Below, piece after piece: positions 1 to 64,000 of a DNA stretch of 64,000 nucleotides. Source of the DNA: Butyrivibrio sp. MC2013 (GTDB lineage: Bacteria; Bacillota; Clostridia; Lachnospirales; Lachnospiraceae); assembly GCF_000424585.1 (NCBI RefSeq), contig NZ_AUKE01000004.1, positions 62,001 through 126,000 on the forward strand, given 5' to 3'. The notes under the pieces are model-generated. The model had not been told where the DNA came from. It worked only from the letters and a program-made list of their open reading frames with translations, and ran no database searches. Each line of letters opens with the position of its first letter. The first letter of the stretch is position 1. Both the position numbers and the translations under genes were made by a program.

Positions 1-117
1 TTATCTGTATCTATTCTGACCATTATTCCATATCAATTTTTTAATGGATCTTCCGAAATATCTAAGTGTGATCGGCCAAAATAATAGTTCTACAAAGCAT
101 TCAGCAAGGAGGCTTCT

Positions 118-3100
118 ATGAAGCGAAGGTTATGGGCACTAGTATTTTCGGTAGCTATTACAGCCAGCACTATATTTGGACATACATCTCCCACCGTCAT
201 ATCAGCATATGCAGCAGGACAGTCTTATGACAGCTCCTGGTATTTGGACTGGCTATATAGCATAGAGGGATCAGATATTATCCTGGATGAGTATAGAGGA
301 AGCTCTACAACCGTCACAGTTCCCGGTAGCGCTTATATAGATGGAGCCTCTTATAATGTTGTCATTGATGACCCGGATAGCCTCTGGGGCATGATGCAGG
401 ATGATATCGAGGAGATAAGCTTTTCTTCTTATTCAGGCTATGTAAGAGCTCTTAGCTGCAAGAAGCTCTTTAATGGTTGCACAAGTCTTAGGAGCGTGGA
501 CCTAGCAGGTCTTAATACATCCGGAGCCAGCAGTATGGACCGTATGTTCCGGGACTGCAGCAGCCTAAGGAGCCTTGATCTCACCGATCTCAATACTTCT
601 TCTGTAACTGATATGTTTGGTATGTTTGAAGGATGCAGCCAGCTATCATCTCTTGACCTTACAAACTTTAACACCTCATCAGTCACCAATATGGACGGCA
701 TGTTTAACGGCTGCCGGGCCCTGACTGATATCAACCTTTCTTCTTTTGATACTTCCGCTGTAACTAATACAGCATATATGTTTAAGGACTGCTCATCCCT
801 GAGCAGACTGGATCTGTCATCTTTTACTCTCAATAACGCTGATGACATGTGGAATATGTTCAAAGGTGACTATGCATTGACCTCCCTGACACTTCCATCT
901 TCCATGTCCTCTTCCGTAAAATATTACGCGCTTCTTCCTGTAGAGCTATACAGCTATAATGACGGCGTACTGTCAGGCAGCTACGATATGGGAAGCAGAA
1001 TTGGCTCTGAGCATTCCAGCCTCACTTTGACCAAGGCTATCAATACGGTCAATTTCTATACAGACAGCTCAGTTGAAATTGCTTCTCAGACCTTAGAACC
1101 CGGTTCCCTTATCACAAGACCCGATGATCCGGAGAAAGAAGGCTACTCTTTTACCGGCTGGTACTCTGATCCCGATCTTGAAACACTATATGACTTTAAC
1201 AGCCCTGTATTATCATCAATTACTCTCTATGCAGGCTGGACACATATTAAATGCAGCGTAAGCTATAATAGTCTCGGCGGCTCGGAAGTAGAAGAGGGAG
1301 AAGTATGGTATGGTTCCTCAGCAGAAAGGCCTGCTGATCCATACAGAGAAGGCTATGATTTTGCAGGCTGGTATACAGATGAAGCCTTGACAGAGCTCTA
1401 CGAATTCTCAAGCACCATTACAACTGATATAAACCTCTATGCCAGCTGGCTGATCCAGAGCCGCAGTATCAGCTTTGATCCTCGCGGAGGCAGCGCAGTA
1501 GAGACCAGAGTAGTCTCTTATGGTGAGGCCGCAGAAGAGCCCGGTGCCCCCACGAGAGAAGGCTATGATTTTACAGGCTGGTATACAGATGAAGATCTAT
1601 CCACCAGGTATGATTTCTCATCCTCTGTAACTGAGGATATTACCCTCTATGCCGGATGGTCGCAGAAGGTGCTCAAAGCCCGCTTCTACACATCAAGCGG
1701 TAATGAATGGACTGTAAAGGATGTATTATGGGGCGAAAAGGTAGATAAGCCTGAAGATCCGTCAATGGACGATTACAGCTTTGGCGGATGGTATTATGAT
1801 CTCAGCACAGACAGCCCTTATGACTTTAATAATCCGCTGCTTAATGATCTGGAGCTCCATGCGAAGTGGATAGAGATACCAAAGCCTGTAATCATCGATG
1901 TAGAATCTATCACAATTGATAGAGACAGTATAGAGATCAAAGAAGGGGAAAGTATGCCCCTTAGCGTGACCATCAATCCCGCAAACGCTACAGATACATC
2001 CTTTGTCTGGAGCAGTGATAACGAATCAGTAGCAAAAGTAAGCAAGGGTATGCTCAGAGCTCTGTCCTGCGGCACAGCTACTATCACTGCAAGCTCTCCT
2101 TCAGGACCATCAGCAAGTTGCCTGGTTACAGTCATCACCAGCAAGGTAACCAATGTGGAAGCCGTCACTCTAAATGAGAGAAGCCTGAACATGGTAGTAG
2201 GCGATACCCAGCAGCTGACTGCAACTATCTCCCCTGCAGATGCAGATAATAAGAGTGTATTCTGGACAAGCTCAGAAGAAACAGTTGCCACTGTATCAGA
2301 ATCAGGCCTTGTCACTGCTACAGGTCTGGGTGAAGCAGTGATCACAGCCAGCTCCGCTGATGGACTTTGCAGAGCTAGCTGCAGCATAAAGGTCGGCAAA
2401 AATGGAGAACTATTAGAAGGCGGCGATGCTCCTGAAGAGCCTGCACCTAGCGAAGACCAGGAAGTAGGAAGTCCAGAACCAGAGCCTGAACCGGAGCCTG
2501 CTCCCGGAGCTACGCCTGCGCCTACTCCTACTCCGTCTCCGACTCCTACGCCTAGTCCCACACCTACTCCTTCGCCCAGTCCTACACCGGATGAGCCTGT
2601 AGAAGACCTTTCAGATAGTCCGGTACTGGATGCAGACAGCGACATGGTACTGGAAGTAGGTGAAAGCGACAGGATCAATATCACTTATGGAAATAAATAT
2701 GTAGAAGGCATCGTATGGAAGGTAGACAGCTCCAGCAAGAAGATAATCAGCGTCAATAACGGCGTAGTCAAAGCACTTAAAGTAGGTAAAGGCAAAGTGA
2801 TAGCCAGCTACGAAGGAAGTACTAAGATAATCACTGTATCTGTAGTAAATACTACCCCTAAGGTTAGCAGTGATAAGAACTGTTCTGTAAGTGCTCTAAG
2901 TAGTCTGTCTCTGAAATATACAGGAACAGAGACCAAGAATAGCTATTATGTACTGAGCGTATCCGGCAGCGGCAAGGTAAAAGGCGGCGAGATCACAGGC
3001 AAGTCCAGCAATGATGATGTATGCACTGTTGAGACATATGGTAAGCGCTTCAAGCTGGTAGCCAGAGGTAGAGGCGTAGCCTATATTACCTGGACCGTGT

Positions 3101-3873
3101 CCAAGAACGGATTAAAGGCACAAAAGAATACCAAGGTAGTAGTAACCAAGCCTCTGCAGCAAGGCGAGCTCAAGATAAGTGCAGCTGATGCCCTATATAA
3201 TTTCTGGTCTTCGCTATTTGCCAAGGTAAATGGAAGCTATGATTTTGATCAGCCTGTAGCACTTGCTTCCGCTGCTGACAGCAAGGATATCCTCATGGCC
3301 CAGGGATATGACCAGTCAACCATCACTCCCATACCTGATCTCTTCTCAGGCCAGGAGGTGACCACAGATCAACAGACTGAGATCGAGCTGGAAGTAGGTC
3401 AGGGCGTGGATCTGTCAGCACTGGTACCTGAAGATTATACAGATACAGCCATTGTCAAATGGAAGAGTTCCAACTCTGCAGTCAAGGTCAGCAGTACCGG
3501 ATATGCCATGGCCACAAGACCTGTCAGCAAGAAGGTCAAGATCACAGCATCCATAGGCAAAGTAAAGGATAACATTTATATTACTGTGAAACCCGCAAAG
3601 AAGTATGTAGCATTTTCCAAGGCTTCCATAACTGTCAAAAGAAGCAGCAAAGCAAAGAAGGCTACTATCTCCATGAACGGAAAGCCCGGCAGTCTAAAGA
3701 AGCAGGCAGTATTTAGCATAGTCGGTGAAAACGGAGCTGCAAACGGAATCTCATTTAGCTCCAAGAACGGCAAGGTAACTATAACAGTATCACCTAGCGC
3801 TGCCCCGGGCACCTACTATGTAGTAGGATGTACCACAGAAGGAGCTGCATCGGCAGAGCTGATAGTGAAGTAA
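118..3873 (+). CDS. Secreted BspA-like / InlB B-repeat / Big_2 surface protein
   Basis: A 1251-residue exported repeat protein, probably an adhesin or surface scaffold. An N-terminal signal peptide (basic start, hydrophobic core, likely cleavage after AYAA near residue 33) is followed by BspA-type leucine-rich repeats (DUF285) at about 115-250, each with the pattern MFxxCSSLxxLDLxxFNTSxVTxM. Four InlB B-type (Listeria-Bacteroides) repeats follow at about 311-585, each ending in GWYxD...LYAxW. Two Big_2 Ig-like domains lie near 594-672 and 678-758, then a Pro/Glu/Thr linker (about 772-828) of PEPEP and TPTPSP repeats, then more Ig-like domains to the end. No LPXTG or C-terminal membrane anchor is visible, so attachment is unclear. 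The start is supported by an AAGGAGG site 5-6 bases upstream. Domain types are firm; the ligand is unknown. Confidence 0.9.
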   Translation: MKRRLWALVFSVAITASTIFGHTSPTVISAYAAGQSYDSSWYLDWLYSIEGSDIILDEYRGSSTTVTVPGSAYIDGASYNVVIDDPDSLWGMMQDDIEEISFSSYSGYVRALSCKKLFNGCTSLRSVDLAGLNTSGASSMDRMFRDCSSLRSLDLTDLNTSSVTDMFGMFEGCSQLSSLDLTNFNTSSVTNMDGMFNGCRALTDINLSSFDTSAVTNTAYMFKDCSSLSRLDLSSFTLNNADDMWNMFKGDYALTSLTLPSSMSSSVKYYALLPVELYSYNDGVLSGSYDMGSRIGSEHSSLTLTKAINTVNFYTDSSVEIASQTLEPGSLITRPDDPEKEGYSFTGWYSDPDLETLYDFNSPVLSSITLYAGWTHIKCSVSYNSLGGSEVEEGEVWYGSSAERPADPYREGYDFAGWYTDEALTELYEFSSTITTDINLYASWLIQSRSISFDPRGGSAVETRVVSYGEAAEEPGAPTREGYDFTGWYTDEDLSTRYDFSSSVTEDITLYAGWSQKVLKARFYTSSGNEWTVKDVLWGEKVDKPEDPSMDDYSFGGWYYDLSTDSPYDFNNPLLNDLELHAKWIEIPKPVIIDVESITIDRDSIEIKEGESMPLSVTINPANATDTSFVWSSDNESVAKVSKGMLRALSCGTATITASSPSGPSASCLVTVITSKVTNVEAVTLNERSLNMVVGDTQQLTATISPADADNKSVFWTSSEETVATVSESGLVTATGLGEAVITASSADGLCRASCSIKVGKNGELLEGGDAPEEPAPSEDQEVGSPEPEPEPEPAPGATPAPTPTPSPTPTPSPTPTPSPSPTPDEPVEDLSDSPVLDADSDMVLEVGESDRINITYGNKYVEGIVWKVDSSSKKIISVNNGVVKALKVGKGKVIASYEGSTKIITVSVVNTTPKVSSDKNCSVSALSSLSLKYTGTETKNSYYVLSVSGSGKVKGGEITGKSSNDDVCTVETYGKRFKLVARGRGVAYITWTVSKNGLKAQKNTKVVVTKPLQQGELKISAADALYNFWSSLFAKVNGSYDFDQPVALASAADSKDILMAQGYDQSTITPIPDLFSGQEVTTDQQTEIELEVGQGVDLSALVPEDYTDTAIVKWKSSNSAVKVSSTGYAMATRPVSKKVKITASIGKVKDNIYITVKPAKKYVAFSKASITVKRSSKAKKATISMNGKPGSLKKQAVFSIVGENGAANGISFSSKNGKVTITVSPSAAPGTYYVVGCTTEGAASAELIVK

Positions 3874-3897
3874 TTTCATGATGAATTAACAATAAAA

Positions 3898-3957
3898 AGG
3901 TGATCACTTCCTGATATGTCCCAGAACACTGGACACATATCAGTTAAGTGATCACCT
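3898..3957. terminator. Bidirectional terminator between convergent genes
   Basis: A perfect 12-bp outer stem (AGGTGATCACTT at 3898-3909 with AAGTGATCACCT at 3946-3957) encloses a second stem (CTGATATGTCC with GGACACATATCAG). A-rich and T-rich flanks on the two sides suit termination of both the surface-protein gene and the convergent glycosyltransferase gene. Confidence 0.85.
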
Positions 3958-3960
3958 ATT

Positions 3961-4911
3961 TTATTTGATTGTATTCTCCTCAATGATATACCTGGGCCTT
4001 CGCTTGGACTCCATGTAGATCCTGCCCACATATTCGCCGATGATCCCTATGCTCACAAGCTGTACACCACCAAAGAACCAGATGGAAAGTTCTAGAGATG
4101 CCCATCCATCTACAGTATTGCCGTTATACCAGTCAAAAAAATCATGGATCATAACACAAATGCTGACTAAAAGGACCATAAGTCCCAGATATAATACGCA
4201 TCTGATCGGAAATATACTAAATGACGTGATACCATCCAGAGCAAGCTTAAGCATCTTGTGAATAGTATACTTACTACTCCCCTGCTCTCTTTCATGGACA
4301 TCAAAATATACCTTATCAGTTTTAAAACCAAGCGTGGTGATAAGACCTCTGATAAAGAGATTGGACTCCTTGTACTGAAGAAGAGCTCTGGCACTACGCC
4401 TGGACATCAACCTGTAATCGGCGCTATTTGGAACAATACCGGCTCCGACCATTCTCATCAGTTTGTAATAGATAAGAGCTGTATGTTTCTTAAAAAAACC
4501 ATCAGTCTGTCTGTCATTCCTGATGCCAAATACTATGTCGCTGCCCTTCTCATAGGATGCCATAAACCTGGGGATTGCATTAATATCCTGCTGCAAGTCC
4601 ACATCTATAGTGATAATAGCATCAGCCTTTTCCACAGCCGCCTCAATACCTGCATAGAGCGCAACCTGATGTCCCCTGTTCTGAGCCAGTTTTACCCCTT
4701 CTACCATATCATCAGTCCGGTGAAGCTTATCTATGATAGACCAGGTCTTGTCTGAAGATCCATCGTCAACAAAGAGCATCTTGCTTTCGCTGGATATGAT
4801 TTTTCGATCAACCAGAGAATCCATAAGTGATCTTAATTTCCTGTGACTTATCTCAATGGTCTCTTCCTCGTTGTAACAAGGCAGGACCAAATATAAAACA
4901 TCTTTCTCCAT
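3961..4911 (-). CDS. GT2 glycosyltransferase, GtrB/DPM1-like, membrane anchored
   Basis: A family 2 glycosyltransferase of the kind that moves a sugar from a nucleotide donor to a polyprenyl phosphate carrier. The N-terminal GT-A domain shows LPCYNEE, the DDGSSD motif and a DVDLQQD (DXD-type) metal site. Two C-terminal membrane segments (CVLYLGLMVLLVSICVMI and the stretch around IWFFGGVQLVSIGIIGEYVG) match the GtrB/Dpm-like architecture. The start was moved to the ATG at 4911 because GGAGGAGAGCT sits just upstream; this gives 316 residues. It lies directly downstream of the deacetylase gene, presumably in one operon at the edge of the exopolysaccharide locus. Carrier and sugar are inferred from the family. 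Confidence 0.88.
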   Translation of the reverse strand: MEKDVLYLVLPCYNEEETIEISHRKLRSLMDSLVDRKIISSESKMLFVDDGSSDKTWSIIDKLHRTDDMVEGVKLAQNRGHQVALYAGIEAAVEKADAIITIDVDLQQDINAIPRFMASYEKGSDIVFGIRNDRQTDGFFKKHTALIYYKLMRMVGAGIVPNSADYRLMSRRSARALLQYKESNLFIRGLITTLGFKTDKVYFDVHEREQGSSKYTIHKMLKLALDGITSFSIFPIRCVLYLGLMVLLVSICVMIHDFFDWYNGNTVDGWASLELSIWFFGGVQLVSIGIIGEYVGRIYMESKRRPRYIIEENTIK

Positions 4912-4966
4912 AGCTCTCCTCCAGGCCTTGCTATGTCCGGCAAAGTAATAGCACAAGGCACAATTA

Positions 4967-5830
4967 TTATATCATACTGCTGGTCTTTAAGCGCAGCAGT
5001 GCCGTGGCCTCACCCTTTCTGTTGTAAGATGCAAACCAGTCTTTAAAGGTATCATCAAGGAGATACTCCCCATCATATATAGCTCCCGGATGAAACTGTA
5101 TCTCTACGTCTCGGCCCTGATAGCTCTTAGTCCTCTTGATCCGCCTAATAAGAGGTGCAATATTGCTGTAGAACATCCTGTCTGTGAAGATCACGCCAAT
5201 ATATTTAAGCGACTTATCATATAGTCCCTTACGCTTTAAGAGAGGCTTGTCAATGATCAGGCACGCCTTTAGGATCATAGCTTTGACCACGCTAAGAGGG
5301 CTGATATTTTTCCATAGACGCGGCTCTTTGATATAGAGCCCAAAATCCTCTATGGGAAGGCGATAATATTCAACAGGAACTCCTATCCTGTCTATAGCTC
5401 TGACAATTCCCTTAGTAACTCCTGGAATCATATGATAATGCCTGTGGCTATCTATCCTGAGCTTATATCCCTCAGGCATGAAAGAGAGGATCCTCCTCAT
5501 CTGGAGGTAACACTCTTCTGCCACCTGTGCTTCCAATTCCTTTGGATGGGTAAAGGAGCAGATAAGCAGATTAACAAAGGATCTGTTAAATACCCCCTTC
5601 TCATCTGTCAAAAGAGGAACAGAGCCAGGCTCAGACAAAGCCTTACCTTCACAGAAATTAAGATGGATACCCTTGAGGCATCCATCATCTAATAGCTCCA
5701 TAGTCTCCGGGAGCTGCTCACCATTAGGGATAATGCTGACACTGTTAAGGCAGCCGTCCTCCCGGCAGGCAAGTATTCTTTTGGATTGTTGAATGTTAAT
5801 GCCGTAATCATCGGCGTGGAAGATGAACAT
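4967..5830 (-). CDS. YdjC/ChbG-like carbohydrate deacetylase
   Basis: A 287-residue protein of the YdjC/ChbG family, metal-dependent deacetylases acting on N-acetylated sugars. Visible signature residues are the N-terminal FHADDYG motif (metal-binding Asp), the RIDSHRHYHMIP stretch with its histidine cluster, and a C-terminal IQFHPGA histidine. Related proteins next to polyprenyl-phosphate glycosyltransferases deacetylate lipid-linked sugars, so a role in tailoring a polysaccharide precursor is plausible but inferred. The gene precedes the GtrB-like gene by about 55 bases on the same strand. An AGGT element lies about 9 bases before the ATG. Confidence 0.85.
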   Translation of the reverse strand: MFIFHADDYGINIQQSKRILACREDGCLNSVSIIPNGEQLPETMELLDDGCLKGIHLNFCEGKALSEPGSVPLLTDEKGVFNRSFVNLLICSFTHPKELEAQVAEECYLQMRRILSFMPEGYKLRIDSHRHYHMIPGVTKGIVRAIDRIGVPVEYYRLPIEDFGLYIKEPRLWKNISPLSVVKAMILKACLIIDKPLLKRKGLYDKSLKYIGVIFTDRMFYSNIAPLIRRIKRTKSYQGRDVEIQFHPGAIYDGEYLLDDTFKDWFASYNRKGEATALLRLKTSSMI

Positions 5831-5972
5831 ATATATTTACCTAGCACTTAACAAAGAAACAAATAATAATTTTAAAACATTCACAGAATAGCACAAAGAC
5901 TCCTATATATCAATATACCCATCTTACACATCTACTACCAATCAAGTAATAGCAATGCATAACCAATCATTC

Positions 5973-6011
5973 TTGACACATTTTTGACGGATACTATATA
6001 CTTTTTATAAT
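5973..6011 (+). promoter_or_regulatory. Overlapping sigma-A-type promoters for the pyruvyl transferase gene
   Basis: TTGACG (5984-5989) and TATAAT (6006-6011) are separated by 16 bases. A second overlapping pair, TTGACA (5973-5978) with TATACT (5997-6002), has an 18-base spacer. Both point to the gene at 6056. Confidence 0.6.
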
Positions 6012-6055
6012 CGTGTTGTAAAAAGGTATAATCAATTTAGAATGGGAACAAAAGA

Positions 6056-7276
6056 ATGACAATCAAATCTAAAAATCTAACACAGGAAAAAAAGACTATT
6101 AACGTTGCTTTACTAGGTTTACAAATACAAAATGATAACAAAGGTTGTGAGGCATTAACTTATTCATTCATATATGAACTAGATAAGATCGCATCAAAAG
6201 TCGATTTAATGATAAATTACAAAGTTATAGGTTTTTCAGATAATAAATTTGTTACAATTTCAACTCATCCTGCTCCTATACAATCAATCAAAATTCAATA
6301 TCGAAGCCCTCGCTTTTGGCATACACTAATAACAATATTCAATTCAAGTGATTTAGTTATTGATTTTACTGGTGGAGATAGTTTTTCAGATATATATGGA
6401 AAAAAACGCTTTTTTATGGGTTCTCTCATAAAACTTTTGGCTATAAAAAACGCCCCTCTGTTTATTCTTGGGCCTCAAACGTATGGTCCTTTTAATTCAA
6501 AAATAGTTAAAAAACTCGCCAAATATATAATCATGAAAAGTGATTATGTGTTTGCTCGTGATGTCATTTCTAAGAAGGTAGCTGAAAACATTTCTGGAAG
6601 AGAAATTAAACTAACCACGGACGTAGCATTTAATCTGCCATATGATGATTCTATCAAATCTTCATCAAATAGTATTAAGGTAGGCATCAATCCATCAGGA
6701 TTGCTGTGGGAAAGCATATACGCAGAACAGAATAAATTCGGATTAAAGTTTGATTACAAAGAATATTGCAAATCTATCATTAAAATTTTGCTCGATGAAA
6801 ATTATACAGTATATCTTATACCACACGTCGGAAACCACCTATCCCCTCCTGGCGAAAGTGATTACACATGTTGTAAAGAACTAGGTGCGATTGATGAAAG
6901 AATTATCATTGCAGAAAACATAACTACGCCAATCGAAGCTAAAAATATCATATCTCAGATGGATGTATTCATTGGCGCAAGAATGCATGCAACAATTGCC
7001 GCATTCTCAAGTTCAGTTGCAACAATACCTTTTTCCTATAGCAGAAAGTTTGAAGGTTTATACGATGGTATTGGTTATACCTATCTGATATCTGGACAAA
7101 AGATGTCCCTAGACGAAGCAATAGACAAAACAATTATGTGGGTTCACAATTATCAAGAACTATTATCACATTCCAAAGAATCCATGAAAAAAATCAGATT
7201 ATCACAGATGTCATTCCAAAAAGAATTAACCTCAATTCTTTCCGAATTACAATATAATTTCTCAAAATCGAAATAA
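6056..7276 (+). CDS. Polysaccharide pyruvyl transferase family protein
   Basis: A 406-residue member of the polysaccharide pyruvyl transferase (CsaB/WcaK-like) family, which adds ketal-linked pyruvate from phosphoenolpyruvate to glycans. Visible features are the N-terminal NVALLGLQIQNDNKGCEAL nucleotide-fold start, a central DFTGGDSFSDIYG loop, the ILGPQTYGPF motif, and the C-terminal FIGARMHATIAAFSS motif typical of the family. Codon use is strongly AT-biased compared with genes at 0-5 kb. It stands alone on the plus strand with its own promoter. The F420-hydrogenase-beta-like gene at 15.4 kb is its usual partner in other exopolysaccharide loci. Acceptor sugar unknown. Confidence 0.87.
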   Translation: MTIKSKNLTQEKKTINVALLGLQIQNDNKGCEALTYSFIYELDKIASKVDLMINYKVIGFSDNKFVTISTHPAPIQSIKIQYRSPRFWHTLITIFNSSDLVIDFTGGDSFSDIYGKKRFFMGSLIKLLAIKNAPLFILGPQTYGPFNSKIVKKLAKYIIMKSDYVFARDVISKKVAENISGREIKLTTDVAFNLPYDDSIKSSSNSIKVGINPSGLLWESIYAEQNKFGLKFDYKEYCKSIIKILLDENYTVYLIPHVGNHLSPPGESDYTCCKELGAIDERIIIAENITTPIEAKNIISQMDVFIGARMHATIAAFSSSVATIPFSYSRKFEGLYDGIGYTYLISGQKMSLDEAIDKTIMWVHNYQELLSHSKESMKKIRLSQMSFQKELTSILSELQYNFSKSK

Positions 7277-7293
7277 AGAACACTTAACATCGT

Positions 7294-7337
7294 AAGAGCT
7301 AAATTTTCGTGCAATACAACATGAAAATTTAGCTCTT
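7294..7337. terminator. Hairpin terminator after the pyruvyl transferase gene
   Basis: A perfect 15-bp stem: AAGAGCTAAATTTTC (7294-7308) with GAAAATTTAGCTCTT (7323-7337). The trailing T run on the plus side is weak (TCATTCTT). Confidence 0.65.
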
Positions 7338-7731
7338 TCATTCTTCGTGATAATTATACCAAGATAATCTGTCATTACTTTTCCATAATACTTTACTAGA
7401 ATAAAAAACTAGTTGCTTTGAATGCACCATTCTCGGATAGTTAGTCCACTTACATTCTGTTGATTGATCAGATGTAACCGGCAAGTACTTTTCCCGAAAT
7501 ATTAGGGGGGGGGTGCGGACAGAATCTTGGACCGTCACCCCTATTTATTAACCGTTTACATCAGAGTAGCCCAGTTGATAATCTCATCCAGATATAGCTG
7601 TTGTTTCCCATCCATGCGTTACGTGCATTGTATTATTACGAATCGCTTAAATACACAAAACGTACGTTTCGGGGGCAATAATCTCATGAGTCTGATAGAA
7701 TTACATGAATATCGGTAGCTGATAATAATCG
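7338..7731. other. Gene-free segment with G9 tract, possible transposase-end scrap
   Basis: No intact gene is seen. A run of nine G (7505-7513) stands out in AT-rich surroundings. On the minus strand a short stop-bounded frame ending at 7556 reads MDGKQQLYLDEIINWATLM, which looks like the tail of a lost coding sequence, perhaps a transposase, followed by sequence resembling an insertion-element end. This reading is weak. Confidence 0.3.
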
Positions 7732-8871
7732 TTAATCATTTATTTGATTCATGTAATTTGAAATATCTTCTACATATCTCAAAGCAATATCATCTTTGGT
7801 TTGCGGATAATTGAGCCTAGCTAATATTTTTTCGTAATCAGGAGAAAATGACGCAGAGTATCCACGATTACATTTATTACGTAATTCTTCTTTTGATTTA
7901 GTCCAATAATGATTAATCCTAATATAAGATGAATTATTTTTTCCAGTAAAAGCAGGTCCACTATTTGAAAGATACATCCACTTAGTATCAATACTATGCC
8001 CATTTTCATCAACAGCATATTTACTATTTTTTAGAATGCAAAAATGAGGAGAGGTAATATCATAAACCATAGAAGGATCTGCAACTGTTTTAATTCTGAG
8101 ATTCAAAATATTATTCCTATCTTCAAAAGTACTTAAATAATTACTTATAACAAGTCCTTCCGGAATAACTTCATGACAATCCGGCCCGTAAACAACCCAA
8201 TTGACACCAATAGCCGGATATTGCTCTTTTTTTTGGAAAAATCGTTTTAAATCTTCGGAAGGATTTACCGGAATCATAAATTCATCAATATCAATAAATG
8301 CAACCCATCTATATTTTGTTTTTAGGCATTTGGCCGCAAGTCTATATGCTGGTAATTGGGCAAGCTTGCCAGGAAACCTTATTACTGTTACAAATCCATT
8401 TTCAATCCATTTATTCAAAACACTAGGTGTATCATCTTCTGATCCGTTATCAAAAATATAAATATGATCCATCCCCACTATTTTATAAAAACAACACCAT
8501 TCATCTATATATCTACATTCATTCTTAATTATACAGACTGCGGAGACATAACCATCAGGGCTATTCGAAAACTGTAAATTGATTAATCGACGACTGATAC
8601 GATTCTTCATAAAAAAGCAGTAATCCTTAATAATATTCGAGAGACGATTAATAAACCTATATATTTTGTTACTATCAACACCGTTTGTAATATAATACAA
8701 TTTTTCAAATTGCTCTTTTGAATCGGGATTATTACAAATTCTCACATATGTTTTTTTTAATTGTCTATAACTATATGAAGAAGCCAAGAGAAATAAGCGT
8801 TTTTTATCTTCAAAAAAAGACTTGTTTAGAAATTTTTTTTGTTCAAATATCAACTTAGAATAATCCATCAC
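7732..8871 (-). CDS. GT92-type glycosyltransferase
   Basis: A 379-residue protein with a central GT-A domain of the family 92 type. Signatures are VCIIKNECRYIDEWCCFY at the start of the domain, IFDNGSEDDT, and WVAFIDIDEFMIP, which holds the DXD-like metal site. A later HYWTKSKEEL stretch is also typical. About 100 residues of N-terminal extension precede the domain. It is AT-rich, like its neighbours between 6 and 16.5 kb, suggesting acquisition by transfer. It probably adds a hexose during exopolysaccharide repeat assembly; donor and linkage cannot be read. Confidence 0.87.
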   Translation of the reverse strand: MMDYSKLIFEQKKFLNKSFFEDKKRLFLLASSYSYRQLKKTYVRICNNPDSKEQFEKLYYITNGVDSNKIYRFINRLSNIIKDYCFFMKNRISRRLINLQFSNSPDGYVSAVCIIKNECRYIDEWCCFYKIVGMDHIYIFDNGSEDDTPSVLNKWIENGFVTVIRFPGKLAQLPAYRLAAKCLKTKYRWVAFIDIDEFMIPVNPSEDLKRFFQKKEQYPAIGVNWVVYGPDCHEVIPEGLVISNYLSTFEDRNNILNLRIKTVADPSMVYDITSPHFCILKNSKYAVDENGHSIDTKWMYLSNSGPAFTGKNNSSYIRINHYWTKSKEELRNKCNRGYSASFSPDYEKILARLNYPQTKDDIALRYVEDISNYMNQIND

Positions 8872-9253
8872 ACCATTTTCTTTCTTATTTTATCGTAAAA
8901 CATAATACAATATTGTAATCATTAGGTCAAACTACAAATAAAAAAACATTGTAATTATAATAAATTTATAATTCAATATCCATAAAGATATAACTTCACA
9001 AACTACATTTTTGCTTTGTAAAAATAACTTAAGTAGAGTAAGAACCAATTAAGAGCTTACATCCGAACAATATACAACAAATGAGAGATATGTATGTCTG
9101 AAAAAGGAGATGAACGCACATTTGGGGCCCTTGACACATATCTCTCAATATATTTATATGTATAATAGATTGATATTATCTTACTATTTTCAAATCAGAT
9201 TCAACTGTTATGTTCAGCTTATTTCAAGAGAAAGAAAAAATCAAGAAACATAT
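8872..9253. other. Intergenic region with an 11-bp inverted repeat
   Basis: No gene is supported. GAGAGATATGT (9083-9093) is repeated inverted as ACATATCTCTC (9136-9146), with a 42-base loop. It lies downstream of the beta-helix gene on the minus strand and upstream of the GT92 gene, so it could be a terminator or an operator; it lacks a T run. Confidence 0.4.
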
Positions 9254-10636
9254 TCAAAAATCCACGAATCTAATCTGATTCATTTGGCCATCGGTATCAT
9301 CAAAACACACGACATACGGGCTACCTGATTTAATTACGTGATGAACATCTATCGGAAGATCATCAAAAACAATCCCTTCAACGAGTTGAGAATATAAAGG
9401 AAATGCAGGAACATTTATCCTAGTGTCTCCATCCTCAGTTCGCACTAAAAGAATTCGATCTTGATTTGTATCATTTGTCACTGAAAGATGAATACCGTCA
9501 CTATCTCTCCATACGGATCCAACATATAATTGATCCGTGTCTTCTACATTGTTTATTGTCAAAACACTTGATGTATCTCGATCAATGCAATAATGCTTTC
9601 CCCACTTTTTAGCGCAACCCAGTCTAACATTACTCATCGTAGTATGAATCCCAGGTTTACCTGCAGCAGTAGTAACATAAAGAGTATATCCACCTCCGTT
9701 AAAAAAACAATCCTCAATCGTAAAATTCGGGCACTCAGTCTTATTTGTTGCAATTATACATGAATTTACAGCATTTTCTGTCACTTCTACAGGGTAAATC
9801 AAATTAGGAACTTCAATACGAACATTTTTTAAATGAATATTATCACACTCTTCAGTACCACTAATAATCTGAATACCGTCTGTATGGCCTAAAGGATTTC
9901 CTAGAACATAACTAGGATTAGGATGTATCAAATCCGAAATATATGAATCATATACAGATACATGTCTACTAATATCCAGCGCATCCTTGTTGGCACCACC
10001 AAAATAGCAATTACGAAAAGTAGCATGCGAAGCAGTAACCTTATTAAAACTACAATTATTGAAAATAGCAACCACGCCACCATCATTATCTGTAGTTGAA
10101 AATTCTTTAAACCTACAATTGTTAAAAACAACAGTTTTTGAAGTTCCTACATCTTTCAAATCAGCGTAGAAAAATGAAGTTTTATTAAACTGAAAATCTG
10201 TATCCGAAAAAACTATTTCATCAGGATAATTTACACTATATTTAGGCTGAAAAGTGATAACTCCGTCAGTTCTTATCTTAACAGGCAAATTTAATGAATC
10301 AACATTATCGGGCGAAACAACCAAAGACATGTTTTTTTCATTACACCCTGTATTGTATTTATCAGGAATGACCATCAAATCACGTTCCATTTTTGAATAT
10401 ACAGAACTATAATCCTCTGTATATGTCCCTTGACTATCCGTTTCTGATGTACCAGCATTTGATGTTGTTTCATCAGTCAAAGGCACTATTGGGTTCACAA
10501 TCAGCTGTTCACCAAACTCACTCTTTTGAAAAGAGGAAACAAATGACATAGTGAAAACGACACCAGCAAAAAGAATGACTATAAGAAATGCGGATAGCAC
10601 TGCCTTTTTTCCGGTAAACACATATTTCTCACCCAT
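9254..10636 (-). CDS. Membrane-anchored right-handed beta-helix protein
   Basis: A 460-residue protein with one N-terminal membrane segment (AVLSAFLIVILFAGVVFTMSF) followed by an extracytoplasmic region. From about residue 140 to 370 it shows parallel beta-helix rungs: repeated short units such as VVFNNCRF, AIFNNCSF, ATFRNCYF and SVYDSYISDL, each with Asn/Cys/Phe in matching positions. Such folds bind or cleave polysaccharides, so a role in processing or anchoring the exported polymer is inferred. The ATG at 10636 is chosen because AAGGAG lies 8 bases upstream and the longer reading frame has no ribosome site. No catalytic residues of a known lyase family are recognised. Confidence 0.75.
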   Translation of the reverse strand: MGEKYVFTGKKAVLSAFLIVILFAGVVFTMSFVSSFQKSEFGEQLIVNPIVPLTDETTSNAGTSETDSQGTYTEDYSSVYSKMERDLMVIPDKYNTGCNEKNMSLVVSPDNVDSLNLPVKIRTDGVITFQPKYSVNYPDEIVFSDTDFQFNKTSFFYADLKDVGTSKTVVFNNCRFKEFSTTDNDGGVVAIFNNCSFNKVTASHATFRNCYFGGANKDALDISRHVSVYDSYISDLIHPNPSYVLGNPLGHTDGIQIISGTEECDNIHLKNVRIEVPNLIYPVEVTENAVNSCIIATNKTECPNFTIEDCFFNGGGYTLYVTTAAGKPGIHTTMSNVRLGCAKKWGKHYCIDRDTSSVLTINNVEDTDQLYVGSVWRDSDGIHLSVTNDTNQDRILLVRTEDGDTRINVPAFPLYSQLVEGIVFDDLPIDVHHVIKSGSPYVVCFDDTDGQMNQIRFVDF

Positions 10637-10893
10637 AGCAAGTCTCCTTCTAAATTTTAATATTACTACTCTTAAGACCATACTATATATCGGATAATAA
10701 TTTCATTTTTCAAAGCAGAATTAACGCAAACAAGGTGAATTTAAGATTATAACGCTATGCATTCCATTACAAAATTACTTTCAATGTATTCCGCCTCAGC
10801 AAATAAATAACAACCATAATATTAACATTGTATATATCTTATAAACAATCATAATACATAGCACTTTTGTAATCCAGGCGCAATTATATAATA

Positions 10894-12420
10894 TTATGAT
10901 TTTGACACGATTTTAATTATCTTTTCGGTTATCATTCTGAATTCTTTTGTTCTGCAAAACACAGCAATAATAACTCCATTAACAGTAACCGTACATATAA
11001 TCCCCTTTAATATCATCACCGCAAAACCAGCTCCTGTAATCAATGATGTCAACCTAACAGATAGAGCACATATCACCAAAGCGACAATATAATATTTAAA
11101 CAGTTTGAAATAGTATCCAAAAACATTAGCATTAAAATAATACTTATATAAAACAAATCCTTCAATCCATATAGCGACCGATAACATACTAACAATTGTA
11201 CCTAGCTTTACGCCCATGATACCAAACTTAATTGTTAATGGAATCGATACCACAAGATTCACAAATGCCTCTAACAAAGCCTTATACCTGTCATTATAAA
11301 ATGTTCCAGTTGCATTTCTCATAATAAGTGCAGGGTTCCTCATTCCTCCTAAGAAGAAGTATGCAGCAAAAACATAAACCGTGGATACATCAAGGAGATA
11401 ATGTTTTCCAAGCCATACTGCAATAAAAGGCTGAATCAGACACACAAATCCAGTGGCTATAAACGTATATATCCAAAAGGAAAAAAATATCATTCCATCA
11501 AAAACTTCCAGACTTCTTTTCCTATCTGCAGATGCAACAAGATTACCAAAGCTAGCTGTAAACGATGTAAATACACGATTGATCAATGATGATGCTGTGG
11601 TAATGATCAGATTATAATTTGAGAAAGACCCAAGCGCCACAAGTCCAATTAGTTTAGATATTATTATGCTGTCAGTACCGCTAACAATAACGCTACCAAT
11701 TTTATGCATCAGCATTGCTTTTATATTCTTTTTTATTTCATCATACTTTACTTTAGCAAGTGGAGTAATATCTTTCTCTTTGATATATGGATATTTATTA
11801 TCAGCAATATAAGAATTAAGAACATTTTCTCCAAGTGAAAACAGGATTTGCACACTAAGATATAACAAAAAGCTACGAGAAATGAGTAAAACAACCACTT
11901 GAAACAAACGAGACAACACTGAGAAAATCGATGAAACAATAGTGGGAATATATTCTTCCTGATTACAGGTAATCAATGTCTTTTTGTAAACAAGGAAATA
12001 CGATACCCCCGAGTTTAACACATACATAACATAATAAAGTCTTATAAGTGGAATATCAGGCATTTCCTTGATAAAAACCTGAAGGAAAGGTGTGATACTG
12101 CATCCAACAACAATGATAACCGTGCCAATTGTTGTATACATCTTCTTGTAAAGATGCATCAAACTCTTAATCTCTTCTGTATTTCTGTCAGCTATAGGCT
12201 TATACATAGCATAAGACATAGCTGTTCCAATACCTAACTCAGAAAGAGAAAGCATATTCAATATATCCGAAAATAGACCATTTAGTCCAAGATATTCATT
12301 TGAAAGCATCCTTACAAACACGCCTCTGCAAATAAACTGTAGAAGCATTCCAAATATTGCACCTATAAATGATATTGATGCATTTCTAGCACTATTAACT
12401 GTCCTACTCTTTACTGCCAT
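10894..12420 (-). CDS. Wzx-type polysaccharide flippase
   Basis: A 508-residue polytopic membrane protein of the MOP superfamily (polysaccharide/oligosaccharide exporter). The N-terminus SARNASISFIGAIFGMLLQFICRGVFVRML and the following LGLNGLFSDILNMLSLSELGIG are characteristic, and about 12-14 hydrophobic segments follow. It would flip lipid-linked repeat units across the membrane, before polymerisation by the Wzy at 23 kb. It is transcribed on the minus strand, upstream of the beta-helix gene. The IS110-family element lies immediately upstream, so its native promoter may have been displaced. Confidence 0.88.
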   Translation of the reverse strand: MAVKSRTVNSARNASISFIGAIFGMLLQFICRGVFVRMLSNEYLGLNGLFSDILNMLSLSELGIGTAMSYAMYKPIADRNTEEIKSLMHLYKKMYTTIGTVIIVVGCSITPFLQVFIKEMPDIPLIRLYYVMYVLNSGVSYFLVYKKTLITCNQEEYIPTIVSSIFSVLSRLFQVVVLLISRSFLLYLSVQILFSLGENVLNSYIADNKYPYIKEKDITPLAKVKYDEIKKNIKAMLMHKIGSVIVSGTDSIIISKLIGLVALGSFSNYNLIITTASSLINRVFTSFTASFGNLVASADRKRSLEVFDGMIFFSFWIYTFIATGFVCLIQPFIAVWLGKHYLLDVSTVYVFAAYFFLGGMRNPALIMRNATGTFYNDRYKALLEAFVNLVVSIPLTIKFGIMGVKLGTIVSMLSVAIWIEGFVLYKYYFNANVFGYYFKLFKYYIVALVICALSVRLTSLITGAGFAVMILKGIICTVTVNGVIIAVFCRTKEFRMITEKIIKIVSKS

Positions 12421-12915
12421 TTCTTCCTTGTATGATCCATTTAGAAGCTAAGGATCACACTTTCCTTCCTATAATTTCAAGCCCAAATTTCAGTATTTAT
12501 GAGCTTTTTGTTTATTGATATACCTCTTTAACAGGAGCTAGTGGTGATGAATAGTCATATATCATGTACTAAATAGCTGATTGAAGGTAACACTAATAAA
12601 GCATCCCTTTGTTTGCTCTATAAAGGCTATAATTCCTTTGATCAACTATGATGGTGAACCTTCCGTGTCTAAAGGGATCGTGTCCCAACTTCCTTCGTCC
12701 CACCTACTCATACACCAAGTGCCAGCAAAGCTTTCTTGCAGGGTCTAGGCCCTATGGAGAGAACTCCCGCCAGCTACAGCTCTTGTTTGTCTTTGGTACT
12801 TACTAACTGACCTATATGTCTTGAATGGTACCGACAAGCGGTGGACGCAATCCATTAAAGGCATATGTTGGTAGTTGTTCTGTAGGAGATGTCCCCCTAC
12901 TGTTAACGGGTTACC

Positions 12916-12972
12916 ATCCGGAACCCTGCTCAGCTGTCGCACTGCATTCAACAGCTCGGCAGGATTCCGGAT
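12916..12972 (-). ncRNA. Candidate bridge-RNA hairpin downstream of the IS110 transposase
   Basis: Just past the transposase stop, 22 bases at 12916-12937 pair with 12951-12972 with 19 matches and a 13-base loop. This is the strongest hairpin in the element end. In the IS1111 subgroup of IS110-family elements the bridge RNA lies downstream of the transposase, which would fit; this is an inference from structure and position only. The structured RNA may extend towards 12560. Confidence 0.4.
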
Positions 12973-12985
12973 ATGTGATACTTAT

Positions 12986-14425
12986 TTATGCAGCTACTGT
13001 CTCAGCGTTATCAAATCTCTTGATATCATCAAGCATCTTTTGAGGGTCATAAATGACGCCTTTCTTGAGGATCGCAAATATAATCCTCAGAAGCTTGCAT
13101 GCTATAACTATCAGCGACTGCATCTTCTTTAGCGGATTCTTCGGCCGTGTAGTGTAGTACTCATGTATCAACTGGAATTCTTCAGCATGAGCCACAACTG
13201 ATTTAGCTCCTTGGAACAGCCAGGTTCGCAGTTCTTTGCGTCCTCTGTGGCTTATCTTTGTTTCGCCATTATGCTTGCCCGAACTGCATGCAACAAGGTT
13301 TAATCCACTTAGTTTCTGTATTTCCTTAACATCGTCAAATCTATCAATATCCCCCATTGAAGATATGATCCCTGCAACTATGTTCTGACCCAACCCAGAT
13401 ATTTCAAGGATGTTTTCAGCGTGTGGTATTTCCATGCATTTCGCATTGATAGCGGCCTCCACTTCCGAAAGTTTATCACCCAGAGAGAGCATTTCTTCCA
13501 CAAACCATCTGACAGCTTCTCTGTCGTATTCTGCACCTTCATTTCTTCCCACGCTTGTACTGGCGTATCTGAATAGTTCAGTTGCCCTGCTATAGCCGCG
13601 TCCTCTTAGCTTAGCATTGTGCCAAATCTCTCTTATGCCATCTTCACCCAATGCAACTATGTCCTCTGGAAATGGCGCAACCTTGAGCACTTCTAAAGCA
13701 AAACTTCCATCCACTTTTCCAAATGCGTCCTTATATTCAGGAAAGTGAATCTTCATTAGCCTGTGCATCCTGTTTGCACAACGGATCCTGTTCTCGGTAA
13801 GCTGACTCCTTAGAAGCGAGAGACTACGCAGATCTGCGTATATGCCCTCTGGAAGATATGGCATACCATAGTTTCCGTTCATTACCAGATTTGCTATTAC
13901 TTTGGGATCTTTTCTGTCATCCTTTAACTGGCTGTTGTCTTCAACCTCCTTTGTCTGCTTGACTGCATATGGATTTACCTGTACAACACTGATACCATTG
14001 CTTATAAGCCATGTCGCTATACAGAACCAGTAATGACCTGTAGGCTCAAGTCCTAATACTATCTGCTTTTTGCCATTTACTGCAGCAAGCTCAACCATCC
14101 ATGCCTTTGCAGCTTCAAATCCTTCTTCATTATTCGTGAATGAAAATGGTTTTTTGCTGAGTTCTCTGCCTCGTATATCTATAGCTCTCAGATAATGAGT
14201 TTCACTGCCTATATCGCATCCTACTATAAGCATGTCCTCCGATATAAAAGAGAGCTTGGCATTCTTATCAAACTTTCCTGATGCTTCCAGATCATGCCAG
14301 GTCTTAGCCTGCATTGTCTTGAGAAGATCATCGATTCTTGACTGTCTTTCTTCGGCTGATAAAGTGTTTATCACCGAGAAAGCTTTGTTTACTTGATTTT
14401 TGTTTTCATTTGCTTTAGCATTCAT
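12986..14425 (-). CDS. IS110-family transposase (DEDD recombinase)
   Basis: A 479-residue transposase. The N-terminal RuvC-like DEDD domain shows LIVGCDIGSETH and later GLEPTGHYW, with KDDRKDPKVIANL further on. The C-terminal transposase_20 domain shows EISGLGQNIVAGIISSMGDI, KLSGLNLVACSSG and SHRGRKELRTWL, including the conserved serine region. A roughly 65-residue N-terminal extension makes it longer than a typical 400-residue member. It appears intact. The AGAGG ribosome site 8 bases before the ATG lies inside a stem (14431-14498), which could hold translation down. Inserted on the minus strand between the flippase gene and an IS110 remnant. Confidence 0.93.
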   Translation of the reverse strand: MNAKANENKNQVNKAFSVINTLSAEERQSRIDDLLKTMQAKTWHDLEASGKFDKNAKLSFISEDMLIVGCDIGSETHYLRAIDIRGRELSKKPFSFTNNEEGFEAAKAWMVELAAVNGKKQIVLGLEPTGHYWFCIATWLISNGISVVQVNPYAVKQTKEVEDNSQLKDDRKDPKVIANLVMNGNYGMPYLPEGIYADLRSLSLLRSQLTENRIRCANRMHRLMKIHFPEYKDAFGKVDGSFALEVLKVAPFPEDIVALGEDGIREIWHNAKLRGRGYSRATELFRYASTSVGRNEGAEYDREAVRWFVEEMLSLGDKLSEVEAAINAKCMEIPHAENILEISGLGQNIVAGIISSMGDIDRFDDVKEIQKLSGLNLVACSSGKHNGETKISHRGRKELRTWLFQGAKSVVAHAEEFQLIHEYYTTRPKNPLKKMQSLIVIACKLLRIIFAILKKGVIYDPQKMLDDIKRFDNAETVAA

Positions 14426-14430
14426 GTAAG

Positions 14431-14498
14431 ATACCTCTTGTAGTCTTGGATTATTACCAACTGCCAGGTCAGTAACAATCCAACTTTACTCGAGGTAT
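14431..14498 (-). promoter_or_regulatory. Hairpin sequestering the transposase ribosome-binding site
   Basis: ATACCTC (14431-14437) pairs with GAGGTAT (14492-14498), and inside it TTGGATTATTAC (14446-14457) pairs with GTAACAATCCAA (14472-14483) apart from one mismatch. Read on the minus strand, the outer stem includes the transposase Shine-Dalgarno sequence. Such structures commonly limit transposase translation from read-through transcripts; it could also belong to a bridge RNA. Confidence 0.5.
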
Positions 14499-14767
14499 TC
14501 TTTTTAGGTCAATCCCTGTTTAAATCATACAGGAAGCTTTCTTTTTCATATAGTGGTTCAATACAACTCAGATACTGTGGACTTTTGATTTTTCTTTGTA
14601 GCTATGACTACTCTACGGGAGTGTATTGCCGCTACCTTTATCTGAATTGTTTATAACTGGATGTTGCCATAAGCATTGCTTATGCGTACTTATTTCTATC
14701 AAGTCTACAATGATAATCGTTAGTGGATATCACGGTATCAGACTTTTTGAAAGAGAGGTACAACCTC

Positions 14768-14980
14768 ATGATCTATGTTGGCGTTGATATTGCCAAACTC
14801 AACCACTTCGCCTCTGCGGTTTCTTCCGAGGGTGACATACTCATCGAGCCGTTTAAAATCACAAATGACAATGATGGCTTCCGACTGCTGATCTCCAAGC
14901 TCGAATCACTCGTTTTCATAGCTGGTCTCACTTTACATTTTTACCATAATATTGTAAGATATCCTTCGATATGCCTGTAA
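14768..14980 (+). pseudogene. Truncated second IS110-family transposase
   Basis: The frame begins with a good ribosome site (GAGAGGT) and reads MIYVGVDIAKLNHFASAV, the DEDD-domain start of IS110 transposases, continuing with FKITNDNDGFRLLISKLESL. After about 50 residues the sequence decays (a degenerate echo of the GLEST..HY..N.VRY motif) and stops at about 70 residues, against about 400 in an intact protein. It differs clearly from the intact IS110 transposase on the opposite strand, so it is a different element. Confidence 0.8.
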
Positions 14981-15352
14981 AAGTATATCATAATAGTGTA
15001 TCAATCCACAATCAATGATTCTCTTTGACTTCAAAAAAACAGTAATATATTTAATTGATATAATATAGACTCAACAAACACAAAATATAAGCATCGAGAT
15101 ATGTCGCCGATTATTTGAAAGACCTTTTCAAAACATGCAATATGACTTTTTCATTTCATATGAACATTAAACACAGATATTGCCATTAGCAAAATACCAT
15201 TGATTGAATAAATAATTATATTGCATTCAAAAAATAGCATAGTAAAATCGGAATCAAATAACCAAAAAACATAAACTCATTTGAGAACAAAAATTCACAA
15301 ATCTTAATGGATATTAATTCAAAGAACTCTCTATCTACCAAAAAGGAATAAT
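14981..15352. other. AT-rich gene-free stretch
   Basis: No coding frame, repeat or clear hairpin is seen beyond the decayed IS110 tail. It presumably holds the promoter of the gene at 15353. Confidence 0.4.
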
Positions 15353-16519
15353 ATGTCTAAGAAAAAAACAATAATCAAATATTGTTCAGGTTGCGGATTA
15401 TGCAAATCAGAAAACAAAGCTTCATTATCAGTTAATAATAAAGGTTTCCTCACTCCTTCGTCTGAAAGTATTAATATGGAGTTTTGTCTTAATATTTGTC
15501 CTTCCGCAGGTCAAAATCTCCAATCCAATAAAATTTGGGGAAGCGAATCCGATTCCATATACTATGCGTGGTCATCAAACAGCAAGATTCGCAAATCCGC
15601 ATCTTCCGGTGGAGTATTATCCTCACTATGTATATACCTGCTTGAAAACAAGCTTGTAGACGGAATAATTCAAACAACAGTTTCAGAAGACTGTGTTTAT
15701 GGAACCAAAACCATTATCAGCCGAAGCGCATCTGAAGTATTAAAATGCTCAGGTAGCAGATACTCTATATCATCTCCGCTTTCTGAACTTAGTTATTTAA
15801 TTAATCCCAATGAAAAATATGCTTTTGTAGGAAAGCCTTGTGATGTAGCAGCTTTACGATCATATAAAGATAAGTATCAGCAATATGATAATATAGTTTA
15901 TCTGTTTTCATTTTTCTGCGCTGGTTTACCCAGCAATGACGCCCAAAATAAACTACTGAACCGTTTAAATACAAATAATGTAAAGTGCAAAAGCCTTCAA
16001 TATAGAGGAAATGGTTGGCCAGGAAGCGCCACTGCTGTAAATAATGACAACACTATATCGACAATGTCTTACAGCGAATCATGGGGCGGTATATTAGGAC
16101 GTGATGTTAATCTTTTATGCCGATTTTGCTACGACGGAATAGGAATCAGTGCTGATATTTCGTGCGGAGACGCATGGTATGTTAATAGTGACAACACTCC
16201 TGACTTCACCGAAAAAGAAGGTAGAAATGTAGTATTCCTGAGAACAGAAAATGGGAAAGTATTATTTGAAAACTGTATAAAATCCGGAACAATAAGCGGA
16301 ATCATTAATACCGGATCCGAACTAAAATATATACAAAATTATCAATATAAACGTAGAGCAACAATGCTTTCTTCTATCATAGCTCTTAAACTAATGGGAC
16401 GTCCTGTTCCGTTTTACAGTTTTAAGCTAATGCTCGCAACAGCCAAGCATGCATCTATCGCTTCGCATTTCAAACAATTTGTCGGTATAATAAAGAGATG
16501 TATTTACAAAAAAATATAA
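15353..16519 (+). CDS. Coenzyme F420 hydrogenase beta-subunit-like protein
   Basis: A 388-residue FrhB-family protein found in exopolysaccharide loci. The N-terminus carries a ferredoxin-like CSGCGLC cluster motif and a later CLNICP. Further signatures are SASSGGVLSSL, VGKPCDVAALRSY and CRFCYDG...ADISCGDAW, typical of the FrhB/FdhB iron-sulfur flavoprotein fold. In polysaccharide clusters such proteins accompany pyruvyl transferases; here one is present at 6 kb. The redox role in glycan assembly is not established. AAAGGAA precedes the ATG. Codon use is AT-rich like the pyruvyl transferase, supporting a shared origin. Confidence 0.85.
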   Translation: MSKKKTIIKYCSGCGLCKSENKASLSVNNKGFLTPSSESINMEFCLNICPSAGQNLQSNKIWGSESDSIYYAWSSNSKIRKSASSGGVLSSLCIYLLENKLVDGIIQTTVSEDCVYGTKTIISRSASEVLKCSGSRYSISSPLSELSYLINPNEKYAFVGKPCDVAALRSYKDKYQQYDNIVYLFSFFCAGLPSNDAQNKLLNRLNTNNVKCKSLQYRGNGWPGSATAVNNDNTISTMSYSESWGGILGRDVNLLCRFCYDGIGISADISCGDAWYVNSDNTPDFTEKEGRNVVFLRTENGKVLFENCIKSGTISGIINTGSELKYIQNYQYKRRATMLSSIIALKLMGRPVPFYSFKLMLATAKHASIASHFKQFVGIIKRCIYKKI

Positions 16520-16553
16520 CACATATAAATATATGCAGTGATTCCCACTAGCA

Positions 16554-16601
16554 AAAGCCCTCCAAACAGTATTAACTTGAAAATACTGTTTGGAGGGCTT
16601 T
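16554..16601. terminator. Strong bidirectional terminator
   Basis: A perfect 20-bp stem with an 8-base loop, AAAGCCCTCCAAACAGTATT (16554-16573) with its complement at 16582-16601. It separates the convergent FrhB-like and Alg13-like genes and has A- and T-rich flanks. Confidence 0.88.
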
Positions 16602-16641
16602 ATATAATAAAATTATGATGTCGATAAATCCGTCGATCAAA

Positions 16642-17181
16642 TTACAATATACTTATATTACTTAATTTGCCATGTTTTTTCCCAGAATATCCGTCACTAT
16701 AATCTCTTGTTATAAAACCACTTATAGCATCAATAATCCTGTCTGTATTAGATTGATACTCTGAAAATTCCATATTTCCAATATGGCTATAAATATCTCC
16801 CAGCTTACTAATATCATAACAAGCGCATATTAAATGTTGGGATTCATCAAACTGCCTTAATATTTGAAGCTGATGATCATCAACATACTCTCCATATTTG
16901 GCCAACCTAGGAACAGCTATTACCTTCTTACCTGCTTTTACAGCAGTAATTATAGCACCTGTACCAGCGTGGGTAATAACTATCTTACTTCTATTCATCA
17001 AGCTGCAGAACTCATCACGCTCAATGAACTTACTATATTTATAATGAAGTGGTTTATAATCACTCTCACCTACCTGAGCAAACACTTCATCTTTGATTAC
17101 GCCAGAAGCTACTAGATCATCAACTGCTTTAAGGAGTCTATTAAACTGAAATTTCTGGGATCCAAGTGTAACAAAAACCAT
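16642..17181 (-). CDS. Alg13/PssE-like glycosyltransferase catalytic subunit
   Basis: A small (179-residue) GT28-type C-terminal domain protein. The start MVFVTLGSQKFQFNRLL and the nucleotide-sugar-binding region ISHAGTGAII-like stretch (here IVITHAGTGAIITAVKAGKKVIAVPR) are characteristic. With the Alg14-like partner encoded directly upstream it would form a two-part enzyme that adds the second sugar to a lipid-linked intermediate at the inner membrane face, as for Cps14F/G or PssD/PssE. The second of two adjacent ATGs is preferred because AAGGAGG lies at the better distance. It is last in the minus-strand polysaccharide operon. Confidence 0.88.
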   Translation of the reverse strand: MVFVTLGSQKFQFNRLLKAVDDLVASGVIKDEVFAQVGESDYKPLHYKYSKFIERDEFCSLMNRSKIVITHAGTGAIITAVKAGKKVIAVPRLAKYGEYVDDHQLQILRQFDESQHLICACYDISKLGDIYSHIGNMEFSEYQSNTDRIIDAISGFITRDYSDGYSGKKHGKLSNISIL

Positions 17182-17205
17182 CATTTCCTCCTTATAAGCA
17201 TTTAG

Positions 17206-17709
17206 TTAGTATATTCCTCCATAGTACTTAGCATTAGGATATACTTTTAACATTTCTTTCCACTGAACAATAAACATGTCGGCAAATTTATACATAACTC
17301 TCCCACTAAGTGTTCCACTATTAACCTTAGCAAAAGATTCAATATATATAACTTTAATACCAACAAGTTTTGAGATAAAGCAGATAGGCAAAGTCGCCAA
17401 TACTCCAGTACTGATCAAATAATTAGGCTTCTCTTTAATGAGAATCCTTATAGATCTAACCGCATTGGTAATTGTATTAAGAACAAATGTCTTCTCATGC
17501 CTATTAGTCTGCTTTAAATAATAGGTATTCAGATCCGGATCCGGAGTAGAATATGCAGTTTTTTCTGTAACAAGAAATCCGTCATACTTAAGTGCAAGAG
17601 GCTTTAACATCATTATCTGCTCAAGATGACCACCCGAAGATGCAGCAAGACAAATCTTAATTTTCCTTTCGTCGTCAAAAGAAAAACCTTCAAAACTATT
17701 ATTCCCCAT
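17206..17709 (-). CDS. Alg14/PssD-like membrane subunit of glycosyltransferase
   Basis: A 167-residue Alg14-family protein. Visible motifs are ICLAASSGGHLEQIMML, FLVTEKTAYSTPDP, PNYLISTGVLATLPICF and the acidic/glycine-rich start of the donor-side fold. In the family this subunit anchors and recruits the Alg13-like catalytic subunit, which is encoded immediately downstream. AGGAGTT lies upstream; a GTG codon just before the ATG is an alternative start. About 310 bases with a decayed frame separate it from the preceding GT2 gene. Confidence 0.87.
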   Translation of the reverse strand: MGNNSFEGFSFDDERKIKICLAASSGGHLEQIMMLKPLALKYDGFLVTEKTAYSTPDPDLNTYYLKQTNRHEKTFVLNTITNAVRSIRILIKEKPNYLISTGVLATLPICFISKLVGIKVIYIESFAKVNSGTLSGRVMYKFADMFIVQWKEMLKVYPNAKYYGGIY

Positions 17710-17750
17710 CACTTTAACTCCTAAACCAATCCCTAAAAGGATCAGCTATC

Positions 17751-17876
17751 TCAAATAAACAAGCGTTCACCCAAAGAACTGTTTATCTGATAAAAACCCT
17801 TAACCTCGATCATTTGGCTAACCACAGCTCTCAAATATGATGCACCTAATCCACCACGATCAAGTACATTATATTC
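17751..17876 (-). pseudogene. Short decayed coding remnant
   Basis: In the 310-base gap between the Alg14-like and GT2 genes one minus-strand frame is open for 41 codons, with protein-like content (reading NVLDRGGLGASYLRAVVSQM and ending in SSLGERLFI), but it has no start. It may be the tail of a lost polysaccharide gene. I do not recognise the family. The rest of the gap (17877-18023) shows nothing. Confidence 0.3.
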
Positions 17877-18023
17877 TTACTATAAAGACACCCCATCTTT
17901 TAGCAATAAAACGAAAAAGCCAGCTGTCATAGCCATTGAAATTACTTATTCATGTTAACATAAAAAACATCTTAAAAATTATCATATTTCAGAGTATTTT
18001 TGAATGGCATCTTATAGTTCTAA

Positions 18024-18962
18024 TCATTTGCTATTTTTTATCATAATCAGCGGTTCTGTAATATATGCCCTTTTTGAATGGTAACAATCTAGGTAGAATA
18101 CCAGCCTTAACATATTGGAAATTTTATGGTCTTTAACAAGGTCCAATCTTAATTGTGCTGCCCTGATATTCTTTTTTATTCTAGATATAGCCATCTCATT
18201 CATGTTATTGGATATAGCGCACCTCAATATATTTTCATCACTTTTCAAAAGGTCTTGTAGATATTTTATACGAACATCTATTTTGTGTTTGGGTCTCATC
18301 GATACATTCGACGAGTGCAGCCTCCTCTTCACAAGGCGTCTATGCAAAATATACAATCCGTCAAAGCAGAGCGCTGTCCTCCACAAATACTCATCATGAG
18401 CCCATCCAGAGTACCAGAATTTATCTGCTTCATGCAGAAAACTTCTCCTAACACACATAAGGCATCCTAATCTACTGAGATACATAGTCCTTTTGTTAAG
18501 ATGATACTGCTCAACACTACCATCATTTCTCATTGATCTGGACACCTCTCTCTTGATAGAGGGAGCATCAGAAGATGATACGAGAGGTGTAAAGTCGGAG
18601 CATAAAAGCTTAACACCATTATCTTTCTGCATCACACCCAGCATTGCTTCGACTTTATCAGGCTCCCATACATCGTCCTGATCGCACACGAATATGTACT
18701 CGCCACTACATAACATCATAGCCTTATGAAAATTATCAGCATAGCCAAGATTATTATCATTTACGACAAGTTTCCAACTGTCAGATAATCCCTTTTGTTC
18801 AATGAATCTCTTCACTATCTCACAAGTATCATCAGATGATCCATCATCGCATATGATGACTTCTTCAACTTGCACAGTCTGTTCATATATAGACTGAAGC
18901 TGCTCTTGAATATAGTCACTACCATTATAAGATGCAATTGCAACCGAACTCTTAATTTCCAT
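18024..18962 (-). CDS. GT2 family glycosyltransferase (rhamnosyltransferase-like)
   Basis: A 312-residue cytoplasmic family 2 glycosyltransferase. It begins VAIASYNGSDYIQEQLQSI, has ICDDGSSDDT and the metal-binding FVCDQDDVW motif seen in rhamnosyl- and galactosyl-transferases of capsule loci, then a CMLLC..DF region and a tail without membrane segments. The ATG at 18962 is used because GAGG lies 6 bases ahead; it overlaps the end of the CotH-like gene by 11 bases, implying translational coupling. It likely extends the polysaccharide repeat unit. Donor sugar is not determinable. Confidence 0.87.
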   Translation of the reverse strand: MEIKSSVAIASYNGSDYIQEQLQSIYEQTVQVEEVIICDDGSSDDTCEIVKRFIEQKGLSDSWKLVVNDNNLGYADNFHKAMMLCSGEYIFVCDQDDVWEPDKVEAMLGVMQKDNGVKLLCSDFTPLVSSSDAPSIKREVSRSMRNDGSVEQYHLNKRTMYLSRLGCLMCVRRSFLHEADKFWYSGWAHDEYLWRTALCFDGLYILHRRLVKRRLHSSNVSMRPKHKIDVRIKYLQDLLKSDENILRCAISNNMNEMAISRIKKNIRAAQLRLDLVKDHKISNMLRLVFYLDCYHSKRAYITEPLIMIKNSK

Positions 18963-21471
18963 TTTCAGCCTCATTTTCAGTCGCTACCACATCTTCCACA
19001 TTCTGAGCTTCTTCACCTACCTTTTTATTACTAGATGACACATTGTTCTTTTTACTATTCAAAGTAGATGTTTTCACAAAATTTGCTTTGATATCAGCAT
19101 TAGAGCTAACAGTTACAACCTGATAGTTTTCATCGCGATCGATTACTTTTACGCCCTTTCCATTAGTCCAACCTGTAAAAGTATATCCCTGCTCGGGTAC
19201 AGCTATAAGTGTAAACTGTTCATCTCTGACCTTAACAACTTTCATATAACCATTATCAGAGTTTGTCGCATCTCCGGACTCTGCAACAGACACCGATCCT
19301 GTAGCCTTATCAGCCGTATGAACCTTAATCTCATATACTCCGGTATACGTATCTTTAAAATCAGCAAGATAATCATCGATATATGTCTGCCTGTTTTCAA
19401 AGAATTCGTATATATCTGTCATTACAAAATCATAATACTTGTCATTATTATTATTAACAAACCTACTATAAAAACCACGCATAATAGGAGCTTGAGATAA
19501 AAATGAATCGATTATTTCCCCTGTTGAATCAGAACTAAAGAAATCATCTTCCATTTCTTTAAAACGCTTTACAAACTTATCCCTAAAAGTGTCATTGCAC
19601 ATAAGTGATGCAAACATGTCATTACAAGAAACAAGTTTACTTGCAAACGTATTAATCTTCCAATCTGTATCGTCTGACGCTCCGCTGGAAGCGTTACTAT
19701 CTCCAAGGATCATCCTCCATTTACCGTCGCCGTATTTAGAGTCTTTATCTTTGGAAGCAGATCTCCACATTGATGCATTTCCTTCAGTGAAAGAATTAGC
19801 ATCTCCTATATACAGCTTAAGAGCATAGTATTCTATAAAATTATCAATATCTACCATATCACAAAGCTTTTTATACTCTTCATCCTTCGAGATATAGTTG
19901 TGTGCAATGTAATCAACGAGTTTTCGATACTCTTCCTGCGCATCTTCAGAATTAGCTTTACCATTATTAACAATATATGAATCTGATACCTTATATGTCT
20001 GTGAGATATAATCAGAGTCTATAGTATTGTTCATAGTATAGACCCCCCAATACTCGCCGTCCAAAAATACAGCACACAGTTGGGATTCGGCTACAGTAAT
20101 GGAAGTATTGGAAGCAAGTGAACTAATGACTCTGTTTCTGCTCTTTGTAAGATAGTCCTTCCCACCATTGCTAAGCAATAAACTATATCCATCTTCATTC
20201 TTTGCCAGAAATCTGCTTATTCCCGAAGTTGCTCTGCCACCTAGATCAATAGAGTCAAGTTGCAAACTCTTCTGGCCCTGATAGATTCCATCATCAATGC
20301 CGATACTAAGTTTCGTTTTTTCTATGAAACTAACAGATCTGTCTTTCTCTATATAAGTAATCTCAGCATCACAACTATCGCCATTATAGAAATTAGCTGA
20401 TCTGGAACTTACTTCTCCATTGATAAGAGCATTTCCATACTCCTCGCCGAGGACATAAATACCGGTTCTATAATCAAATAGATCTGCAGGATCAGTATTA
20501 ATTGCAATAATAGGTATTCCCTGGTACTCAGATCTTTTACCATAATTTATAAAATAGGTCTCACTAACAGTATCACTCCTGGTACCATCCTCAAAAACAG
20601 ACATAGCCTTAAGAACAGTCGCCTTGTCAATATCATCTGCAGGAGGATTATAGCCTGCATACATTGTTATTTCTTTTTCATTTGCATAAATATTATCATC
20701 TCCCGAACGGTCAGTGATAGTAATAGCATCTGTATAAAGTGATGACTCAGTAGTAGGTTCAGTTCCATCAAGGGTATAGTAAGTCTTACTGTGTTCCGGA
20801 GTATATATTTGAACAGTCATCTCAGAATCATACATGCCGGATCTAAGGGATATTACAGGTTTATTCTTTGCGCTGACAGGCGAATCATTATTACTTGATC
20901 CTTCTGTAGGATTGAAATAACCAAATGAGTACTCACCGTCTTTGGTCCTTCCAAATGCCTCATTAACATTGCAAGTAGGTACAATAAGACTATCGATCAA
21001 CTCACCTTGAGAATCTCTGACTGTTATATAGTCAGTATTATCAAACTTAAGCCTCTGAGTTATATCGCAATCTTTTGTGCCAAGTCTTATAGTTTTATAC
21101 TGCCCCTTTGATAATACAGTCCCTGATGAAAATGAAAATGAGTAATCACCGACATTAAGGCTCACATTATAGGCACTTATATCTACGTTTTCTTTGCTGG
21201 AATTAATTAGCTCAATATAATCATAATCGCTCATGTGGCCAATTTCATTGATCACAATCTGCTTTTGAGCAAGTTTCTTGCTTTTTTCCTGCTTATTTAC
21301 ATCATTTTGGGTAATACTGGAATCAACCACATTTGCTATCTCACGTTGCTGTAATCTGTTAACAGCCATGATAAATATTCCCAGCATCATCATTGACAAA
21401 ACAGCTATAGCTATAATGATCTTCCCTGAACTGTTAGACTCATCTCCATCTTTTCTAAACATCTTTTTCAT
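18952..21471 (-). CDS. CotH kinase family protein with lamin-tail and beta-hexosaminidase-C-like domains
   Basis: An 839-residue protein anchored by one N-terminal membrane segment (IIIAIAVLSMMMLGIFIMAV). A lamin-tail-like domain (about 70-170, VINEIGHMSDYDYIELINSS), a chitobiase/hexosaminidase C-terminal-like domain (about 200-310, TYYTLDGTEPTTESSLY) and a CotH kinase-like domain (about 320-690) follow. In the last, RATSGISRFLAKN, VFLDGEYWGVYTM and the KWRMILGDSNAS acidic motif are visible. A C-terminal bacterial repeat (FTLIAVPEQGYTFTGW) ends the protein. CotH in spore coats phosphorylates protein; its role in polysaccharide loci is not established, but the extracytoplasmic position suggests acting on surface proteins or polymer. 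It lies in the operon between the Wzz-kinase fusion and a GT2. Confidence 0.87.
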   Translation of the reverse strand: MKKMFRKDGDESNSSGKIIIAIAVLSMMMLGIFIMAVNRLQQREIANVVDSSITQNDVNKQEKSKKLAQKQIVINEIGHMSDYDYIELINSSKENVDISAYNVSLNVGDYSFSFSSGTVLSKGQYKTIRLGTKDCDITQRLKFDNTDYITVRDSQGELIDSLIVPTCNVNEAFGRTKDGEYSFGYFNPTEGSSNNDSPVSAKNKPVISLRSGMYDSEMTVQIYTPEHSKTYYTLDGTEPTTESSLYTDAITITDRSGDDNIYANEKEITMYAGYNPPADDIDKATVLKAMSVFEDGTRSDTVSETYFINYGKRSEYQGIPIIAINTDPADLFDYRTGIYVLGEEYGNALINGEVSSRSANFYNGDSCDAEITYIEKDRSVSFIEKTKLSIGIDDGIYQGQKSLQLDSIDLGGRATSGISRFLAKNEDGYSLLLSNGGKDYLTKSRNRVISSLASNTSITVAESQLCAVFLDGEYWGVYTMNNTIDSDYISQTYKVSDSYIVNNGKANSEDAQEEYRKLVDYIAHNYISKDEEYKKLCDMVDIDNFIEYYALKLYIGDANSFTEGNASMWRSASKDKDSKYGDGKWRMILGDSNASSGASDDTDWKINTFASKLVSCNDMFASLMCNDTFRDKFVKRFKEMEDDFFSSDSTGEIIDSFLSQAPIMRGFYSRFVNNNNDKYYDFVMTDIYEFFENRQTYIDDYLADFKDTYTGVYEIKVHTADKATGSVSVAESGDATNSDNGYMKVVKVRDEQFTLIAVPEQGYTFTGWTNGKGVKVIDRDENYQVVTVSSNADIKANFVKTSTLNSKKNNVSSSNKKVGEEAQNVEDVVATENEAENGN

Positions 21472-21532
21472 CTATATCCTTTCATCGAATCAGTGAATCT
21501 TTGTAAAAGCTGATCCAATCGAATAATGAATA

Positions 21533-22945
21533 TTACTTTTTCTTTTTCTTCTTACCTTTGCCATCTATCCTATTACCATTGGCATCATAAGAATGAATAT
21601 ATTTATAACGATAATCCTCACTGTCAGGAGCCACACCGTTATAGATAAATCCGCAAATCTTAGCTCCGATATTTCCCAGCATCTCAACAGCCTGTTTAGT
21701 AAGGCCAAGCTTGGAATAGTTAGCTCTTACTACGAAGGCATAACTATCTACATCATTAATGATCATACTTGCATCACTAACAACACCAATTGGAGGAAGG
21801 TCAATGAATATATAATCATAATTTGCTTTCTGATCAATCAGCATATCAGAAAACTTCTTATTTGCTAAAAGCTCAGACGGATTGGGAGGAACAGTTCCTG
21901 CTTTAACTACGTATAAGCCTTCATATTGAGTATCCACCACAGGAAGCTCTTTAGTAAGGCCTCCCAGATAGTCGCTAAGTCCCTTCTCATCATTATCTAC
22001 GGCAATTATTCTCTCTACAGAAGGATATCTCATATCCGCATCGATCAGCAGTATCTTCTTGCCAAGCTCTGCAAAAGAGATAGCTACATTTACAGAAGAC
22101 AAGGTCTTACCCTCGCCTCTAAAAGCACTAGTAAACGCTACTACAGGGCATTCAGAACCCTGATTAGTGAACAGCATATTGGTTCTGAGAAGATTGTATG
22201 ACTCTCTGATAACAAAGGAACTGTCTGTAGACAGGATGTCACCAACACCGCTTTTATTCTGCGGAACATCTCCAAGTATAGGTATATTAAAAGTATTAGT
22301 AACCTCATATTTCCTACGAATGGTTGGATCCAAAAGTCCACTAATAAGAAAGATCACCAAAATAAGTCCGCCAAGTCCTACAGCACCTAACAATGTATAC
22401 TTGATCATGCTCACTGACTGATATGGAGCAGTAGGAAGCACCGCATTGTCAATCACTTCAATACCACCGGATTTGACAATCCTGGTAATAGCTTCAGGCG
22501 CCACTTCTGCTATACCATTAGCTATCTCCATAGCTTCATAAGGATTAAGATCAGTCACATACACATAAAATACAGCAGTGCCTTCAACTGCACGTGAACT
22601 GATCATGCCATTTAGCTGCCTTGAACTCATGTTTAATTCAAGATTATCAATGATAGTATTTAGTACAGAGTCACTCTTAAGTACCATCATATAGCTATCA
22701 ATAAGATTCTTAGCTGCGTTAACATCACTACTGGAAATATTGACAGATGTATCATTAATGTAATCAGGATTGGAATAAACATAAAAGGACACTGATGCAA
22801 GATATGTAGGAGTACCGGTGAGAGCGGCATATGTGCCTCCGGCTATTCCACCCAGGCAAAAAGCGATTATAATAACCGCCAAATGTCTCTTCAAAATATC
22901 AATTATCCTGGCAAAATTCAGATTGTAAACTATAGTCTCAAACAT
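21533..22945 (-). CDS. Wzz chain-length determinant fused to BY-kinase
   Basis: A 470-residue co-polymerase with tyrosine-autokinase. The N-terminal Wzz domain has two membrane segments (around residues 24-44 and 178-200) with a periplasm-side region between. The cytoplasmic kinase has Walker A (AFRGEGKTLSSVN), Walker A' (KILLIDADMRYP) and Walker B (YDYIFIDLPPIG). The C-terminus holds a tyrosine cluster (DYRYKYIHSYD) and a lysine-rich tail. Fusion of the CpsC- and CpsD-like parts is unusual for Firmicutes, which mostly keep them separate, though known in some. It controls polymer length and export by cyclic phosphorylation. AAGGAAGGG precedes the ATG. Confidence 0.92.
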   Translation of the reverse strand: MFETIVYNLNFARIIDILKRHLAVIIIAFCLGGIAGGTYAALTGTPTYLASVSFYVYSNPDYINDTSVNISSSDVNAAKNLIDSYMMVLKSDSVLNTIIDNLELNMSSRQLNGMISSRAVEGTAVFYVYVTDLNPYEAMEIANGIAEVAPEAITRIVKSGGIEVIDNAVLPTAPYQSVSMIKYTLLGAVGLGGLILVIFLISGLLDPTIRRKYEVTNTFNIPILGDVPQNKSGVGDILSTDSSFVIRESYNLLRTNMLFTNQGSECPVVAFTSAFRGEGKTLSSVNVAISFAELGKKILLIDADMRYPSVERIIAVDNDEKGLSDYLGGLTKELPVVDTQYEGLYVVKAGTVPPNPSELLANKKFSDMLIDQKANYDYIFIDLPPIGVVSDASMIINDVDSYAFVVRANYSKLGLTKQAVEMLGNIGAKICGFIYNGVAPDSEDYRYKYIHSYDANGNRIDGKGKKKKKK

Positions 22946-23007
22946 AACATCCCTTCCTTGTCCAGCTTTTAAGCTAAAATATTCACCTAATAAGAATGAT
23001 CGCTTTA

Positions 23008-24330
23008 TTATTTTAAATAAATTGATTTCTTCTTATCATTTACAAGTTCCTCACATTCCACACAAAATATTGCCAATAGTACATATGTGTATTTAATGGT
23101 CATTAAATGATCCATATACCACAGATTGATATAAAATGCAGAAAGAGCTATTATAATAACTACGGAAATTTTATAACCTTTCTTTATGGCGACAACCTGC
23201 TTTTGAAGCGTCTGTATCATGAATAAGATATAAGCGATCATTCCCGGATAAGCATATTTTATAAATAAGCAAATATAAAAATTATCCACAGAATGAATAA
23301 ATGCACCATTAATCTCAGCTGCAAACCCACGTTTTACTCCACGCCCAATAAAAGGATTCAAAAAACTCACATGAAATATATTTAATAGTTGCTTTCTATA
23401 TTCAGCACTTTGAGCTAATCTCTCGCTTTCAGCGCCATATCTTACAGCATATTCAGTACCCAAGACCGTATCAACAAGCGTTGCGAAAGAACGCAGTATA
23501 TATTGTGCCGGTCCACTCTTAGTAAAAAATATAACCATAACAAGAATAACAAAGACAACGCACATAATGAGCAAGCCATTACGTTTCTGATATTTCTTTT
23601 CACTGAAAATCATCAGCAGAAACAATTCAATAAGTACAAGTCCCAAAGATGATCTTGATCCATTAAGTATTACATTAATGAAGAGCATTATTATAAGAAA
23701 GGGTCTTGCAAATAAGTTAATTTCTTTTTCTTTATACTTATAGCATGCAAGTGGAACAATGACCAAAAGCAGCAAACCATACGACAAAGAATGATTACAT
23801 GGTCCCATTACCCTATAAGAACCATTTCTTATAAATGCTCCGCTATACATTCCTTTTAACGTTTCCAAATAAGAAAACAAAGATCGTTTCATAAGGAACT
23901 CAATAATACCCTGAAAGCACAACAGATACCCATATAAATAGATCAAATCCAGCGTCTTCTCAACACCAAGAGAATTCTTTATGATGTACACAAGAAGATA
24001 AAAGCACACCAGATCTATGAAGGGCCTGAGAAAAGCATTGACATCTCCTCTCAATCCACCGGTATATAAAGTAATAAATGAATAGATTGCAATAGCCGGA
24101 GTAAAATAATTATTTTTAATTATATCCAGAAACTCTCTACTCCTTATCCTCTTTTCAAAAATAAACACAAGCAAAGCCAGCATGAAAATTCTCTGAACAG
24201 ACAGATCAAACACCTTAATGTCTATGCCAAAATAAGCTGGCATAACAAACAAAGCAAAGAAAAAAGCGACTGACAATCGATAAAATGAAGTTTTCCACCT
24301 AGTATCTTTAAAATAATTTATATGTTCCAT
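23008..24330 (-). CDS. Wzy-type O-antigen polymerase/ligase family protein
   Basis: A 440-residue polytopic protein with about 12 membrane segments and the O-antigen ligase/polymerase signature around GSRSSLGLVLIELFLL, plus a long loop near residues 300-360 rich in charged residues (GRGVKRGFAAEING). It would join repeat units after Wzx export. First gene of the minus-strand polysaccharide operon and divergent from the riboswitch-controlled gene. The ATG at 24330 is preferred (AAGGA just ahead) over a TTG at 24351 that lacks a ribosome site. Confidence 0.85.
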   Translation of the reverse strand: MEHINYFKDTRWKTSFYRLSVAFFFALFVMPAYFGIDIKVFDLSVQRIFMLALLVFIFEKRIRSREFLDIIKNNYFTPAIAIYSFITLYTGGLRGDVNAFLRPFIDLVCFYLLVYIIKNSLGVEKTLDLIYLYGYLLCFQGIIEFLMKRSLFSYLETLKGMYSGAFIRNGSYRVMGPCNHSLSYGLLLLVIVPLACYKYKEKEINLFARPFLIIMLFINVILNGSRSSLGLVLIELFLLMIFSEKKYQKRNGLLIMCVVFVILVMVIFFTKSGPAQYILRSFATLVDTVLGTEYAVRYGAESERLAQSAEYRKQLLNIFHVSFLNPFIGRGVKRGFAAEINGAFIHSVDNFYICLFIKYAYPGMIAYILFMIQTLQKQVVAIKKGYKISVVIIIALSAFYINLWYMDHLMTIKYTYVLLAIFCVECEELVNDKKKSIYLK

Positions 24331-24660
24331 ATTCCTTATATTTATACTCAATATATATTTATCATAATTTAATCAAAAACTTTTCACATGTTATCATGAA
24401 GCGGCTCATATAAACCATCATATTGACAAAGATTTTTGTCCTTAAAAAACAACATATATGTTTCCTCTAAACAAACCCAGAAACTAAGTATATCACAGAT
24501 TGGTTCAGAAATAAAAAAAGCGTATCGATGTTTTTCATCAAATAGATTATGTCAACAAATGTTACGCGCCTATTAATTGCATAAAAATACAGAAAGCACA
24601 AAGCAAAGCCAACAATACCAACTAAATATAAACGTTCAAACTAGTATATCAAAAAAGTTC
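24331..24660. other. Divergent intergenic region
   Basis: No gene is visible. It separates the wzy-led operon (minus) from the riboswitch unit (plus). It is AT-rich and should contain the minus-strand promoter, though I cannot assign boxes with confidence. Confidence 0.4.
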
Positions 24661-24701
24661 TTGCAATTAATGTTACAAACATGTTAACATATATACATAA
24701 T
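24661..24701 (+). promoter_or_regulatory. Promoter candidates ahead of the c-di-GMP riboswitch
   Basis: Two pairs fit: TTGCAA (24661-24666) with TAACAT (24685-24690), 18-base spacer, and TTACAA (24673-24678) with CATAAT (24696-24701), 17-base spacer. The first puts the start site just before the aptamer and fits better. A perfect palindrome ATGTTAACAT (24681-24690) overlaps the -10 region and may be an operator. Confidence 0.5.
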
Positions 24702-24779
24702 AAATATCAGGCAAAATATACGAAAGTATATCACGCAAAACTATAGGGACTTTAAAATGTCAGCCAGCTACGGATATTA
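24702..24779 (+). ncRNA. Cyclic di-GMP-I (GEMM-I) riboswitch aptamer
   Basis: The aptamer binds the second messenger c-di-GMP. The sequence shows the GEMM-I signatures in order: AGGCAAA, a helix ATATAC-GAAA-GTATAT closed by the docking GNRA tetraloop, CACGCAAAACTATAGGGAC, and GTCAGCCAGCTACGG. The basal helix forms between AATATC (24703-24708) and GATATT (24773-24778). The intrinsic terminator 14 bases downstream makes transcriptional control likely. Direction (on or off) cannot be read with certainty. Confidence 0.9.
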
Positions 24780-24793
24780 AACTGAAGATCTGG

Positions 24794-24825
24794 CGGCATT
24801 ATGGTTTTCCATGATGCCGTTTTTT
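24794..24825 (+). terminator. Riboswitch expression-platform terminator
   Basis: CGGCATTATGG (24794-24804) pairs with CCATGATGCCG (24809-24819) around a TTTT loop, followed by six T. The segment ACTGAAGATC just before it can pair with ATCTTCAG near 24852-24859, and the basal aptamer strand is adjacent, so an alternative fold that frees the terminator arm is conceivable. Confidence 0.85.
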
Positions 24826-24907
24826 ATGAAAAGGAAGGAATCCAAGTTCACATCTTCAGAATATTCTTAGCCTACGTTAACGTAAAGGAAGGGTTAGTGT
24901 AGACGAG

Positions 24908-25267
24908 ATGAGAGAAAAGATTATGACTTACAGATACGATGGAATTGTTGTAGACCTATATTGCTGTACCGAAGAAGACAACTACAAGCTGGGATTTTTA
25001 AGACGCAATTTACAAAGCAGAGAATTCACAATGGAAGACCTTTTCCATTGGCTTCATGTTCAGGATATTTACTTCCGTATTCGTTATGAATATAATCGAT
25101 GTCTTTCGATTTGTACAAACATCAACAGCTACATCAAGTATCTGAAAGCTCATCGCAGCTACAGGGCAACAGGTAAAGCCAAGCAGAAGCATGACAGCAA
25201 TGATCTCATTGTAAGAGAGGTCATTTCACTTCTTGATGATACATCCTACAGTGTATATAAGATTTGA
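24908..25267 (+). CDS. Small unknown protein under c-di-GMP riboswitch control
   Basis: A 119-residue soluble protein that I do not recognise. It starts MREKIMTYRYDGIVVDLYCC, contains a CC pair and single cysteines further on, aromatic and charged residues throughout, and a basic stretch (SYRATGKAKQKHD) near residue 90. No signal peptide or membrane segment is seen. It is the only gene between the GEMM-I riboswitch terminator and the convergent RiPP cassette, so it is the presumed riboswitch target. AAAGGAAGGG lies 14 bases ahead of this ATG, rather far; the ATG at 24923 is an alternative. A perfect palindrome TACGTTAACGTA (24873-24884) abuts the ribosome site. Confidence 0.65.
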   Translation: MREKIMTYRYDGIVVDLYCCTEEDNYKLGFLRRNLQSREFTMEDLFHWLHVQDIYFRIRYEYNRCLSICTNINSYIKYLKAHRSYRATGKAKQKHDSNDLIVREVISLLDDTSYSVYKI

Positions 25268-25368
25268 TATTATTCCATTCTTCATTTTTTAAGCCATCGC
25301 TATTACAGCAATGACTTGATTTTGGTTACGCTCTATATATAACTTAATCACTGTATTAATATGAAAAG

Positions 25369-25391
25369 AGGAGGATCATTTAATCCTCCTC
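25369..25391 (-). terminator. Terminator after the RiPP precursor gene
   Basis: GAGGAGGAT (25369-25377) pairs with ATCCTCCTC (25383-25391). Read on the minus strand the hairpin is followed by TTTTC, 13 bases after the precursor stop codon. Confidence 0.75.
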
Positions 25392-25403
25392 CTACCGTTT
25401 CAA

Positions 25404-25580
25404 TTAGTCATTAACGATAACTTCAGGTGTTCCGCTGTTGCTTGAAGGACCGTAAGTAGGCTTATAATACTTACCGTCATCGGACTCATAGTGTCCATCT
25501 TCTCTTGTTCCACTAAGGGGTGAGTAAGCTGTAGCCTGAACGCCAAGTTCCTCAACAACAGGTGTATTCCATGTCTTCAT
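25404..25580 (-). CDS. RiPP precursor peptide, lasso-like leader
   Basis: A 58-residue peptide with a very strong ribosome site (AGGAGG, 7 bases). The first 18 residues resemble Firmicute lasso leaders: MKTWNTPVVEELGVQATA, with the W..P..E.L.V..T arrangement and Thr at the position two before the expected cleavage. The following core would begin YSPLSGTRED, placing Glu27 at core position 9, the right spacing for a nine-residue macrolactam ring. The remaining core is long (40 residues in all), rich in Gly, Ser, Tyr and Asp, which is unusual. It lies 71 bases after an HPr-kinase-like gene and an asparagine-synthetase-like gene on the same strand. The product class is inferred, not shown. Confidence 0.7.
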   Translation of the reverse strand: MKTWNTPVVEELGVQATAYSPLSGTREDGHYESDDGKYYKPTYGPSSNSGTPEVIVND

Positions 25581-25651
25581 CTTTTTTCCTCCTCTAACGA
25601 AATAATAACTACATTTTTAGTATAACCAAGATTTTTATTTTTTGTATAATT

Positions 25652-26569
25652 CTAACACAATTGTAATAATTTTATCTGTTTTATTATTTCCTCAACCGTA
25701 TCCCCTTCAGTAGGCCTGTCAATATAATATATAGCGACCTTATCATACATTTTGCCTATCATCTGGATCATAGACATGGGCACTCCCAAATCTCTCTTAT
25801 AGTTCACTGACAGATAGAGATTGTTCACCACAGCATCTATATAATCCTTGCCGGTCAGCCTTTGGTACTGCACCTTATCTATATCATCACGTACTCTGAG
25901 GATGTATATTGCATTAACTAGCATTTCCTCGGATATATATTTCTCTCTTCTGGGAACAGCAAATTTATCCCTCTCTTCATCGATATAGATCATTCCCTCT
26001 ATACCCAGCTTCTCAGCTACGTCTCTGCATACCTTCTGCTGAGGATATGTGGGCTGCGCGTAGACTCCCTCATCTCTTGTCAATATCCTGACAGTATCAT
26101 CTGCCAGGAAATAGTTATCATCCTCCGCCAGCAGCTCCATGGTTATGGTTGATTTGCCGGCTCCACTCTCTCCGCTCACAACAAATGCATGACCGTCTCT
26201 AACGATCACTCCTCCATGTAATACCATTTCATTTCTTTGAAGGATTATCAGACATAGTCCGGCGCTTAACAGCATAGAATACAGCAGCTTGTCATCTCCG
26301 TTTGGCACAGGCTTGACTACGATCCGTCTTCCATCATGCACATAATACTGACCGGTACCGGGAGTATTAAACCATGCCTCGCCAAATCCATTTATCCAGG
26401 AATTATATCCCTTTGAAACAGCATCTTCCAGCTTCGATGGAATATCTCCAAGAACTATCTCGACATCTACCGTTCCTTCATCCTCAGCATCAAGAACCTC
26501 TGCAGGAGGTATCTCAATATCTGAAGCCACTTTCAATCCATATATTTTATACATATACTTATGATTCAT
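25652..26569 (-). CDS. HPr-kinase-like protein of a RiPP cassette
   Basis: A 305-residue protein with an HprK-type nucleotide-binding domain: MVLHGGVIV, the P-loop GESGAGKST and a following LADDTV acidic motif. In paeninodin-type lasso clusters such kinases phosphorylate the precursor, often on a C-terminal serine; this precursor ends in Asp, so another Ser/Thr/Tyr would have to be the target. The start at 26569 is chosen because GGAG lies 7 bases ahead and it overlaps the cyclase stop codon by 11 bases; the longer frame has no ribosome site. The N-terminal 100 residues (YKIYGLKVASDIEIP) are family-typical. Translation is probably coupled to the cyclase gene. Confidence 0.82.
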   Translation of the reverse strand: MNHKYMYKIYGLKVASDIEIPPAEVLDAEDEGTVDVEIVLGDIPSKLEDAVSKGYNSWINGFGEAWFNTPGTGQYYVHDGRRIVVKPVPNGDDKLLYSMLLSAGLCLIILQRNEMVLHGGVIVRDGHAFVVSGESGAGKSTITMELLAEDDNYFLADDTVRILTRDEGVYAQPTYPQQKVCRDVAEKLGIEGMIYIDEERDKFAVPRREKYISEEMLVNAIYILRVRDDIDKVQYQRLTGKDYIDAVVNNLYLSVNYKRDLGVPMSMIQMIGKMYDKVAIYYIDRPTEGDTVEEIIKQIKLLQLC

Positions 26570-28361
26570 ACATCTTCTCCATATATTCACACAAGAATCC
26601 CATATATATTGCCTTGGTGAATCTGAAATTATACTGATCCTCTTTTGTCGTAAGTTCATCCAGACTCTTTTTCAGCTTATCCGTATCCAAGTATCTCTCC
26701 GCTCCCGGAAGACTATACATTCTGATAAGTTCCTCTTTAATAATGTCCCACGACTTTAGGACCTGCCTGCCTATCCCTACACCTTGCCTGCCTCTATGTC
26801 TTACATCCAGAGCAATCTCCTTAGGGATAATATCAGACATATAACTTCTTACCAGTCTTCTGTCACAGCCAACATCTACAAAACGTTCTATAGGGAGAGA
26901 CATCACCAGCTCAATCAATCTTCTGTCTCTAGTAGGATCTCTATGAATAACTCCAGTCATCAGAGATTGATGCAATTCTGCTTCCCCTATCTGCCTGAGG
27001 GCACCCTTATCATACATAAACCTTCTCGAAGGACTAATAGAGTATTCCTTATTCTTGTCAGCCAGAATCTGCAATAATGTATCCTTTCTGCTTCTTTTGT
27101 AGATCTTGGAATATCTATTCACTGCTATCAACAACTCAATTATTCGCCCCTGATACTTAAGCGTAGCAAAGAGATTATCAAGTATGCCATATGATATAGT
27201 AATATTCCCGTATTGACCTGATAGGAGGATCCTGCACCCATCTTTCGCCGCATCACAGTATGCCTGATAAAGCCAGGGAATATTAGCAATTGATTTAATA
27301 GGGCTTTCCATGACTTTCAAGAAATCCCTGTTACTTTTCATCACATCAATTTGAGAAGTATCTATATATCCAGGCTCTAGATTATCATGATATTTCTGTA
27401 ATATCTCTATATAAACTCTCTCGTTTTCCACATCATATCTGTCCGCAGGAATGGCTTCAGTCTCATTCTTGGGAATTGATGTATAGGAATAAAGCTTTTT
27501 GCCTTTTTTAGCCAGATATGGTGCAGCATACGCAGCTACGGCATTGGAATCCAATCCTCCGCTTAGAAGTATGCCTGTTTCACCGCCATCTCTGATCACA
27601 GACTCCACACATTTTTTAAAAGTCTTATTTACAAGTTCCTTCACATCCTCATCGGACAATTTTCCCAGGGATTTTCTATGCTTCATAGGTTCCCAATAGG
27701 CTTTATGCTTCAAGCCCTCTCTTGAAAAAGTCAATAATTCTCCAGGTTCCAGGCGATATATACCTTTGCATGGTGTTTCCGAAGCAGAATCAACTATCTT
27801 GAGACTATCATTGTCAACGTACTCAGATAGCCATTTCTCATTTATTTCCACCCTGTCCAGAAAAGGAATAAGAGACTCCATAAGTGAAGAAAAGCAAAGC
27901 CTTTCTCCCTTAACTGTGTAGTATACAGACCTGTTTCCTACTGCATCATTGCCTATCTGCAGAACTTTATCTTCTTCATCATATCTTGCAAAAACAAATG
28001 CTCCGCATGCTTTATCAAGGGTTCTGTGGATATCCTGATCTATGCATTCATTTAATATACTACCATCCACTCCTTGAAGACTAAGATTACCTGAAAGTGA
28101 AAAGCTATCAAGAAGTTCCTCCCTATTATCAATGATGGCATCAGCCACGAAATACCTTGATTCCGAATTAATGTAGGGATACTTCTCCATAGCCGCCTCT
28201 TTAACTACGTATTGAAGGCCCACTGCCATGTACATAGAGTCTCTTCGAATATCTTTTATCCCATCTATGTTCTTAATCTTATAAGGATCTTGCAGAGCCT
28301 TGATATAATCATCAGTTACAGGCTTATTATTCAGATCAACGATGCCCCATATTGCCGACAT
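26559..28361 (-). CDS. Asparagine-synthetase-like (lasso-cyclase-like) protein
   Basis: A 600-residue class-B asparagine synthetase homologue. It begins MSAIWGIVDLNN, so it lacks the catalytic Cys2 of the glutaminase site, as in lasso-peptide cyclases that adenylate a side-chain carboxylate. The synthetase domain has the pyrophosphate loop LLSGGLDSNAVAAY (about residue 265). In a lasso pathway it would activate the Glu/Asp of the ring and join it to the core N-terminus. The ATG at 28361 is chosen for its GGGAG site; an upstream in-frame ATG has none. Neighbours are the kinase and precursor; no leader peptidase, RRE protein or exporter is adjacent. Function as cyclase is inferred. Confidence 0.83.
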   Translation of the reverse strand: MSAIWGIVDLNNKPVTDDYIKALQDPYKIKNIDGIKDIRRDSMYMAVGLQYVVKEAAMEKYPYINSESRYFVADAIIDNREELLDSFSLSGNLSLQGVDGSILNECIDQDIHRTLDKACGAFVFARYDEEDKVLQIGNDAVGNRSVYYTVKGERLCFSSLMESLIPFLDRVEINEKWLSEYVDNDSLKIVDSASETPCKGIYRLEPGELLTFSREGLKHKAYWEPMKHRKSLGKLSDEDVKELVNKTFKKCVESVIRDGGETGILLSGGLDSNAVAAYAAPYLAKKGKKLYSYTSIPKNETEAIPADRYDVENERVYIEILQKYHDNLEPGYIDTSQIDVMKSNRDFLKVMESPIKSIANIPWLYQAYCDAAKDGCRILLSGQYGNITISYGILDNLFATLKYQGRIIELLIAVNRYSKIYKRSRKDTLLQILADKNKEYSISPSRRFMYDKGALRQIGEAELHQSLMTGVIHRDPTRDRRLIELVMSLPIERFVDVGCDRRLVRSYMSDIIPKEIALDVRHRGRQGVGIGRQVLKSWDIIKEELIRMYSLPGAERYLDTDKLKKSLDELTTKEDQYNFRFTKAIYMGFLCEYMEKMYES

Positions 28362-28427
28362 TACATACACTCCCATTTTGTAATTCTACGAAACAAAACA
28401 CATTGGATTATAACATATAGACACGAA

Positions 28428-28452
28428 AAGAGGGAAGCCATGCTTCCCTCTT
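28428..28452 (-). terminator. Terminator after glgD
   Basis: AAGAGGGAAGC (28428-28438) pairs with GCTTCCCTCTT (28442-28452) around a 3-base loop. On the minus strand T residues follow. It separates glgCD from the cyclase gene, which probably has its own promoter; a TATAAT-like -10 lies near 28410. Confidence 0.8.
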
Positions 28453-28526
28453 GTTCACTCATGGATAGGATCCAATGATCATCTATACATGTTGAATGAC
28501 AATAACATTAGACACCATTCATTATT

Positions 28527-29645
28527 TCAGATGATATCCATCCTCTTGATATATCCCGGCTTATCCTCCGAGAATACAATCTTATTATTATCCTTTACCT
28601 TGGCCCATTTATCCACAACCACATTTTCAAGGCGTACATTCTCTCCTATTTCTGAATGTCCCATGATCACGCAGTTCTTGACTACCGAGCCCTTCTTGAT
28701 CTCTACGCCTCTTCCTATTACAGAATTCTCAACGCTTCCTTCGATCACGCAGCCGTTAGCCACCATAGTCTTCTTCACAGAGGCACCGGGACGATATCTA
28801 ACTGGACAGGAGTCTGTAGTATGGGTATAGATTGGCCAATCGTCAGTAAAAAGGCTATTGGCTATATTCATATCCAACAGGTGCATATTAGCATCAAAGT
28901 AAGCCTTGAAATCTGTTATTGCCGCAAAGAAGCCCTTATGCTGTATTCCTCTGATATCCAGTTCTTCCGACTCAGCATCAATGATATTGGTCAGCCTGGA
29001 AATAGATGAAAGCTTCTTAGCCTTCACAATCAGTTCCATAAAGAGCTCTCTGGTCATTATATAGGTATCCATGAAGATATTCTTCTCAGCTTCGATACCA
29101 GTATTGATTCTCATGGATTTGAAGCCCTTCTGCCTGTTAAGCTCCAGTGTATAGCAGTTCCTATAGCAGGTATCTGCATGACTGGTCTTGTGATATAGAA
29201 GGGATATATCAGCGCCAGAATCAATATGAGCTTTTAGTAGCTGATCAAAATTCTGTTTAAAGACCATATATCCGGGAGTGATTATCACATACTTCTGAGG
29301 ACACCTCTCGATGATCGGAAGATTATCCAAATAAGCCTTAACATCAGTATTATATATATCACTCAGAACACTTTCTCTTGAAAACATCATTTCCAGGCGT
29401 CCGCGCTTGGAATTGATATTATAGATTCTGCCGTTTCCCACGTGCTCTGCCAGAGACCTGGGATTCTCGCTGGTCACATAGACCTGCACTCTCTCGATTC
29501 CGCTGTTGGACAGGTTGGATACAGGAAAATCAATGAGCCTGTATCTGCCCAGGAAAGAAAAAGCGTTAATGGATCTGAATTCCTGCATGCCCTCGACCTT
29601 GATATATCCTCCGGCGGGAGCTACAATTCCCAATGCATCTTCCAT
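28527..29645 (-). CDS. glgD: GlgD-type ADP-glucose pyrophosphorylase subunit
   Basis: A 372-residue homologue of glucose-1-phosphate adenylyltransferase of the GlgD type, the noncatalytic or regulatory partner of GlgC in Firmicutes. It has the nucleotidyltransferase-like start (APAGGYIKVEG...RLIDFPVSNLSNSGIERVQVY) without the GGxGxRL catalytic loop, and a C-terminal left-handed beta-helix with hexapeptide repeats (SVENSVIGRGVEIKKGSVVKNC). It starts within a few bases of the glgC stop, so they form an operon. The inner ATG at 29645 is preferred for ribosome-site spacing. Supports glycogen storage. Confidence 0.9.
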   Translation of the reverse strand: MEDALGIVAPAGGYIKVEGMQEFRSINAFSFLGRYRLIDFPVSNLSNSGIERVQVYVTSENPRSLAEHVGNGRIYNINSKRGRLEMMFSRESVLSDIYNTDVKAYLDNLPIIERCPQKYVIITPGYMVFKQNFDQLLKAHIDSGADISLLYHKTSHADTCYRNCYTLELNRQKGFKSMRINTGIEAEKNIFMDTYIMTRELFMELIVKAKKLSSISRLTNIIDAESEELDIRGIQHKGFFAAITDFKAYFDANMHLLDMNIANSLFTDDWPIYTHTTDSCPVRYRPGASVKKTMVANGCVIEGSVENSVIGRGVEIKKGSVVKNCVIMGHSEIGENVRLENVVVDKWAKVKDNNKIVFSEDKPGYIKRMDII

Positions 29646-29650
29646 TACTA

Positions 29651-30793
29651 TCATTCTCCTTTCCCCTTTACATCATGTGCTACCAGCAGGATGCTGTCGC
29701 TCCCTGCCTTACCCACTACTGCTCCCTTGCCGATACGAACACCATCTGCCACAAGTGCTCTGGTAACCTTAGCTCCCTCCTCGACTATGGCACCTGTCAT
29801 CAGTACTGTATCCTTCACCACAGCTTTCTCCTCAACACAGCTGTTTGTAAAAAGGACTGCATTCTCAACAGTTCCTTCTACATTTACTCCCTGGGTAATG
29901 TAGGCATTGCTGACCTTGGCATTCTCTCCAATATACTGAGGAAGCTCTGTAGCATCCTCTGTATATATCTTCCATCTGGGATCTGCCAGATCCAGTTCAC
30001 TAGCTTCATCCAGAAGGTCCATATTTGCTTCCCAAAGAGAATCAATAGTTCCTACATCCTTCCAGTAGCCTTTAAATCTGTACGCATAGAGCATCTTATT
30101 ATCAGCCAGCATTACAGGGATAATATCTTTACCAAAGTCGTGATTGGAATCCTTCTTCTTGATATCAGCCACAAGGAGCTTTCTAAGGAGCTTCCAGTTA
30201 AAGATGTATATACCCATAGAAGCCAGGTTATTCTTGGGTTTGGCAGGTTTTTCTTCAAATTCCACTATCCTGTCATTATCGCTGGTGTTCATGATACCGA
30301 AGCGGCTTGCTTCCTTGATCGGCACTTCTATTACACCTATGGTAGCATCAGCCTTATTCTCAATATGATATCTCAGCATTTCTTCATAGTTCATCTTATA
30401 TATATGATCACCTGACAATATCAGCAGGTATTCAGGATCATAGGAATCTATGAAATCAATATTCTGAGAGATAGCATCGGCTGTACCTCTGTACACATTC
30501 AGTCCTGAGTCAGCCTTTTCTCTTGGAGGTAACACGAACACACCGCTGTCCTTACTATCCAGTCCCCATATTCTGGAGGCAGCAGCATATGAATTAAGGA
30601 GTACAGACTCATACTGAGTCAGAACACCCACAATATCAATACCACTATTTGCGCAATTACTTAAAGGGAAATCAATGATCTTGTACTTGCCACCGAAAGC
30701 TACCGCAGGCTTGGCCACCTTATTGGTCAGATCAAGCAAACGGCTACCTCGTCCCCCCGCCAGCACCATAGCCAGCATATTGTTCTTAGCCAT
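29651..30793 (-). CDS. glgC: Glucose-1-phosphate adenylyltransferase, GlgC
   Basis: A 380-residue enzyme making ADP-glucose for glycogen synthesis. The catalytic loop [13 protein letters not shown], the [20 protein letters not shown] motif, and LSGDHIYKM are visible, followed by GIYIFNW and a C-terminal beta-helix with IxxGAxV repeats. GlgD is encoded directly downstream with near-overlap. AAGGGAG precedes the ATG. Other glycogen genes are not in the window, and the surrounding genes belong to polysaccharide assembly and a RiPP cassette. Confidence 0.94.
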
Positions 30794-31202
30794 AACTTAA
30801 TGCTCCCTTCTAAAACTTTTGCTCGGAATGAGCCTTGATATTTGTGCAAATTTTCTGATAGTTACATTATATAACCTCTATAATTCTTGCACAATGCCTA
30901 GAAGAGATAAAGTTTTTGAATCAAGCGTTATAATATTGCACCATTTCAGCAAGCATCTAATAAGGATACATACAAGGTATACAAAAGATTTCCTAATATA
31001 GCACCAGTTGTGTCTTATCCATTACATCGCAGGAATCGTTTTACAGGAAGACGAAGCACTATTATCCAGCAGCAGAGCAATAAGGGAAAATGTTACACAA
31101 AACGCGTGGCAGCCATATAGCTGCCACGCTATAAAAATCTATCTTCTTGAGATCACATCATACTATACATTACACCGCAACAAAAATTCAATCATTAGAT
31201 TA
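30794..31202. other. Intergenic region with a terminator
   Basis: No gene is supported. It contains the promoter region of glgCD and, at its far end, the terminator listed separately for the glycosyltransferase genes. Confidence 0.5.
31104..31129 (-). terminator. Terminator after the GT32 gene
   Basis: GCGTGGCAGC (31104-31113) pairs with GCTGCCACGC (31120-31129) around CATATA. On the minus strand it is followed by GTTTTGTGT. Confidence 0.75.
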
Positions 31203-32051
31203 TCAAAGCTTTGGTAATTCAAGACCATGTAGCTGTGCTTGCGAATATGCATAAAATGGAATATACTTATTCTTTTTTTTATATCTAATAGATCTAACAG
31301 CTATACGTACTTTATCATATACCCAAGGAAAGCTTATCAAAAAAGCCTTTACGAAATCTTTGAAAGAACGAGTTGTTGACTTATTGTTTCTCCAAACACC
31401 ATCACAAAGATGAATAGCATAATGCTTGCCATCCAGCCTTCCTATTTCAAACATCTCCTTGGGATAGATAACGAAATCTCCCATATCCTGAAATTTATTA
31501 TTTAATATGAACTTTGGATAATGATTTAAAATATAATAAGTAAAATAATAATTACTAGTAGGTGCAAAGCCATTGGTATGCAGCATCCCATCTTCTTTCC
31601 ACTCTATAGGCTTTCCGCTTTCATTATGGCTTATAAGGGTCTTGTCATACATATCCATAAGGCCCTTAATAAACGGATTTCCCTTGCGAGATCCTATAAT
31701 AGCTGTTCCCACAGAACACTCATATATAAAATTCAGAAAACAATTATGCTTCAAAAGATCGTCAAAAGATTTATTAACCATAACATCCGTATCCAAATAA
31801 ATACCGCCATATTCATATACAGCCTTAAGCCTGTAATAATCACCAATAAAGCCTAATCTGTGCTCAGCATATGCTGTTCTGACAAAATCATTTTCATCAA
31901 AACTACAATTACTCTCATCCCACCTTTTAATCTCGTAGCCTTTTAGCTTTGACCATGAATCCAGACATGATTGTAAGTGATCTGGAATAGGCTTCCCCCC
32001 AAACCAGCAATAATGAATTATCTTTGGAATACTATTCTGCACTATAGACAT
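31203..32051 (-). CDS. GT32-type glycosyltransferase (DXD sugar-binding)
   Basis: A 282-residue glycosyltransferase of the OCH1/TcdA-catalytic-domain type. The N-terminus IPKIIHYCWFGGKPIPD and the GDYYRLKAVYEYGGIYLDTDVMV region with its DTD metal site are diagnostic. The ATG at 32051 is used because GAGG lies 6 bases ahead; the longer frame begins with GTG. It is followed by a terminator and preceded by a GT11 fucosyltransferase on the same strand, so the two likely modify the same surface glycan. Donor sugar unknown. Confidence 0.87.
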   Translation of the reverse strand: MSIVQNSIPKIIHYCWFGGKPIPDHLQSCLDSWSKLKGYEIKRWDESNCSFDENDFVRTAYAEHRLGFIGDYYRLKAVYEYGGIYLDTDVMVNKSFDDLLKHNCFLNFIYECSVGTAIIGSRKGNPFIKGLMDMYDKTLISHNESGKPIEWKEDGMLHTNGFAPTSNYYFTYYILNHYPKFILNNKFQDMGDFVIYPKEMFEIGRLDGKHYAIHLCDGVWRNNKSTTRSFKDFVKAFLISFPWVYDKVRIAVRSIRYKKKNKYIPFYAYSQAQLHGLELPKL

Positions 32052-32120
32052 ACTTACCTCACTCACATTCTTAAAAAACTATTTTTGTTTTATTACAGTA
32101 TTGGTTATATAAAAAAGCCA

Positions 32121-33083
32121 TCAATTTATTGGTATTTGAATAAATGATTTTTCTAACAAAGGCCACTTTACATTTGGACGATACCAAATATCTGGACTAA
32201 CAACTATTTTCTCTTCATTTCGAGACAACCACTGAGCCCACCAACTAAAAGTTGAGTTGGATATAATAAAATGCTTACAACCAGACATCAATCGTAATTT
32301 CTCCCATACAGGATCAATTCCCGTCTCATATAATACTACTCCCTCAATATCAATGTTTTTTTTCACCCATTCAATATCGTCAGAAAACATTATAAAAACA
32401 GGATTTTCAACTCTGTTACGAATCTCTGCTATAGACCTTTCGAAATATGTCTTATCGCAAATGCTAAAAGTTTTTCGAGCTTTAGCATTTGATTCATAAT
32501 CTCCTCGTCTGATTGAAATGCATACAGAGTTTGTATTACAAATAGTATTATACAATTCCCTATTTGCTAGCACTTCTTTTTTTGAACTCAATTCTTCCAA
32601 TAATTGTTGTCTAATATCATTAAATAAACTACTTTTTTCAAATGGTCCTGCAACATAATAATTTTTTTTCTTCATTTGGTCCGGTAGTCGAAAATTCTTC
32701 AACGCCTCTGTATGAAATGGATGCATTATAAACAACCCATGTTTCCAAAGGATACTATTAAAATGCATAAAAAATCCACTTCTTTTATCCTTCATCACAT
32801 GAAAAGCGATGCTATAAACTCCATATAAAAGCTTTTGAGATAAGTCACCTGTTTTTAGAATAACCTTTAATAGACTCTCATCAACAGTTAAATACTTCTT
32901 CGTGCTAAAATAATTTAAAGAATCTTCAAAACCATCTCCATCTTTTGTGTGTAGAATATTAACTTGACGTTCATCAAAAACAAGTTCAGAACAACCGCCT
33001 GTATATTTCTCATCAATGGCGCGGGAAATAGCATAGTAAAATAGCTGATTTCCGCACCTACCATTCACATAAGTAAAAACCAT
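32121..33083 (-). CDS. Alpha-1,2-fucosyltransferase, GT11
   Basis: A 320-residue family 11 enzyme that transfers fucose from GDP-fucose in alpha-1,2 linkage (or occasionally galactose). Family signatures are GRCGNQLFYYAISRA at the start, CISIRRGDYE in the donor-binding motif, MFSDDIEWVK, and FIISNSTFSWWAQWL near the C-terminus. It lies upstream of the GT32 gene on the same strand. It is AT-rich relative to glgC, which suggests acquisition. GDP-fucose biosynthesis genes are not in the window. Confidence 0.9.
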   Translation of the reverse strand: MVFTYVNGRCGNQLFYYAISRAIDEKYTGGCSELVFDERQVNILHTKDGDGFEDSLNYFSTKKYLTVDESLLKVILKTGDLSQKLLYGVYSIAFHVMKDKRSGFFMHFNSILWKHGLFIMHPFHTEALKNFRLPDQMKKKNYYVAGPFEKSSLFNDIRQQLLEELSSKKEVLANRELYNTICNTNSVCISIRRGDYESNAKARKTFSICDKTYFERSIAEIRNRVENPVFIMFSDDIEWVKKNIDIEGVVLYETGIDPVWEKLRLMSGCKHFIISNSTFSWWAQWLSRNEEKIVVSPDIWYRPNVKWPLLEKSFIQIPIN

Positions 33084-33317
33084 TTATGTACCTTTCTCCA
33101 AAGAGCCATTTTTAATATCTATAAAAAGTATCTCTACGCCAATATATCAATAAACCCATGAACGCTCCTACGATTATACTATAAAAGCTCTCGTTTTCAT
33201 AATGTTTTTTATTTTCACAATAAAGCACCGGACAGGCCCAAGCCCATCTGACGCCATACTATACATCTATTCCAAGCTCTCGGCACTCAATCTCCCGTGC
33301 TTGTAATATAAAAAACG
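33084..33317. other. Intergenic region, nothing identified
   Basis: Together with the following terminator this leaves about 300 bases without a gene. I see no coding frame or RNA gene; it should hold the promoter for the fucosyltransferase gene. Confidence 0.4.
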
Positions 33318-33351
33318 CGGGACAATACCAACACGCTGTGATATTGTCCCG
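33318..33351 (-). terminator. Terminator of the Rpn remnant
   Basis: CGGGACAATA (33318-33327) pairs with TATTGTCCCG (33342-33351). On the minus strand it is followed by a T6 run. A near-identical hairpin follows the intact Rpn gene at 35.6 kb. Confidence 0.8.
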
Positions 33352-33380
33352 TACACATAAGCTTTTGCGACTTATACAAT

Positions 33381-33789
33381 TCAATCAACAATCCCATACT
33401 TTTTGTACAGCTTCATTCTCTCCCTGGCTGAAGCTCTTAGCGCTTTGTTAAATTCCTTACCGCCGGGTTCTAGTGACATAAGGAGTCTAGCAAGCATGTC
33501 TGCGCCTTCTTCGCGACCCTCTTGGCGGCCCTCTTGGCGGCCCTCTTCGAGGCCCACTTTGCGTGCTTCAGCTCTCTCGTCTTCCATTATTTCCTGCAAA
33601 GCCTTACACACCTTCACTTGTCCTCCTTCTGCCTCACTTACAGATAAACTGGGGCCAACGTAAGTATTGATCATATCAACAGATATCCATTGTTTTCCCT
33701 TCTATGTGATTAATTAAATCACGAAACATATCTTTGTCATCAGATGCACGGATAAACTCCATAACTATTCCCAGCTCAGAAGAAAAGCC
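33381..33789 (-). pseudogene. 3' remnant of an Rpn-type nuclease gene
   Basis: Nearly identical to the 3' end of the intact Rpn gene at 35673. The C-terminal 97 residues remain in frame, including a shortened EGRQ/EGRE repeat tract. A 5-base deletion (TAGTC missing after 33682) shifts the frame, and similarity ends abruptly near 33786 at a junction where Rpn sequence AGCTCAGAAGAAAA passes into GCCTCAA, which matches the XRE regulator gene instead. The gene lost its catalytic part and is dead. Confidence 0.88.
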
Positions 33790-34010
33790 TCAACTTGCAG
33801 ATGACCTTCTGTATGAAGTTGTCTGCCCTTAAGTTTGTCCTCGGTTACATTCATTTCCTAACATCTCCTAAAGTTCAGCACTTCGCCGATGTTTGCAGCC
33901 ATCGGTTTACTATGGCTTCTGCTGACTTCTCGCCATTCGTTGTTACTACGGCTTCTTACTCTGTTTTCACCGCTCACAAGATTCTATATTCATAACAAGT
34001 CTTCGTGAAT
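33790..34010 (-). mobile_element. Group II intron fragment with the start of its RT gene
   Basis: On the minus strand the stretch contains GAGAAGTCAGCAGAAGCCAT, a hallmark of the noncoding part just ahead of group II intron reverse transcriptase genes, then an ATG-led frame reading MNVTEDKLKGRQLH that resembles the N-terminus of such maturases. It is cut off at 33790 at the junction with the Rpn/XRE chimeric sequence. The remaining intron domains are absent. Confidence 0.6.
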
Positions 34011-34108
34011 ATCTGGGCACATTTACCTGAGAAATATTATATGAAACTTTTGAAAAAATTTTTTCCCACGAATCAAAATTATCATCCTAAGATTCACGTA
34101 GACTACAG

Positions 34109-35227
34109 CTAGTAATTGCACCATATTTCTATGAACTTATCAAATCTTGGCAACTTTGCTTGAAGATATCCTCTTTTTTCATCAGAAAAGAAGTGTTTAT
34201 CAATAAGTCGATCTCTATACATATTATATGCGTCAGGATTAGACATGTGAGCTTTGGTATCTTTGGCCTTCCCAGTCTTTCCTTTGTAGAAGCTTCGAAT
34301 AAAATCCTGTTCCCTATCAGTCAGTTCAGGCCAATCCAAATTATAAGACTTGAACAAGGTCCTTTCATAGTCAGGAATCAGATCTTCAAGTTCCTCTGAA
34401 CTTTTCTTGTTGAAGTATAATGAGCCTAGTACTTGGTATGCATATGCATATCCAAGGGTCAAATCATATAATCTCTTTGCTTCTGCTGCATCCACACCTA
34501 AATATTTTTCGTAATTACTTGCAATATCAAATTTATCAAGCGGTTTAACTTCTCTTGTATCTCCGCGCCTAAAAAAAGACAGGCTCTTGGATATAGTCTC
34601 ACTCCTAGGATCTTTCTTATTTACTGTAAAAAACTCTTCAATATTCTTTGAAAGTCCACTCACGACAAGATATACCCTTCTCCCCCTATTAAACATAGTT
34701 CCTAATATAGACAAGAGTTCTACTGTGCTTTCAGTCTTTGAAATATCATCTATCATGACAAGAACATTTAGTTTTTTCTTATTTGCTTTAGCAATCATGC
34801 TAGCTAATACAGCCTCTTTATCAAAATAATTATTATTTTCAGCATAGGTATTGATTACTTCTATGCTTCCTTTTCCTGATATTATCGGTATACCAGCCTC
34901 AGCAATTGCATTTGTTTTGACAGATATTTCCTTCTTTTTATCATTAATAAATTCTTCCTGGCTAAGATATGATATAAGCGCTGTGACACAACTACCCTCA
35001 GCAGCAAGCGGGTATACCAGCCAGTTTTTGTCTTTTTCAAGTGTCTGCAGCACCTTGCCATATTCTACGGACTTCCCGGAACCTCTAAGTCCCGTTATTT
35101 TATACACATATTTTGAAGAATCCTCACTTTTGAAATTTGCAATGATTTCATCTGCAATACCGCAATCAATATAAGGTTTCCCTGCAACTCCAGGTGTAAG
35201 AGTGAATGGATCAATTTTAACAGCCAT
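34109..35227 (-). CDS. P-loop ATPase of unknown role (STAND/archaeal-ATPase-like)
   Basis: A 372-residue protein with a P-loop (TGLRGSGKSVEYG, about residue 47) and Walker B (LVMIDDI, about 140), followed by a sensor-like segment LVVSGLSKNIEEFF and a C-terminal region with winged-helix character (DREQDFIRSFYKG...). The layout fits a small AAA/STAND ATPase like those found singly in Firmicute genomes and mobile islands; its function is not known. It has a GGAG ribosome site. Immediately upstream sits an array of TTTTAC repeats in 10-bp phase. The gene and array lie between two halves of a broken Rpn-XRE-HigB module, so they were probably inserted there. Confidence 0.7.
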   Translation of the reverse strand: MAVKIDPFTLTPGVAGKPYIDCGIADEIIANFKSEDSSKYVYKITGLRGSGKSVEYGKVLQTLEKDKNWLVYPLAAEGSCVTALISYLSQEEFINDKKKEISVKTNAIAEAGIPIISGKGSIEVINTYAENNNYFDKEAVLASMIAKANKKKLNVLVMIDDISKTESTVELLSILGTMFNRGRRVYLVVSGLSKNIEEFFTVNKKDPRSETISKSLSFFRRGDTREVKPLDKFDIASNYEKYLGVDAAEAKRLYDLTLGYAYAYQVLGSLYFNKKSSEELEDLIPDYERTLFKSYNLDWPELTDREQDFIRSFYKGKTGKAKDTKAHMSNPDAYNMYRDRLIDKHFFSDEKRGYLQAKLPRFDKFIEIWCNY

Positions 35228-35243
35228 AAGCTCTCCATATCTG

Positions 35244-35340
35244 TTTTACTATTGAATAGCAAATTTTACTATTATTTACTTATTTTTACGCTTTTTTACT
35301 ATTTTAGTATCGTTTTTACTATTAATCAATATATTTTACG
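35244..35340. repeat. 10-bp-phased TTTTACTATT repeat array
   Basis: TTTTACTATT occurs exactly at 35244, 35264, 35294 and 35314, and partial units (ATTTACTTAT, TTTTACGCTT, TTTTACGCAA) at 35274, 35284 and 35334. All seven lie on a 10-bp grid, on one face of the helix. The array is in the leader or promoter of the P-loop ATPase gene. Phased T-tracts should bend DNA; the array could also be a protein-binding site. Confidence 0.85.
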
Positions 35341-35350
35341 CAATCAAAAA

Positions 35351-35628
35351 ATGAGAAGGGAGAGCGCGAACCATCTTTTCAGACAGTCAGCTACATTGCA
35401 GACACCTTCAACACCTCCGTCGACTATCTATTGGGGATAAGCGATGACCCTACATGTAAAAGCATTACTATAAGCTCTGAAGAAAAGCCTCAATTATATG
35501 CGCTTATCGAATCCATCAAAGATGATGATTCACAGATTAAAAGATTGATGGCTTATTACAACAAAATCCGAAATGAAGGATTGGAAATCAAGAAAGGGGC
35601 AATAAAATACGGAACAATACCATTATAA
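35351..35628 (+). pseudogene. XRE-HigB fusion remnant
   Basis: Corresponds to the 3' two thirds of the XRE regulator at 36814 (reading GEREPSFQTVSYIADTFNTS and so on), with the helix-turn-helix start missing. After YYNKI it jumps into the last codons of the HigB-like gene (RNEGLEIKKGA), joined at a shared CAAAAT. About 450 bases present in the intact copy are deleted. The frame is open to 35628 but has no proper start. Confidence 0.85.
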
Positions 35629-35644
35629 TTTGATATTGTCCCGT
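35609..35644 (-). terminator. Terminator of the intact Rpn gene
   Basis: ACGGAACAATA (35609-35619) pairs with TATTGTCCCGT (35634-35644), with one G-T type pair. On the minus strand it is followed by ATTTTATT. Confidence 0.75.
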
Positions 35645-35672
35645 ACACATAAGTTTTTGCGGCTTATACAAT

Positions 35673-36704
35673 TCAATCAACAATCCCATACTTTTTGTAC
35701 AGTTTCATTCTCTCCCTGGCTGAAGCCCTTAAAGCTTTGTTAAATTCCTTACCGCCGGGTTCTAGTGACATAAGGAGTCTAGCAAGCATGTCTGCGCCTT
35801 CTTGGCGACCTTCTTCACGGCCTTCCTCACGGCCTTCCTCGCGCCCCTCTTGGCGGCCTTCTTCGCGACCCTCTTGGCGACCCTCTTCGAGGCCCACTTT
35901 GCGTGCTTCAGCTCTCTCGTCTTCCATCATTTCCTGCAAAGCCTTACACACCTTCACTTGTCCTCCTTCTGCCTCACTTACAGATAAACTGGGGCCAACG
36001 TAAGTATTGATCATATCAACAGTAGTCATATCCATTGTTTTCCCTTCTATGTGATTAATTATATCACGAAACATATCTTTGTCATCAGATGCACGGATAA
36101 ACTCCATAACTATTCCCAGCTCAGAAGAAAATTTTGTAAAATTCTCGATTTCATCTGGAGTGATGAGATTTAGCTTATAATCATCAACATACTTAGCCAC
36201 TCTTGGATCAACTTCACCAAACATATCAAATAAAGATCTTGGTCCATCCCATTTCTTTTTGTCAAAGCAAATACACAATGTTATTACAGGTAATATATGA
36301 TCTGTCTTGGCAAAACCTGACAGCTTCTCCGCGCCTTTCAGATCCCCATTTTCTTCATGCCTCTTCCTTATATCCTCAACTTGAGCAGAATAATTGAGAG
36401 CATCATAGAGATAATCCCTTACAGGCATAGCATAATGAATATTGGCTTGACCTTCTATACCCAGCAGAATCAGTGTAGCAAACTTGCTATGCTTAATGTT
36501 ACATAGTTTAAGCACATCTCTCATTTTCTGATTCGCAAATACTTTATTCATATTCTTTATAACTGCAAGCTCTGTAGGGTCCTGTTCCTTCAAATCCTCA
36601 GGCTTTATCACATTATCTCCGCCAAAGAGATAGTAATTAAACGCATCAGCAAATATATCATTCTGCGAAAGGTATTGTTTTGTGAGAACATCCTTTTTCC
36701 CCAT
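35673..36704 (-). CDS. Rpn-family recombination-promoting nuclease / putative transposase
   Basis: A 343-residue PD-(D/E)XK nuclease-fold protein of the Rpn/YhgA type. The N-terminal part shows YLSQNDIFADAFNYYLFGG and LLGIEGQANIHYAMPVRDYLYDALNY, where the E.Q pair corresponds to the catalytic motif of the family. The C-terminus has an EGRQ/EGRE tetrapeptide repeat tract (about residues 275-305), encoded by 12-base DNA repeats whose number differs from the remnant copy at 33.5 kb. Family members act in RecA-independent recombination or as selfish nucleases. It is divergent from the XRE regulator, with paired operator candidates between. Confidence 0.87.
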   Translation of the reverse strand: MGKKDVLTKQYLSQNDIFADAFNYYLFGGDNVIKPEDLKEQDPTELAVIKNMNKVFANQKMRDVLKLCNIKHSKFATLILLGIEGQANIHYAMPVRDYLYDALNYSAQVEDIRKRHEENGDLKGAEKLSGFAKTDHILPVITLCICFDKKKWDGPRSLFDMFGEVDPRVAKYVDDYKLNLITPDEIENFTKFSSELGIVMEFIRASDDKDMFRDIINHIEGKTMDMTTVDMINTYVGPSLSVSEAEGGQVKVCKALQEMMEDERAEARKVGLEEGRQEGREEGRQEGREEGREEGREEGRQEGADMLARLLMSLEPGGKEFNKALRASARERMKLYKKYGIVD

Positions 36705-36746
36705 TTTCTCCCTCTTTTTGAAATTTTATCTTGTATAATATTTTAA

Positions 36747-36780
36747 CCAACGGTTATAATATACATATCCAATGGTTATA
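36747..36780. promoter_or_regulatory. Twin operator between Rpn and XRE genes
   Basis: CCAACGGTTATA (36747-36758) and CCAATGGTTATA (36769-36780) are direct repeats 22 bases apart, two helical turns. The first contains an AACC..GGTT palindrome. Placed between divergent genes, they suit autoregulation by the XRE protein. Confidence 0.6.
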
Positions 36781-36813
36781 TGTCAACATCATTTTTCTTT
36801 CAGGAGGTACAGC

Positions 36814-37152
36814 ATGGAATTCAAACCGGACAGACTTATAAAAATCAGGGAAGAAATGGGAATAAACAAGGCAGAAGCCGCAAGGAGGCTGAATATGTCA
36901 GCTATGGGCTACGGGAGATATGAGAAGGGTGAGCGCGAGCCGTCTTTTCAGACAGTAAGCTTTATAGCCGACACGTTCAATACCACAGTCGACTATTTAT
37001 GTGGAATCAATGACGATCCTACAAGCAAAAGCATTACTATAAGTTCAGAAGAAAAGCCGCAATTATATGCACTTATTGAATCAATCAAAGATGATGATTC
37101 ACAGATCAAAAGGTTGATGGCCTACTACAACAAAATAACAAAGCAGAAATAA
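36814..37152 (+). CDS. XRE-family helix-turn-helix regulator
   Basis: A 112-residue DNA-binding protein. The N-terminal HTH (residues 5-60) reads RLIKIREEMGINKAEAARRL and then MSAMGYGRYEKGEREPS, with a TVDYLCGI closing motif. The C-terminus (EEKPQLYALIESIKDDDSQIK) is probably helical and used for dimerisation. The start is set by AGGAGG 6-7 bases upstream of 36814 rather than at a longer frame. It is divergent from Rpn and upstream of a HigBA pair, and probably represses its own region through the twin repeats. Confidence 0.88.
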   Translation: MEFKPDRLIKIREEMGINKAEAARRLNMSAMGYGRYEKGEREPSFQTVSFIADTFNTTVDYLCGINDDPTSKSITISSEEKPQLYALIESIKDDDSQIKRLMAYYNKITKQK

Positions 37153-37258
37153 TAAGTTCCATCAATATCCAACATTTCAATAAGCATCATATGTAAATAT
37201 TGATTTTTGGACGCATTTTTGCTATCATAATATCAAACTAATAACTAGGAGTATATCA

Positions 37259-37624
37259 GTGTTTGAAATTGATTTCTATCGTACCACAGACGGATACTGT
37301 GACATTGAAAGTTTCCTCGAAGATCTAGAACAGCGTTCATTAACGAATAAAGACGCAAGAATACAGTTCAAACAAGTTGCGCAATACATTCAGTTCCTTG
37401 CTGATCACGGGACCAGGCTTGGTGAGAATATCACAAAACACCTTGATGGTGATATTTGGGAATTACGTCCAGGAAATAACCGAGTTTTATTTTTTTATTT
37501 CAAAAACAATACTTTTGTGCTATTACACCATTTCCGTAAAAAAACACAAAAGACACCCAAACGGGAAATAGAGCGCGCAAAATCCGAAATGAACGATTGG
37601 AAATCAAGAAAGGGGCAAAAATGA
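37259..37624 (+). CDS. HigB/Gp49-type toxin
   Basis: A 121-residue RelE-superfamily protein of the phage-derived Gp49/HigB (DUF891) type, a predicted ribosome-dependent mRNA interferase. It shows FYRTTDGYCDIESFL near the start, DIWELRPGNNRVLFFYF in the core, and LHHFRKKTQKTPKREIERA, the basic motif typical of the family. The start is a GTG with AGGAG 8 bases ahead. The stop overlaps the antitoxin ATG by four bases. Part of its 3' end is duplicated in the remnant at 35.6 kb. Confidence 0.9.
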   Translation: MFEIDFYRTTDGYCDIESFLEDLEQRSLTNKDARIQFKQVAQYIQFLADHGTRLGENITKHLDGDIWELRPGNNRVLFFYFKNNTFVLLHHFRKKTQKTPKREIERAKSEMNDWKSRKGQK

Positions 37625-37923
37625 GTGATTGGACAAATTATAAAAATAAAGTACGTATGAACAATCCTGAGATTGGAAAAGATCTCGATGAGGTAGAGGA
37701 AATTTCCGCTATAGTCGGCGCCATGATAGAACAGCGCCACAATCTTGAACTATCCCAGCGTGATCTTGCTGATCTATGCGGCATTCCGCACTCTTCCGTT
37801 GCAAGAATAGAGTCAGGAAAAAGCACCCCAAACCTCTCCACCCTGCTTAAGATTTTCAAGCAATTAGGCTTAAGCTTCACCGTACAACCTATAATGAAAG
37901 CTGCAAGCCCCTCAAAATCATAA
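37621..37923 (+). CDS. HigA-type XRE antitoxin
   Basis: A 100-residue antitoxin with an HTH (LSQRDLADLCGIPHSSVARIESG) and a short C-terminal part. It overlaps the toxin gene in ATGA, a toxin-first order usual for higBA. A longer frame starting at 37597 lacks support since the coupled ATG is used. It would neutralise the toxin and repress the promoter. A strong terminator follows. Confidence 0.9.
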   Translation: MSDWTNYKNKVRMNNPEIGKDLDEVEEISAIVGAMIEQRHNLELSQRDLADLCGIPHSSVARIESGKSTPNLSTLLKIFKQLGLSFTVQPIMKAASPSKS

Positions 37924-37984
37924 CCGAAAAGGCTAGAGTCAAACTATTTTATTTAATAACCATACTAGTATTTGCACAAAATAC

Positions 37985-38012
37985 GGGTTAGATTCCCCTC
38001 GGAATCTAACCC
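37985..38012. terminator. Terminator between higA and the convergent glycosidase gene
   Basis: GGGTTAGATTCC (37985-37996) pairs perfectly with GGAATCTAACCC (38001-38012) around CCTC, followed by a T-rich run (ATAATTTTTCTC). It probably works in both directions. Confidence 0.85.
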
Positions 38013-38036
38013 ATAATTTTTCTCAATGCCAACTTA

Positions 38037-39689
38037 TCAGCATATCTCACCTTTTACCTTGCCATCTTCGCGCCATATCCTGACGTTCACAAGCTTATCT
38101 CCCATAGGAAGACCTGTGATCGTAGCTTCATTCATACCTTCAGGCAGGTAGGGATCTATAGTAAACTCTCCATCTTGATACTTTAGCCCGGCGATCCCGT
38201 AGAAGATCATAGACCAAAAGGCTGTGCCGCTCCAGGTCTGCTTATCGCAGGATTTCCAGAGGATCATATTGTATTCCAGCTCCTGCAGGCCGCCGTATAT
38301 CTCTCCTGTTACAGGATGATATATCTCTGCAAATTGCATATCACGCACCGCCCTTAAAGCCATGGTTTTAAGCTCTGTATCGAATTTATCGCCATACCCT
38401 GCCTTCCTCATAGCCAAAGCCCAGAAGCCCTGAGCATGAGGCCATACAGTGCCGCTATGACGTCCGTAGTGCATAATGGGAGTATCATCAGCCTCATCAG
38501 CGCATGCATGATCATCAATCTTCAATGAGCTGTCAATGGTATCCCCGGGCTTAAGCTCACCGCTCATATTATATCTATACCTGGGGAATGCCGGCCATAC
38601 AACAGGTATACCCTCAGGACTGATATAGGTATTCTCAGCGATACTGCGGATTTGATCATCATCAGCTATGTCAAATAATATTGCAAAGCTCTGACCTATA
38701 GCTTCCGTATAATCACAGCGCAGCTTATCATCAAATATGTAATCATAGCGGCCGGTCTTCTCATTCCAGAAATGAGCATTGATGCTATCCTTTAAAGCCA
38801 GGGCCTTATGATTCCACAAATTATATTTAACTCTCCAAAGCTCTGTATCAAATTCACCCCTCTTACCAAAACCATTATATAAGCCAGCATCAAGAATCAT
38901 GTCCTTGGTTATAATAAACATATCAGCTGGGTCTAGCTCCTTAACAGGCGCTTGGCTTATGCACTTCTCCCACATCCTGGCAGCTGCCCTGTATGCCTCG
39001 CAATATGCAATGTTGGTAGACAGCGCCTTCATGGGCACGCCGCAGCCCGAAGAAGCCAGTTCACCTTTATTTGCTCCCGGCCAGTCCAGGATGCCTGATC
39101 TGCCGCCTTCTGTATGAGCGTATCTGTCAGGATAAGCCGATATGCCATCGCCGTATACAGCTGCCCCGCGAAAGAGTCCGTCTGCAGGGTCATACTCCTC
39201 TTCTTCCATCTGGATAAAAGTATTATCAGCTACCTCAAGGGCAAAAGAGCGAAAGTCATCATCTCCAGTGATATCACAGTATCTGTCAGCAGCAATGATC
39301 CATAATATCTTGTCCCAATACTGGCCGCCTACGCGCACCCTGCCGTCACATACCTCCAGAACTGACAGCATGGTATTCTTTGCAACATCAGGATCAAGCA
39401 AAGCAACCGCATTACCAGTATTGATAGCAGTATCCCTGGTCCATGGCGTATCATAATCAAGGCCCGCCATGACGCACATCTTTTTTTCTGTCATATAGGG
39501 CGTACTAGCGCTCACAGTATCAGCCGCCTTATCATCTGATAATGCGGATTCTGAGACGCCCACGTCGCAAGTTTTATCCGCATCCCCCGATACCTTTTCA
39601 CAATAAGGCAAATAGTTTGCTCTTATATCTCCCAGTGCTATTCGGGCAGCGCGGTTTATTAGTTCATTATCACTATAAAAGCTAATCAT
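38037..39689 (-). CDS. (Alpha/alpha)6-barrel glycoside hydrolase, MGH1-like
   Basis: A 550-residue cytoplasmic glycosidase, without signal peptide. Signatures are DYDTPWTRDTAINTGNA, VGGQYWDKILW, VVWPAFPRYRY and YGRHSGTVWPHAQGFWALA, matching the MGH1-like (alpha/alpha)6 fold related to GH63 and debranching-type enzymes. It ends with a small beta domain. Placed at the end of a mannan-type gene set, it may trim another linkage of imported oligosaccharides; substrate is inferred only from context. The ATG at 39689 is preferred over a longer frame; GAGG lies about 8 bases ahead. Confidence 0.75.
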   Translation of the reverse strand: MISFYSDNELINRAARIALGDIRANYLPYCEKVSGDADKTCDVGVSESALSDDKAADTVSASTPYMTEKKMCVMAGLDYDTPWTRDTAINTGNAVALLDPDVAKNTMLSVLEVCDGRVRVGGQYWDKILWIIAADRYCDITGDDDFRSFALEVADNTFIQMEEEEYDPADGLFRGAAVYGDGISAYPDRYAHTEGGRSGILDWPGANKGELASSGCGVPMKALSTNIAYCEAYRAAARMWEKCISQAPVKELDPADMFIITKDMILDAGLYNGFGKRGEFDTELWRVKYNLWNHKALALKDSINAHFWNEKTGRYDYIFDDKLRCDYTEAIGQSFAILFDIADDDQIRSIAENTYISPEGIPVVWPAFPRYRYNMSGELKPGDTIDSSLKIDDHACADEADDTPIMHYGRHSGTVWPHAQGFWALAMRKAGYGDKFDTELKTMALRAVRDMQFAEIYHPVTGEIYGGLQELEYNMILWKSCDKQTWSGTAFWSMIFYGIAGLKYQDGEFTIDPYLPEGMNEATITGLPMGDKLVNVRIWREDGKVKGEIC

Positions 39690-39771
39690 CTTTCTCAACC
39701 TCAAATAAAAAAGGGGCTGCCGATTTGGCTGCATACAGCAATACTGCAGCAAACCGGCACCCCACCCAAGT

Positions 39772-40920
39772 TTACTGATTATTCTTGATAAGTGTATAAG
39801 GTATATTCTCCCTGCCCGTTACGTCTTCACCCCTCATCCTGTGCGCCAAAAGCCTCATAGCTGTCACGCCCATCTGGAACTGGTTCTGTATGATGTGGTC
39901 GTACTTTTGCATAGGATCCAGGATTCCATCGAAGCCGTCGAAATAGACGATGCTCTTTTTCTTTTCCAGTCCCTTATCCAGAAGCACACGGTAGAGATCT
40001 GCAGCCACGCTGTATTCAGCAGCATAGTAGGCAGTCACATCCTTGTGGCTGTCGATATATTCAGAGAGCCTGGTCAGGACGTTCACTTCCTCTTCGCTCT
40101 GACTATCATCCTCATCAGTTGGGAGATAGACATCCAGATCCCTGATCCAGAGGGACTGGTCTGTAACCAGACCGTTCTGACTCATTCCCTGCAGGTATCC
40201 TCTGAAGCGCTCGTTGATAGTAGAGGTTTCAAAAGATGAATGGGACAAAAAGCATATCTTCTCATGTCCCTGGTCGATAAGATGCTGGGTCAGCTCGCAG
40301 CTGGCGCTGAAGTTATCCGTAGTGACCACAGGCACGGGGATGCCCTTTAATTCTCTGTCGATGAGCATAATGGGAAATTTGGTAAAGCAGAGCTTTATTA
40401 TATCCTCGTTATAGACTTCGCCCTGGGCACACATGAGGATCAGGCCCTTCACCCCAGTAGAGAGCATATCCTGCAGAGCCTTCTTCTCATTTTCCATAGA
40501 GCCGTAGGTCAGACGAATCTGCATGACAAAGCCTCTCCTGGTGCATTCGTACTCAAGCCCCCTAAGGAGATCGCAGCCAAAGGTCGCGCCAAAAGAGTCC
40601 ATTATGACACCAATAGTAGTTGGTATACTATTATCATTTTCAAAGGCTCTGTCTCTCTCATCTTCATCCACAGAGTCCATTTGATCCAGATGGGTACTGC
40701 CCTTTACATTCAGGACAAAGGTCCCTTTGCCGGGTTTACGCATGACATATCCTCTGTCAGCAAGTATTTCCAATGCCTTTTTACTGGTTATACGACTGAC
40801 GCCATAGCTGTCAGAGAGTTCTTTTTCCGAGGGGAGCCTGCTCTCCGGAGGATACTGCCCATTTTGTATACCATTATATAGATCCATATAGATTTTCTTG
40901 TACATAGGTTCATATGCCAT
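39772..40920 (-). CDS. GntR-HTH / LacI-sensor transcription regulator
   Basis: A 382-residue regulator of the AraR type: a GntR winged helix (residues 1-70, with SRLPSEKELSDSYGVSRIT) joined to a LacI/GalR-like periplasmic-binding sensor domain (IPTTIGVIMDSFGATFGCDLLRGLEYE...). It is expected to bind an imported sugar and control the local operons. GGAGGGGG precedes the ATG. A half-site ATATATCA lies about 22-30 bases upstream, similar to the palindromes before the ABC and GH76 genes, suggesting a common operator. It lies between the importer and the glycosidase gene. Confidence 0.9.
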   Translation of the reverse strand: MAYEPMYKKIYMDLYNGIQNGQYPPESRLPSEKELSDSYGVSRITSKKALEILADRGYVMRKPGKGTFVLNVKGSTHLDQMDSVDEDERDRAFENDNSIPTTIGVIMDSFGATFGCDLLRGLEYECTRRGFVMQIRLTYGSMENEKKALQDMLSTGVKGLILMCAQGEVYNEDIIKLCFTKFPIMLIDRELKGIPVPVVTTDNFSASCELTQHLIDQGHEKICFLSHSSFETSTINERFRGYLQGMSQNGLVTDQSLWIRDLDVYLPTDEDDSQSEEEVNVLTRLSEYIDSHKDVTAYYAAEYSVAADLYRVLLDKGLEKKKSIVYFDGFDGILDPMQKYDHIIQNQFQMGVTAMRLLAHRMRGEDVTGRENIPYTLIKNNQ

Positions 40921-40973
40921 GTTTTCCCCCTCCGAGATCAGTTATATATCAAACACACCCAATTCGGTAAGCT

Positions 40974-41119
40974 CAGAAGTGCAGGGATGCACTTCTATGT
41001 CTTATACATGGATGTATTTTGACATGTTCAGAAGTGCAGGGATGCACTTCTATGTCTTATATACATGGATGTATTTTGACATGTTCAGAAGTGCAAGGAT
41101 GCACTTCTATGTCTTATAT
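40974..41119. repeat. Three tandem hairpin-forming repeat units
   Basis: Three copies starting at 40974, 41029 and 41086 share CAGAAGTGCAGGGATGCACT (one base differs in the third) plus TATACATGGATGTATTTTGACATGTT between. Each holds a small hairpin, AGAAGTGC with GCACTTCT. They lie between the solute-binding gene and its regulator; a related single unit occurs near 47.85 kb. Confidence 0.9.
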
Positions 41120-41209
41120 AACATATCATATCAGGTATACAATGTCTAATGTCTTCATGCTCAAATCCAGTAACTGTAAGGTTTTTGCTCATAACCTCAT
41201 TACACAATA

Positions 41210-41248
41210 ACTCCGTATCCGGCCATATTACACCTCCGGATACGGAGT
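41210..41248. terminator. Terminator after the solute-binding protein gene
   Basis: ACTCCGTATCCGG (41210-41222) pairs perfectly with CCGGATACGGAGT (41236-41248). The following T-rich run is short in either direction. Confidence 0.7.
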
Positions 41249-41290
41249 CATTTATAGGGATTAAAGTTTTTTAATCCATTGTGTTAAGCT

Positions 41291-42619
41291 TTACTGTGCA
41301 GCAGCTATAACTGCATTGACCTGATCAGCCAGATCCTTCAGTACGTTGAAGTCTCCGCTTCCTTCGCCATCGATGAGCTCATTATAAGCTACATCCCAGA
41401 GCTTGCTGGCATCAGAGCCCCACTCAGCTGCGTAACGAACTGCACACTTGTCGCTTCTCTCCATCATGTTGGTAACAGCGTCAGCAGCTTCGCCGTGGCC
41501 TTTTTCTCTAACTGTGTCAAAGAATACCTGAGCAGATGCCTCATGAGCACATGCAGCAACAGGAGAAACCTTCAGAACATCCTTATATACATCAGAAGAC
41601 AGGAATTTAAGGAGCTCCCATGTCTCTTCAGGATGAGCCAGATCCTTCTTTGCAGACCAGCCTACGAAGTCATAAGGAACTGTAGCCTTTACGCTGCCCT
41701 GAGGAAGAGGAGCATATCCCCAGTTCAGATCGGGACAGTTGTTCAGCAGAGAGTTGATCTCCCACTGACCATAATACATAAGCGGGATAGCACCTGACTC
41801 AAACATAGACTGTACATCTGATCCGTCATAGCTTCTGGAAGGGATAGTGCCATCTGCAATAAGTCCGCTGATCCTCTCAGCAGCTTCTATCATCTTGTCA
41901 TCAACTGTTACCTTCTGAGTATTGGTAATATCATCTACAAACTGAGATCCACCCTCAGCAACTGCCAGATTGGTTATACCAAATATATCAGTATTCAGAC
42001 TGTAGAGACCGTATGTACCGGCGGATGTATCTTTGAGCTGCTCAGCCATGTCAAAGAGGTCATCCCATGTCCAGTCTGTAGCAGGCTCGGACAGGCCCTT
42101 TGCAGCCAGGAGATCCTTGTTGTAGAAGATACCATATACGTTAGCCAGTCCGGGCAGGCCATAGCACTTGCCATCATACTGCCAACCATCCATAGCTCCC
42201 TTGTAGAAGCCGTTTATAAAATCAGGCTCCTTCTCTACATATTCTGTCCAGTCATAGAGCATGCCCTTTTTGAAGTTAGCATTTGCACCGTCATAGCCCT
42301 GCTGGAAGATATCCAGATCATCTCCTGCCTGGATCATAGCTGTGATCTGCTGGCCATAATCGCTATAGGAGCCGGACAGCACCTTAACCTTGATATTGGG
42401 ATGCTGTACGGAAAAGACTTCATCGCAGGCCTTCTGGATAGCTGCATTCATAGTGTCATCTTCCCAGTCGGTAACATAGAGAGTGATCACACCATCATCT
42501 GATGCATCATCGCTTCTGGATTCCCCTTTTACTGCAGAAGCTTCTCCTGAACCGCATCCGGCCAGCATCGCTGTTGTAGTAGCACAGACAAGTAAAAGTG
42601 ACAGTAGTTTCTTTTTCAT
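41291..42619 (-). CDS. ABC sugar-binding lipoprotein (CUT1)
   Basis: A 442-residue extracellular solute-binding protein, family 1. The lipobox LAGC at residues 19-22 gives a lipid-anchored mature protein. The pattern VTDWEDDTMNAAIQKACDEV and VYGIFYNKDLLAAKGL are typical of CUT1 oligosaccharide receptors. It follows the two permease genes on the minus strand. AAGGAGGG precedes the ATG. The neighbouring GH76 and GH125 enzymes suggest alpha-mannooligosaccharides as cargo, an inference from context. Confidence 0.92.
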   Translation of the reverse strand: MKKKLLSLLLVCATTTAMLAGCGSGEASAVKGESRSDDASDDGVITLYVTDWEDDTMNAAIQKACDEVFSVQHPNIKVKVLSGSYSDYGQQITAMIQAGDDLDIFQQGYDGANANFKKGMLYDWTEYVEKEPDFINGFYKGAMDGWQYDGKCYGLPGLANVYGIFYNKDLLAAKGLSEPATDWTWDDLFDMAEQLKDTSAGTYGLYSLNTDIFGITNLAVAEGGSQFVDDITNTQKVTVDDKMIEAAERISGLIADGTIPSRSYDGSDVQSMFESGAIPLMYYGQWEINSLLNNCPDLNWGYAPLPQGSVKATVPYDFVGWSAKKDLAHPEETWELLKFLSSDVYKDVLKVSPVAACAHEASAQVFFDTVREKGHGEAADAVTNMMERSDKCAVRYAAEWGSDASKLWDVAYNELIDGEGSGDFNVLKDLADQVNAVIAAAQ

Positions 42620-42777
42620 TTGTAACCCTCCTTCAATAATTCTGTTTTTCTCTTCTTTTTCTCATGTATTTATATCTCCCCAGAAAGCCCTGTAATATGC
42701 ATTTTGGTAGAGAACATGATTCGCCGTCTTGTTTCTGATATAGATCTAACCTTAATAAAACTTCCCAAATCGTAGGA

Positions 42778-43641
42778 TCACTTAACACCTGATGCAGTCA
42801 TAGATCCCAGGCCTTCCATAAAGTAATCCTGGAATACAAAGAACAGGACCAGAATAGGAAGGAAATACACAATATCCGCCGCCATAAAGAGGTTCCACTC
42901 AGCACCGTAGCTGCCTGCGCTAAGCCTTGCCACTGCCAGTGACAGTGTCCACTTTTCAGGTTTGGAGATGACATACAAGAGGGGCGTCATGTAGTCATTC
43001 CAAGCTCCCTGAAAAGAGGATATTGCCATATATGCAATGAGGGGTTTGCACAAAGGTGCGATAACCTGCGAGAGGATCTGCAGATTGGAAGCACCGTCGA
43101 TCTTGGCTGCTTCGTCATAAGATTTTGGAACAGTGCTTAGGAACTGCCTTGTAAGGAATGTGTTAAAAGGGCTTGCCAGAAATGCCGGGATTATCATGGG
43201 AAGCCAGGTGCCATAAGCGCCAATCCTTGACCAGAAGCGGAACATAGGCATCACAGTTACCATACCGGGGATCATCATACTTCCGATGATCAGGTAGAAC
43301 CATACTTTTCTTCCCTTAAAACGAAATCTGGACAACGCATAACCTACGCTCAGGCTACTGATGATAGAACCTATCATGACAAGCACTGCCACAAAGAGTG
43401 TATTGAGAAACCTTCTCCAAAAGTCTACCTTCACAAGTCCCTGAGTGAAATTCTCAAAATGGAAACTATCCGGTATCCACTGTGGCGGCATCTTAAATAC
43501 CGCTACATTATCCTTAAGCGCTGTTGTGAGCATCCACAGCACAGGCATTACCATGGGTATGCCAAAGACTATGATCAGACAATATCTTATGAGGATATTC
43601 CTCATTTCATTAGCTTTTTTATTTTGTAACCTCTCTCCCAT
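42778..43641 (-). CDS. CUT1 ABC sugar permease, MalG-like
   Basis: A 287-residue inner-membrane permease with six hydrophobic segments and the EAA motif (YDEAAKIDGASNLQILSQVIAPLCKP) that docks with the ATPase. The preferred ATG at 43641 follows the stop of the MalF-like gene after a G-rich ribosome site; a longer frame overlapping that gene is possible. It works with the MalF-like partner and the lipoprotein. No ATPase gene is in the set, so a shared MsmX-like ATPase elsewhere is presumed. Confidence 0.92.
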   Translation of the reverse strand: MGERLQNKKANEMRNILIRYCLIIVFGIPMVMPVLWMLTTALKDNVAVFKMPPQWIPDSFHFENFTQGLVKVDFWRRFLNTLFVAVLVMIGSIISSLSVGYALSRFRFKGRKVWFYLIIGSMMIPGMVTVMPMFRFWSRIGAYGTWLPMIIPAFLASPFNTFLTRQFLSTVPKSYDEAAKIDGASNLQILSQVIAPLCKPLIAYMAISSFQGAWNDYMTPLLYVISKPEKWTLSLAVARLSAGSYGAEWNLFMAADIVYFLPILVLFFVFQDYFMEGLGSMTASGVK

Positions 43642-43654
43642 TAGACCCCCCCGC

Positions 43655-44593
43655 TTATTCGTTGTCATAATATACATATGTTTCTGATTTCCTGAATACC
43701 ACTACTGTCAGTACCATAATGATGATAAAGAGTATCCAGGCTTCAGCACAGGCTCTGCCGTATTTCGCATCACCAAATGCCGTTCTGTATATATCAAAAT
43801 TTACAAAGTGAGATGCATAACTTGGTCCGCCGCCTGTAATAACAGATGCCTCTGTAAAGGCCTGAAGTCCGCCGATGAGACCTGTGATCAGCTGCATGAA
43901 TAAGATAGGAGTGATCATAGGAATGGTGATATGTCTGAACTTGGCCCATCCTCCTGCTCCGTCCAGCTCGCAGGCTTCATAGAGCTCTGCAGGTACTGAC
44001 TGTAGTCCACTGAGGAAGATCATCATCATTCCGCCTACTGTCCACCACTTGATGATACTAAGTGCTACCAGTACCGCATTCTCATCAGTAAGCCAGCCTA
44101 CTGTGGGAAGGCCTATCTGCCTGAGTGCGCCGTTTAACAGTCCCGTATCGCTCTTAAAGATAAACTGCCAGAGGATAAGTGCAGCTACTGCAGGTACAAT
44201 TGTGGGCAGATAATATATCACGCGGAAGATCTTGATGCCCGGCAGCTTCTTATTCAGAAGTACCGCCAGTGCCAGTCCCAGGATCAGCATGATTGGCACA
44301 TTGATCAGTGCGTATTCAAATGTTACCAGGAGTGATTTCTTGAAAATGGGATCTAACGTAAGAATATATTTATAATTCTTGATCCCCGCCCACGCAGGTG
44401 GATTATATCCGTCCCAATCACAAAAAGAACAATACAGAGAATAGATAAGTGGATATACGCAAAATAGCGGAAATCCTATAAGAGTAGGGATCATGAATGT
44501 ATATCCCTGAAATGTCTCTGTTTTCCAAAAGGGCTTCTTCCCCGCTTTCGCATCTGCCCTGTCACTGTGTTTCTTTTCCAAACTAATATCCAT
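43655..44593 (-). CDS. CUT1 ABC sugar permease, MalF-like
   Basis: A 312-residue permease with six membrane segments (from FMIPTLIGFPLFCVYPLIYS on) and the EAA motif (LYEACELDGAGGWAKFRHIT). It is the first gene of the importer operon, with a strong GGGAGGGG ribosome site. Upstream at 44.7 kb are paired TGATATATCA operators. Partner of the MalG-like permease just downstream. Confidence 0.92.
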   Translation of the reverse strand: MDISLEKKHSDRADAKAGKKPFWKTETFQGYTFMIPTLIGFPLFCVYPLIYSLYCSFCDWDGYNPPAWAGIKNYKYILTLDPIFKKSLLVTFEYALINVPIMLILGLALAVLLNKKLPGIKIFRVIYYLPTIVPAVAALILWQFIFKSDTGLLNGALRQIGLPTVGWLTDENAVLVALSIIKWWTVGGMMMIFLSGLQSVPAELYEACELDGAGGWAKFRHITIPMITPILFMQLITGLIGGLQAFTEASVITGGGPSYASHFVNFDIYRTAFGDAKYGRACAEAWILFIIIMVLTVVVFRKSETYVYYDNE

Positions 44594-44691
44594 AAGCCCC
44601 CCTCCCTAGAAATAAAAAATTTTTGACTAACAGATCACTTCCAAGACTAAAAGCTCTGGATCGCTGATCTGATCGAAGAAAACCCACATAA

Positions 44692-44762
44692 TTGATATAT
44701 CATTTGATATATGGTATGTATACATCATATCCATTGATATATCATTTGTCAATATCATGATA
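44692..44762 (-). promoter_or_regulatory. Operator cluster upstream of the importer operon
   Basis: Perfect palindromes TGATATATCA at 44693-44702 and 44735-44744 are 42 bases (four turns) apart, with a half-match TTGATATATGG at 44704-44714 and TATCATGATA at 44753-44762. A related site lies before GH76 and a half-site before the regulator gene. They are candidate sites of the GntR/LacI-type protein. Confidence 0.6.
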
Positions 44763-44933
44763 TCATTTTTATATATTTTTATTCCTATTTAGTTAATTTT
44801 TGCATGGAAGCTTTTTGTAACCGGATATTATTAGTGAATATTTACAGCAAAAATGTTGATAGGCGAGATATGCCCAAGCAATATGGCATCTGTTAGATAT
44901 CTGATCTTATGTAATAAAAAAAGTGCAGATGTC

Positions 44934-45076
44934 AGAGAGTCAAGACTCGCTCGCGAGTCTTGCGCGCCGGATTCGGGGCTGCTTCAGCAGACAAATTCCT
45001 GTCCGAATCCGTGCGCATCCTCGCGGAGCGTTTAACTCAGTCGGAGCTTGTACTCCGACTGAGTTAAACACTCTCT
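44934..45076. repeat. Multi-hairpin cruciform-like element
   Basis: An outer stem (AGAGAGT 44934-44940 with ACTCTCT 45070-45076) encloses three hairpins: CAAGACTCG with CGAGTCTTG (44941-44962); GGATTCGG with CCGAATCC (44969-45010) holding an inner GCTG..CAGC hairpin; and a perfect 17-bp stem GTTTAACTCAGTCGGAG (45030-45046 with 45053-45069). The rest of the roughly 520-base gap between GH125 and the importer holds the operators and no gene. Confidence 0.88.
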
Positions 45077-45117
45077 AACAACTACACTTTATATGTACTA
45101 AAAAGCACTTACCTATA

Positions 45118-46395
45118 TCAATAAAAGAATTCCTCTTCCATCAGCTTATCCAGCAGCTCCCCAAAGAGTGAATTGGCCCAGGCAAACCACTCTCTTGTAA
45201 ACTTTGTGGGATCATCAGGATCAAAGGATTCATGCATGAAGTTGCAGCCCGCATGGCTATCCGCGATCATGGACAGGCAGTCTCTTATCTCAACAGGATC
45301 ATCAGAGGTCAGCGCCTGCATTACTATGCCTATATGCCATACGTAGCCTGCAGGCGTATGGGGGCTACCCATACCTGCAGCAGCCTTACCGCTAAAGTAA
45401 TAGGGATTATCTTCTGAGAGGACAAAATTCCTGGTATTCTTATACAACTCAGAGTCCCTATCACAACAGCCCAGGTACGGCAATGCCAAAAGGCTTGGCG
45501 AATTTGCATCATCCATCAGATTATAATTGCCATATCCATCTGTCTCATAAGCATATATATCCCCATACTTTGGATGCTTTACAATGGCGTAGTCCCTGAT
45601 GCCATCCTCTATTTCTTCCTTAAGGGCTTTGCACCTATCAGCCAGCTCTTCATCCTTGTAAGAGCTGCTGCATATCTCTGCAGCATAGCCAAGAGCAGTA
45701 GCTGCCATGAGATTAGAAGGCACCAGATATCCAAATCTGCAGCAGTCATCCGAAGGCCTAAAACCAGACCAGGTCATGCCGGTCACATTCACAGGTCTAC
45801 CCTTACCCTTTCCCGGGAGTGTATCTGACTTGACGCAGTCATACCTTCTAAAAAAGTAATCAGACTGTGAATGATCCTGCTCTGTCTCAAATACAGTCAG
45901 GATTTTCCCTATCATCTGCTTGTAGCTGTCTGTAAAAATCTCATCAATTCCCGTAGTCTTCCAATAATTATATGACAGATACAAAGGTGCGCAGAGGGAA
46001 TCCACCTCATACTTACGCTCCCATACATGGTCATTGAGCTCAGTATCATCCTGGTGTCCCAGGCCATTTGCTGATTCGTTAAATGCATTGGCATAAGGGT
46101 CTATGCATACCAGCTCTGCCTGCTTGGCTATGACTCCCTCCAGTATCCTCTGCAGATCCTCGTCCTGACTTGCATATCGCACATAGGGCCTTACCTGAGC
46201 CGCAGAATCTCTCAGCCACATAGCTGCTATGTCTCCGGTTATCACAAAATAGCTGCCATCCTGAAGCTCTTTAACAGTAGTCTCAATGGTATTAAGAAAG
46301 CACTGCTTTACAAGTGGAGCCAGTGGCTTATATTTCTCATTGTAGTATTCTTCCAGCTTCCTTGCTCTTTCTTCCAGTACTTTAGGTATCCTCAT
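45118..46395 (-). CDS. GH125 exo-alpha-1,6-mannosidase
   Basis: A 425-residue cytoplasmic glycoside hydrolase of family 125 (DUF1237), exo-acting on alpha-1,6-linked mannose. Signatures include GDIAAMWLRDSAAQVRPY, FNESANGLGHQDDTE, VNVTGMTWSGFRPSDDCC, and LMDDANSPSLLALPYLG. No signal peptide is seen, in line with hydrolysis of imported mannooligosaccharides. It follows GH76 by 31 bases and ends just before the cruciform-like element. AAAGGTG precedes the ATG. Confidence 0.93.
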   Translation of the reverse strand: MRIPKVLEERARKLEEYYNEKYKPLAPLVKQCFLNTIETTVKELQDGSYFVITGDIAAMWLRDSAAQVRPYVRYASQDEDLQRILEGVIAKQAELVCIDPYANAFNESANGLGHQDDTELNDHVWERKYEVDSLCAPLYLSYNYWKTTGIDEIFTDSYKQMIGKILTVFETEQDHSQSDYFFRRYDCVKSDTLPGKGKGRPVNVTGMTWSGFRPSDDCCRFGYLVPSNLMAATALGYAAEICSSSYKDEELADRCKALKEEIEDGIRDYAIVKHPKYGDIYAYETDGYGNYNLMDDANSPSLLALPYLGCCDRDSELYKNTRNFVLSEDNPYYFSGKAAAGMGSPHTPAGYVWHIGIVMQALTSDDPVEIRDCLSMIADSHAGCNFMHESFDPDDPTKFTREWFAWANSLFGELLDKLMEEEFFY

Positions 46396-46426
46396 CAGTC
46401 TTCACCTTTCCTTTAATTTTTATATC

Positions 46427-47527
46427 TTACATTCCGATCACAGCAAAAAACTGTGCGATGGCTGCAGAGCAGCCCCAGGGCATATAAAAAGTCTCTTCTG
46501 ACTTCTCCCCCCACAAGGTCCAGATCATGCCCTTGCTGTTTTGATTGCTCCATGCGGTATCAGCATTTAGTTTCATCCAGTCTTTGTACTGCTCCTGACC
46601 TTCTTCTATTACCAGTTTGCCAAGCCACCTGGCCAGTATCCCCTTAAAGCCCGGCAGATCCCCGCCTTCATCCTCATTATTGATCACACCCTTTTGATAC
46701 ATATCATTCATGGTATAATCAGCAGCTGCTATGGCATTATCCAGGTATTTCTCATCTCCTGTCAGCTCATGAAGGAGCTGTGATGCTCCTATAAATGTTC
46801 CCTGATTATATGTTGAGCACCAGGTATTAAATGTTCCGTCAGCCTCGATATTGTCGTATACTGCGCCGTTTTCCTGATATAGCGTATCGACTTCCCACTG
46901 ATATATCTTCAATGCTTTTTCCAGATATACCTCTTCACCTGTTATACGATTAAGCAGGCACGCGGCTATAGTCGCAGGGCCATTAATGCAGGCATTCTTG
47001 CAGGTCCTATCCGTCTTCCAGAGAAGTCCTCCGCCCAGATCATCAGTCCATGCTCTGTCATATACCAGGTTAAAATTAGTAACTGCCCTGTCCAGGTATT
47101 CCTGCTCTCCTGTGAGCTCATATGCCCTGGCGCAGCCTATTGTCATCCACATGATGTCATCGTTAAATGTGTTGTAGGCCCAGTCATCTCCATAATTATC
47201 AATGAATCCATGATAGAGCTGATCCATAAGAGTATGATATTTCTCATCCCCGGTCTTCTCATAGGCATCAACTACTATCTCGAACATCTCAGCCTCTGTC
47301 CAGAATGCGCCTCCCACTATCTGGCCGCGCTGGCCATCCTCTTCTAGCTTATAAAATCTGTCCGTGAATTTTTGCAACGCTTCTTCTGCCCTTTGAACCA
47401 CGGCCCCCTCCTCCTTTTTACTCTTTATCTTCACTGTCGCATAAGCTGTAAGACAAGTGCACAACAATAATACTGCGGCTGCTATTATAGATACTGCCAG
47501 TCTCCTCTTCCCCCATAAGTCCTTCAT
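46427..47527 (-). CDS. GH76 alpha-1,6-mannanase, membrane-anchored or secreted
   Basis: A 366-residue family 76 endo-alpha-1,6-mannanase-like protein. An N-terminal hydrophobic segment (AVSIIAAAVLLLCTCLTAYA) makes it exported or anchored at the surface. The (alpha/alpha)6 domain has the paired catalytic aspartates in FNDDIMWMTIGCARAYELTG, then GGGLLWKTDRTCKNACINGP and YNQGTFIGA. It would cut the alpha-1,6-mannan backbone of fungal or other glycans into fragments for import. First gene of the GH76-GH125 operon, with AAAGGAG ahead of the ATG and a TGATATGTCA site upstream. Confidence 0.9.
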   Translation of the reverse strand: MKDLWGKRRLAVSIIAAAVLLLCTCLTAYATVKIKSKKEEGAVVQRAEEALQKFTDRFYKLEEDGQRGQIVGGAFWTEAEMFEIVVDAYEKTGDEKYHTLMDQLYHGFIDNYGDDWAYNTFNDDIMWMTIGCARAYELTGEQEYLDRAVTNFNLVYDRAWTDDLGGGLLWKTDRTCKNACINGPATIAACLLNRITGEEVYLEKALKIYQWEVDTLYQENGAVYDNIEADGTFNTWCSTYNQGTFIGASQLLHELTGDEKYLDNAIAAADYTMNDMYQKGVINNEDEGGDLPGFKGILARWLGKLVIEEGQEQYKDWMKLNADTAWSNQNSKGMIWTLWGEKSEETFYMPWGCSAAIAQFFAVIGM

Positions 47528-47665
47528 TACCTTCTCCTTTCAGCGTCATAGTAGTCTTGCAAAAGCAAAGTAAATCATGAAGTTATTCACAGATATTTTC
47601 TTTAGTTAGAAAACAGTACACATATGATTTTCTATATTAGACACCCACATCTTGATATCCATAAT

Positions 47666-47688
47666 ATATATCATTAATTGATATGTCA
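47666..47688 (-). promoter_or_regulatory. Operator-like site upstream of GH76
   Basis: ATATATCA (47666-47673) and TGATATGTCA (47679-47688) match the palindromes before the importer operon with one mismatch, suggesting co-regulation of the mannan genes. Confidence 0.5.
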
Positions 47689-47719
47689 ATATGTCATTTG
47701 CGCTATTTTTATTTATAAT

Positions 47720-47962
47720 ATGACGTAAGGGTCAAAAGTCATTTCGATTCGAGCTTGCTCGAAATCGAATATGAATTTATGACCCGCAAAACATGAGCAA
47801 AGTAGCACGTAGTGCGGAATGCATGGATGCATTTCGACATGTCCAGAAGTGCAGGGAGGCACTTCTATGTCGTAATTATGCGAATGTTTTAGGATTGTGA
47901 GAGTTTCGAAGAAACGGAACAATCCGTTAGTCATAAGGTGTCAAAAGGAACTTTTGACACCT
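47720..47962. repeat. Interspersed palindromic repeat, copy R1 (full length)
   Basis: The first 90 bases (47720-47809) contain GACGTAAGGGTCAAAAGTCA, a TTCGAGC/GCTCGAA hairpin, and TGACCCGCAAAACATGAGC; the outer GGGTCA pairs with TGACCC. The second part has an AGAAGTGC..GCACTTCT hairpin like that at 41 kb, then TTAGGATTGTGAGAGTTT, and ends in a GGTGTCAAAAG/CTTTTGACACC stem (47938-47962). Shorter copies lie at 51.4 and 55.7 kb. Confidence 0.9.
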
Positions 47963-47998
47963 ACCTCATAATATGATATGGCAAGCAGAATACAAAAA

Positions 47999-48031
47999 CC
48001 GCCGAACTTGTCTACGAGACAAGTTCGGCGG
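47999..48031 (-). terminator. tmRNA terminator
   Basis: CCGCCGAACTTGTC (47999-48012) pairs perfectly with GACAAGTTCGGCGG (48018-48031), followed on the minus strand by TTTTTG. Confidence 0.9.
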
Positions 48032-48044
48032 CAAAAAATTTAAG

Positions 48045-48420
48045 TGGAGTAGACGGGAGTCGAACCCGTGTCTTACCCAGACTCATCGGCCCTTCTACGT
48101 GCTTAGTTTACCTTTATACAGATACGCTGGAGAGCAAACCAACCTTTCCGCATCCGGCTGATGATGGTCTTAGAGGCACTTCTCAACAGCTTACTTTATA
48201 CCTCGCAGCCGACTAGTTTGAACCCACAAGGATACAGCGGCGATACCTTGTCGGGCTTACACCGGCATTTCAGCCGATGGCGCGTCTGAGACTATGCTCA
48301 GGCAGCGGCTAATGCATAATCGTTGTCGATTATTCTTTGGTGACATTTTTAAAGCAGATCATCACCGACTGCTGCACGCTTCTTCCGACCCATCTGACCA
48401 ATCGAAACCGTGACTACCCC
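48045..48420 (-). ncRNA. ssrA: tmRNA (transfer-messenger RNA)
   Basis: Rescues stalled ribosomes and tags nascent proteins for proteolysis. The tRNA-like ends are visible: 5' GGGGTAG pairs with CTACTCC at the 3' end (one G-U), and the T arm reads ACGGGTTCGACTCCCGT. The CCA is not encoded. The tag frame ends DNDYALAAA before a TGA, close to the usual ANDNYALAA-type tag; the resume codon is not certain. SmpB is encoded just upstream. Confidence 0.93.
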
Positions 48421-48454
48421 TTATTCAGTTATGCTGATCATATACAGCTTTATC

Positions 48455-48483
48455 ATTATATACAATCAGCACTATCTTTTCAA
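48455..48483 (-). promoter_or_regulatory. ssrA promoter
   Basis: On the minus strand TTGAAA and TATAAT are separated by exactly 17 bases, placing the start about 28 bases before the mature 5' end of tmRNA. Confidence 0.8.
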
Positions 48484-48498
48484 TATACTGAAAATTTA

Positions 48499-48963
48499 TC
48501 ATTTTAGCCTGAGCTTATACTCTTTTTCTACCTGCCTTTGCTGATCACGCTTAGCAGCGGTCTCCCTCTTGTCATAGAGCTTCTTACCTCTGCCAAGGCC
48601 TATCTCCACCTTGACGCGGCCCTTCTTGAAATATACCTGGAGAGGCACGATGCTATAGCCCTGTTCCTTGACTTCCTGCTCCAGCTTCCTGATCTCCTTC
48701 TTGTGAAGGAGGAGCCTTCTGACTCTCAGCGGTTCACGATTAAAGATATTGCCATGCTCATAAGGGCTGACATTCATGCCGCAAAGCTGGGCTTCCCCCG
48801 CCGTGATCACCACAAAAGCCTCATTAAGGCTGCACTTGCCTGCACGGATGGACTTTACCTCCGTACCAAACAGCTCTATACCGGCTTCATATTTATCTTC
48901 AATAAAGTATTCATGGTATGCTTTCTTGTTATTGCATACCAGCTTGATCTTCTCTTCTGCCAT
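48499..48963 (-). CDS. smpB: SsrA-binding protein SmpB
   Basis: A 154-residue SmpB that binds tmRNA and helps it enter the ribosome. It contains KKAYHEYFIEDKYEAGIELFGTEVKSIR, LCGMNVSPYEHGN and GRGKKLYDKRET, with the basic C-terminal tail that folds in the mRNA channel. It precedes ssrA on the same strand and follows rnr, the common Firmicute order. Confidence 0.97.
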   Translation of the reverse strand: MAEEKIKLVCNNKKAYHEYFIEDKYEAGIELFGTEVKSIRAGKCSLNEAFVVITAGEAQLCGMNVSPYEHGNIFNREPLRVRRLLLHKKEIRKLEQEVKEQGYSIVPLQVYFKKGRVKVEIGLGRGKKLYDKRETAAKRDQQRQVEKEYKLRLK

Positions 48964-49003
48964 ACCTGTATGCTATCCTCTTTATCTATATTATTCTCTG
49001 CTG

Positions 49004-51247
49004 TTAATCCAGCATCTCAAAGTCTATCGTCTTCTCCACCCTGTCAGCAGCTCTTACCCTGATCCTGACCTTTTCACCCAGGCTGTACACCTTGCCAAAG
49101 TCTGTACCTGTCAGCGTATAATTATCCGGATCAAATTCATAGTAATCATCTGTCATATCAGAGAGCCTGATCAGACCCTCGCAGGTATTCTCCAGCTCTA
49201 CGAATATGCCAAAGCCTGTAACACCCGAAATAGTACCCTCGTACTCTTCTCCGATATGCTCTTCCATGTACTGAGCCTTCTTGAGCTTATCTGTCTCGCG
49301 CTCTGCTTCATCAGCCCTGCGCTCAGTTTCAGAAGAGTGATTAGCCACTTCAGGCAGTATCTCAGCATAATGAGCCATCTTCTTGTCATCCATCCTGCCA
49401 CGCAGGAAGTCCTTGATGATCCTATGTATCTGCAGATCAGGATATCTTCTGATGGGAGATGTAAAATGGCAATAGTACTGAAGCGCCAATCCGAAATGTC
49501 CGCTGCATTCTGTAGTATACTTGGCCTGCATCATACTGCGAAGAGCCACCCTGGATATGATGGCCTGCTCCGCACTTCCGGATACCTTGGACAGGAGCTT
49601 CTGGATCTCCATGGGCCTGATCTCATCAGACTTGAAATTCAGATGATATCCAAAGCCTCTGACAAAAGAGGCCAGTGCATCTATCTTCTCAGGTCCAGGC
49701 TGCTCATGGGTCCTGTATACAAAGGGCATCTGCAGCCAGTAGAAATGCTGTGCCACAGTCTCGTTGGCAGAAAGCATAAAGTCCTCTATGAGCTCATGTG
49801 CTGCATTTCTGATCTCAGGCTTTATGCTCACAGGCTTGCCCTCGCTGTCAAGGACAATCTTACTTTCTACAGAGTCAAATTCCACTGCTCCGCGCTTTGT
49901 CCTCTTAGCCTTGAGGATCCTTGCAAGCTCATACATATCCTTGAACATAGGCACAAGCTCTGCATATTTCTCACAATCTTCAGGATCTTCATCCAGGATG
50001 ATACGAGCCACTGAGTCGTATGTCATCCTCTTATCCACATTGATGACAGACTCCACTATGTCATGGTCTATTATATCGCCGTTTCTGTTGATGGTCATCA
50101 GGCAGCTTAGCGCCAGCCTGTCTTCTCCCTGATTCAATGAGCATATTCCGTTGGAAAGCTTGTGAGGCAGCATGGGGATCACCCTGTCCACCAGATATAC
50201 GCTGGTGCCTCTCTTCTTGGCTTCCCTATCCAGTGCAGAATTCTCCTGCACATAATTGGCCACATCTGCAATATGCACGCCCAGATGAAAGAGTCCCTTG
50301 TCATCCACAGTAACATTAACAGCGTCATCCAGGTCCTTGCTGTCAGCGCCGTCTATGGTCACCATCTGCACATCTCTCAGGTCTCTTCTGCCTGCCATAT
50401 CAGCTTCACTGACGCTGTCAGCAGTGCGCTCAGCCTGGTTCATCACCCTCTCAGGGAATTCAAAGGGTATATCATAAGCTTTAACAATAGATATGATATC
50501 CACACCGGGATCATTGATGTTACCGATGATCTCCTTGACCCTGCCCTCAGGGCTCTTGCCATTATCCATATCGCCGTAGTCTGTTATCTCTACAACGACT
50601 TTATCTCCATCCACAGCACCTCTGCTCTTCTCCTTCAGGACAAAGATATCGCTGGGGATCTTCTTGTTATCAGGCCTTACAAAGCCGTATGTTTTGGAAG
50701 CTTCATATGTTCCTACAAGCTCTGTTATGCCGCGGACCAGTATCCTACCAACCCTGCCTTCCTTCCTGGGACCGGATGAGGGCACCAAAACCACTGACAC
50801 AGTATCCCCCGGAAAAGCTCCCTTTGTCTCACCCTGAGGGATATAGATGTCTTCGTCCTTTCCCTCTACTGTGACAAAGCCAAAGCCCTTGCTATTACTT
50901 GTAAAAATGCCTACGATGCCCCCATCTGAAGGAGCATATCTTCCGCGCTTTGTTCTCTCTATCATGCCGCAGCTCATAAGATCATCAAGAATAGCTGTCA
51001 GCTCATCTCTGTCCTCACTGGCCACCTGAAAAAAGACTGCCAATTCCTTTTCCTTCATAGGCACATAAGAAGCCTCGTGGATAAAGTCATTGACTTTGGC
51101 TCTTCTCTCTTCGTAGCTGTCAGATTTTATAAAGCCTTCGTCAGTATCATTCATATGGCCATTACGGCCCGAGCTTTTACTGTTTATACTACGTATACTG
51201 TTTTTATTTATTTTATTAGTTTTCGTATTTCTTTTCTTATCTGTCAT
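49004..51247 (-). CDS. rnr: Ribonuclease R
   Basis: A 747-residue RNB-family 3'-5' exoribonuclease. Domains in order: winged-helix-like N-terminus, cold-shock OB domains (GGIVGIFTSNSKGFGFV and following), RNB catalytic domain with the aspartate motif IDGADSKDLDDAVNV, and a C-terminal S1 domain (GTISGVTGFGIFVELENTCEG). The N-terminal 30 residues are basic. It works with SmpB-tmRNA in decay of faulty mRNA. It lies between secG and smpB. Confidence 0.96.
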   Translation of the reverse strand: MTDKKRNTKTNKINKNSIRSINSKSSGRNGHMNDTDEGFIKSDSYEERRAKVNDFIHEASYVPMKEKELAVFFQVASEDRDELTAILDDLMSCGMIERTKRGRYAPSDGGIVGIFTSNSKGFGFVTVEGKDEDIYIPQGETKGAFPGDTVSVVLVPSSGPRKEGRVGRILVRGITELVGTYEASKTYGFVRPDNKKIPSDIFVLKEKSRGAVDGDKVVVEITDYGDMDNGKSPEGRVKEIIGNINDPGVDIISIVKAYDIPFEFPERVMNQAERTADSVSEADMAGRRDLRDVQMVTIDGADSKDLDDAVNVTVDDKGLFHLGVHIADVANYVQENSALDREAKKRGTSVYLVDRVIPMLPHKLSNGICSLNQGEDRLALSCLMTINRNGDIIDHDIVESVINVDKRMTYDSVARIILDEDPEDCEKYAELVPMFKDMYELARILKAKRTKRGAVEFDSVESKIVLDSEGKPVSIKPEIRNAAHELIEDFMLSANETVAQHFYWLQMPFVYRTHEQPGPEKIDALASFVRGFGYHLNFKSDEIRPMEIQKLLSKVSGSAEQAIISRVALRSMMQAKYTTECSGHFGLALQYYCHFTSPIRRYPDLQIHRIIKDFLRGRMDDKKMAHYAEILPEVANHSSETERRADEAERETDKLKKAQYMEEHIGEEYEGTISGVTGFGIFVELENTCEGLIRLSDMTDDYYEFDPDNYTLTGTDFGKVYSLGEKVRIRVRAADRVEKTIDFEMLD

Positions 51248-51386
51248 TTCTTCCTTTATCTGTATTTTCTTCTCTTTTCCGTATTTTCTTCTCTTGTCAG
51301 TTTTTTCTTCTCTTGTCAGTTTTTTCTTATTTTATCTGGATCTTCTTCTCTTATCTGTGATATCGCTCTCTATTATTATCTATTAT

Positions 51387-51458
51387 ATGACGTAAGGGTC
51401 AAAAGTCATTTCGATTCGAGCTTGCTCGAAATCGAATGATTTAGGATTGTGAGAGTTT
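51387..51458. repeat. Interspersed palindromic repeat, copy R2 (deleted form)
   Basis: Matches the first part of R1 (through AAATCGAAT) and then jumps to its TTTAGGATTGTGAGAGTTT part, lacking about 150 internal bases. It lies between rnr and the secG terminator. Confidence 0.88.
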
Positions 51459-51481
51459 TCCCTTATGAGAATAAAAAAATA

Positions 51482-51508
51482 CGGCCCCCGCAGTAACACG
51501 GGTGCCGC
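51482..51508 (-). terminator. secG terminator
   Basis: The hairpin GCGGCACCCG..CGGGGGCCGT (one unpaired base) is followed on the minus strand by a run of seven T (51472-51479). Confidence 0.85.
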
Positions 51509-51523
51509 ATAATCAAGTCTTTC

Positions 51524-51781
51524 TCAGTCAACAATTCCTGTATTCAGGAAGATAGCCAGCACAAAGAAGAGAACTGAAAGAATGATAGTAGCTCTCAGCA
51601 TCCTGCCTTCCTTGGAACGGCCCTTATTCTTAACGTAGTAAGTTTCAGAAGAAGCCTGGCCTGTAAGAGCTCCAAGTCCCTGTGACTTACCCTGCTGCAT
51701 TGTGATGATAACAACAAGTGCAACACAAACACCCACATATATTAAATTGCAAAGCAGTTTAACTATAAAACCAACAGTCAT
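51524..51781 (-). CDS. secG: Protein-export membrane protein SecG
   Basis: An 85-residue SecG with two membrane segments (NLIYVGVCVALVVIITMQQ and ATIILSVLFFVLAIFL) and the conserved QQGKSQGLGALTG loop between. It is part of the SecYEG translocon. The ATG at 51781 follows GGAGG; the longer frame adds only six residues before it. It lies upstream of rnr. Confidence 0.93.
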   Translation of the reverse strand: MTVGFIVKLLCNLIYVGVCVALVVIITMQQGKSQGLGALTGQASSETYYVKNKGRSKEGRMLRATIILSVLFFVLAIFLNTGIVD

Positions 51782-51991
51782 TTCAACCTCCGCTGCCATC
51801 AATTTGGCAATAGATTAGTATGTCTGTGACACAGACCTTGTTAAGAATAACACAGAAAGTGCTACATTTCAAGCCATTTATACCCTAATATTGCAAAAAC
51901 ATATTAAAACTATCATTACAGCGCTACTGCGTAAAACAACTTCTGCAGCAGCACGGGTCATCACTGATAGCAAGCGATCATTTAAGCCATA

Positions 51992-53668
51992 TCAAAGTCC
52001 ATACTTCTGCTCCAGCTGGCTTACCATATACTTAAGACTGCCATCCTCAAAGGGATTGTTCAGTCCTACCTTTACAGCCAGGCCGCTGAAGAAGTCTGAA
52101 GCTGAGAGTCTGCACAGTTCCAGATATGACTTCCAGGCTGCCTTGTAGTCCTTGTCCATCCATACCTTGTACTGCAGAGCGTTGGTGCCTGCTATGCAAT
52201 AATCGATGTAATAAAGCGGGCTGTCGTAGATATGGTGCTTATTCTGCCAGAAGGCACCGCCTTCATAGAGAGCATTGCCTGAATAATCAAGGTGAGGCTT
52301 GTACTGACGCTCCAGATCGTGCCATACGCCGTTCCTGTCCTTGGGTGAGAGCCCCGGATTCTCATAAGCGATATGCTGGAACTCATCTACCATGGTACCG
52401 TAAGGGATGAAGATCACAGAATCCTCAAAGTGCATCTTCACATAATCATCTGCCCTCTCGCCAAAGAAGAGCTTCATCCAGGGCTCGGTGAAATATTCCA
52501 TGGACATGGAGTGAGTCTCTGCTGTCTCCATTGTGATATCCATATGCTCTCTTACCAGCTCATTTCTCACTACAAATCCCTGGAATGCATGTCCGCACTC
52601 ATGGGTGATCACGTCCACGTCAGAGCTGCTTCCGTTGAAATTAGCAAAGATAAATGGTGACTTGTAATCCGGGATAAAGGTCATGTATCCGCCGGATTTC
52701 TTGGTCTTTCTTCCCAGCACGTCAAAGAGATCATTGTCGCACATAAAGTTCATGAACTCAGCTGTCTCGGGAGAAAGCTCATTGTACATCTTTCTTCCGG
52801 CTTCCAGGATCTCTTCAGGGCTGCCTGTAGGAGCGGGATTGCCATTTGTAAAATACACGCCCTCATCTTCAAAGTGGAGCTTATTAAGTCCCAGGCGCTG
52901 TCTCCTGATCTCGTGAAGTTTCTCAGCCAGAGGCACGATATCCTTCTTGACCTGCTCGCGGAAGGACTTTATCTCATCATACCCGTAGTCATTGCGCTGC
53001 ATACGGGCATAGCCCAGGGGCAGGTAGTTGTCATAACCCAGTTCCTCTGCCTGCTTAGTCCTGTTCTTTACCAGCTTGTCATAAATATCATCCAGTTCTT
53101 CTGCATTTGCTGCAAAAAAGTCTGAATACTTCTTCCATGCTTCCTTTCTGACTTCAATATCAGATGAATTCAGATAAGGAGTCATAAGTGAGAGGTTGAG
53201 CTCCTCGCCCTTCCAGTCAATCTTTGCTGTAGCAAGGAGATTATTATAATCATCGGTGAGCTTATTCTCCTCTTCCATAAGAGGCAGGATCTTCTCGTCA
53301 ATGGATTTCTCAGCCAGCTCCATATTTTTGAAAGCAACTTTGCCTATCTTCTCTTCCAGATAAGAGCGATAGGGGGACTTAAGGAGCTTTTTCTTGTAGT
53401 CAACAGACAGATTCATGATAAGGGGAATAGTGCTGTTAAAGAAATCATTCTCTTTCTTGTAATACTCATCTGTCATATCAACGTCATGACGGATCTCGGC
53501 TATGGTAGCCTGACTCATGATCCTGTCAGAAAGCTCGTAATACTTCTGATGAACTGCCCACTGCTCCTCGCCGCTGCTTGCTGCGTCAAAGTCCTTGCAG
53601 AGCGATTCAAAAGTGCTCTTGATCTCTTCCACATCAGGGCGCTTATATTCCATATCCTTAAATTTCAT
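51992..53668 (-). CDS. M3 family oligoendopeptidase
   Basis: A 558-residue cytoplasmic zinc metallopeptidase of family M3. The HEXXH site is in DVITHECGHAFQGF, followed by the downstream glutamate region (ETHSMSMEYFTEPWM). The domain runs without signal peptide. Shorter than PepF, it belongs to the TIGR02289-like subgroup. The second M3 gene lies just upstream, and both precede the Opp peptide importer, so they probably process imported peptides. AGAGGT precedes the ATG. Confidence 0.92.
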   Translation of the reverse strand: MKFKDMEYKRPDVEEIKSTFESLCKDFDAASSGEEQWAVHQKYYELSDRIMSQATIAEIRHDVDMTDEYYKKENDFFNSTIPLIMNLSVDYKKKLLKSPYRSYLEEKIGKVAFKNMELAEKSIDEKILPLMEEENKLTDDYNNLLATAKIDWKGEELNLSLMTPYLNSSDIEVRKEAWKKYSDFFAANAEELDDIYDKLVKNRTKQAEELGYDNYLPLGYARMQRNDYGYDEIKSFREQVKKDIVPLAEKLHEIRRQRLGLNKLHFEDEGVYFTNGNPAPTGSPEEILEAGRKMYNELSPETAEFMNFMCDNDLFDVLGRKTKKSGGYMTFIPDYKSPFIFANFNGSSSDVDVITHECGHAFQGFVVRNELVREHMDITMETAETHSMSMEYFTEPWMKLFFGERADDYVKMHFEDSVIFIPYGTMVDEFQHIAYENPGLSPKDRNGVWHDLERQYKPHLDYSGNALYEGGAFWQNKHHIYDSPLYYIDYCIAGTNALQYKVWMDKDYKAAWKSYLELCRLSASDFFSGLAVKVGLNNPFEDGSLKYMVSQLEQKYGL

Positions 53669-53716
53669 GCTTTATACCTCTTTTTAACGTATCCAAATCT
53701 TTGGGTCTCTGTTCTT

Positions 53717-53759
53717 AATCCGTATATCTGCACACTTTTTATGAACAGATATACGGATT
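53717..53759. terminator. Intercistronic hairpin
   Basis: AATCCGTATATCTG (53717-53730) pairs perfectly with CAGATATACGGATT (53746-53759). It lacks a good T run, so it may be a weak terminator or an mRNA-stability element between the two peptidase genes. Confidence 0.55.
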
Positions 53760-53772
53760 GATATTATCTGCC

Positions 53773-55578
53773 TTATTTACTCAGCTCTTCCATCTCGTCA
53801 AGGAGTCCCTCGAATACATCCAGTGCTGAATCTATCACAGCAGGGCTGGACATATCCACACCCGCGATCTTCAGGAGGCTGATAGGATCTGTGCTGCAGC
53901 CTGATGAGAGGAACTTCAGATATCTGTCTACTGCGCTCTGGCCTTCCTTCAGGATGCCTGATGCCAGTGTGATAGCAGCTGCAAAACTGGTAGCATACTG
54001 ATATACATAATAGTTGTAATAGAAATGAGGGATCCTTGCCCATTCGCTGCCAATCTCCTCATCTACTACCATATTATCGCCGTAATAGAGCTTGTTCAGT
54101 GCATAGTATTCCTTGTTCAGCTCTTCTGCTGTGAGAGTCTCCCCTCTTTCAACTATCTCATTGAGCCTCAGCTCAAACTCTGCAAACATAGTCTGACGAT
54201 AGAGTGTGGTACGGAACTGCTCCAGGAAATAGTTGATCAGGTATGCACGCTTTTTCTTATCCTCTGTCTTGGACAGGAGGTGTCTCATCAGCAGTACTTC
54301 ATTACATGTTGAAGCCACTTCTGCTACGAAGATCACATAATCAGAATATGCAACAGGCTGATTCTGGATAGACAGGTAAGAATGCATAGTATGACCTGTC
54401 TCATGGATCAGTGTGAACATGCTGTTAAGTGTGTCCTTGTGATTGAGCAGGATGTAAGGATGAGGTCTTGAACCTGCACCTGATGAATAAGCACCGCTCC
54501 TCTTTCCTTCATTCTCATATACGTCCAGCCATCTGTTCTCATAGGCTTCGTGTACCACCTTAAGGTAATCCTCGCCCAGGGGCTTTAATGCCTCGTATAC
54601 GATCTCCTTTGCTTCTTCAAATGTTATCTTCTCATCAGCATCAGCCACCATGGAGCTGTAGATATCGTACATGTGCAGCTCGTCCAGACCCATGAGTTTC
54701 TTTCTCAAATCCATGTATCTGTGCATGCTGCCCATATGTCTGTGAACTGAGTCTATGAGATTGTAATATACGCTTGTAGGTACCTCTGTCCTGTCCAGAC
54801 TTCTCTCGATATTTGAAGCATATTTTCTGGAACGGCTAAAGAATGTCTGCTGCTTGTAATGAGCATCCAGGATTGCAGCTGAAAGGCCCTCGTGCTCCTT
54901 CCAGGTCTTATAGAATGTCTTAAAGGCATTTTCCCTAAGGGTCCTGTCATTGCTCTCCAGCATAGGGATATATGTTCCCTGGGTCAGTCTGTGGCTCTTA
55001 CCATCCTTGTCAGTTACTTCAGGGAACTTCAGATCTGCATCACGAAATACAGATCCAATATTCTCAGCACCTTCAGACATCTCTCCTGCAGATGCAAGGA
55101 GCTTCTCCTCCGCTGCTGAGAGAGTGTGCTCCTTCATGTGTCTTATCTTGTCAAGAGCTCTCCTGTAAGCTTCAAGTCCCGGCTCTTCCTTATAGAACTG
55201 ATCCAGCTTCTCATTTGATATCTCCATGATCTCAGCATCAGAGAAGGATGCAGCACTGGATATCTTGGTCAGCAGGCCTACAGCCTTGCCTCTTCTGGCC
55301 TGATTAACAGAATTGGTCAGGTCTACATCAGCAGCCAGTGATGAATAACCATATAACTTGCCAATAAATACATCCAGGTCATCAGCTTTTTTAAACCAGT
55401 CAAGAAGCTTTGCACCGCTGTCTCCCAGATGTCCCTTAAAAGCTTCTATTTCCTCACAGATGCCATCTACCTTCTCGGCATCCTTGTCCCAATCTTCGGG
55501 AGTCTCATAGAGATCCTTCAGATTCCATGTATATTCCTCAGCTACTTCACTACGCTTTAAGATCTTATTTTCTTCCAT
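53773..55578 (-). CDS. pepF: Oligoendopeptidase F
   Basis: A 601-residue M3B peptidase. The zinc site is FTLIHETGHTMHSYL with the later glutamate in FVAEVASTCNEVLL. N-terminal helical domain WNLKDLYETPEDWDKD is typical of PepF. Cytoplasmic hydrolysis of oligopeptides of about 7-17 residues is the family role. The ATG at 55578 is fixed by AGGAGG; an upstream in-frame ATG has no ribosome site. Confidence 0.94.
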   Translation of the reverse strand: MEENKILKRSEVAEEYTWNLKDLYETPEDWDKDAEKVDGICEEIEAFKGHLGDSGAKLLDWFKKADDLDVFIGKLYGYSSLAADVDLTNSVNQARRGKAVGLLTKISSAASFSDAEIMEISNEKLDQFYKEEPGLEAYRRALDKIRHMKEHTLSAAEEKLLASAGEMSEGAENIGSVFRDADLKFPEVTDKDGKSHRLTQGTYIPMLESNDRTLRENAFKTFYKTWKEHEGLSAAILDAHYKQQTFFSRSRKYASNIERSLDRTEVPTSVYYNLIDSVHRHMGSMHRYMDLRKKLMGLDELHMYDIYSSMVADADEKITFEEAKEIVYEALKPLGEDYLKVVHEAYENRWLDVYENEGKRSGAYSSGAGSRPHPYILLNHKDTLNSMFTLIHETGHTMHSYLSIQNQPVAYSDYVIFVAEVASTCNEVLLMRHLLSKTEDKKKRAYLINYFLEQFRTTLYRQTMFAEFELRLNEIVERGETLTAEELNKEYYALNKLYYGDNMVVDEEIGSEWARIPHFYYNYYVYQYATSFAAAITLASGILKEGQSAVDRYLKFLSSGCSTDPISLLKIAGVDMSSPAVIDSALDVFEGLLDEMEELSK

Positions 55579-55678
55579 TGAATCCTCCTGTATAAGTCGT
55601 AAGTTGATCTTATTATATATATTATTTATATACAATTGTTACTATAATATAAAGCTTTCTATATGAACAGTTAATTAT

Positions 55679-55768
55679 ATGATGTAAGGGTCAAAAGTCA
55701 TTTCGATTCGAGCTTGCTCGAAATCGAATATGAATTTATGACCCGCAAAACATGAGCAAAGTAGCACG
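55679..55768. repeat. Interspersed palindromic repeat, copy R3
   Basis: Nearly identical to the first 90 bases of R1, one base differing near the start (GATGTAAGGG for GACGTAAGGG). It lies between pepF and the MATE gene. Confidence 0.9.
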
Positions 55769-55804
55769 ATTCTTTATTCAAGCAGCTGCCAATTAGAGAC
55801 AAGC

Positions 55805-57133
55805 TTATTTAGTTTTTACGAACTTGCTAAAATCCATTTTCAGATATACTGTTGCAAAAGCAATTGAGCTCAGCGCCCAGGTTATGGGATATACCATATT
55901 CACAAAATTAATGTTATGAGCATAGAGGCCGGTAACATAGAGAAAGCTCACTCTGATGATGCACCAGCATACCATCATGACAACCATAGGTACTACTGCC
56001 TTGCCCACACCTCTCATAATTGCTGCCATAGCATGTGAAAAGGCCAGGAGGCAAAAGAATAAGGAGCAGGTCCTTCCCTTAACTGTCCCATACCAGATAG
56101 CCAGCTCTGAGCTGCTGTCAAAAAGTGCCACCAGATCAGGTATAAATATATAGGTCAATACACCTATTAACTCCGCCAGTATCACTGCGCAGGTTACACC
56201 AAACCTTGCACCCTTCTTTGCCCTGGACAGGTTCCCTGCACCCAGGTTCTGACTGATAAAAGTGGTGATAGCCATGGCAAAAGAAGTGATAGGCAGGAAG
56301 GCAAAGCCTTCTATCTTGGTATAAGAACCTATGCCTGCCATAGCATCCTCACCAAAGCTGTTGATATAAGACTGTACTACCACATTGGCAAAAGCTATGA
56401 TGGAATTCTGAAATGCTGAAGGAAGTCCGTAGTGGAGGATCTTCCTGAGCATGGTCATATCAAATGCTATCTTGCCGGGAATGAGCTTGTAATCAGCATC
56501 TATTCTCATTAGCCTTATCATGCATAGTATGGCACTGACAAACTGAGATATAGCAGTAGCCAGAGCCGCAGCCCATACTCCCTGCTTAAAGCCGGCTATC
56601 AGGATCAAATCCAGACTGATATTGATAGCCGAAGAGATTATGAGATACATCAAGGGATGTCTGGAATCTCCCGACGCCTGCATAATGCCCACAAAGCTAT
56701 TATACATTACAAAGCCCAGTGATCCTGCAAAATAAAACCTCATGTAGATAACAGACTGAGGCATTACAGATTCAGGCACTCCCATCCATCTGAGTATGGT
56801 AGGTGTACAGGTCACGCCTATCACAGTCATGGCAAGGCCTACTACAAGGCCCATAGCCACAGCGGTATGCACAGCCTTTGAAGTCTTCACCGCATCCCTG
56901 GCGCCTATATACCTTGCTATCAATACTCCTGCGCCCATAGACAGACCTATAAAGAAGCCTATGAGCAGAAATATAAGCGAACCAGCGCTGGTAACTGCCG
57001 ACAAAGCAGATGTACCCAGCACATTACCTACTATGAGCGAGTCCGCCGTATTATATAACTGCTGAAAAAGGTTACCTACAAAAATGGGCAGTGCAAAGAA
57101 GGTCATCTTCTTCCACACAGATCCCTCAGTCAT
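55805..57133 (-). CDS. MATE family efflux transporter
   Basis: A 442-residue exporter with 12 membrane segments, of the MATE/MOP type: ALPIFVGNLFQQLYNTADSLIVGN and, in the second half, GLPSAFQNSIIAFANVVVQSY. It likely exchanges cations for drugs or metabolites. The ATG at 57133 is preferred because the sequence MTEGSVWKKM is the usual family start and AAGGA is near; a longer frame would begin at a TTG (57268) and add 45 hydrophilic residues. Confidence 0.9.
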   Translation of the reverse strand: MTEGSVWKKMTFFALPIFVGNLFQQLYNTADSLIVGNVLGTSALSAVTSAGSLIFLLIGFFIGLSMGAGVLIARYIGARDAVKTSKAVHTAVAMGLVVGLAMTVIGVTCTPTILRWMGVPESVMPQSVIYMRFYFAGSLGFVMYNSFVGIMQASGDSRHPLMYLIISSAINISLDLILIAGFKQGVWAAALATAISQFVSAILCMIRLMRIDADYKLIPGKIAFDMTMLRKILHYGLPSAFQNSIIAFANVVVQSYINSFGEDAMAGIGSYTKIEGFAFLPITSFAMAITTFISQNLGAGNLSRAKKGARFGVTCAVILAELIGVLTYIFIPDLVALFDSSSELAIWYGTVKGRTCSLFFCLLAFSHAMAAIMRGVGKAVVPMVVMMVCWCIIRVSFLYVTGLYAHNINFVNMVYPITWALSSIAFATVYLKMDFSKFVKTK

Positions 57134-57364
57134 CAGATCCTTTTCTGATGCTCTCTTTGCAGATCCAATCCTTTCAGATTCCTTATTATCAGAAGCGACT
57201 TTAGGGCTGCTATCATTTATATCTGATTCGAACAATTTATCACTATTATTCGTAACAAACCTCCACAATTATATTCCGCTTCCGTTCAAGCCTGTTTGTT
57301 CGCCCATCAGACTTTAGCATACTGCTGACAGCACACCTGCCTCTTGATGGCTTATTGCTACAAA

Positions 57365-57391
57365 TAGCGGCGAATAAACTATCCGCCGCTA
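57365..57391 (-). terminator. Terminator of the opp operon
   Basis: TAGCGGCG (57365-57372) pairs with CGCCGCTA (57384-57391), followed by TTTG on the minus strand, just after the last small gene. Confidence 0.75.
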
Positions 57392-57393
57392 CA

Positions 57394-57669
57394 TTAGAAT
57401 ACTATAAAGTCAAGGAACGCTATAAAGAGACCAAAGACAAGACCAAATAAAAGAGCCACCAGAAGTGCTGCCTTTAAGGCTGCCCATCTGTAGGCCCGTA
57501 CCTGCTCGGGGGTGAACTCATCACCCCCGTAGCCGGGTCCCTTTTGCATCGACATGTCGCCTGTCTTATCAGCCTTGTCTTTCCAGGGCTTATACCAGGG
57601 CATGCCATCCACATTCATATTTACGATGGTCCTGCCATCGTCTTCCTCTTCTTCAAATTCTTTTTTCAT
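57394..57669 (-). CDS. Small membrane protein of the opp operon, unknown
   Basis: A 91-residue protein with an acidic start (EFEEEEDDGR), a Pro/Trp/Lys-rich middle, and one C-terminal membrane segment (ALLVALLFGLVFGLFIAFLDF). It begins five bases before the oppF stop codon region, so it is translated with the ABC operon. I do not recognise a family. It may aid assembly or regulation of the transporter, which is speculation from position. Confidence 0.7.
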   Translation of the reverse strand: MKKEFEEEEDDGRTIVNMNVDGMPWYKPWKDKADKTGDMSMQKGPGYGGDEFTPEQVRAYRWAALKAALLVALLFGLVFGLFIAFLDFIVF

Positions 57670-57671
57670 TA

Positions 57672-58766
57672 TTACAGCTCGTCAGAAGAACCTTCGGTAG
57701 CTACTACTCCGTTCTTCTCTTCATGCTTCATCTTAGCCATGATCTCTTCAGCTCTTGCATCCTCTTCAGCATTATTGTAGAGGTGGCATGCGCAGAAGTG
57801 CTCAGGCTCTACTTCCTTCCACTCAGGAGCTGCATACTTACAGATCTCCTTGCACTCAGAGCATCTGGTATGGAACTTACATCCCTTAGGCGGATTAGCA
57901 GGGCTGGGAATGCTGCCCTTAAGGATGATACGATTGATCTTAACATCCGGATCCGGAACAGGTATAGCAGAGAACAGTGCTCTGGTATAAGGGTTCAGAG
58001 GATTGGAATAGATCTTCTCTGTGGGAGCGTACTCAACCATGTTGCCCAGGTACATAACACCTACAGTATCAGATATATGCTCTACTACTGACAGATCGTG
58101 AGAGATGAAGAGGTATGTAAGGCCAAAGTCATCCTGAAGATCTTCAAGCAGGTTGATGATCTGTGCCTGAATGGACACGTCCAGAGCTGATACAGGCTCA
58201 TCGCATACTACAAACTCAGGAGCCAGTGCCAGTGCCCTTGCGATACAGATACGCTGTCTCTGTCCGCCGGAGAACTCATGAGGATATCTGCTCTTATAGT
58301 AAGAAGGCAGACCACATACATCCATTACTCTGGTGATATAATCATCAAATTCGTTTTCAGGTACTATCTTGTGTTCACGAACTGCTTCGCCTATGATCTC
58401 ACCTACAGGGATCCTGGGTGAAAGTGATGAATAGGGATCCTGGAATACGATCTGCATCCTGGGACGGATCTTTCTCAGTTCCTCACGGGACAGAGAAAAT
58501 ACGTCCTGTCCGTCAAAGAGTACCTTACCGGATGTCTTCTCCTGAAGTCTGAGGATAGTCCTTCCGCAGGTAGACTTACCGCATCCTGACTCTCCTACCA
58601 GACCCATAGTCTGTCTTCTCTTGATCTTGAAGCTTACGCCGTCAACCGCCTTGACATTGCCTGTTGTGTGCTTGAAAAAGCCTGATTTGATAGGGAAATA
58701 TTTTACCAGGTTATCAACCACAAGGATGTCATCATTTTCGGTTTGAATATTGTTTACGTTTTCCAT
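57672..58766 (-). CDS. oppF: Oligopeptide ABC transporter ATP-binding protein OppF
   Basis: A 364-residue ATPase with Walker [16 protein letters not shown], signature FSGGQRQRICIARAL and Walker B VVCDEPVSALD. The C-terminal Opp-type cysteine region (CKFHTRCSECKEICKY) is present, which binds an iron-sulfur-type cluster in related proteins. Together with OppD it powers peptide uptake through OppBC. AAAAGGA precedes the ATG. Confidence 0.95.
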   Translation of the reverse strand: MENVNNIQTENDDILVVDNLVKYFPIKSGFFKHTTGNVKAVDGVSFKIKRRQTMGLVGESGCGKSTCGRTILRLQEKTSGKVLFDGQDVFSLSREELRKIRPRMQIVFQDPYSSLSPRIPVGEIIGEAVREHKIVPENEFDDYITRVMDVCGLPSYYKSRYPHEFSGGQRQRICIARALALAPEFVVCDEPVSALDVSIQAQIINLLEDLQDDFGLTYLFISHDLSVVEHISDTVGVMYLGNMVEYAPTEKIYSNPLNPYTRALFSAIPVPDPDVKINRIILKGSIPSPANPPKGCKFHTRCSECKEICKYAAPEWKEVEPEHFCACHLYNNAEEDARAEEIMAKMKHEEKNGVVATEGSSDEL

Positions 58767-58826
58767 AACTATCCTTTTATGTGTATATTCACATCAATTA
58801 TTTCTTAGATTTACAACTTACAGCTA

Positions 58827-60014
58827 TCAGATCAGCTTGCTGACATCAACAGACTGAGGATATCCCAGCTGCTCGCCCTCTTCAAAATATCTGTAGCAGG
58901 ATACTACGTGAGTATCACTGATCTTGAATTCCGGAGGATACTGACCCTTACACTTGTCACACTGCATCTCGCACCTGTCACGGAAGTAGCAATAGTTGGG
59001 CATATCAACAGGATTGGGAACTGATCCCGGTATGTTATAGAGCTTATCTACCTTCTTGCCCACTACAGGCTTGGACTTCATAAGGCCGATGGTATAAGGA
59101 TGAGCGGGATGATGGAAAATATCATCTGCTGTACCTTTCTCTACGATCCTGCCTGAGTACATTACTACTACGTAATCAGCCATACCAGCTACCACACCAA
59201 GGTCATGGGTGATCAGCATGATCGAAGCATTCATCTTGTCCTTCAGAGACTGGAGGAGCTCTAAGATCTGAGCCTGGATGGTAACATCAAGAGCTGTTGT
59301 GGGCTCATCTGCGATGATCAATGAAGGTGAGCAGGCAAGAGCTATGGCGATACAGATTCTCTGTCTCATACCACCTGAGAGCTCATGAGGATACATCTCA
59401 TATACGCCCTCTTTATTAGCGATACCTACCAGCTCCAGCATGTGCAGTGTATGTGCCTTGACATCTTCAGGAGACATCTCAGGATTATGGATCTGCAGCA
59501 CCTCATCCACCTGCTGACCGATCTTGAATACAGGATTCAGAGCTGTCATAGGTTCCTGGAAGATCATGGATATCTTGGCTCCTCTGATCTTCTCCAGTAC
59601 AGAGTTAGGTGTCTTTGCTATATCAAGCGCAGTTCCGTCACCCTGATTGAGTCTGATCTGACCGCCTACTACCTGACCTGAAGGTCTGGCCAGCAGCTGC
59701 ATCAGTGACAGTGATGTAACAGACTTGCCACATCCTGACTCACCTACGACACCAACTGTTGCATGCTTGGGAATACTGAAATTAACACCGTCTACAGACT
59801 TTACTGTTCCTACGTCTGTAAAGAAATATGTACATACGTTGTCAAATTCTACAACGTTGTTCTCATCCTTCATCTTGGTGGTGTAGAGCTTGGGATCCTT
59901 AATGGCATTTGCGCGCTCTTCTTCCAGCTTCTTGGTTACTTTTCTGTTAAATCTTGTTATCTTAAGGGACTCACGTCCTGATATATACGAACTTTTCTTC
60001 TTTTCTTCTGCCAT
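58827..60014 (-). CDS. oppD: Oligopeptide ABC transporter ATP-binding protein OppD
   Basis: A 395-residue ATPase with Walker [15 protein letters not shown], signature [15 protein letters not shown], Walker [13 protein letters not shown] and a C-terminal cysteine motif ([16 protein letters not shown]). A roughly 50-residue basic N-terminal extension precedes the domain. It lies between oppC and oppF. Confidence 0.95.
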
Positions 60015-60019
60015 GATAA

Positions 60020-62080
60020 TTACCTCTTAGCCTTAGGATCATATGCGTCTCTGAGACCGTCACCTACAAAGTTGAAAGCGATAACTGTCAGACAGATAAG
60101 CAGACCTACAGGTATCCATATGAACGCATAGTGAGCCATAGCACTGGCGCTTGATACTGAGTTGATGATTGTTCCCCATGTTGCAAGAGGATGCTTAACA
60201 CCAAGGCCCAGGAATGACAGAGTGGACTCTGTCAGGATGACACCACCGATACCCATTGTAGCTGTTACGATCAGCTGGGGAATAACATTGGGGATCAGAT
60301 GTCTGAATATCCTGTGGTTAACCTTGATACCGGTAGCCTCTGCAGCTACCATGAATTCCTGCTCACGAAGTGACAGGATCTGTCCTCTGACGAGACGTGC
60401 CACACCGGCCCATCCCATAACGCCCAGGGCTATCATCATGATGAAGAGACGCATATATGTATCCATACGAGCTGCATCCATCATAGCGCCCAGGATGATC
60501 ATGATAGGCATGGAAGGCAGACAGTAGAATATATCTACCAGTCTCATGATCAGGTTATCAACCCATCCGCCGTAATATCCTGCCAGGCCGCCCATGATGA
60601 CGCCCAGGAATATCTCCAGGAATACTACTACGAAACCTACCAGCAGTGATACACGTCCGCCATACATGATACGGCTCATAACGTCAAAGCCGTCACCGTC
60701 TGTACCAAGGATATGGGCAGCAGAAGGAGCTGCGAACATATCGATCACATAGTTGATCTGATTGGCCTTAATAACAAATTCACCTGTATCTCTCTGAGCG
60801 ATATCCAGATCGGCATCGTTATAGAGGAGATTACCATCCTCATCATAAGAATAAGTGCCATCAGCATCCTGCATAGGAAGCTTGTAAGTCAGGCTACCCT
60901 TCTGGCTGCCGCTCTCCAGCATCTCTGCTATCTTGTTCTCCAGAGCGATCTTCAGGTCAAAATCCATACTGTCTTCACCGGTATAACGTCTTACAGTGAA
61001 GGTACCAAACTCGGCATATTCTTCACCGGCTTCATCCTTGATCACAAGACCTGTGTTTTCTTCATTAGGAGCAATAGTATATGACTCTCCGTCTGCTTCA
61101 AAGGAGCCGTCTCCTGCTATTGCCATAAGAGCTGCGGCCTTGAAGCTGTCAGATACCTTAAGACCTGTTTCCATGGTATCAAGAGTATATCTGGTATAAA
61201 CCCTGGCTACACTTGCATCACCGGCTTCAAAGATTGTATAGTTGCCATCGCTTCCTGAAAGGCTATAAACCTTATCACCAAGAGTGAAGCTCTCACCTGT
61301 TGATGCAGCATTTTCAGCAGCTGCTGCAAATTCTTCGCCCAGGTCTTCTCCTGAATAATTAAGTCCGTCAGATACAGCTTCGATTGTAAAGGACTTTGCC
61401 TTGACCTTCTTAAAGCTGTACTCAACACCTTCATAAGTGAAGGTGCCGCCGGAACCTTTTACAGATGCCTTGGCAGCTTCTACAAAGCCTTCTTTGTCAC
61501 CTGATACAGGATTAGCTTTGAAATTAACTTCCTTCTTGATGCCGTCATACTCGCCCACTTCAACCTTCACATTACCGATTGTTGCAACCTGAGTGAGGCT
61601 GGCAGCTGATATGGAATAGATCTCGTCAGCTTCCTTTCTGATGATGAAGCTTCCCTTGTCATTCACAACTGACATCTCAGCTATATCATCAGCGATCATG
61701 CTCTTGATATTGGAGTTCATAGCATTGAGGACTTTATTGTCTACTTCTAAGCTATCATCTACGACATAACCGTTATATGTGGCATTCTCTTTGGCCAGAG
61801 CGTAGTTTACATTGATCTCATCATATTTGTAGAAGATATCCTTCTGACCATAACCGTATACAATAGGTCCCAGGAAGGAGAATATGAAGAGGATGATCAG
61901 AGTAACTGATCCAAATACTGCCAGTCTGTTTCTGACAAACCTCTTAAATACCTGCCTTCCGGGAGACAGTACTTTAACACGGGCAACGTCATCAAGCTTT
62001 AGCTCTTCGTCCCCGGCCTTTTTCGCTTTTTGCGTTTTCTCACGCTCTTTTAATACTTCATTAAGATTATAACTGGACAT
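60020..62080 (-). CDS. oppC: OppC permease with a large extracytoplasmic insertion
   Basis: A 686-residue permease, about twice the usual 300-350. After a cytoplasmic start and TM1 (AVFGSVTLIILFIFSFLGPIVYG), about 370 residues of hydrophilic sequence precede the normal OppC core (ILGTDGDGFDVMSRIMYGGRVSLL). The core carries the EAA motif (VAAEATGIKVNHRIFRHLIP) and five further membrane segments. The insert contains repeated units of the type GSFxxxGxxYxI about 60-90 residues apart. It lies on the outer side, near OppA, and could bind substrate or the receptor, which is unproved. The ATG at 62080 is preferred. Confidence 0.9.
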   Translation of the reverse strand: MSSYNLNEVLKEREKTQKAKKAGDEELKLDDVARVKVLSPGRQVFKRFVRNRLAVFGSVTLIILFIFSFLGPIVYGYGQKDIFYKYDEINVNYALAKENATYNGYVVDDSLEVDNKVLNAMNSNIKSMIADDIAEMSVVNDKGSFIIRKEADEIYSISAASLTQVATIGNVKVEVGEYDGIKKEVNFKANPVSGDKEGFVEAAKASVKGSGGTFTYEGVEYSFKKVKAKSFTIEAVSDGLNYSGEDLGEEFAAAAENAASTGESFTLGDKVYSLSGSDGNYTIFEAGDASVARVYTRYTLDTMETGLKVSDSFKAAALMAIAGDGSFEADGESYTIAPNEENTGLVIKDEAGEEYAEFGTFTVRRYTGEDSMDFDLKIALENKIAEMLESGSQKGSLTYKLPMQDADGTYSYDEDGNLLYNDADLDIAQRDTGEFVIKANQINYVIDMFAAPSAAHILGTDGDGFDVMSRIMYGGRVSLLVGFVVVFLEIFLGVIMGGLAGYYGGWVDNLIMRLVDIFYCLPSMPIMIILGAMMDAARMDTYMRLFIMMIALGVMGWAGVARLVRGQILSLREQEFMVAAEATGIKVNHRIFRHLIPNVIPQLIVTATMGIGGVILTESTLSFLGLGVKHPLATWGTIINSVSSASAMAHYAFIWIPVGLLICLTVIAFNFVGDGLRDAYDPKAKR

Positions 62081-62180
62081 TGTTTTTACCTGTCTGTTTC
62101 TAATTATGTTTTTATTCTTGCAATATTTATTCAAGAATAATTTGTATTTTGGATAATAGATCCAAAAGGTCAATTTATAG

Positions 62181-63170
62181 TTAGCTCAAACGTACGCGAG
62201 GATCTACCACAGCGTAAAGGAGATCTGAGATCAGATTTCCCAGGAGCGTCAGTATCGAAATAAATGTAAGATAGAACATTGTAAAAGGTATATCAGCCTG
62301 GGTCATGGATGAATATGACGCATAACCGATTCCTCTGATAGAGAACAGTGTCTCTGTGATCAGCGCGCCGGCAAAAAGTCCGGGCAGTGATCCGCCAAGT
62401 GTAGTAACAAGGGGAATAAGTGTATTCCTGAATGCATGGTAATTGATAACCTTCTTTTCAGGCACACCCTTTGCTCTTGCTGTTCTGATATAGTCAGCAT
62501 TTAATACTTCCAGCATGTTGGTCCTGGTATAACGCATAAGACCACCGATACTGATGATAATGATAGTTATGCAAGGCAGGATGAAATGCTTTGCCACATC
62601 CAATATCTGACCGGTTCTTGACAGATTCATATAATTACGTCCCTGCATACCGGAGAGATCAAACCAGCCCAGCTTAACTGAGAATACGTATTTCAATATT
62701 GTCGCTATAAAGAAAGTGGGCATTGAAATACATACCATAGAAATAACTGATGTAAAATAGTCTGTAAAGCTATACTGCTTCTTGGCAGCAGTGATTCCAA
62801 GGGGAATCGCAATGATGATCTCGAAAATAAATGAAACGAGTCCCAGGATAAAGCTAAACCATACTGTTTCATGAAATTCCTGTGTAACAGGCTTGGTCCA
62901 TGCCCAGCTATCGCCCCACTTACCTGTGATCGCATTGGACAACCATACGAAGTAACCTCTGATCACTCCCTTGTCCATACCGTACTGTGCATTAAGGTCT
63001 TCCAGCCATTCCGAGTAACTCTTACCTGCGCCTGGACGGGAGGCAAGCTCTCTGGCCTTTTGTTCAATATAACCCGAAGGCATATTGGACATAAGCAGAT
63101 ATACTAAAAACATTACAAAAAACAAAATGAGAACGCTGTATAATATGCGTCTTAGGGTATATTTGAACAT
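62181..63170 (-). CDS. oppB: Oligopeptide ABC permease OppB
   Basis: A 329-residue permease with an N-terminal membrane segment (FKYTLRRILYSVLILFFVMF), a Y..KV-type long loop, and the EAA motif (VLNADYIRTARAKGVPEKKV). It pairs with OppC. The ATG at 63170 has AAAAGG about 5 bases ahead; a longer frame adds six residues. Confidence 0.94.
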   Translation of the reverse strand: MFKYTLRRILYSVLILFFVMFLVYLLMSNMPSGYIEQKARELASRPGAGKSYSEWLEDLNAQYGMDKGVIRGYFVWLSNAITGKWGDSWAWTKPVTQEFHETVWFSFILGLVSFIFEIIIAIPLGITAAKKQYSFTDYFTSVISMVCISMPTFFIATILKYVFSVKLGWFDLSGMQGRNYMNLSRTGQILDVAKHFILPCITIIIISIGGLMRYTRTNMLEVLNADYIRTARAKGVPEKKVINYHAFRNTLIPLVTTLGGSLPGLFAGALITETLFSIRGIGYASYSSMTQADIPFTMFYLTFISILTLLGNLISDLLYAVVDPRVRLS

Positions 63171-63262
63171 TTCGCACCTTTTAATCATGAAAATAGCGGG
63201 AGGAGAATAAACATCCTCCCGCTTTTTCTATTTTTTAATATTACTAAATTTCTACAACTGAT

Positions 63263-64000
63263 TTATCTTGTTGCCAGAGTGTCGATCTCTGCTTTCCAAC
63301 CCCAATAAGGAGTCATGTCCTTAGGCATTGTATCAACATCGATTCTCTCTGTGGATACTGTTGTGCAATCCTTTCTCTGATAGAGAGGAAGCTCACAGCC
63401 CCAATCCATGATGATTTCCATTGCGTTCTTGTATACAGACTTTCTGTACTCTGTATCAGCACTGGACTTACCTTCTACGATAAGCTCGTCAAGTTCAGGA
63501 TCATCTACAGCATAGTGGTTGGAGTTTGTACCCTCACCATGAGCATTCATGGAGTGATATACCTGAGTCATATCAGGATCAACAGTTGCCTGCCATGCAG
63601 CAGCCCACATCTGAGCTGTGTTGCCTTCAAGAGCGTTATTCCACTCGGAAGTACCAACGTCGGAAAGCTGAAGCTTGATGCCCATGCTCTCAAGATCAGA
63701 AGCAGCAGCTTCTACGATACCGTATGCAGGGTGATCCTGTGTACCGGAACCGGGAATGATCACTTCATATACTGTATCAAAGTCTGTGAACTTGCCTGTA
63801 GCATCATCAAATGTGTAGCCTGCAGCCTTGAAGTATCCAATAGCTGCCTGCTTAGCTGCTTCGTATCTTGCTTCCTCATTCATGGAATCGTCATAGATAG
63901 GATTGCCATCTACGTCTACTGAGTAAGCTGTCTTGTAGCCTTCATCAGCAGGCTTGGGAGCTGCCCATGAAGTATTGGAGATAGGATACTGGATAACAGA
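63263..64000 (-). CDS. oppA: Oligopeptide-binding protein OppA, partial
   Basis: C-terminal part (about 245 residues) of a family 5 extracellular solute-binding protein; the frame runs off the window edge at 64000. Signatures are KAAGYTFDDATGKFTDF, LESMGIKLQLSDVGTSEWNNAL, MWAAAWQATVDPDMTQVYHS, and the C-terminal LYQRKDCTTVST and TPYWGWKAEIDTL. It is the first gene of the opp operon. Confidence 0.92.
   Translation of the reverse strand, partial: SVIQYPISNTSWAAPKPADEGYKTAYSVDVDGNPIYDDSMNEEARYEAAKQAAIGYFKAAGYTFDDATGKFTDFDTVYEVIIPGSGTQDHPAYGIVEAAASDLESMGIKLQLSDVGTSEWNNALEGNTAQMWAAAWQATVDPDMTQVYHSMNAHGEGTNSNHYAVDDPELDELIVEGKSSADTEYRKSVYKNAMEIIMDWGCELPLYQRKDCTTVSTERIDVDTMPKDMTPYWGWKAEIDTLATR

What the first reader, a model, noticed from the sequence alone, without database searches (positions are those of the whole stretch)
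25404..28361. Compact RiPP cassette: lasso-like precursor, HPr-kinase-like protein and cyclase, without B or D genes
The precursor leader fits lasso rules (Trp/Pro start, Thr at -2, Glu at core position 9), and the cyclase homologue has lost the glutaminase Cys2. Yet no RRE protein, leader protease or exporter is nearby, and the 40-residue Tyr/Asp/Ser-rich core is far longer than usual lasso cores. Either the missing parts are encoded elsewhere or this is a different peptide modification using adenylation plus phosphorylation.
Basis: partly seen in the sequence, partly recalled or inferred. Interest (0 to 1): 0.85.

Follow-up and report, generated by a model that had tools for sequence, protein, structure and literature searches.

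The report
Satellite lasso-peptide cassette with distant partners
A bacterium of the Butyrivibrio group carries a small gene cassette for what is probably a knotted 'lasso' peptide, and the seemingly missing helper genes lie about 30,000 bases away, where one shared set may serve several such cassettes.

Summary
The three genes are real: a C-K-A operon (cyclase, HprK-like kinase, 58-aa precursor). It is a lasso-type RiPP cassette. The 'missing' parts lie just outside the window: B2, nucleotidyltransferase, B1/RRE, a second kinase, a second precursor and an ABC exporter, 27-33 kb away on the same contig across exopolysaccharide genes. A second cassette of the same kind sits on another contig. 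The genome has one B2 and one B1 above curated cut-offs. This recurs: of 28 genomes with this cyclase (this one included), 14 have two or more cyclases and 12 of those exactly one B2.

Long cores, and Thr three residues before a Gly, are already published predictions for Butyrivibrio (PMC7533575). In 35 of 56 such precursors no other acid sits at a usable distance, so either the leader is cut after Thr-X-X or the ring has ten residues; each breaks a rule of nearly all characterised lasso peptides. Phosphorylation of this peptide is unproven: the usual C-terminal Ser is absent.

The parts
26559..28361 (-). Lasso-type macrolactam cyclase C1 (MSAIWG start; the ORF runs to 28376). Keeps the SGGLDS ATP-binding motif, lacks the glutaminase Cys2
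   Evidence: NF033535 5.2e-55 (187 bits, curated cut-off 525); Asn_synthase PF00733 5e-17; 53% identity to the cyclase of a contiguous cluster in L071
25652..26569 (-). HprK-like peptide kinase K1; likely start at the internal ATG (MNHKYMYKIYG), overlapping the cyclase end by 11 nt
   Evidence: H148, K169, D187, D188 (numbered on the long ORF) fall in columns 97-100% conserved in 98 aligned kinase ORFs, some of them fetched twice; 51% identity to K of L071
25404..25580 (-). Precursor peptide A1, 58 aa
   Evidence: leader resembles NF033524 (paeninodin-family precursor) at E 0.008, below cut-off
25524..25580 (-). Leader of A1, MKTWNTPVVEELGVQATAY if cut after Thr17-Ala-Tyr (one residue shorter if Thr is penultimate); WxxP is the RRE-binding motif
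   Evidence: Thr 13 residues after Trp, the criterion by which 75 distinct precursor candidates were kept; motif from PMC13381572
25407..25523 (-). Core SPLSGTRED-GHYESDDGKYYKPTYGPSSNSGTPEVIVND; conserved acceptor Asp (Asp9 in this reading, Asp10 if Tyr is residue 1)
   Evidence: Asp 11 residues after Thr shared with L045 and L071; 59 of 92 precursors have it
25588..25593 (-). Shine-Dalgarno AGGAGG, 7 nt before the A1 start
   Evidence: Read from sequence
25366..25393 (-). Terminator-like hairpin, 12-bp stem, directly after A1: end of the C-K-A operon
   Evidence: 4 terminator-like sites found in 24300-29000, 2.0 expected from shuffles

Best explanation
This is a satellite C-K-A cassette of a paeninodin-like (WxxP-leader, split-B) lasso peptide system of the Lachnospiraceae. 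The precursor is made with an RRE-binding leader. The B1 protein, encoded about 30 kb away in the same exopolysaccharide region, binds the WxxP leader and presents it to the cassette kinase and to B2. B2 removes the leader close behind the conserved Thr. The cassette's own cyclase adenylates the conserved Asp and closes the macrolactam ring, leaving a tail of about 30 residues. The distant ABC protein exports the product, and the distant nucleotidyltransferase may decorate a phospho-serine. The same B1, B2 and D probably serve two further precursors in this genome. Shown: gene content, conservation, intact catalytic residues, one B2 and one B1 above cut-off, dispersed cyclases in relatives. 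Inferred: sharing in trans, ring closure, threading, phosphorylation, export and any role in the cell envelope.
For: Own genome: B2 over the lasso B2 cut-off (77.5 vs 33 bits) and B1 over the lasso PqqD cut-off (82 vs 80); one PF13471 and one PF05402 match over cut-off genome-wide (each search also gave one weak match below cut-off); B1 also matches the solved lasso RRE 9x90_B at 1.6e-16. The nearest relative, L071, holds the same genes as one contiguous cluster N-B2-C-K-A-A-B1-D, with cyclase 53% and kinase 51% identical and a similar precursor. The hub carries a further precursor with the same leader type but a Cys-rich core (leader match). A second cassette of cyclase, kinase and precursor is on contig C8. 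Dispersal is recurrent: of 28 genomes with this cyclase (own included), 27 have B2; 14 have at least two cyclases and 12 of those one B2; of 46 cyclases 16 have no B2 on their contig and 6 more are over 10 kb from it. Kinase His-Lys-Asp-Asp present (motif from PMC9266682). No archaeal-type signal peptidase of the LPP pathway found in the genome.
Against: The cyclase scores far below the NF033535 cut-off (187 vs 525 bits), as does the genome's second cyclase (174). The precursor scores below the NF033524 cut-off. The C-terminal Ser that paeninodin-type kinases phosphorylate is absent (the peptide ends in Asp). B1, B2, N and D are closest to those of other relatives, not of L071, so the hub and the window cassette need not be two halves of one ancestral cluster. 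The genome is a draft in 48 contigs, so a second B2 in a gap is possible, though completeness is given as 99.83%. 'No B2 on the contig' is partly a matter of contig ends in drafts. Exporters were not searched genome-wide, so another D may exist. No expression or product data.
Confidence: 0.86

Rival explanations
1. Reading A of the ring: the leader is cut after Thr-X-X (Thr at -3), giving Ser1-Asp9 here and usually Gly1-Asp9 in relatives, a normal nine-residue ring; the second precursor class, whose acid lies one residue earlier, would have eight-residue rings.
For: At the third residue after Thr, Gly/Ala/Ser/Cys occur in 50 of 56 Asp-at-11 precursors (Gly in 48) against 12 of 56 at the second residue; Ser stands there in the window peptide. 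Gly, Cys, Ser and Ala are named among the observed first residues, and Asn was added (PMC12670498, passages). A 2020 survey made the same assignment for rumen precursors (PMC7533575).
Against: Thr was at the penultimate position in lasso precursors reported before an Ile variant was described in 2023 (PMC10368454, abstract and one section). In paeninodin, as I recall it (no call), the Gly three after Thr is core residue 2, so a Gly there does not mark the cut. L071's close homologue has Asp at that position, and in the other class only 15 of 24 have a small residue there.
Confidence: 0.55
2. Reading B of the ring: Thr stays penultimate, the core starts with Tyr (X in relatives) and closes on Asp10: natural ten-residue lasso rings, with the second precursor class making nine-residue rings.
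For: One B2 appears to serve both precursor spacings in G000, G096 and G203 (in G000 the window peptide has acids at both places). The acid spacing follows the cyclase tree: 6 changes against 16.4 in shuffles, 0 of 500 as low, as expected if the cyclase sets the ring size. A ten-residue analogue was made in vitro with another lasso system (PMC8498205, passage).
Against: Structurally characterised rings have 7, 8 or 9 residues (PMC13352647, passage). It needs Tyr, Asn, Gln, His or Phe as first residue in many members. A fixed distance between cut and Thr is assumed. Reading A explains the same tree.
Confidence: 0.3
3. Linear polyphosphorylated peptide (LPP) or another cyclase-free kinase RiPP.
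For: LPP clusters share HprK-like kinase, RRE, nucleotidyltransferase and MsbA-like exporter and often sit in capsular polysaccharide loci (PMC13381572).
Against: A cyclase is in the same operon as the precursor; leader is WxxP, not the LPP YxxP motif; a lasso B2 is present and no archaeal-type signal peptidase was found.
Confidence: 0.04
4. Decaying remnant: an exopolysaccharide or transposon insertion split a lasso cluster and the fragments no longer work together.
For: An IS110-type transposase (12986-14425) and exopolysaccharide genes lie between the parts; the nearest relative's cluster is contiguous.
Against: The ORFs are intact with catalytic residues kept; dispersed cyclases with a single B2 recur in relatives; the hub's enzymes are closest to other relatives.
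Confidence: 0.07
5. The cyclase homologue is a housekeeping asparagine synthetase and the small frame is chance.
For: Asn_synthase and glutamine amidotransferase domain hits.
Against: No Cys2; best match is the lasso cyclase family; separate Cys2 proteins in the genome; many relatives sit beside the same kind of leader peptide.
Confidence: 0.01

Closest known systems
Predicted Butyrivibrio/Lachnospiraceae lasso peptides of Sabino et al. 2020 (PMC7533575; passages and section 16 with its Table 3 read)
   Same: Same leader type, long tails (cores 21-44 residues), HprK-like kinase, nucleotidyltransferase, glycosyltransferase neighbours; measured from the leader Thr, 26 of its 30 distinct precursors have Asp at 11, one of these with an acid at 10 as well (the script anchored one of the 26 on a second Thr and printed it as 10). 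Some of these sequences are also in my own set
   Different: That survey fixed Gly as residue 1 and let the leader end float; in the parts read it does not note the fixed Thr-Asp spacing or one B2 serving several dispersed cyclases
Paeninodin and pseudomycoidin (kinase-bearing Firmicute lasso peptides; PMC9266682 and PMC5067487, passages read)
   Same: Split B1/B2, HprK-like kinase with His-Lys-Asp-Asp, nucleotidyltransferase (pseudomycoidin), ABC exporter
   Different: No C-terminal Ser here; Asp one residue further from Thr than in paeninodin (paeninodin spacing recalled); longer tail; genes dispersed
Linear polyphosphorylated peptides (LPP; PMC13381572, abstract, three of twelve text parts and the discussion read)
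   Same: Kinase, RRE, nucleotidyltransferase and exporter in polysaccharide loci
   Different: LPP has YxxP leaders, an SpI leader peptidase and no cyclase
Contiguous cluster of Lachnospiraceae bacterium RGIG8006 (L071)
   Same: Nearest cyclase and kinase and a similar precursor
   Different: All genes together in N-B2-C-K-A-A-B1-D order

Membership tests
Lasso peptide systems (split-B, WxxP leader) | Leader with [Y/W]xxP RRE-binding motif | tested here: met
   W4-N-T-P7 in A1; same motif in many relatives
Lasso peptide systems (split-B, WxxP leader) | Thr at the penultimate leader position | tested here: inconclusive
   Thr17 present; cut site either one or two residues after it
Lasso peptide systems (split-B, WxxP leader) | Asp/Glu acceptor at core position 7, 8 or 9 | tested here: inconclusive
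   Conserved Asp is position 9 if cut after Thr-X-X, 10 if after Thr-X
Lasso peptide systems (split-B, WxxP leader) | Asparagine-synthetase-like cyclase of the lasso family | tested here: inconclusive
   Best family NF033535 at 5e-55 but 187 bits against a cut-off of 525; lacks Cys2, keeps SGGLDS
Lasso peptide systems (split-B, WxxP leader) | B2 leader peptidase encoded in the genome | tested here: met
   NF033537 77.5 bits, cut-off 33; C85 and H120 lie in columns invariant in 55 aligned B2 ORFs; 33 kb from the cyclase
Lasso peptide systems (split-B, WxxP leader) | B1/RRE protein encoded in the genome | tested here: met
   NF033536 82 bits, cut-off 80; 9x90_B match; 30 kb away
Lasso peptide systems (split-B, WxxP leader) | Threaded lariat product | not testable with these tools
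   Needs mass spectrometry or NMR
Paeninodin subfamily | Precursor above the NF033524 cut-off | tested here: not met
   15.9 bits, cut-off 27
Paeninodin subfamily | C-terminal Ser, the kinase target | tested here: not met
   A1 ends in VIVND
Paeninodin subfamily | Kinase with His-Lys-Asp-Asp catalytic residues | tested here: met
   H148, K169, D187, D188
Linear polyphosphorylated peptides (LPP) | YxxP leader motif | tested here: not met
   WxxP
Linear polyphosphorylated peptides (LPP) | Archaeal-type signal peptidase SpI | tested here: not met
   No TIGR02228 match at 1e-5 in the genome; the control rings in 6 of 14 genomes
Linear polyphosphorylated peptides (LPP) | No macrolactam cyclase | tested here: not met
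   Cyclase is the first gene of the operon
Asparagine synthetase B | N-terminal catalytic Cys2 | tested here: not met
   Starts MSAIWG

The most novel reading that the evidence does not exclude
In Butyrivibrio and kin, one shared leader-recognition, cleavage and export hub (B1, B2, D) serves several dispersed precursor-kinase-cyclase cassettes. Cyclase classes acting behind the same protease close rings that differ by one residue, and the window's class makes natural ten-residue lasso rings with long tails, embedded in exopolysaccharide loci.
Probability: 0.25. Interest if true: 0.7.

Novelty: new variant of a known kind. Interest (0 to 1): 0.45.

Why it matters
Genome-mining rules that look for A, B and C together will miss or misread cassettes like this one; a shared hub with dispersed cassettes would be a modular way to gain new peptides by moving only three genes. 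The fixed Thr-to-Asp distance of 11 forces a choice between two rules that nearly all characterised lasso peptides obey (penultimate Thr, ring of at most nine), and one mass spectrum would decide it.

Tried and rejected
Kinase tree as a further test of precursor class: 4 changes against 5.6 in shuffles, 27 (or 34, by the other label) of 500 as low, only 27 of 85 kinases labelled; too weak to use. Conserved internal Ser as kinase target: in 40 precursors of the Asp-at-11 set without a C-terminal Ser, 31 have Ser beside Gly, Pro or Ser in the tail, but shuffled tails give 24.5 on average and up to 31; no convincing target. The idea that hub and window cassette are two halves of one ancestral cluster: the hub's B1, B2, N and D are closest to other relatives, not to L071. 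LPP reading rejected. Asparagine synthetase reading rejected. A search of the genome with the window precursor returned only itself, but it also missed the two other precursors found by pattern, so it does not show that there are no more. No structure was predicted: the fold class is hardly in doubt and a model would not settle cut site or ring size.

Rows dropped: precursor candidates were found by a leader pattern; of 104 candidate entries 75 distinct sequences with Thr at Trp+13 were kept, the rest being repeat copies or not fitting. From the 36 leader-profile hits printed I picked 17 by hand; one (L125, acid 9 after its Thr) did not anchor, 16 entered; with the precursor of contig C8 that makes 92. 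The set is selected for the Thr, so Thr invariance is not a result. In the tree test 28 of 90 cyclases had no usable label: most have no precursor found, a few have precursors with an acid at neither place, and two, the window's own among them, have acids at both. Cyclase counts per genome join pieces of one ORF by hand and include a few partial or broken ORFs (G300, G311, G351); thresholds were 1e-20 for one class and 1e-40 for the other.
Full report
1. Is it there? The three minus-strand genes are at the stated place: cyclase 26559-28376, kinase 25652-26659 (likely start at 26569), precursor 25404-25580. They read as one operon C-K-A: cyclase and kinase overlap, the precursor has AGGAGG 7 nt before its ATG, and a 12-bp terminator-like hairpin follows it. 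The small frame is not chance: nearly the full peptide, core included, matches a precursor in a different genus of the family (L045, 54% identity) and one in the nearest relative (L071, 46%).

2. Where are the missing genes? The window is G000:C3:62001-126000. Searching the whole genome gave one B2 match over the Pfam cut-off at C3:55416-55673 and one B1/PqqD match over the cut-off at C3:57312-57512 (each search also returned one weak match below cut-off elsewhere). Reading that stretch shows, in order, B2 (minus), nucleotidyltransferase N (minus), B1 (plus), a second HprK-like kinase (plus), a second precursor (plus) with the same leader type and a Cys-rich core, and an MsbA-like ABC exporter (plus), C3:55374-60749. 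This hub ends 1.25 kb left of the window and lies 27-33 kb from the cassette. NCBIfam confirms lasso B2 (77.5 bits, cut-off 33) and lasso-type PqqD (82 bits, cut-off 80). Between hub and cassette are exopolysaccharide and glycosyltransferase genes and an IS110-type transposase.

3. More cassettes. The genome's other hits to the lasso cyclase model resolve into Cys2-bearing asparagine-synthase-like proteins on C4 and C19, and a second cassette on C8: cyclase without Cys2, kinase and a 67-aa precursor ending in Ser. So at least three precursors, three kinases and two cyclases appear to depend on one B1 and one B2; I found one exporter of this type but did not search exporters genome-wide. A search with the window's own precursor returned only itself, and since it missed the other two precursors it does not exclude more.

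4. Is that arrangement accidental? The window cyclase occurs at E 1e-20 in 9 of 299 genomes sampled from the family and in 20 of 79 of the genus, own genome included in both. In the 28 genomes with this cyclase, 27 have B2 at 1e-8. Counting both cyclase searches, 14 of 28 have at least two cyclases; of those 12 have exactly one B2, one has two, one has none. Of 46 cyclases, 16 have no B2 on their contig and 6 are more than 10 kb from it, one 876 kb away in a genome of four contigs. Draft contig ends inflate the first number, and a few of the 46 are partial ORFs. I read this as a hub with satellite cassettes; sharing in trans is inferred, not shown. The nearest relative, L071, has everything in one cluster, but the hub's B1, B2, N and D are closest to other relatives, so simple splitting of one ancestral cluster is not established.

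5. The ring. In 75 distinct precursors chosen by leader pattern with Thr 13 residues after Trp, plus 17 more, Asp stands exactly 11 residues after Thr in 59 of 92 (3 of these with an acid at 10 as well, the window's among them); 24 of 92 have Asp/Glu at 10 only; 9 have neither. Shuffling residues 4-20 gives 11.4 on average and at most 23, against 59 of the 91 long enough. The published table of rumen precursors, typed from PMC7533575 and partly overlapping my set, gives 24 at 11, 5 at 10 and 1 both by script; one of the five was anchored on a second Thr and is 11 from the Thr at Trp+13; the remaining four are a Bacillus and three Ruminococcus sequences. The window's Glu at 10 is Lys in L045 and Pro in L071, so the conserved Asp is the likely acceptor. 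In 35 of 56 unambiguous Asp-at-11 precursors no acid lies at 8, 9 or 10: either Thr is not penultimate or the ring has ten residues. Small first residues favour a cut after Thr-X-X (50 of 56 against 12 of 56), which matches the 2020 assignment. But Gly at the same place is residue 2 in paeninodin as I recall it (the paeninodin paper is not held), which would favour ten-residue rings. I give the first 0.55 and the second 0.30.

6. The cyclase seems to set the spacing. On a tree of 90 cyclases, 62 labelled by a near precursor, the 11/10 label needs 6 changes against 16.4 in shuffles, 0 of 500 as low. A deep clade, which holds the genome's second cyclase, has acid-at-10 precursors in all 6 labelled rows. 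One subclade mixes both labels. Several rows have long branches and odd composition, related rows cluster by descent, and support is from a quick search only. In G096 and G203 both spacings occur in a genome with one B2, and in G000 too if the window's Asp is the acceptor.

7. The kinase. The three kinases found in the genome keep the His-Lys-Asp-Asp residues shown to be needed in lasso kinases (PMC9266682, passages). C-terminal Ser, the known target in paeninodin-type peptides, occurs in 18 of 24 acid-at-10 precursors but only 17 of 56 Asp-at-11 ones, and the window peptide ends in Asp. Kinases of related systems phosphorylate Ser3 instead (PMC10368454, PMC13381572). The target here is open: internal Ser residues near Gly or Pro are not clearly above chance.

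8. Literature and novelty. Lasso clusters in Butyrivibrio, with kinases, nucleotidyltransferases, glycosyltransferases and long predicted cores, were described in 2020 (PMC7533575) and again in 2026 (PMC13289728, passages). Co-location of kinase-bearing lasso peptides with capsule loci in Bacilli is published (PMC13381572). I found no description of one B2 serving several dispersed cyclases or of the fixed Thr-Asp spacing in the listings of full-text searches, or in the passages read, of a library that lacks most subscription journals. So: a member of a predicted group, with a variant architecture and an unsettled, testable ring question. Interest 0.45.

Noticed in passing
window 12986-14425 (-): IS110-family transposase (PF01548, PF02371) between the exopolysaccharide genes that separate hub and cassette.
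   Followed up: partly
L019:16630-16815 (+), G000:C3:58630-58815: Second precursor with the same leader type but a Cys-rich core (CHDETPVCEQ...), next to a kinase, B1 and exporter but with no cyclase beside it; it would need the cyclase on contig C8 or the window's.
   Followed up: partly
L140:8487-11702 (-), G000:C8: Second cassette (cyclase, kinase, precursor) of a deeply separate cyclase class, precursor ending in Ser; no B or D homologue seen in the 17 kb read.
   Followed up: yes
L071:17175-20370 (-): In the nearest relative a second cyclase-kinase pair with another precursor type (NGIYWVDTNEESYEEYDEDLGRCHNPYW...) lies about 2 kb beyond the contiguous cluster; a like peptide is in L050.
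   Followed up: no
G285: A genome with one cyclase of each class and no B2 at 1e-8, estimated 93% complete: either a missing contig or a system without B2.
   Followed up: no
window 18952-21471 (-): 839-aa protein with CotH kinase, lamin-tail and InlB-repeat domains in the exopolysaccharide region.
   Followed up: no
window 24908-25267 (+): 119-aa ORF facing the cassette with no Pfam match up to E 1 or NCBIfam match up to E 10; function unknown.
   Followed up: no
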